IMG/VR virus record: IMGVR_UViG_3300010157_000257
Location: 1 to 23,478 of that record
DNA from: a virus
DNA: 23,478 nucleotides
Strand: one strand, 5' to 3'
Shown here: positions 1-23,478 of the stretch, one piece after another
How positions within the stretch are numbered: position 1 is the first letter of the stretch
How the letters are laid out: every line of letters begins with the position of its first letter
Notes under the pieces: model-generated
Told to the model about the DNA's origin: nothing
Seen by the model: the letters and a program-made list of their open reading frames with translations, nothing else
Databases searched by the model: none
Program-made: the position numbers and the translations under genes

Positions 1-1
1 A

Positions 2-1228
2 GGCGGTGGCGGTGCTGGTGGTGGCGCTTCTTATAGCTCAACAATTGGTGGTTCCGGTGTGGCTATCTTCACATATCAAAGCTCAGTTCAGCTTGCTATT
101 GGTGGTACTGTAACTTCTTACACATCTGGTGGACTTACTTATTGGGTTCACACATTTACAACTTCAGGCGTGTTTACAAGCATCGTAGTACCTGATAGCC
201 TTACTGACCCAATCATTTCTGGAATTCCTTCTGTTGGTCAAACACTTACTTGCAGCACAGGTACATGGACAGGCCCACCAACAAGCTACACATATCAGTG
301 GCAGAGAAACAATGTAACCAATATTACTGGTGCTACATCTAGCACTTACTCAGTTACTTCAACCGATATTGGCAACACATTAAATTGTCGTGTAACTGCA
401 ATTAACGGGCTTGGTAGTTCTACTGCTAACTCTGATTCTACAATTACTATTCCTTCAACTTATGCAATCAGCTACCTCTTAGTTGGTGGTGGTGGCGGCG
501 GCGGTAATGTCCATGCTGGTGGTCCTGGATACCTCCCTGGAGGCGGCGGTGGAGGCGGTGGTGTCATAACAGGCTCAACTACTGTAGGTGCTGGTGAAAT
601 CTACTACTTCAGCGTAGGTTCTGGTGGTGCAGGTGGTGGATATGGTGGCAACACAACAGGTCTTGGCTTAACTGCATACGGTGGTGGTGTCGGTGGATCT
701 GGTGGTAATGGTGGATCCGGTGGCTCAGGCGGTGGCGGTACAGGTATTTATCCTACTAGCGGTGGATCAGGTGTCTCAGGTCAGGGTAATGCGGGTGGTG
801 GAAATACATTACAAAACGCCGAAGGTGGTGCTGGCGGTGGCGGTGCAGGGGCTGTAGGTGGTAATACTCCAAGTGGCGGTGCTGCTGGCGGTGCTGGTAT
901 CTACGTTGCCCTTACAGGCGCTTACTACGGTGGTGGCGGTGGTGGATCTGAGATTGATGGAGGCCGCTCTGGTGGTATAGGCGGCGGTGGTTCAGGTGGC
1001 TATGCTGGTACTGGCGGTGCAGGTACAAACAATCTTGGCGGTGGCGGTGGAGCAGCAGGCGGTTATGGTGGCTTAGCAAACGGCGGTCAGGGTGGTATCG
1101 GTGTAGCAGTATTAGTCATACCCACATCAAGCTTTAGTGGTATCTACACAGGTACAGCTACAGTAACAGTCAGTGGAAGCAACACTATATTGACCTTCAC
1201 TTATGGCACATGTACTTACACGGCTTAA
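2..1228 (+). CDS. Glycine-rich tail fibre / adhesin with Ig-like domain (5' end outside window)
   Basis: The frame is open from the left edge. The GTG at 59 is an internal valine, because the glycine-rich reading continues upstream of it, so the N-terminus is outside the window. The visible part has three segments. A glycine-rich end runs into a short beta segment (to about 200). An Ig-like domain follows at about 203-457, with the VGQTL...STGTW...YQWQR...TSSTYSVTSTDIGNTL signature of repeated Ig-like modules in surface proteins. A second, very long glycine-rich domain (about 480-1115) closes with a short beta-rich tail. The opening hydrophobic strand YLLVGGGGGGG is typical of phage fibre glycine-rich domains that form polyglycine sandwich tips. 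I infer a receptor-binding fibre or fibre tip. It sits directly before the lysis genes. The exact receptor and fibre class cannot be told. Confidence 0.75.
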   Translation, partial: GGGGAGGGASYSSTIGGSGVAIFTYQSSVQLAIGGTVTSYTSGGLTYWVHTFTTSGVFTSIVVPDSLTDPIISGIPSVGQTLTCSTGTWTGPPTSYTYQWQRNNVTNITGATSSTYSVTSTDIGNTLNCRVTAINGLGSSTANSDSTITIPSTYAISYLLVGGGGGGGNVHAGGPGYLPGGGGGGGGVITGSTTVGAGEIYYFSVGSGGAGGGYGGNTTGLGLTAYGGGVGGSGGNGGSGGSGGGGTGIYPTSGGSGVSGQGNAGGGNTLQNAEGGAGGGGAGAVGGNTPSGGAAGGAGIYVALTGAYYGGGGGGSEIDGGRSGGIGGGGSGGYAGTGGAGTNNLGGGGGAAGGYGGLANGGQGGIGVAVLVIPTSSFSGIYTGTATVTVSGSNTILTFTYGTCTYTA

Positions 1229-1229
1229 T

Positions 1230-1433
1230 ATGAAAAAGACAACCATCGGCATTATGCACTCTAAGACTATGTGGTTCTCTTTGGCTATAGCTGTGTTTGG
1301 TGCTGTGGAAACGTACTACCCATATCTGCAGAATGTTGTTAACCCTAAGTATTATGGTCCTATATTTATGGCTATTGGAATAATCTGCGCTGTATTGCGT
1401 GTTTATACAACCTTACCTTTGGATGAAAAATAA
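1230..1433 (+). CDS. Small holin-like membrane protein
   Basis: A 67-residue protein with two hydrophobic stretches, about residues 14-30 (MWFSLAIAVFGAVETYY) and 42-60 (YGPIFMAIGIICAVLRVY), separated by a short polar loop. The C-terminus is charged (LDEK). Small two-segment membrane proteins next to spanin and endolysin genes are usually holins, which open the inner membrane at lysis; that is the inferred role. The start at 1230 lies one base after the stop of the fibre gene. An ATG at 1203 would overlap that gene by 26 bases and add residues with no obvious role; an ATG at 1254 is also possible. No clear ribosome-binding site was seen, so translational coupling to the fibre gene is likely. 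The stop overlaps the next start as TAATG. Confidence 0.65.
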   Translation: MKKTTIGIMHSKTMWFSLAIAVFGAVETYYPYLQNVVNPKYYGPIFMAIGIICAVLRVYTTLPLDEK

Positions 1434-1852
1434 TGTTTGGTCTAACTATCCCAATTCAGTTCTATATCTATGCAGCCCTTACTCTAGCCGCCGTTGGTGG
1501 TATTGGTTATGGCAAGTATGAGTCTGTCAAATACGATGCTTATGTAGCCAAAACAGAACTCGCTGCAAAAGAACAAGAGATGGAAATCAAGTCTAGAGAA
1601 AAGCAAGCAACCTTAGTAACGGAGAAAGTAAAAAATGATTATGAAAACAAGTTGGATTTTATTAAGCGTACTTATGGTGGGATGCGCCTCCCCAACGCCA
1701 GTCAAGCAAGCCAAGTTCCCGGAGCCTCCAGTGGTCTTGATGGCACCCCCTCCGACCCAAAATTTATTGAAAAGTGCGCCATAACTACCCAGCAATTGGT
1801 TAGCCTTCAGGCGTGGCTGAACGAGCAAATCGGAATCTTTAATGCAAAGTAA
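1433..1852 (+). CDS. Rz-like inner-membrane spanin (i-spanin)
   Basis: A 139-residue protein with an N-terminal membrane anchor at about residues 8-27 (FYIYAALTLAAVGGIGYGKY). A charged, probably coiled-coil periplasmic stretch follows at about residues 28-80, rich in Lys, Glu and Ala. This is the layout of Rz inner spanins, which join an outer-membrane lipoprotein to fuse the two membranes at the last step of lysis in Gram-negative hosts. The call is strengthened by a complete Rz1-like lipoprotein gene embedded in the +1 frame. Its C-terminal part (about 85-139) is not recognisable in itself and partly reflects the dual coding. It starts inside the holin stop codon (TAATG) and overlaps the endolysin start by 11 bases. 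Confidence 0.75.
   Translation: MFGLTIPIQFYIYAALTLAAVGGIGYGKYESVKYDAYVAKTELAAKEQEMEIKSREKQATLVTEKVKNDYENKLDFIKRTYGGMRLPNASQASQVPGASSGLDGTPSDPKFIEKCAITTQQLVSLQAWLNEQIGIFNAK
1635..1784 (+). CDS. Rz1-like outer-membrane spanin lipoprotein, embedded in the Rz gene
   Basis: A 49-codon frame, +1 relative to and wholly inside the Rz-like gene. It encodes a signal sequence with hydrophobic core WILLSVLMV and a lipobox ending Val-Gly-Cys (Cys17, or Cys15 if the second Met at 1641 is used). A short proline-rich mature part of about 33 residues follows, with PEPPVVL and MAPPP. Signal peptidase II processing and a proline-rich mature region are the defining marks of Rz1 outer spanins, and nesting in the +1 frame of Rz is the lambda arrangement. 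A GGAG sits 10 bases before the ATG. I read the codons one by one from the sequence. Gene callers with a longer minimum length would miss it. It is the o-spanin partner of the i-spanin that contains it. Confidence 0.88.
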   Translation: MIMKTSWILLSVLMVGCASPTPVKQAKFPEPPVVLMAPPPTQNLLKSAP

Positions 1853-2354
1853 TTTCAACCAATCTTTGCTCCTATTGCTTAAGCACGAGGGAGGCTACGT
1901 AAATAATAGCCGTGATTCTGGAGGCATGACAAACCTTGGCGTAACTGCTAAAGTGTGGGAGAGCTGGGTTGGTCATCCTGTAGATGAAAAGCAAATGAAG
2001 GCACTAACCCCTGATGATGTTGCACCTTTATATAAAAGGAAATACTGGGATGCTTGCGGAGCTGATGAGCTTGTATGTGGTATTGACTACGCTGTTTTTG
2101 ACTACGCTGTTAATTCCGGGGTCGGGCGTGCGGTTAAGACTTTGCAGGCTTGCGTTGGGGTGCCTATTGATGGTGGTATTGGTCCAGTTACTTTGGCTGC
2201 CATAAAAGCTCAGAATAGCGCAGAACTGATTAAAAATATTTGCAGTAAACGATTAGACTTTTTAAGATCATTAAGTGCCTTTCCTACATTCGGTAAGGGA
2301 TGGGAACGCCGTGTTAATGAAGTGCAAGCAGAAGCTTTAAGAATGCTAGGGTAA
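1842..2354 (+). CDS. Endolysin, glycoside hydrolase family 108 (lysozyme-like)
   Basis: A 170-residue protein with the GH108 signature near its N-terminus: K14-H-E-G-G-Y19, where Glu16 is the expected catalytic acid. DSGGMTNLGVT, a further family segment, follows (about residues 26-36), then KYWDACGADEL and FDYAVNSGVGRAVKTLQ. The C-terminal third (VPIDGGIGPVTLAAI) matches the peptidoglycan-binding-like helical domain usually fused to this family (PG_binding_3). The length is normal for the family. No signal peptide or signal-arrest-release anchor is seen, so export should depend on the holin upstream. The enzyme cleaves the glycan strands of the cell wall. The order holin, spanins, endolysin is less common than holin, endolysin, spanins. 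The start overlaps the end of the Rz-like gene. Confidence 0.92.
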   Translation: MQSNFNQSLLLLLKHEGGYVNNSRDSGGMTNLGVTAKVWESWVGHPVDEKQMKALTPDDVAPLYKRKYWDACGADELVCGIDYAVFDYAVNSGVGRAVKTLQACVGVPIDGGIGPVTLAAIKAQNSAELIKNICSKRLDFLRSLSAFPTFGKGWERRVNEVQAEALRMLG

Positions 2355-2357
2355 AGA

Positions 2358-4250
2358 ATGTCATTACAAAAACTACAATTTAGACCTGGAATTAACCGAG
2401 AAGGTACTGACTATTCTAACGAGGGAGGGTGGTACGACTGTGATAAAGTTCGTTTTCGTTCTGGTTTTCCTGAGAAACTTGGTGGTTGGACTCAACTTAC
2501 TAGCACTCAATACTTAGGTGTCTGCCGTAACTTGTGGAGCTGGTCTTCTACTGCAGGTGATCTTTATCTAGCTGTTGGTACAAACAAGAAGTTCTACATT
2601 GAGCTTGGTGGTACTTACTTTGACATTACCCCATACATACAGAGCGATGTAGTTGAAAACCCATTTACTACAAACTACCCAGACGAGCCATACAAGGTTA
2701 CTGTAACAGACATTTCTTACCGCCCTGAAGCAGGCGACTTTGTTGTTTTTGCAAACGCTACAGCTTTTTCTAATGTCATCATTGATGGCGAGTATGTTGT
2801 TACCGATGTTATTAACTCAACTTCTTATACTGTTATTTCAGAAAACCCCGCAAACTCTGCAGCTACAGGCGGTGGTAATGTAACGATTAACTACGAATAT
2901 CCTGTGGGTGGTGATATCTACACCGTAGGTAATGGTTGGGGTGCTGGTCCTTGGGGTCGTGGTGCATGGGGTTCTGCATATACCTCTGGTGTTGGCGTAC
3001 AGCTTCGTTTATGGTCAAGCTCTAACTTTGGTGTTAACTTAGTTTTAGCCCCTCGTGGTGGTCCGATTTACTATTGGGTTCAATACACAGGTCTTGGCAC
3101 ACGTGCTCAGTCTTTAAGTTCTTTAGCTAACACCGCTGGCTTTGCTGGTGAGTATGTTCCTATTGCTACAAACCAAGTAGTTGCATCTTCTATTCAAGAG
3201 TTCGTTATTGCGATGGGGGCTAATTCCTATCAAGAAGGTACACCATCTACTTCGTTTAATCCAATGCTAGTTCGTTGGTCTGACCAAGTTAATCCATTCC
3301 AATGGGTTCCAGAGATTACAAACCAGTCAGGTGAATTCTTACTAACCAGCGGCTCTTACATCATGGGCGCTAGAACGACCCGTCAAGAGATCCTAATCTG
3401 GACTGACTCAACTCTGTATTCTATGCAGTACATTGGTTCTCCTTATGTTTGGGGCTTCCAGATTCTGATGGATAACATCTCGATTATCTCACCTAATGCA
3501 ATGGTTACCGTGAACAACGTGACTTACTGGATGGGTAAAGAGAAGTTCTATATGTATTCTGGACGAGTAGAAACCCTACCTTGCTCACTGCGTCAGTTCG
3601 TATTCCAAGACATAAACCAAAACCAAGCATTCCAAATCTTCTGCGGAAGTAACGAGGCATATAACGAGGTTTGGTGGTTCTATGTCAGCAACGAAAGCGT
3701 AGGCAATACAGTAGATAAGTATGTTATTTATAACTACCTAGACCGTGTTTGGTACTACGGAACTATGGCTCGTACTGCATGGCTTGATACTGGAACTCGT
3801 CAATACCCGCTATCTGCAGATTACAACAACCGTATCCTAAACCAAGAAGCTTCAGTAGACGATGAGGCTTTAGATGTACCCGTAGCTATTAATGCTTATG
3901 TGCAGTCTTCAGACTTTGATATCGGCGATGGATTTAACTTCGGCTTTGTATGGCGTATCTTGCCAGACGTGAACTTTAACGGCTCTAATGTGAATAACCC
4001 ACAGGTTACAATGACTGTTAGACCGCGTCAGAACTCAGGTGCTCCATATACCCAAGCAGATAGCCCACAGGTAATCAGTGATGATAACTATAAGTATGGC
4101 TCAATCTACAACATTCAATTGTTTACAGGTCAGGTCTACACCCGCTTAAGGGGTAGGCAAATGGCATTTAGGATTGAGTCTACTGGACTTGGTACTGCAT
4201 GGCAGCTAGGTAGCCCCCGTATTGATATTAGACCGGATGGTAGACGCTAA
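2358..4250 (+). CDS. Tail nozzle / head-to-tail stabiliser-like structural protein
   Basis: A 630-residue, beta-rich, Trp/Tyr/Gly-rich protein without signal peptide or membrane segment. It opens with LQFRPGINREGTDYSNEGGWYDCDKVRFRSGFPEKLGGW, a header I associate with podovirus structural proteins that bind the neck. The N-terminal part, up to LAVGTNKKFYI, looks like the first blades of a propeller. An inserted beta domain (about residues 105-165, with GEYVVTDVINSTSYTVI) and a Gly/Trp-rich loop (GNGWGAGPWGRGAWGSA) follow. Its C-terminus (FRIESTGLGTAWQLGSPRIDI) resembles the end of P22 gp10-type packaged-DNA stabilisation proteins. Assignment to a nozzle or stopper role is by layout and remembered similarity, not by a defined catalytic motif. 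It could instead be another tail-hub protein. It ends in a TAATG overlap with the next gene. Confidence 0.6.
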   Translation: MSLQKLQFRPGINREGTDYSNEGGWYDCDKVRFRSGFPEKLGGWTQLTSTQYLGVCRNLWSWSSTAGDLYLAVGTNKKFYIELGGTYFDITPYIQSDVVENPFTTNYPDEPYKVTVTDISYRPEAGDFVVFANATAFSNVIIDGEYVVTDVINSTSYTVISENPANSAATGGGNVTINYEYPVGGDIYTVGNGWGAGPWGRGAWGSAYTSGVGVQLRLWSSSNFGVNLVLAPRGGPIYYWVQYTGLGTRAQSLSSLANTAGFAGEYVPIATNQVVASSIQEFVIAMGANSYQEGTPSTSFNPMLVRWSDQVNPFQWVPEITNQSGEFLLTSGSYIMGARTTRQEILIWTDSTLYSMQYIGSPYVWGFQILMDNISIISPNAMVTVNNVTYWMGKEKFYMYSGRVETLPCSLRQFVFQDINQNQAFQIFCGSNEAYNEVWWFYVSNESVGNTVDKYVIYNYLDRVWYYGTMARTAWLDTGTRQYPLSADYNNRILNQEASVDDEALDVPVAINAYVQSSDFDIGDGFNFGFVWRILPDVNFNGSNVNNPQVTMTVRPRQNSGAPYTQADSPQVISDDNYKYGSIYNIQLFTGQVYTRLRGRQMAFRIESTGLGTAWQLGSPRIDIRPDGRR

Positions 4251-4924
4251 TGGCAAATGCAGCAATCATTGCAAAAACCTCGATAATTCCATCGAAGGCA
4301 CCCAACTTACCTATTGGGCCAGTAGAGTACACCCAGTTGTACATGGATCAGTTTGCAAATACATTGCGCCTATACTTTAACCAAATTGATAATACACAGG
4401 GCGCTTTGCTAGGCCCCAATGGTGGCAAGTTCATACGCAACCCCACCCTAACCGCTTATAACCCTAGCTCACAATACGCATTAAGTAATACGGCATCTAG
4501 CATTGAGTGGGAAAACATAGTTGTTTCGTCTGGGTTTGTAATCGATACTGCAAACAATTCAGCCGTTTGTGCGCAAACAGGGGTCTATAAGGTCAACTAC
4601 AGGATAGCCTTATCCAATAACGACTCTGTCCCGCACGATGCCACGATATGGCTACAGCTCAATTTTGAGGATGTTGATAACTCAGCTACTACCTTTACGG
4701 TACCTGCTAATGGTACTACGGGGGCTTTCTCTACCTATTCCTTTTTGGTCAATGCGGCTGATGCAATTTCACTATCTTGGGCTACAGATCAGGCAGCCAC
4801 TGCCAACAGTTCTTCATTAGGGGTGTTCCTTGAGGCTACCCCAGCATTGACTTCACCCTATACCGCGCCCGCTGTACCCTCGGCTGTAGGCGTAATAACC
4901 TTTATATCTGCACCTGTTACATGA
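4250..4924 (+). CDS. Structural protein with a C1q/TNF-like jelly-roll region
   Basis: A 224-residue protein. The N-terminal segment (about residues 23-49) carries PVEYTQLYMDQFANTLRLYF followed by NQIDN, a helix-turn motif that recurs in tail-associated proteins of aquatic phages. The middle and C-terminal part (about residues 85-195) has the strand pattern of a C1q/TNF-like jelly roll: GVYKVNYRIALSN, ATIWLQLNFE, TTFTVPANGTTGAFSTYSFLVNAADAISLSW. Such domains trimerise and are common on phage fibres and capsid decorations. I infer a short virion appendage or adaptor. The exact site on the virion is unknown. It is coupled to the upstream gene by a one-base stop/start overlap. The gap of 30 bases after it has no clear promoter. 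Confidence 0.55.
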   Translation: MANAAIIAKTSIIPSKAPNLPIGPVEYTQLYMDQFANTLRLYFNQIDNTQGALLGPNGGKFIRNPTLTAYNPSSQYALSNTASSIEWENIVVSSGFVIDTANNSAVCAQTGVYKVNYRIALSNNDSVPHDATIWLQLNFEDVDNSATTFTVPANGTTGAFSTYSFLVNAADAISLSWATDQAATANSSSLGVFLEATPALTSPYTAPAVPSAVGVITFISAPVT

Positions 4925-4954
4925 TAAAATCTACACAAATTAACTGGAATTCTT

Positions 4955-6979
4955 ATGCCTGTCAATGATCCCAACAATCCGGGTCCGCTAAGCTCTATGG
5001 GACAGTCCATGTTCCCTGGAAGTACTGTGCACACGGCTGAATACAATGTATCTAGCCAATACCCTACGGCTGCTTTAAACGCCATGACAGGCTATGAACC
5101 ATCCACTAACCCCCTAACGGGCGAGGAACTGCCAAACTTTGCTGGTGGTGGCATTGTGTCCCTTGCTACTGGGGGCGAAATTGCAGATGCTTATCGTCAG
5201 TATTTAGGTCGTGATCCTGAAGCAGGTGCTTACGATGCTTGGGCTGGCGCTGATATGGGTTCTTTAATTGCTGGTATAACTGGAAGTCAAGAATATGCAA
5301 ACCGGAGTAGTGGCGGAGGTGGTGGCGGCGGTAGTAGTTCTAGTGGTGGTGGTAGTTCTGGTGGGACTGACATTAACGCTCTTTACCAGCAATATTTAGG
5401 ACGTAATGCTGATGCTTCTGGAGCAGCTACCTATGCTGGCTGGAATCCAGATGATATTCGTAATGCTATTTTAGGCAGCCAAGAATACGCTAACCGTACT
5501 AGTAGTGGGGGTGGCAGTAGTGGCGGAGGTGGTGGTAGTGCTGGTGGTAATGACATTAATTCTCTTTATCAACAGTATTTAGGTCGTGGTGCAGACGCTT
5601 CAGGTATTGCTACCTACGCTGGATGGAGTCCAGACCAAATCAAAGCAGCTATCTTAGGTAGCCCAGAATATGCCAACGCACACCCAGAAGCTGTTAAAGC
5701 TGATTCAGCGCAAAAGATACAAGAGCTAGCTGATGTAGCTTTTAGTAAGTACAGAACAAATCAAAACTACGATGCAGAACTTCAGCAATTAGATGCCTTG
5801 GCTGCTACTAACCCTGCAGCATACTATAAAGCAAAGATTGGTTGGGTTGGTAATCAAATGGGTTGGCAGGCTGGTCAAGGTACATCCTCAGCTACTATGC
5901 CTGGAATGACGGCTGAACTTAAGACCTATTTAGCTGGAGCTAAAGCGGCAGGTGTTACCGATGCTGAAATCAATAGCATTGTTAATACTAATTCTGCATT
6001 ACAACAGAAAGTAAATGCTGAACGAATTGCATCAGATGCTAAGGGCGCGCATGGCTGGATTGATCAGAATCTAGGACAAGGTGTAACTTCAGGTCTTACT
6101 ACTGCAGCAGCTCTGTTAGCTTCTTATTTTGTTCCTGGTGGTGGCGCGCTTGTTGGTATTGGTAAGAACCTTCTTAATAGTACAGAAGATAACTACACTA
6201 AACCTAATGGTATTGGTACTTTAAATTACAAGTCCCCAACTACAGGTACTTCATCTACATCTACCGCCTCACGCACACCGACAACAGTAACTCGTACCCC
6301 TACCTATTCCACAACTTCAAGTACCCCTTCATATAGCAATCCTGGAGATCCTACTTCGGTTACAGGCACTGGAACAACTACTGGGACAGGCACTGGAACA
6401 ACTACTGGGACAGGTATAAATTCTTTAAGTACAAGCAATCCTATTAATGCCAATGGCGATCCAGTTGTACAAGAAGTACCTCTCTTTAAGGCTACACCAA
6501 GCGGTTTGGCTGGTTCGGCTTCTGTTGCTCAAAATGTCACTCAAAACGCTAATCCAACTCAAACTTCCATAGATGAGTTAGCAAGAAAAGTACAAGAACA
6601 ACAACAAATTACCGCACAATTGCAACCAGAATACAACCCAGACTATTACGATATGGCTCAAGGGGGTCTTACAAGTCTTCGTAGCGGCGGTATGGGTGCT
6701 AGTCTTGGTGGTTATTCTGATGGTGGGCAGCTACTAAAAGGCCCTGGAGATGGCATGAGTGACAATATTCCAGCTACAATAGGGAATAAACAACCTGCTC
6801 GCTTAGCGGATGGGGAATTTGTCATTCCTGCAGATGTAGTATCGCACTTAGGTAATGGCTCAACCGATGCTGGGGCAAAGCATTTGTATAGCATGATGGA
6901 AAAGATTCGCAAAGCAAGAACAGGTAACCCTAAACAGGGTAAACAGATTAACGTAAATAAGTTTTTACCAAGAGGTTAA
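4955..6979 (+). CDS. Virion protein with three DUF4214-like repeats and a tape-measure-like C-terminus
   Basis: A 674-residue protein in four parts. Residues 62-74 hold the motif FAGGGIVSLATGG. Three 42-residue repeats follow (residues 76-117, 140-181, 201-242), each with YxQYLGR...G...W/AGW...AI.GS.EYA, resembling DUF4214-type surface/adhesion repeats and separated by Gly/Ser linkers. A helical Ala/Lys-rich middle contains a hydrophobic stretch (about residues 379-400, GLTTAAALLASYFVPGGGALVG). A Thr/Ser/Gly-rich linker (about 425-490) leads to a C-terminal domain (about 565-674) with GPGDGMSDNIPATI and RLADGEFVIPADVVSHLGNG. That last pattern (GxxDxIPA...GEFVI...LG) echoes the C-terminal motif of tape-measure proteins. 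I infer an internal or tail-tip virion protein, possibly ejected with DNA. Two neighbours share the GGIV motif. Confidence 0.55.
   Translation: MPVNDPNNPGPLSSMGQSMFPGSTVHTAEYNVSSQYPTAALNAMTGYEPSTNPLTGEELPNFAGGGIVSLATGGEIADAYRQYLGRDPEAGAYDAWAGADMGSLIAGITGSQEYANRSSGGGGGGGSSSSGGGSSGGTDINALYQQYLGRNADASGAATYAGWNPDDIRNAILGSQEYANRTSSGGGSSGGGGGSAGGNDINSLYQQYLGRGADASGIATYAGWSPDQIKAAILGSPEYANAHPEAVKADSAQKIQELADVAFSKYRTNQNYDAELQQLDALAATNPAAYYKAKIGWVGNQMGWQAGQGTSSATMPGMTAELKTYLAGAKAAGVTDAEINSIVNTNSALQQKVNAERIASDAKGAHGWIDQNLGQGVTSGLTTAAALLASYFVPGGGALVGIGKNLLNSTEDNYTKPNGIGTLNYKSPTTGTSSTSTASRTPTTVTRTPTYSTTSSTPSYSNPGDPTSVTGTGTTTGTGTGTTTGTGINSLSTSNPINANGDPVVQEVPLFKATPSGLAGSASVAQNVTQNANPTQTSIDELARKVQEQQQITAQLQPEYNPDYYDMAQGGLTSLRSGGMGASLGGYSDGGQLLKGPGDGMSDNIPATIGNKQPARLADGEFVIPADVVSHLGNGSTDAGAKHLYSMMEKIRKARTGNPKQGKQINVNKFLPRG
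5180..5680 (+). repeat. Three tandem 42-residue DUF4214-like protein repeats with Gly/Ser linkers
   Basis: Coding repeats at 5180-5305, 5372-5497 and 5555-5680. Repeats 2 and 3 are closest to each other (both YQQYLGR...ADASG.ATYAGW.PD.I..AILGS.EYAN). Repeat 1 is more divergent (YRQYLGRDPEAGAYDAWAG). The linkers (22 and 19 residues) are almost pure Gly/Ser. The pattern points to internal duplication within the gene. Confidence 0.85.
6362..6409 (+). repeat. Perfect 24-bp tandem duplication
   Basis: The 24-base unit 6362-6385 is repeated without mismatch at 6386-6409, and a third copy begins (ACAGG) before diverging. It is in frame and encodes Thr/Gly-rich linker residues (TGTGTTTG-type). An in-frame, exact repeat suggests a recent slippage event in a flexible linker. 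Confidence 0.9.
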
Positions 6980-6981
6980 AC

Positions 6982-8472
6982 ATGGGTATTTTTGATCCAC
7001 AACCACTCCCTTCAAGTCCAACGTCGCAAGGCACCACAACTGGAGCAATCAATCCGTGGGCACAACCGTATGTAACTAACTACTTAAATCAAGCTAATGC
7101 TGTAGTTGCAAACCAAGGCTTTACTCCATTACAACAACAAGCCTATGGCGGAGCAGGAAGTTTGTCGGGTGGCGCAACAACGCAACAAGGGTTGGCGGCT
7201 GCAAACCAAGGTATTACTGGAGCATTAGGTGCTGGTCAGAACTACCAGAATATGGCTACTAATCCAAATTCAATGCAAGCGTATATGAGTCCATATATTC
7301 AAAATGCTTTGGATCCTACACTTAGAGAAATTACACGTCAATACGGTATTACTGGGATGCAAGAACAAAGCGCGGCAACTAACGCAGGTGCTTTTGGTGG
7401 TTCACGTGAAGCGTTAATGGCTGCAGAAAACCAACGCAATAAGAACCTTGCTATGAACCAAGCGATTGGTACAGGTTATCAGAACGCTTTTCAAAATGCA
7501 CAACAAGCGCAACAGTATCAAAATACTTTAGGGCTTCAAGGCAATCAGGCTGCGATTCAAGGTGCCAATCAAATGGCTACTCAAGGACAAGGCATTCTTG
7601 GACTACAAAATCAATTTGGTACACAGCAACAACAATATCCGTACCAACAAGTTGGCTTCCTACAAAGTATGCTCAATGGTCTTCCTGTATCTAGCCAAAC
7701 TACACAAGGCTGGCAAGCAGGTCCTAATAAGGCTTCACAGATTGCAGGTCTTGGTACTGCGGGTGCTGGCATATTGGGTTCATTACTTGGTGGTGGTGCT
7801 AAAGGTTCTCAAGCTGCTAGCCTATTAGATTACTTATTTGGTACAGGTGGTAGTAAAACGGGTGGAGGTACTACTGGCGGTACAGGTGGTACAGGTACTA
7901 GCGCTGTCGGCGCTGCTACTAACTATGGTATTGGCTCTATTAAAAATTGGCTTAATGGAAATCCTTATTCTGGTCAAACTACTGGTATGGGGGATCAAGG
8001 TGCCTCTAGTCCAACATTACCAGACGGTTCTCCAAATCCTAACTATGACGCTTATGCAGATCCTAATGCAACTCAAGATGCAATAAACGCACAAAACGCA
8101 GCTAATCAAACTGGTGGACAGGCGTTTGATTCAAGTGGTAATCCTATAGACAATAGCGTAAGCCAATATGATCCAAATTGGAATGTTGACTCTGGCTATG
8201 TACCCGACAATTCTGTAATCGACTCAAGCACTTACAATCCTAGCGATTTTGGTGGTGGCGATTTTAGTTATGACACTTCTAGCCTCTATGATCCTGGTTC
8301 TTTTAACTTTGACTATAGTAGCGTTGCTGATCTTGGTGGTGACGCTAGTAGTCTTTTTGACTTTGGATCTTTGTTTGGAGCTAAAGGTGGACACATTAAA
8401 GACGGCGGTATTAAACGATACGCAAACGGCGGTTTAGTAGCGCTTGCCATTAAGAACGCATTGAAAGGTTAA
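6982..8472 (+). CDS. Gln/Ala/Gly-rich internal virion protein candidate
   Basis: A 496-residue protein starting three bases after the previous stop. Its N-terminal half is helical and very rich in Gln, Asn and Ala, with YMSPYIQNALDPTLREITRQ, then AGAFGGSREALMAAENQRN and a Gln-rich helix to about residue 230. I recognise this arrangement (MxPYxQNxxDxxxRE...GAFGGSR) as a recurrent uncharacterised phage structural family from aquatic viromes. The centre has a Gly-rich hydrophobic stretch (about 256-285, GLGTAGAGILGSLLGGG). The C-terminal third is Asp/Ser/Tyr-rich and acidic (about 370-465). It ends with HIKDGGIKRYANGGLVALAIKNALKG, whose YANGGLVAL (from residue 480) matches the FAGGGIVAF motif of both neighbours. 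An ejection or scaffold-like internal role is inferred; no enzymatic motif was seen. Confidence 0.5.
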   Translation: MGIFDPQPLPSSPTSQGTTTGAINPWAQPYVTNYLNQANAVVANQGFTPLQQQAYGGAGSLSGGATTQQGLAAANQGITGALGAGQNYQNMATNPNSMQAYMSPYIQNALDPTLREITRQYGITGMQEQSAATNAGAFGGSREALMAAENQRNKNLAMNQAIGTGYQNAFQNAQQAQQYQNTLGLQGNQAAIQGANQMATQGQGILGLQNQFGTQQQQYPYQQVGFLQSMLNGLPVSSQTTQGWQAGPNKASQIAGLGTAGAGILGSLLGGGAKGSQAASLLDYLFGTGGSKTGGGTTGGTGGTGTSAVGAATNYGIGSIKNWLNGNPYSGQTTGMGDQGASSPTLPDGSPNPNYDAYADPNATQDAINAQNAANQTGGQAFDSSGNPIDNSVSQYDPNWNVDSGYVPDNSVIDSSTYNPSDFGGGDFSYDTSSLYDPGSFNFDYSSVADLGGDASSLFDFGSLFGAKGGHIKDGGIKRYANGGLVALAIKNALKG

Positions 8473-8474
8473 GT

Positions 8475-10013
8475 ATGATTGGCGATTACTTTAGCAAGAT
8501 GGCTGCTGCACAAAAATTAAATCCAGCACAACAACAACAATCTGTACAAAATGGAATACTAACTCCCAATATGGCTCAAGACGCACGTCAAGGGCAACCA
8601 AAAGCTATGCCACAAATGCCTGCACAAGAGCAACCACAAGGACTTGAAGGAATGGCACAACAAGTTATGCAAGAAGCAAGCCAAGCTGCTGGTCCAAACC
8701 CTGTTGTATTACAACAAATTGCAAAGCTACGGCAAGAGATACCACAAATCCAAAAGCTAATAGAAATAGATAAGTTAAAACCTTATGAGGGTATTCCATT
8801 ACTAAAAGAAAAAGTAGGGATGTTAAAGAAGCTAGAAGCTCAAGTACAACCAAGCGCAGGTTTAGGTGCATTGCCAACAGCCCAAGAAGGTGTAGCTGCA
8901 TTACCTACTGGCATGAATGAGCAAAGCTTTGCTGGTGGTGGTATTGTTGCTTTTTCTGAAGGCGGCTATAACCCTTGGAGTATTAGTGCACCTAGCGCTT
9001 CTGGTTTAGATAAACGTATTTATGAAGCTATTAAGAACAAACTTAGCGAGTGGAATAAGCCTTGGGGTAAAACAGTTGATGCTACTCCCGAAGAAATTCG
9101 TGGCGCTATGACAGGTAAAAATTTAGCTAGCGAAAAAGAAAAGTTTGCACCTGCCCCTACTGCAGAACAAACAGCTAACTTTATGGGTGACCTTAATCCA
9201 ACTTCTGTAAAAACTAGTGGTGTTCAGTTTGATCCTACGGCTGGTGGTACTTATAGTCCACCTAAAGCCCCTGCACGTGTTTTTTCAAGTGCTCCCCCTG
9301 CGGCTCCTAACGCTGAGGCTCCTCCACCTCCTCCTCCACCTCCTGCTCAAGCAGCTGCTCCTAAAAATGGTGCAGAAGATCAATTTGCTCCGCTTGCTCA
9401 GTTACTACAGGAAGATAGAGAAAATAAACGAAGAGAGCATGAAGGTGATAAATGGTCACGTATTGCAGAGGCTGGCTTTAATATGATGGCTGGGTCTTCT
9501 CCTTATGCACTTACTAACATCGGTGCTGGTGCTGCTCAAGCTATGAAAGGCTATCAGTCAGACGTTGCTGCTGCCCGTAAAGATGAAACAGAAGCTATTA
9601 AGTCTATGGTCGCTCTTGGTATGAAGAAGAACGAAATGGCTCAGACTCTTGGACTTAAAGACCGTGAGTTTGATTTAGAATTGAAGAAGCTTGGTATTAC
9701 TGAGAAGTTATCTGAGAAGCATGGTAACTATTACGATCTAGCTGGTAAGGCATTAGCAACTCGTGCTGCTGCTGCAGGTTCTGGAGCTGGGTCTACTACT
9801 AAGATGGATATCGCTAAATTAAATGCGGTAAAATCTACTTTTGCAACTTTACAAAAAGGCGCTGGAGATATGATGAGTCCAAATTATGGTAAGTCTCCTG
9901 AAGAACTCTGGGCTATGGCAGAATCAATGGTTACAGGTCAAAGTAACGCTGTAGCTGCCCCTGCTCCTGTTGGTACTTGGAGTCCAAAAAGCGGTTACAA
10001 ACCTAATAAATAA
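8475..10013 (+). CDS. Internal virion / ejection protein candidate with coiled coils and GGIV motif
   Basis: A 512-residue protein. Residues 1-75 are Gln/Ala-rich (QQQQS, QVMQEASQAAG). A charged coiled-coil stretch follows at about 76-125 (LRQEIPQIQKLIEIDKL...LLKEKVGMLKKLEAQ). FAGGGIVAFSEGG lies at residues 152-164. A disordered Pro/Ala-rich linker with eight consecutive prolines sits near residues 277-284. A helical block follows (about 300-430) with KWSRIAEAGFNMMAGSSPYALTNIGAGAAQAMKGY and a Lys/Glu-rich helix. The helical block, with its amphipathic 'AGFNMMAGSSPxALTNIG' segment, is one I associate with uncharacterised podovirus structural proteins. No active-site motif is visible. Its place between two GGIV-motif or ejection candidates suggests it is packaged in the virion and passes into the cell with the DNA, which is inference. 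Confidence 0.5.
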   Translation: MIGDYFSKMAAAQKLNPAQQQQSVQNGILTPNMAQDARQGQPKAMPQMPAQEQPQGLEGMAQQVMQEASQAAGPNPVVLQQIAKLRQEIPQIQKLIEIDKLKPYEGIPLLKEKVGMLKKLEAQVQPSAGLGALPTAQEGVAALPTGMNEQSFAGGGIVAFSEGGYNPWSISAPSASGLDKRIYEAIKNKLSEWNKPWGKTVDATPEEIRGAMTGKNLASEKEKFAPAPTAEQTANFMGDLNPTSVKTSGVQFDPTAGGTYSPPKAPARVFSSAPPAAPNAEAPPPPPPPPAQAAAPKNGAEDQFAPLAQLLQEDRENKRREHEGDKWSRIAEAGFNMMAGSSPYALTNIGAGAAQAMKGYQSDVAAARKDETEAIKSMVALGMKKNEMAQTLGLKDREFDLELKKLGITEKLSEKHGNYYDLAGKALATRAAAAGSGAGSTTKMDIAKLNAVKSTFATLQKGAGDMMSPNYGKSPEELWAMAESMVTGQSNAVAAPAPVGTWSPKSGYKPNK

Positions 10014-10021
10014 AGGTAGTT

Positions 10022-13000
10022 ATGCCATTAGTTAATGTTGAAGGTGTAGGTCTAATCGACTTTCCTGAAGGTATGTCGGGCGAGCAAATTGATGCTGCGG
10101 TTAGAAAAGATATCCTTCCACAATACCCCGATATTGCCGCTAAAACAAAACGTGGATGGGGTGAAGCCCTAACTGACGTAGGCGCTAGTGCTATTAAAGG
10201 TGTTGGTGCTTTAGCTCAGTTACCTGGGCAGATTGGGCAATTAGCAGGTGTTGTAGCTCCTACCGAAACTAATACTGGATTGCAAGGTATCGGTAAACAA
10301 ATAGAACAGTTTGGTGAAGAAGCTAAATCTCCAATACTTAAAGGTAAAGAAGTAGTACGTGGACAAAAGATTGAACAAGCAGATGGAATGCTTTCTGAAT
10401 TTGGTACTGCTTTTAAAGAGACAATTAAAGACCCAGCATTACTATCTTCATTCTTTGCAGAACAATTACCAAACTTAGCTGGTTCATGGGGTGGTGGCTT
10501 ACTAGCTAAAGGTACAGCTAAAGCTTTGATGATGGCTACTACTGAACAAGCATTGGCTAAAGTAGGGGTTGCAGGTGCGGTTGGTACAGGCGCTATCCAA
10601 CAAGGTGCTGATGTTGGTTCTGATACTTACGAAACCATCTACAAACGTCTTATTAAAGAAGGTATGGGGGATGAGCAAGCTAATGGTATTGCTTTATCCA
10701 AGGCTCGTGTAGCCGCTTTAGAAGCCGCAGGTTTATCTTTAGGTACAGCCGCACTTCCTGGTGGTACTGCTATTGAACGTGCATTAGTTGGTAAGGGTTT
10801 ACCTGGAGCTGGTGGATTTACTAAAGGTCTTTTGGGCGAAACAGCTTCTGAAACTATCGAAGAAGGTGGTGGTAAGCTTGCATCCAACTTAGGCGTACAA
10901 GAAGTATTTCCTGAGACAAGTTTAACTAAAGGTGTAGGTGCCGCTGCAGGTATGGGCGCACTGGGCGGTGCATTGTTTGGTGGTGTTGCTGGATATGTAA
11001 ATGCAGACCGGGCTACTCCTGAACAGAAACAAATAGTAGCTGATGGTATCGATACTGTACAACAGCTAGAAGATCAAGCTCGCCGTGATGCGTTTGAAGC
11101 CGAGCAAAAAGCTATTGAACTCCGTGCCTTGGAAGAACGTCATGGGTTTACAAATTCAGCAGCATACGCTGAACTATCTGCAGAAGTAGAAAGATTAAAA
11201 GCAAAAGCCCAATTAGCGTTCGCTAAAGCGGATAAAGGTAAAGCAGAGATGTCTGCGTTTGCAGAAGCGCAACCTGATTTGTTTGGAATGGTTACTGCCG
11301 AAAAACAAACACAAGAAGCTGAAGTTCAGCCACCTGTAGAACAACCTAATCAATTATCTTTACCTCTTGAAGATCAACAATCACTTGCACTTAACGCTCC
11401 ACCGCAACCATTAAATTTAAACTTACCTGCTCAGACGCAAGCTCCAGTAGTTCAAGGTCGCCCTATTACGCTAGAAGATATTAAAGGTATGGGTATTGGT
11501 GGTGGTCCAAACGTAAAGATCAAACAAGCTATTTTAGGTAAAGATTTAACTGACCCTAAACAAGCTGCAGAAGTTAAAGCTGCTTTGGAAGAATACGCTG
11601 GTGGTGATCGTAGTGCTAGCATTATTGCTAAAGTAGAAAGATTTTTAAATAGCGCTCCATTCCTAGAACAACAAAAACTTAGTTTGCGTCGCCCGTATGG
11701 TAGTATGAAGAAACCTGGAGTAGAAACTCCAACGGAAGAAGAACAAGCACTCTATCAAGCGGAACTAGAAGCACTACAAACATCGGAGGAACAAAATGCT
11801 GGAAAACCTATTGAACCTCTCAATGGAGGAAATGAGCCAAGCGTTCGCGTGCCTAGCAAGCGACCTGCCATCCCCACCGCAACTAAAAAACCTAAACGAC
11901 GAGGAGTGGTTCCTCCTGTCGATACTACTGGACAACCTATTGGAGCAGAAGTACCAGTCGAGCGTACACTAGGCGCAAAACCATTAACCTTAGAAGAAAA
12001 AGCGGCGCAGGCTATTGCCCAGCGTCAAGCCCCTAAAGGTGGTTACAACCCAGATATTCAAGAACCTTCTGTAGAACTCAGTACTCGTCATGCTAGAGAA
12101 TACAAAGAAGCTATTGGTAACTACTTAGAAAACGCAAACTATATAGGAGCTAAGGCTCTTGATGCACTTGCTGGTGATATGCACGCTGGGGACAACCTTA
12201 CAGATGCTAAGAGAGCGTACCGTGGGTTATCTGAAGAACAAAAGGCTTACGTAGCAGAGAAAACTAAAGAGTTAGAGAAGTACACTCGTCGTGGTGATGC
12301 GTATGCTAAACAACAAAACGAAGAAGTCGCAAGACGTAAAGCTTTCCAAGGTGAACTTGACGAACAAGAGAAAAGCCCTAAGCTTGAACGCATCCTTCCT
12401 GGTTCAACAAACGAAGAGCTTACGCAAGCTGTGCAACGGGGCGACCTTAACGCAGCACTAAACGCAATCGCCAAAGACAAATCTGACACATTTAACATCT
12501 TAGAGAAACTGGTCTCAAATCGCCTTTTGGCAAATAAAGGTAGCCTACCTAAGATTGAAGTTGTACCCGCTGGAACTATTAAAGATGGCGCAGCGCAATA
12601 CAATCCGTTTACCGATACCGTTCAGATCAATGAGGGTGAGGTTGATTCGCATACTGTGCTACATGAAACCGTTCATGGCTTCTTGCACGCATTGATTCAG
12701 AAGTTTGAGGCAGGTGCTAAGAACAAAGGTATTGCTGATCTTAAAACTCTATACGACTTTATTAAAGAGAACCACCCTAACGTAGCAGAAGAATATGGCA
12801 TGTCTAGCTTGACTGAGTTTGCATCTGAACTTATGTCTAACCGCCAATTCCAAGAAACCCTTGCACAGATTCCATATCGTGCAGAAGCTCAAAACTTATT
12901 TAGTGCATTCATACGCGCTGTATTAAACGCATTAGGGTTATCCCCAACATCTAAGTTAAGCGCACTAGCTAGCGGCTTGTTTGCGGCAGATCGTTCCCTT

Positions 13001-15694
13001 GCTATAGGTCGTAAGATTCAAGAGGATGTAGTTACAGGTAAAGAGACCTTACCTACGGCTAAAGTAACCCGAGACTTAGAAGCCATATATAAAGCTACTG
13101 GACCAAAAACAGTAAAGCCTGCTACTACGCCAATACAGTCAGTTCAAAATACTAAGAAAGAAATTAAAAACTTAGCGTCTAGTTTTGAGACTATGTATCT
13201 GTCATCTGATGCTGCTTTAAACAATGCTATTCGTAAGGGTCTAGAAGCTAACGGCAAGGATTGGGATACTACTAAGAACGCAATGCTTGAAATAAGCACC
13301 TCTCAGGCTACTCATGCCGATGCTGTGGCAGATCAATTCTTAAGAGAAGGTAATGTTGAGTACGACCCTAAGTTACATAAGTGGGAAGTCAAATCTGCCA
13401 AAGATAGCTGGGCAAAACTAATTACAAAAAACTTAGCTGATATTGCTAAGAAGTATGGTATTACTCAAGACCAAGCAAACAATTATGCTAACCAAGCTTT
13501 GGTTGCTAGCCGTTTAGATGGACTATCTAAATCAGATAAAGAAATCTACAGTCACATGACCCCTGAGCAGATTAAGGCTGGTCTATCATTCTTTGAAGCA
13601 ATACCTGAGCTAAAGGCAGTTCGAGATAGTTGGAATGCAATTCGTAAAAATGTAATGAAGGTAGCAATTGAAGGCGGTTTGTACAACGAACAACAAGCTG
13701 AAGAACTACTAAAGATTATGGACTATGTGCCATTTTTCCGTATTGAGCAATTAGAACAGAACGCTGGGCCTAGTGAACGTGGTGGTCGTGGTTTACTTAA
13801 CTTTGCTAAGAACTACAAGATTAAAGGTAGTGAGCAGGAAGTTAACGATATCTTTGATAACATGGGTCGTTGGACTAGCTATACCGTATCCCGTGCAGTT
13901 AAGAACCGTTCCGCATTAAGCTTAAAGAATGCTGCAATTCAATTCCTACCAGAAGGCGAAGTGAAAGAATTACGCATAGACGAGAGTACAAAGAAAGAAC
14001 AACACGTAATTGATATATGGGAAAATGGACAACGTAGGAAATACGAATTTTCAGATCCATTGTTTATACATGCTTTCCAAGGTATTGATGGTATAGCTAT
14101 CCCTCATTTTGGTATGGCGCAAGCGGCATCTAATATATTACGTAAGACTATTGTAATGGTGCCTATCTTTTCTATTAGTCAGCTTTCTCAAGATTCGTTT
14201 GGTGCTATGCTTACTTCAGGACTTAAGCACCCTTGGGCATTACCATTAGAAGTAGTTAAAGAATTTACTAAGACTCTATTTAATAAAAGTAAAACCCATA
14301 AAGAACTGACCGCTATCGGTGCAGTAGGGACAAAAGATTATTCTGCAACTACTGGGTTATTGGGTGCTACTAGACGAGAGACTATTGAAAGAGAAGCAGG
14401 GTTAAAGAAGACTCCTATTTGGTCTCGTTTATATAACAGTTTAGAAAAGTTCTCAATGACATCTGATAATGCTGTTCGTCAAGCTGTTTATAATTTGACC
14501 ATGAAAGAAACTGGGGATAAAGCTTTAGCTACTGAGAAGGCTTTTGAACTTATTAACTTTAAACGTACAGGTGCTAGCGCTAAGGTGCAATTGCTTCGTC
14601 AGGTAATACCATTCTTTGGCGCATACTTGCAAGCACAAAACGTTATCTATAAGACTCTAGCTGGTAAAGGCATATCTCCAGTACAACGTAAAGAAGCCCA
14701 TCGTATCTTAGCTAGTAATGCTTTGAAGATCGGTGCTTTAGCGTTTATGTATGCCGCCCTTGCAAGTGATGATGAAGAGTATCAGAAGATGGATCCAGCT
14801 ATACGTGACCGTCATTTATTAATTCCTGGTACAAACTTCATGCTCCCTATGCGTAGCGATTTGACTTTAATGCCTAAGTTAATTGCGGAATACACCTATC
14901 TTGGTATGACAGATAATGGCTTTACGGATGGTAAAAAGATTCGCCGTGCTATGACTGATGCCCTTGTCAATGCAGTACTAAGCCCAACCGTTGCACCGCA
15001 AGCAATTAAACCAGCCTTAGAGGTATTGGTAAACTACGACTTCTTTACAGATCGCCCAATTATCGGACAGGGTATTGAGCACAAAATTACTGCAGAGCAG
15101 TATACAAATAGTACATCTGAATTTGGTAAGTTTATTGGTAGTTCGGGATTGATTGCACCTGTGAATGTAGACCACTTGGTTAAAGGCTATATGGGTACTG
15201 TAGGGGGATTAGGGTTAATGTTTACAAATGCTGTTGTAAACGCAGGTTCAGACCAACCAAAACCCGAAAAGAGTCTCCAAGATACTGTTTCTTCTGTACC
15301 TGGATTGAGTGCGTTTTTTGCAAAAGAGTATGGCAACGCAGATAAGAACGATTTCTATGAGTTACGTAAAGATGTAGATAAGGCAGTAACTACATTTAAT
15401 TCAATGAAAAAGCAAGGGCGTGTTGCAGAGGCTAAAGAGTTTTTAGAAGAAGGTACATTGAATCCTCTTAACCCATTTAGCCCAAATGTAAAAGACTTAC
15501 TTAAAGTTAATAAGCAGGTGGACAACATTAACAACCAGCTAACCAAGCTAAGAGATTACGAAAAGAAAATATACGACTTGCCTGAGTCTAGGATGAGTGC
15601 AGAAAAGAAAGGTGAAGAGATTCGCCGTGTTCGGGAGATGGAGAAAGTATATTTAAGTAATGTGCACAAGCTACGCCAAATGGCTGGCTATTAA
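10022..15694 (+). CDS. Very large ejection (internal virion) protein with HExxH metallopeptidase-like segment
   Basis: A 1890-residue protein, the last late gene of this block, preceded by AAGG eight bases before its ATG. The N-terminus has the short DFPEGMSGEQIDAAV motif common at the start of large phage structural proteins. Residues about 150-330 contain several Gly/Ala-rich hydrophobic stretches, notably 304-326 (GVGAAAGMGALGGALFGGVAG), which could enter membranes. Charged coiled coils follow (about 340-410). A zinc-peptidase-like signature, HETVH at 881-885, is preceded by a strand-turn-strand (AAQYNPFTDTVQIN) and followed by TEFASEL (Glu932/Glu936, candidate third ligand). The C-terminal ~800 residues carry further hydrophobic segments (about 1375-1395 and 1560-1580) and resemble large polyvalent-protein associated regions. 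The inferred role is an ejected protein that builds or opens a channel through the cell envelope, as T7 gp16 does. Protease activity is untested. Confidence 0.65.
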   Translation: MPLVNVEGVGLIDFPEGMSGEQIDAAVRKDILPQYPDIAAKTKRGWGEALTDVGASAIKGVGALAQLPGQIGQLAGVVAPTETNTGLQGIGKQIEQFGEEAKSPILKGKEVVRGQKIEQADGMLSEFGTAFKETIKDPALLSSFFAEQLPNLAGSWGGGLLAKGTAKALMMATTEQALAKVGVAGAVGTGAIQQGADVGSDTYETIYKRLIKEGMGDEQANGIALSKARVAALEAAGLSLGTAALPGGTAIERALVGKGLPGAGGFTKGLLGETASETIEEGGGKLASNLGVQEVFPETSLTKGVGAAAGMGALGGALFGGVAGYVNADRATPEQKQIVADGIDTVQQLEDQARRDAFEAEQKAIELRALEERHGFTNSAAYAELSAEVERLKAKAQLAFAKADKGKAEMSAFAEAQPDLFGMVTAEKQTQEAEVQPPVEQPNQLSLPLEDQQSLALNAPPQPLNLNLPAQTQAPVVQGRPITLEDIKGMGIGGGPNVKIKQAILGKDLTDPKQAAEVKAALEEYAGGDRSASIIAKVERFLNSAPFLEQQKLSLRRPYGSMKKPGVETPTEEEQALYQAELEALQTSEEQNAGKPIEPLNGGNEPSVRVPSKRPAIPTATKKPKRRGVVPPVDTTGQPIGAEVPVERTLGAKPLTLEEKAAQAIAQRQAPKGGYNPDIQEPSVELSTRHAREYKEAIGNYLENANYIGAKALDALAGDMHAGDNLTDAKRAYRGLSEEQKAYVAEKTKELEKYTRRGDAYAKQQNEEVARRKAFQGELDEQEKSPKLERILPGSTNEELTQAVQRGDLNAALNAIAKDKSDTFNILEKLVSNRLLANKGSLPKIEVVPAGTIKDGAAQYNPFTDTVQINEGEVDSHTVLHETVHGFLHALIQKFEAGAKNKGIADLKTLYDFIKENHPNVAEEYGMSSLTEFASELMSNRQFQETLAQIPYRAEAQNLFSAFIRAVLNALGLSPTSKLSALASGLFAADRSLAIGRKIQEDVVTGKETLPTAKVTRDLEAIYKATGPKTVKPATTPIQSVQNTKKEIKNLASSFETMYLSSDAALNNAIRKGLEANGKDWDTTKNAMLEISTSQATHADAVADQFLREGNVEYDPKLHKWEVKSAKDSWAKLITKNLADIAKKYGITQDQANNYANQALVASRLDGLSKSDKEIYSHMTPEQIKAGLSFFEAIPELKAVRDSWNAIRKNVMKVAIEGGLYNEQQAEELLKIMDYVPFFRIEQLEQNAGPSERGGRGLLNFAKNYKIKGSEQEVNDIFDNMGRWTSYTVSRAVKNRSALSLKNAAIQFLPEGEVKELRIDESTKKEQHVIDIWENGQRRKYEFSDPLFIHAFQGIDGIAIPHFGMAQAASNILRKTIVMVPIFSISQLSQDSFGAMLTSGLKHPWALPLEVVKEFTKTLFNKSKTHKELTAIGAVGTKDYSATTGLLGATRRETIEREAGLKKTPIWSRLYNSLEKFSMTSDNAVRQAVYNLTMKETGDKALATEKAFELINFKRTGASAKVQLLRQVIPFFGAYLQAQNVIYKTLAGKGISPVQRKEAHRILASNALKIGALAFMYAALASDDEEYQKMDPAIRDRHLLIPGTNFMLPMRSDLTLMPKLIAEYTYLGMTDNGFTDGKKIRRAMTDALVNAVLSPTVAPQAIKPALEVLVNYDFFTDRPIIGQGIEHKITAEQYTNSTSEFGKFIGSSGLIAPVNVDHLVKGYMGTVGGLGLMFTNAVVNAGSDQPKPEKSLQDTVSSVPGLSAFFAKEYGNADKNDFYELRKDVDKAVTTFNSMKKQGRVAEAKEFLEEGTLNPLNPFSPNVKDLLKVNKQVDNINNQLTKLRDYEKKIYDLPESRMSAEKKGEEIRRVREMEKVYLSNVHKLRQMAGY

Positions 15695-15718
15695 AAAAGG
15701 ACCCCGCCGAAGCGGGGT
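15693..15718 (-). terminator. Rho-independent terminator of the leftward (replication) operon
   Basis: On the - strand there is a 7-bp GC-rich stem (ACCCCGC / GCGGGGT) closed by a UUCG tetraloop, followed by CC and six T. Read on the + strand the loop is CGAA and no T-run follows, so it favours - strand transcripts. The six T on the - strand are the A-run that contains the last two bases of the stop codon of the 1890-residue gene. It may also slow + strand polymerase at the convergent junction. Confidence 0.9.
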
Positions 15719-15762
15719 TAAGTCCTCAATGTGGGGTAGAGGAGAAGAGTGAGGTAACTATA

Positions 15763-15924
15763 TCACTTAATCCTCCATAAGCGCAAGCCATATATTCCAT
15801 TTTCTACAACTTGCTTGCATTTGACTTCCATACCCAGACGCTTAGCTTCTGCTAACAATTCCTTTTCATGGGCTTTGCGGTCTAGGCACGGTACAAAAAA
15901 CGAATCACCACACTCAAGCCGCAT
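15763..15924 (-). CDS. Small conserved phage protein of unknown function
   Basis: A 53-residue protein (MRLECGDSFFVPCLDRKAHEKE...) at the 3' end of the replication operon, overlapping the primase stop by 11 bases. That overlap suggests translational coupling and decides this start. In-frame ATGs at 15933 and 15963 would give 56 or 66 residues, and none has a strong ribosome-binding site. The pattern is a short beta segment (GDSFFVP), a charged helix (KELLAEAKRLGM) and two beta strands ending in GIYGLRLWRIK. This strand-helix-strand layout with terminal 'G.R.WR' is familiar from small phage proteins near replication genes, but no function is known to me. It ends about 45 bases before the operon's terminator hairpin (- strand order). 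Confidence 0.6.
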   Translation of the reverse strand: MRLECGDSFFVPCLDRKAHEKELLAEAKRLGMEVKCKQVVENGIYGLRLWRIK

Positions 15925-18772
15925 CCACGGCATCAGGAAGGTTTGGTTCAGAATCTTTAACATTTAGTAAGGCTTCTTCCCTAAAGAACTCCAGCTTGGT
16001 AGCATCAAATACTAAGGCTGGTGCATTTAAATTGGTATCTACAATAGTACCCGCAGTCATACGTTTACGTTTAGTACCTAAGAAAGCCCCACTCTTTCTG
16101 TGCATAGATATAGACTCGTCAAAGTTTAACTGCATTCTATTGCACTCATTACGATACTCTTTAGCAACTACATATAGAAGCTTTGTATCAGGCTCATAAC
16201 GTGCAGTTAATGCGCCACGTGGTTCACGAATCGGACCTGTCTCCAAGCCTGTTCTAGCGTCGGTTTTACCGTTAATAACCAATACTTCGTGGAACTTGCG
16301 TTGGATAAAGCCACTTAAGAAGTCGCTATTCTCATCGACCATAAGTTTGTTCTGCGCCCTAGATTCTTTAATATGCTTAACGATGTATTGCATTACAGGT
16401 ACGTGGTCAATATTATGCAACCCTAACCTACCAGCAATTATTCCCCCTGTCATAGCGATTGCCGCCATAGCTGACCAATAGCGTTCTTGAGACCTAATAT
16501 CTGCTGATTGCTCAATCCTAGTCTGTATATCTGCTAACTCTAAAATAACTTGAGGTAAGTTTCCAACTATATGTTGCATGAATGGAAATATAGCGTGCCC
16601 ATAGTTAGTATGTAATCGCCCGAAGTGTTGTCTTGCCCATACAGGATCATCATTAGCATCATTAAAGATATGTAACTCCATCATACGCATCAGTTCGCCT
16701 TCAGGGAAAGCCTTGATAGAAAGCAAGTCATCACGTAGTGAACGGTTTGATGTAGTGATTAGTCCTGTTGCCCACTTGGTATGGTTAAGACGCTCCGCAT
16801 TGTTCTGCGACTGCATACGGTTCTTAGCACGACCCTCAGTAATATCGTAGGCTAAGTTAGACTTTTGGATTGGATCCATGTTAGTCATCTCATCAAACAA
16901 TATAGGGATGTTTTGGAATGTACCAATACGTTGTAGCTTTTGGTTATAAGTATCCTTAACCCGCATAAAGGTATCTTCAGGGTGTCCATAAATACTGCCG
17001 ATGGTATGCAGGACTGTAGTCTTACCTGAACCTGAACCCTGTGATTTAAGACTTAGTAAGTACCCTTTAAGGTTAGTGAACTTAAGTAGTGTGTTGCCAA
17101 ATCCCATAAAGAACGCAAAAGCTTTAGCTTCCATCTCATCTCTAGCATACGCATTGATTACATCTTTCCATACATGGAAGTCACCCTTTGATTTAAACAT
17201 TGGTACAAGTTCAATAGTCGTAGCTGTTGGTGGACTGTACTTAATTTCTGTAGCGGTGATCTCTTTGTCGCCAAGTATAAATCCTTCGTTCTCAGGTAAC
17301 CAACCAAACTGTTTACGTGCTAGTTCTGCCTCGGTGCTTGCTTGCAATTCTTCCACCCATCGTGTTATATATGCCATAAGTATGTCCTGTTTCTTGCCTA
17401 ATACTGCCAAGCCCTGCTTAGCAATCGCATCTCTAAATCTATCCTTAGCTAATACATCTGTCAAAGGCATGACAAATTCTTTAACTCCATCCTTTGGTAA
17501 ATGCAAACGCATTAAAAGACTCTCACCCCTATCAGGGTCATTCATACGCTTAACTACATAGAAGTCGTATGGATAAATCAATAGCATTTCTTCGTTACCG
17601 TCTTCATCTTTCATCTTGGTGTATATACCACCAGCCGCACCCCTTGTGTATGGGAATGGGTATTTAGGAATCTGATAGATGGTAGGTGCTTCGCCTTCTT
17701 CCTCGGGGGGTACTTCCACTACATTGTCTTCTTCTTTAGCTTCGTTAAACTCCTTGCCTAACTGAATAGGAGAAGTAATACTTAACTCACAACCTTGGCA
17801 TGCGCTTGGGTTTAGCTTCTTAAATGTAGAACAAGTATAAGGACCTTTTGTTTCATTAGCCTTACGCTCAGTAGCTTGCGCTGAATAATCGGGGTGTTTA
17901 TTAGAAAGCGTATGAATGGCTTTTTCCCGATCCACACATTGCTGGGCAATACTTAGCCCTCCTCTCCAAAGCGGCTCATCTATTGTCGTTTGGTTTTTGT
18001 ATATATGCAAGAGTTGTTGGCAACCTTCTCCCTTAACGCTTTTGAGCATAATAGTTTTAAAGCGGGATATATTGTTACCCATCAAGGCTAGGGTCATTGC
18101 ATCCATCTGACGTGGTACAAACGGCTTACCTGACATGCCAGCAAAAATGTCCTGCTCTACCGTGTCAAATACATCTTTTAGGGTAGAGATATGAACCTGG
18201 GACCCTGTAAGTAATAACTCTACTTTAGCTGGGTTTTCAACGTCTTTGAAGTTAAGGGTGTTTGGGATACGTAATATGCGTGCGGTATCCGCAGTAACGG
18301 ATGGGTCTGCCTCAAGCTTATGCTGGGTGCATAGGGCTTTAAACTTCTCAGCTAGGGGTTTCCATTCCTCGCTTGGCAAAGCCTCTTGTAGTGTCCAGTA
18401 TGCGTGTACCCCACGACCTGAATTAACTATCGTAGGTCTAGGTAGTTTGGTGTCTTTAATGAACGCTTTAAGCGCAGTCATACCTTCTGCTTGGTCAGCA
18501 TAGGGTTTACCAATACCACAATCAATATCAATAAAGAAACACTTTAAAAACTGTGCGTTCTTAGCCGTGCGACCACCTTTAGGGTCAGCAAACGAGGCTA
18601 ATGCAAAATACGCATTGTATTGATCTGCAATTAATTCTTTGGCTAATTCATTTACTTCTTCAATACTTCCCACAAACTTTTGTCTTGGGCTTCCATCATC
18701 TTTTAAACCTACCACACAATACGACCCTGTATCGGGGAGCACTGCGGATAAGAAATTATTTGTTTCTATCAT
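15914..18772 (-). CDS. Primase-polymerase / superfamily 3-like helicase fusion
   Basis: A 952-residue protein combining primer synthesis and unwinding. The N-terminal primase-polymerase (archaeo-eukaryotic primase fold) has FFIDIDCG (Asp82, Asp84, metal-binding), SGRGVHAYW (His123), and RILRIPNTLNFK (from Arg165). A zinc-binding primase C-terminal segment follows at about 250-330, with Cys314, Cys325 and Cys328 and possibly Cys251. The helicase part is DUF927-like. It has Walker A GSGSGKTT (579-586), Walker B IPILFDE (622-628, Asp627-Glu628) and a sensor-like GLITTSN (670-676). The predicted enzyme makes RNA or DNA primers and drives the fork using ATP. The start is supported by AAGG five bases upstream. 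It is preceded by an 88-base leader with interleaved inverted repeats. No DNA polymerase gene lies in this window, so it must lie elsewhere or come from the host. Confidence 0.88.
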   Translation of the reverse strand: MIETNNFLSAVLPDTGSYCVVGLKDDGSPRQKFVGSIEEVNELAKELIADQYNAYFALASFADPKGGRTAKNAQFLKCFFIDIDCGIGKPYADQAEGMTALKAFIKDTKLPRPTIVNSGRGVHAYWTLQEALPSEEWKPLAEKFKALCTQHKLEADPSVTADTARILRIPNTLNFKDVENPAKVELLLTGSQVHISTLKDVFDTVEQDIFAGMSGKPFVPRQMDAMTLALMGNNISRFKTIMLKSVKGEGCQQLLHIYKNQTTIDEPLWRGGLSIAQQCVDREKAIHTLSNKHPDYSAQATERKANETKGPYTCSTFKKLNPSACQGCELSITSPIQLGKEFNEAKEEDNVVEVPPEEEGEAPTIYQIPKYPFPYTRGAAGGIYTKMKDEDGNEEMLLIYPYDFYVVKRMNDPDRGESLLMRLHLPKDGVKEFVMPLTDVLAKDRFRDAIAKQGLAVLGKKQDILMAYITRWVEELQASTEAELARKQFGWLPENEGFILGDKEITATEIKYSPPTATTIELVPMFKSKGDFHVWKDVINAYARDEMEAKAFAFFMGFGNTLLKFTNLKGYLLSLKSQGSGSGKTTVLHTIGSIYGHPEDTFMRVKDTYNQKLQRIGTFQNIPILFDEMTNMDPIQKSNLAYDITEGRAKNRMQSQNNAERLNHTKWATGLITTSNRSLRDDLLSIKAFPEGELMRMMELHIFNDANDDPVWARQHFGRLHTNYGHAIFPFMQHIVGNLPQVILELADIQTRIEQSADIRSQERYWSAMAAIAMTGGIIAGRLGLHNIDHVPVMQYIVKHIKESRAQNKLMVDENSDFLSGFIQRKFHEVLVINGKTDARTGLETGPIREPRGALTARYEPDTKLLYVVAKEYRNECNRMQLNFDESISMHRKSGAFLGTKRKRMTAGTIVDTNLNAPALVFDATKLEFFREEALLNVKDSEPNLPDAVDAA

Positions 18773-18833
18773 AGCCGCCTTAAGCCGTCAGTAAAAAGGA
18801 TGGGCAGGGATATGACGGCGGTAATATCCTTTT
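18773..18833 (-). promoter_or_regulatory. Structured leader of the primase gene (interleaved inverted repeats)
   Basis: In the 88 bases between the HTH gene and the primase, the - strand RNA holds two interleaved complementary pairs. AAAAGGAU (18833-18826) pairs with AUCCUUUU (18801-18794), 8 bp. GCCGUCA (18819-18813) pairs with UGACGGC (18790-18784), 7 bp. They overlap in pseudoknot order. A third pair, GGAUAU/AUAUCC (18829-18824 / 18813-18808), and CCGCC with the GGCGG of the ribosome-binding site are alternatives. The last arm ends just before AAGGCGG of the primase. Translational control or an operator is inferred. Confidence 0.45.
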
Positions 18834-18860
18834 CGGTAGCTAACCTAGCCCCCCACACAA

Positions 18861-19091
18861 CTATCTTAATTTATCAATAAGTTTTTTCATCTTGTCCCAA
18901 TGCTTCTCAGGGACATTACTTCTACCACGAAACCAAGAGTAGACCGTCACTCGGGATACAGAAAAGAACTCAGATACATCAACTACAGGAATATCTTTCC
19001 TGACGCATATAAGCCCTAACTGCACCCCTATCTTGGATTTGTCCGAAGCTTTAACTTCATTGATAAAGCCACTCGCATATCCTATTGACAT
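18861..19091 (-). CDS. Small helix-turn-helix DNA-binding protein
   Basis: A 76-residue protein. The segment VVDVSEFFSVSRVTVYSWF (about residues 36-54) reads as a helix-turn-helix, with FFSVSRVTVYSWFRGRS as turn and recognition helix, in the style of Cro/XRE or MerR-type folds. A basic C-terminal helix follows (KHWDKMKKLIDKLR). A ribosome-binding GAGGAG ending 5 bases before the ATG lies inside the last codons of the ssDNA-binding-like gene, so the two are translated together. It sits between the ssDNA-binding-like gene and the primase, directly upstream of the palindromic primase leader. That placement makes it a candidate regulator of this operon. Its target is not shown by the sequence. 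An alternative is a general DNA-binding accessory. Confidence 0.7.
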   Translation of the reverse strand: MSIGYASGFINEVKASDKSKIGVQLGLICVRKDIPVVDVSEFFSVSRVTVYSWFRGRSNVPEKHWDKMKKLIDKLR

Positions 19092-19093
19092 TA

Positions 19094-19990
19094 TTACTCC
19101 TCGTCATCCCAATCAGAAAGAATCTTGCTCAAGTCTTTCTTAGCGGTTGGTTCTTCTTTCTTAGCAGTACGCTTAGTAGGTTCTACCAATGCTTCAGCTT
19201 CTTTTTCAACCTTGATTACTTCTTCAGGGTCTACAATCTTAGCCTTTGGCGCATCTAACTTAGGCGCATCTTTCTCTGCCTTGGCAACTGTCATAGTGAT
19301 TGCCTTGATAGCTTCTGCGCTCTTGCCTTGGTCGATAGCCGTAGCAATCTCACTTGACTCTAAGAAACGTACTGGTTTGAAAGTAATCTTAGGTGTAGAA
19401 CTTGCAGTATCAAAACGCATCTCTGTAACAACTGCAGTAATAGGAACACCTTTAGCACCGATCATTTTAGCGTACATTTGGAGAGGCCACTTACCAGCTT
19501 CACCTTCACCGAAGATTGAAGTAGAAGGAAGAACTAATTGGAATACATCTCCACCAATATCGTTATCCAATACAACTGCAATACGTTGACTAAAGCGGCA
19601 AGCACGACCATCACCTTGACCTGAACCTTTAATGTTCTGTGGGCAGTTAGCGCATCCAGTAGACTGTGGTGCTTCTACAGATTTATCAGGATAGTCGCCG
19701 TTGGCAGACCAGCAATCAGGAGGTGCAGATACACCCTTCTTGTATGTACCAGCGTAGTAAGTACGAGCAACTTTAGATGATGCCGCAACTACCACCACAT
19801 TAAGATTACGTTCTTCTTTCTGTGCAATCTCTTTACCGTTTACTAACAAGCGCCATACACCGCCCTCGATAGAAATACGTTTGCTACCGCCACCACCATT
19901 ACCCATAAGGGCTTTAGTAGTATCATCCAACTCCAACGCTTGTAAGTGCGCTGGTAAACCCATGTCCAACATAGCAAGTTCTTTGCTCAT
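19094..19990 (-). CDS. ssDNA-binding-like protein with zinc-binding segment and acidic tail
   Basis: A 298-residue protein. An N-terminal beta-rich core (about residues 35-105; VWRLLVNGKEI, NVVVVAASSKVARTYY) leads to a Cys-rich segment with CANCPQNIKGSGQGDGRACRF. Cys113, Cys116 and Cys129 can bind metal, possibly with Cys93 from PDCWSANGDYPDK. More beta strands follow (RIAVVLDNDIGGDVFQLVLP). The last third is a Lys/Glu/Ala-rich linker ending in SDWDDEE, the kind of acidic tip that ssDNA-binding proteins such as T7 gp2.5 and bacterial SSB use to contact partners. I recognise the core as a widespread phage family usually placed beside replication genes. The ssDNA-binding role follows from that context and the tail. 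Its ribosome-binding site GGAGAAGATA overlaps the stop codon of the gene upstream. Confidence 0.7.
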   Translation of the reverse strand: MSKELAMLDMGLPAHLQALELDDTTKALMGNGGGGSKRISIEGGVWRLLVNGKEIAQKEERNLNVVVVAASSKVARTYYAGTYKKGVSAPPDCWSANGDYPDKSVEAPQSTGCANCPQNIKGSGQGDGRACRFSQRIAVVLDNDIGGDVFQLVLPSTSIFGEGEAGKWPLQMYAKMIGAKGVPITAVVTEMRFDTASSTPKITFKPVRFLESSEIATAIDQGKSAEAIKAITMTVAKAEKDAPKLDAPKAKIVDPEEVIKVEKEAEALVEPTKRTAKKEEPTAKKDLSKILSDWDDEE

Positions 19991-19999
19991 TATCTTCTC

Positions 20000-20392
20000 C
20001 TATTTTCTACTACGAGTAACTCGTACAACATATTCAGCATCCGCTTGAAGCCCTGGCGGGTGCAAATCAGGGTTTTCTGCAAGGAACGTATCAACATTCC
20101 CATTGGAAATTCTTTGGTGTAAAAAGTGAAAGGCATTATGTTCTTTAATAAATGTATATAAAGATTCCCAATCACTAGTCCAATATCTTTTGTTTAACTT
20201 ACGGCTGACTGTGCCATGTTGCGTCTTCAATCCATCCGTGCCTGTGTCTTTGCAAATAGATAACAACTCGGTTTGAATTATCTCTTGTTGCTCTTCTAAG
20301 TCTCGAATTTGTTTCTCTAGTTCGAGTCGCTTGTCACGGATTTTTATATACGTTTTAACTAGCTTGTCGGCTGTTGCTTGGTGTTCACTCAT
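20000..20392 (-). CDS. Coiled-coil replication-associated protein of unknown function
   Basis: A 130-residue protein. Residues about 5-48 form a charged coiled coil (DKLVKTYIKIRDKRLELEKQ then IRDLEEQQEIIQTELLSICK). A short conserved segment follows: GLKTQHGTVSRKLNKRYWTSDWESLY (about 54-79). A helix (FIKEHNAFHFLHQRIS) and a small beta end (ADAEYVVRVTRSRK) close it. The part 'YWTSDWESxYxFIKEHxAF' is one I recognise from phage genes lying next to ssDNA-binding-like genes, with resemblance to Gp157-type proteins, but no reaction is known. The ribosome-binding site GGAGAAGAG abuts its ATG. It is the first gene after the promoter at 20419-20447, so it heads the ssDNA-binding, HTH and primase transcription unit. 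It probably acts with the ssDNA-binding-like product. Confidence 0.65.
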   Translation of the reverse strand: MSEHQATADKLVKTYIKIRDKRLELEKQIRDLEEQQEIIQTELLSICKDTGTDGLKTQHGTVSRKLNKRYWTSDWESLYTFIKEHNAFHFLHQRISNGNVDTFLAENPDLHPPGLQADAEYVVRVTRSRK

Positions 20393-20401
20393 CTCTTCTC
20401 C
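20393..20401 (-). promoter_or_regulatory. Ribosome-binding site GGAGAAGAG, directly abutting ATG
   Basis: The 9-mer lies immediately before the start codon of the coiled-coil gene. The same sequence occurs before the TTG chosen for the helicase (21996-22004), and GGAGAAGATA precedes the ssDNA-binding-like gene (19991-20000). It is a recurrent initiation signal of this operon and decides the helicase start. Confidence 0.85.
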
Positions 20402-20418
20402 TTCTTATCTATACCCAC

Positions 20419-20447
20419 AATGTACTCCTATTCCTTTACTCTGTCAA
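20419..20447 (-). promoter_or_regulatory. Sigma70-like promoter for the coiled-coil / ssDNA-binding / HTH / primase unit
   Basis: On the - strand there is a perfect -35 box TTGACA (20447-20442), a 17-base spacer, and a -10 box TACATT (20424-20419, four of six consensus bases). The TGA within TTGACA is the stop codon of the upstream helicase gene, so the two units are joined. The start of the first gene is about 26 bases downstream of the -10. It is the best-scoring promoter I could find by eye in the window. Confidence 0.72.
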
Positions 20448-21994
20448 CCCTCATCTTGAATTATATTTTTATAAAGATCAATCATTTTTGTATGTATGTC
20501 TACCTTACCCTGCAACATCTTATACATTCTTTTTTCTACAGGGGAACCCTGCAAATGAACTACTGTGCAAGGATTATGTTGCCCTGCACGATGCACCCGA
20601 GCGTTAGCTTGAAGGTACGTTTCAACGGAAGTAATAGGGGAAAACCATACTACTAAGTTAGCGGCAGTTAGTGTTACTCCGTGTGCGGCGGCTTGTGGTT
20701 GTATTACTAGAATCTTTGGGTTAGGTTCTGTTTGGAATCTAGCGAAAATGTCTGTGCGATTACCTGCTGATACTGAGCCATTTATAATCTCTGCGGTATA
20801 TCCTGACTTTCTCAATTCTTCTGTAACAATCTCAATAGCATGTCGGTAGGGAACAAATATTAGCACCTTATGACTAGCCTCGTCAATCACTTCTTTTAGT
20901 GCGCTAATCCTGTTGGAAGCATCGAACTCAACTACCTCTCCACTATCCGAATAGACTGCACCACATGAAAGCTGGAGTAATTTATTCAAGTTTGCGGCAG
21001 CATTAACTGTAGTGATTTCTTCCCCAGCGGCTACGGCTAACATGTTCTTTCTAATGATTTCATAATACTTTTCTTGCTGCTGAGTAAGCGGAACGTCACG
21101 CGTTACATAAGTCATATCAGGTAGGTCTAGACACTCGTCTTTGGTAAACCGTATTGCAGGTTGTAGTACTGTGTGTATTGTTTTCTCTGAACTAGGTTTT
21201 GGAACCCATTTAAACTGGGTTAGTTTGAACATCACCATGTCCCTGAAAGAACCGTAGAACTTAGGTACTGACTGTGGGTTAACTAATCTTGCTAGTCCGT
21301 ATGCGTCTGTTGGTGACTGAGAAGCTGGTGTGCCTGTAAGCATCCATAACCAAGTGTGTGGTTTGATTATAGAGTTTAGTATCTTCCAACGTGTTGTAGA
21401 TACCGTCTTGTATGCGTTAGCTTCGTCTATAACAATAAGGTCAAAGTCCCCAGCGATTACGGCATCCTTGATAATCCCTAAGCCATCGTAGTTACATATA
21501 ACAAACTCAGCATCACCTTCTACTGCTTGGATTCGCTTCTCTCTTGAATAACTATGGGCTATGGAACAAGTGCGGTGCATAGCAAACCTAAACAAATCAT
21601 TCTGCCAAGCCGACTGCATAATAGATAGAGGGCAAAGAACTAAGACTCGTTTAATCATACCTACCTTCATTAGGTAATCAGCCGCCCATATCACGCTACC
21701 TGTCTTGCCAGTACCTTGCTCGTTAAAACAAAATGCACGGCGGTGTAGGGTTAGGAACTCAGCGGTAGTACGCTGGTGGTCAAATGGTTTGTAGAGTCCA
21801 GGCCAATCGTAATGCGCTCTAATGGGGGAGGGTACACCACGCAGTTTTAGGTTCTTTAGTATTTGGGCTTCTTCTAGTCCCCAGTTTACCAATACCTCAC
21901 CTGTGTCGAGCAACTTGCTCTTTGGGATTATCGTGGTAATGCGGTTAGGCTCACGTACTTTAACTAATAAAGCCTTGTTATCTATGATTTCCAA
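20444..21994 (-). CDS. SNF2-type DEAD/DEAH helicase
   Basis: A 516-residue protein with all main superfamily 2 motifs (residues from the TTG at 21994). Walker A NEQGTGKT is at 91-98. Motif II is DEAN at 190-193 (in place of DEAH). Motif III LTGTPAS begins near 219. Motif V-like GVTLTAANLVVWFSP is near 439-453. Motif VI is QANARVHRAGQ at 462-472. YDWPGLYKPFDHQRTTAEFL upstream of Walker A is the usual Q-motif-like region of SNF2 proteins. Predicted role: ATP-driven translocation on double-stranded DNA, remodelling of bound proteins, recombination or fork restart. I chose TTG at 21994 because GGAGAAGAG followed by one A precedes it, as for other genes of this operon. A TTG at 22021 in the same frame would add nine residues and is less well placed. 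The stop lies in a -35 box. Confidence 0.88.
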   Translation of the reverse strand: MEIIDNKALLVKVREPNRITTIIPKSKLLDTGEVLVNWGLEEAQILKNLKLRGVPSPIRAHYDWPGLYKPFDHQRTTAEFLTLHRRAFCFNEQGTGKTGSVIWAADYLMKVGMIKRVLVLCPLSIMQSAWQNDLFRFAMHRTCSIAHSYSREKRIQAVEGDAEFVICNYDGLGIIKDAVIAGDFDLIVIDEANAYKTVSTTRWKILNSIIKPHTWLWMLTGTPASQSPTDAYGLARLVNPQSVPKFYGSFRDMVMFKLTQFKWVPKPSSEKTIHTVLQPAIRFTKDECLDLPDMTYVTRDVPLTQQQEKYYEIIRKNMLAVAAGEEITTVNAAANLNKLLQLSCGAVYSDSGEVVEFDASNRISALKEVIDEASHKVLIFVPYRHAIEIVTEELRKSGYTAEIINGSVSAGNRTDIFARFQTEPNPKILVIQPQAAAHGVTLTAANLVVWFSPITSVETYLQANARVHRAGQHNPCTVVHLQGSPVEKRMYKMLQGKVDIHTKMIDLYKNIIQDEG

Positions 21995-22211
21995 TCTCTT
22001 CTCCAATAGGAATACCACCAAAACCGTAGTTTTGATTTATTATAAGTAGCACCTTACGGGTGCTATTCGGTTGTCTCTCTGTCCAAGGAAGAAAATGCCC
22101 CGTGAAGGGAAAACATTTAATTAACAGCGACAACTGATATGGTTATATTGGGCGAGTATCGGACCCTGTTGCTAACACTCATACCTTACTTCACAACAAT
22201 ACCACAACAAC
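21995..22211 (-). promoter_or_regulatory. Intergenic region with -10 box and 7-bp palindrome upstream of the helicase
   Basis: This is the longest non-coding stretch in the window (217 bases). On the - strand a perfect -10 box TATAAT lies at 22044-22039. Just upstream, in the expected spacer, is a perfect palindrome: TAGCACC (22047-22053) and GGTGCTA (22059-22065) around a 5-base centre. No good -35 box is seen (AATAGC at 17 bases). The layout suits a promoter controlled by a dimeric repressor, though the palindrome could also act as an RNA hairpin. The rest (22066-22211) holds no gene I can support. Confidence 0.5.
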
Positions 22212-22526
22212 TTATTTCTTCTTACGTTCTTTAGTGCTTATCTCAGAAACTAAATTACCTTTTGAATCTCGTTTAAAGCTACGGTTCTTAGCGGCAGATT
22301 GAATCACTACGCCGTTCTTATTTGAACCACCTTTGTCTAATGCTTTCTTGTGGGCTACGTCTTTACCTTCTCGCTTGTCTGCTTTACCGTTCCCATTAGC
22401 ATCCTTACCTGTCTTATCAATTGCTCGTCTAGCACGCTGACGCTCCATGCGTCGTGGATGCTCTCCACGCTTTTTCTCCATGTCGTATTCATGGTCGTAA
22501 GGTCTAGGTGTTTTAGTGTACGGCAT
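22212..22526 (-). CDS. Small basic HNH-like protein
   Basis: A 104-residue, strongly basic protein. The start at 22526 overlaps the stop of the nuclease gene by one base (TAATG) and has GGGAG upstream. Longer in-frame starts would run into the nuclease gene. The N-terminus is PYTKTPRPYDHEYDMEKKRG; a Lys/Arg/Asp-rich middle follows (RRMERQRARRAIDKTGKDANG). The C-terminal half has GKDVAHKKALDKGGSNKNG and QSAAKNRSFKRD. This reads as a degenerate HNH-type pattern: His at the position of HNH catalytic/metal His ('VxHKKxLxKGGSN'), then Asn ('KNRSF'). The same arrangement is familiar from small phage proteins of replication blocks. Nuclease activity is uncertain: one of the usual catalytic residues cannot be placed with confidence. 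Alternative: a nucleic-acid-binding accessory. Confidence 0.6.
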   Translation of the reverse strand: MPYTKTPRPYDHEYDMEKKRGEHPRRMERQRARRAIDKTGKDANGNGKADKREGKDVAHKKALDKGGSNKNGVVIQSAAKNRSFKRDSKGNLVSEISTKERKKK

Positions 22527-23197
22527 TAGTGGTTTCTCCCATTGTGTTCGCAGTCGGTTACTGAGCACCAAGCACGACAAGAAAAATTGGGCTTCTTATT
22601 CCATACATCATTTAAGATAGCGGCTTCCAAGCGTTTAGTATCTTCTAACCATTTGCTCCAGTAGACACCCTGACTATCTTGCTCGTAATTGGCTTTAATC
22701 AAGTCGTCTGCTACAACAAATAATAACCCAGCTTTGACCTTTTTGACTTGTGGGAAGTGCTTAAAAAGGGCTAGAGAAAGTATCTCCAACTGCTGTGTAT
22801 CGGCATATTTAGAGGATTTTCCTGTCTTATAGTCAATGATATAGGCTTTATCTTCGTTAAGGATTATTAGGTCAGCTACCCCCCGCCACCATACTTCTTT
22901 GTCAAAGAACCCACAAGGTTCTAGATTGCGGGTTAACCCTAGCTTTTCTTCGCACAACTTATCTCCTGGCAGAGATTTGAGTTTATCTAGGTGGGGTTTT
23001 ACAAAAGCGTACTTCTCAGGAATTGGTGTACCCTTCCCTATGTAGTCTTCAGCCGCCTTATGTACTTCCAGTCCGTAACTCAAATGCTCTGTTGGAGGGT
23101 CAGTAATGTCCTTTACCACCCGCAAGCGGTAATACTTGTGGGGGCATTGTTTAAAAAGACTCAGGGAGGAGTACGACCAATTATATTTGACTGTCAT
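22526..23197 (-). CDS. PD-(D/E)XK nuclease with Cas4/AddB-like iron-sulfur cysteines
   Basis: A 223-residue protein. It has SYSSLSLFKQCPHKYY at the N-terminus (Cys18), GLEVHKAAEDYI (His46, Glu50), WWRGVADLII (Asp109), YIIDYKTGK (Asp122, Lys124) and QQLEIL (Gln135-136). This is the order of the RecB/Cas4-like PD-(D/E)XK family. The C-terminus carries Cys207, Cys211 and Cys216. With Cys18 they form the one-plus-three cysteine set that binds a 4Fe-4S cluster in Cas4 and AddB. Predicted activity: a metal-dependent exonuclease acting on DNA ends, in recombination or host-DNA breakdown. No CRISPR genes are near, so this is a phage recombination-type nuclease. The start overlaps the upstream stop (ATGA), so it is coupled to the glycosyltransferase-like gene. 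Confidence 0.85.
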   Translation of the reverse strand: MTVKYNWSYSSLSLFKQCPHKYYRLRVVKDITDPPTEHLSYGLEVHKAAEDYIGKGTPIPEKYAFVKPHLDKLKSLPGDKLCEEKLGLTRNLEPCGFFDKEVWWRGVADLIILNEDKAYIIDYKTGKSSKYADTQQLEILSLALFKHFPQVKKVKAGLLFVVADDLIKANYEQDSQGVYWSKWLEDTKRLEAAILNDVWNKKPNFSCRAWCSVTDCEHNGRNH

Positions 23198-23478
23198 TTA
23201 GTTCTCGGTAACTGTCCGCTAAATCCGTAAGTGCCAGTATGCGTGAAGGTTGCCCAAGGTGCGGCATAGACTTTGATACCATTCTTTCTAGCTAAAGCGC
23301 AGAAGTGGTAGTCCTCAGATAACAAGCGTTTTGATTCATGGTCAATACTTGTAGTGAAGTACTCTTTAATGATCTTAACCTTACGCTCTGTGTCTACTGC
23401 ATGAAACATGTCATTATGGTAGGAAGGTACTTTGTCGGCTAACTGCTCAAAAACTTCACGCTTAATTAACATGAAGCC
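23194..23478 (-). CDS. Glycosyltransferase-like protein, C-terminal part (5' end outside window)
   Basis: The - strand frame is open to the right edge. Two codons (Gly-Phe) precede the Met at 23472, so that Met is probably internal. The 92-residue visible part has GFMLIKREVFEQL, then FHAVDTERKVKIIKEYF, LLSEDYHFCALARKNGIKVYA and FTHTGTYGFSG. The GxMLIKR segment followed by SEDYHFC...G.KVY......H.G is the end of phage glycosyltransferase-like proteins with a GT-A fold. There the Ser-Glu-Asp is near the catalytic base and the His binds metal or substrate. It might modify phage DNA or virion or host surface sugars; the sequence does not say which. It overlaps the next gene by four bases, so it is in the same operon. 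Confidence 0.65.
   Translation of the reverse strand, partial: GFMLIKREVFEQLADKVPSYHNDMFHAVDTERKVKIIKEYFTTSIDHESKRLLSEDYHFCALARKNGIKVYAAPWATFTHTGTYGFSGQLPRTK

Follow-up and report, generated by a model that had tools for sequence, protein, structure and literature searches.

A short peptide motif, [F/Y/M]AxGG[I/L]V, recurs in putative ejection proteins of an uncultured virus whose 23.5-kb IMG/VR record was analysed here over its whole length (the window). One of these proteins ends in a module homologous to the C-termini of tape-measure proteins, and the mapped cleavage site of the phage T5 tape measure coincides with the same kind of motif. We propose, largely by analogy with that system, that the motif is a processing or hinge signal of proteins injected into the host to form a DNA conduit; this is the best single explanation we can offer, and we give it a probability of roughly 45%.

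The genes concerned follow one another in a block opened by a gp10-like tail/head-closure 'stabilization' protein (2358..4250, + strand, as are all features with coordinates below; phrog_3287, E=1.9e-68), which matches the 'phage stabilization protein' of podoviruses, HTVC027P among them. It is followed by a 224-aa protein and by four proteins referred to here as A to D: A, a putative ejection protein of 674 aa with a C-terminal module of tape-measure type (4955..6979); B, of 496 aa (6982..8472); C, of 512 aa, which combines a disordered motif region with long helices (8475..10013); and D, a giant polyvalent/ejection protein of 1890 aa (10022..15694; PF18857, E=2e-22; phrog_18222, E=2e-39) that features HETVH at 12662-12676 and LPD38 close to its C-terminus and is devoid of the motif. 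Such a succession, with at least three large proteins encoded straight after the tail-completion genes, is that of the ejection-protein class.

Within A, a first motif copy (FAGGGIVSLATGG, residues 62-74, 5138..5176) immediately precedes three DUF4214-like repeats with Gly/Ser linkers between them (5189..5677; PF13946, E=5.4e-9 over two stretches, the third repeat being recognised by eye), and a hydrophobic, TM-like segment (residues 381-403, 6095..6163) lies upstream of the C-terminal module. The latter (6653..6976) comprises a second motif copy with the core MAQGG, the stretch GPGDGMSDNIPA, a GEFVIPADVV element (residues 620-629, 6812..6841) and two helices. This second copy (MAQGGLTSLRSGG, from residue 567, 6653..6691), located shortly ahead of the GEFV element, had escaped the sequence-only reading, whose three motif copies and GEFVIPADVV element are all found exactly where it placed them: besides the first copy in A, these are the motif-like YANGGLVAL at the C-terminus of B (residues 480-488, 8419..8445) and FAGGGIVAFSEGG in C (residues 152-164, 8928..8966). 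In total, the 13 proteins of the window contain four matches to [FYM]A.GG[ILV] where 0.087 are expected, and none of 5000 composition-preserving shuffles of these proteins reaches four. Although A and B are rich in glycine, the shuffle result, together with the position and conservation of the motif, refutes a composition artefact, to which we attach practically no weight.

Among relatives, the motif is present in 54 of 63 A proteins by one regular expression, with more recognisable by eye, and in 136 of 137 C proteins, a set in which 119 loci had been chosen by the motif itself; it occurs in 11 of 116 B proteins and in none of 107 D proteins, and its repeat number in A varies. The claim that it is shared by three consecutive proteins is accordingly accurate for A, B and C of this window, whereas across relatives the association is strict for A and C only; given the B and D counts, the pattern of three in a row is partly peculiar to this phage, the copy in B belonging to a minority of its relatives. 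A DNA-level scan of IMG/VR for all codings of [FY]AGGGIVAF returned at least 119 loci, and a C-type protein carries the match in all 119 listed, so that the 9-mer resides in one gene family and is not, as might have been the case, strewn at random and without regard to position among unrelated proteins rich in glycine. Among these listed matches it nearly always lies at residue ~80-180 (two lie further along, at ~410-466, and truncated frames account for a few others), and a long ORF usually comes after C where the contig extends further. As a guard against selection bias, loci were also retrieved through B rather than through the motif: a version of the motif is kept in 18 of 18 C genes obtained in this way, in forms that include YAGGGMVAF, SADGGIIGY, AAGGGMVSF and MAGGGIIAF, and it remains the best-conserved 9-mer of C in this independently gathered set, as it is in the C family at large.

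The C family itself is very divergent and uncultured, its members being ~20% identical to the C protein of the window. In an AlphaFold2 model based on an 88-member alignment, long helices flank the motif and pLDDT falls below 50 at residues 142-158 and 160-178; since this low confidence coincides with the highest conservation in the protein, the model suggests that the motif of C behaves like a linear motif. Its immediate surroundings are Pro/Gln-rich or acidic. A transglycosylase domain is found in a few members (Pfam SLT in 4 of 88, M23 in 1), with four SLT-like motifs identified by pattern 40-120 residues past the motif, and a few members each match PHROG families annotated as 'DNA ejection protein', 'internal virion protein with endolysin domain' and 'lytic tail protein'. 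Searches with C gave no match among named phages at 1e-3 or better and none in the PDB by structure (best E 3.8), its structural matches in BFVD being uncharacterised proteins of uncultured phages only; protein queries with A and C against viral contigs revealed no direct relatives.

The C-terminal end of A, in turn, bears out the kinship with tape measures that had been suspected from sequence. Its last 108 aa align along FAxGG, GPGDGxSDxIPAxIGxxQPARLADGEFVIPA and the two helices, and members of the module alignment match 13 PHROG families, of which 9 are tape-measure proteins. Through the A-position protein of DSL-LC04 (GPGTATSDSIPAMLSDGEFVFTAKA), used as a one-step intermediate, the link extends to 384 phage records, and 55 of the 60 listed rows, sampled at even steps down that ranking, are annotated as tape measures. 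With E-values computed for a 20-sequence set, a profile of the module matches the tape measures of MiniMac (1.9e-12, two copies), 1M3-16 (4.5e-8) and Pan1 (2e-6) as well as gp82 of the podovirus HTVC027P (8e-9); its match to the solved Douge tape measure chain in the PDB is weak (E=0.0098), and that to lambda gpH (E=0.13) falls below significance, the likeness of gpH, which contains ...LYRLMRGYATGGYV, being one seen by eye. Relatives of lambda gpH found in a further scan were near-identical lambdoid copies and unusable for a profile; run against genome contigs, the A profile matched just 6 loci, all environmental, and Pfam returned no relevant match for the C-terminal end of A. Of the candidate A genes that precede a C with the motif, 68 of 70 encode the module, some of them as RVARDEVIF variants.

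Tape measures with the GPGTGTSDSIPA-GEFV region (lambda gpH, mycobacteriophage Douge gp16, MiniMac, Pan1 and 1M3-16) share with A the order of xAxGG, GPG-T/D-G-x-SDxIPA, GE[FY]VI and helices, and lambda gpH likewise has a hydrophobic stretch upstream of the module. A differs from them in its longer PARLADGEFVIPA version of the region, in its 674-aa length, its DUF4214 repeats and low-complexity linkers in place of a very long, length-setting coiled-coil body, and in its neighbours, which are the gp10-like protein, B, C and D and not tail tube, chaperone and distal tail/hub genes. In DSL-LC04 and GB2A the A protein is labelled 'tail tape measure protein', most likely a reflection of the shared module. 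The further suggestion, a tape-measure C-terminus divided among three proteins, is not supported: the full module is in A alone, C is a separate helical family with its own conserved copy, and the copy in B is rare. A fragmented tape measure was rejected on these grounds. The module in A, the invariant motif in C, the linkage of the two and the absence of the motif from D are, as family facts, solid.

Relatives point to short-tailed phages as bearers of this cassette; those in culture include HTVC023P, HTVC027P and the Roseobacter phages CRP-901/902. HTVC027P shows the same gene order (gp75 and gp82-gp85, corresponding to the gp10-like protein, A, B, the C-position protein and D), and HTVC027P and HTVC023P-type phages are classed as Podoviridae (PMC9599517). 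The A and B proteins of HTVC023P-type pelagiphages are homologous to those of the window (hhalign E=3e-16 for HTVC027P gp83 against B), and in these pelagiphages the motif has drifted to YADGGRI and FNEGGRV in A and to FRKGGNV in the C-position protein. B is homologous to the DSL-LC04 protein as well (hhalign E=1e-22). In a 60-kb relative (L253-L255), a terminase, an 830-aa portal, a major head protein and fibre proteins adjoin the cassette, and no tail tube, tail chaperone or separate tape measure was matched among the 20 structural-region proteins scanned. Judged by their gene content, the genomes of the relatives look short-tailed, and A to D are best explained as the ejection-protein cassette of such a phage, which would be carried in the virion. 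The order of genes after gp10 is also that of P22 (gp7, gp20, gp16), for whose three proteins neither an AxGGIV motif nor a GEFV module is annotated; B was considered as a homologue of gp7 or gp20 and rejected (hhalign E=0.24 and 0.95).

The most direct pointer to function comes from T5, whose tape measure pb2 is cut after R1127, between its hydrophobic stretch and its muralytic region (PMC10038345). The mapped cut, SFVPR|AEGGMMYPGVSYQMGEHGTEVVTP, coincides with an xAxGG[h] motif (R|AEGGMM...GEHGTEVVTP), and GEHGTEVVTP, which comes after it, corresponds to the GEAGPEAVIPL-type element that the sequence-only reading mentioned for tape measures. RAxGG and GE[HN]GxE are both kept in T5 relatives as distant as Vibrio phages (37-41% identity). 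HK106 has the GE element and no GG. The order of hydrophobic stretch, xAxGG and GE element is common to T5 pb2, lambda gpH and A; of a pb2-type site, A has both xAxGG and the GE element that follows it, and C the former only. In gpH the xAxGG is FATGG (residues 733-737), and a cut between F733 and A734, if it occurred, would give a product of 79.8 kDa. Comparable to the elements of A are the xAxGG[M] of pb2, its GExGxExxxP sequence and its upstream hydrophobic stretch, and the cut in pb2 separates the C-terminal part; pb2 differs in belonging to a long-tailed phage, in being a single protein where this phage has both A and C, and in having R where the motif usually has F/Y/M, on account of which the protease may differ in T5. 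P22 gp7, too, is cut ahead of a GG, in its case by a host protease: after processing by host OpdA it begins KGGKG (PMC8402733), and a cut at E|KGG agrees with the note in its record. The chance of a cut falling within three bonds before a GG is ~1% for pb2 and ~7% for gp7 (5 GG each), figures that are post hoc and concern two proteins. The idea that the motif marks proteins for packaging, membrane insertion or cleavage thus gains support for cleavage, as one possible role.

In light of these comparisons, we propose that [F/Y/M]AxGG[I/L]V would be a short linear signal on proteins pushed into the host to build a DNA conduit, common to short-tailed ejection proteins and long-tailed tape measures, and that it most likely acts as a processing or hinge site within a flexible stretch. 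A protease, probably host-encoded by analogy with P22 gp7 and T5 pb2, would cleave the assembling proteins at A-x-G-G or immediately ahead of it; in A this would free the GEFV-helix module behind the motif, and in C a helical domain, alone or together with a domain that degrades murein. Several observations weigh against processing: T5 provides the one mapped cut on a full motif, the P22 cut is at a bare KGG that was looked at after the idea arose, the match of lambda gpH to the A profile is weak, and HK106 lacks the GG.

A close rival, which we consider somewhat less probable, is that the AGGGIVAF strand docks onto a conserved partner (the portal, a hub, the module of A or some other subunit), which would bring the ejection proteins together in the procapsid and let them leave as a group without any cut. 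A binding motif would fit too, as nine conserved residues and a downstream GG exceed what a protease usually needs, and docking would further agree with the extreme conservation of the 9-mer within a disordered stretch, with the strict co-occurrence of motif-bearing C and GEFV-module A, and with the AxGG and GE elements forming one unit in tape measures. A single dock would not predict the variable number of motifs in A and their absence from D and most B proteins, however, and no structure shows the contact, the solved tape measures resolving the last 32-42 residues only. Processing and docking are not exclusive and could hold at once.

It is improbable that the motif is instead a fusogenic peptide whose glycine-rich, hydrophobic stretch enters the host membrane during ejection: T5 pb2 does have fusogenic and muralytic activities close to its C-terminus (Boulanger 2008, as cited in PMC10883804 and PMC10713586) and the motif is of Gly/hydrophobic character, but it holds just ~5 hydrophobic residues, its flanks in C are, as noted above, Pro/Gln-rich or acidic, and A, gpH and pb2 have their clear hydrophobic stretches in other places. 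More improbable still is a role of D, encoded directly behind C and carrying HETVH, as the enzyme responsible for cutting A and C there: of 29 complete D proteins whose neighbouring C has the motif, 12 lack HExxH, and the cuts in T5 and P22 happen without D; as a general protease acting through HExxH, D was rejected on the former count.

The processing or hinge reading touches on two open questions, namely the kinship of short-tailed ejection proteins with tape measures and what marks tape measures for cleavage. A recent paper on P22 remarks that conduit proteins show few obvious similarities from one type of phage to another (PMC10883804), and one on DT57C detected no motif conserved among the C-terminal fragments of tape measures (PMC10713586). 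The strings FAGGGIV, SDSIPA and GEFVIPA were not found in a phage context in the texts searched, which is weak evidence of novelty since main texts rarely print peptides. On a broader and more doubtful reading, the C-terminal modules of short-tailed ejection proteins and long-tailed tape measures would be homologous, and both classes would bear a common maturation signal, [x]AxGG[h], at which a host protease cuts; throughout the tailed phages, one ancient step would thus ready conduit proteins for injection. With a sequence module common to the two classes and a motif that coincides with the T5 cut, both questions become open to direct test, and the position of that cut suggests that the DNA-delivery proteins of both kinds of phage mature in a similar way.

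In the relative L006, proteins B and C are covered by a single 790-aa ORF (L006:7740-10112), which retains the [F/Y/M]AxGG[I/L]V motif at residue 390; either the two genes are naturally fused there or the joining arose in assembly. The B proteins (L028, L046 and L066 among others) form one family with two alternative C-termini: most end in PPSxxSQLAGLGLxGLxLYNxLG, and the remainder carry GGLxxLALHNM-like tails. Many marine relatives further feature an additional gene of ~135-167 aa between A and B (e.g. L253:7453-7881; L145:16894-17328), which corresponds to phrog_7642 and is absent from the window; the copy in the cultured Roseobacter phage CRP-902 is annotated in its record as a GNAT acetyltransferase, and the gene may encode an acetyltransferase within the putative ejection cassette.

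Protein A of the window contains three DUF4214-like repeats (5189-5677; pattern YxxYLGR…GSxEYAN) connected by poly-Gly/Ser linkers, an array that contrasts with the A proteins of most relatives. The large protein D ranges from ~1000 to ~3000 aa across the window (10022-15694) and its relatives, with the HExxH site missing from 12 of the 29 complete proteins longer than 1500 aa, and its homologues are inconsistently annotated as RelA/SpoT, DNA methylase or portal.
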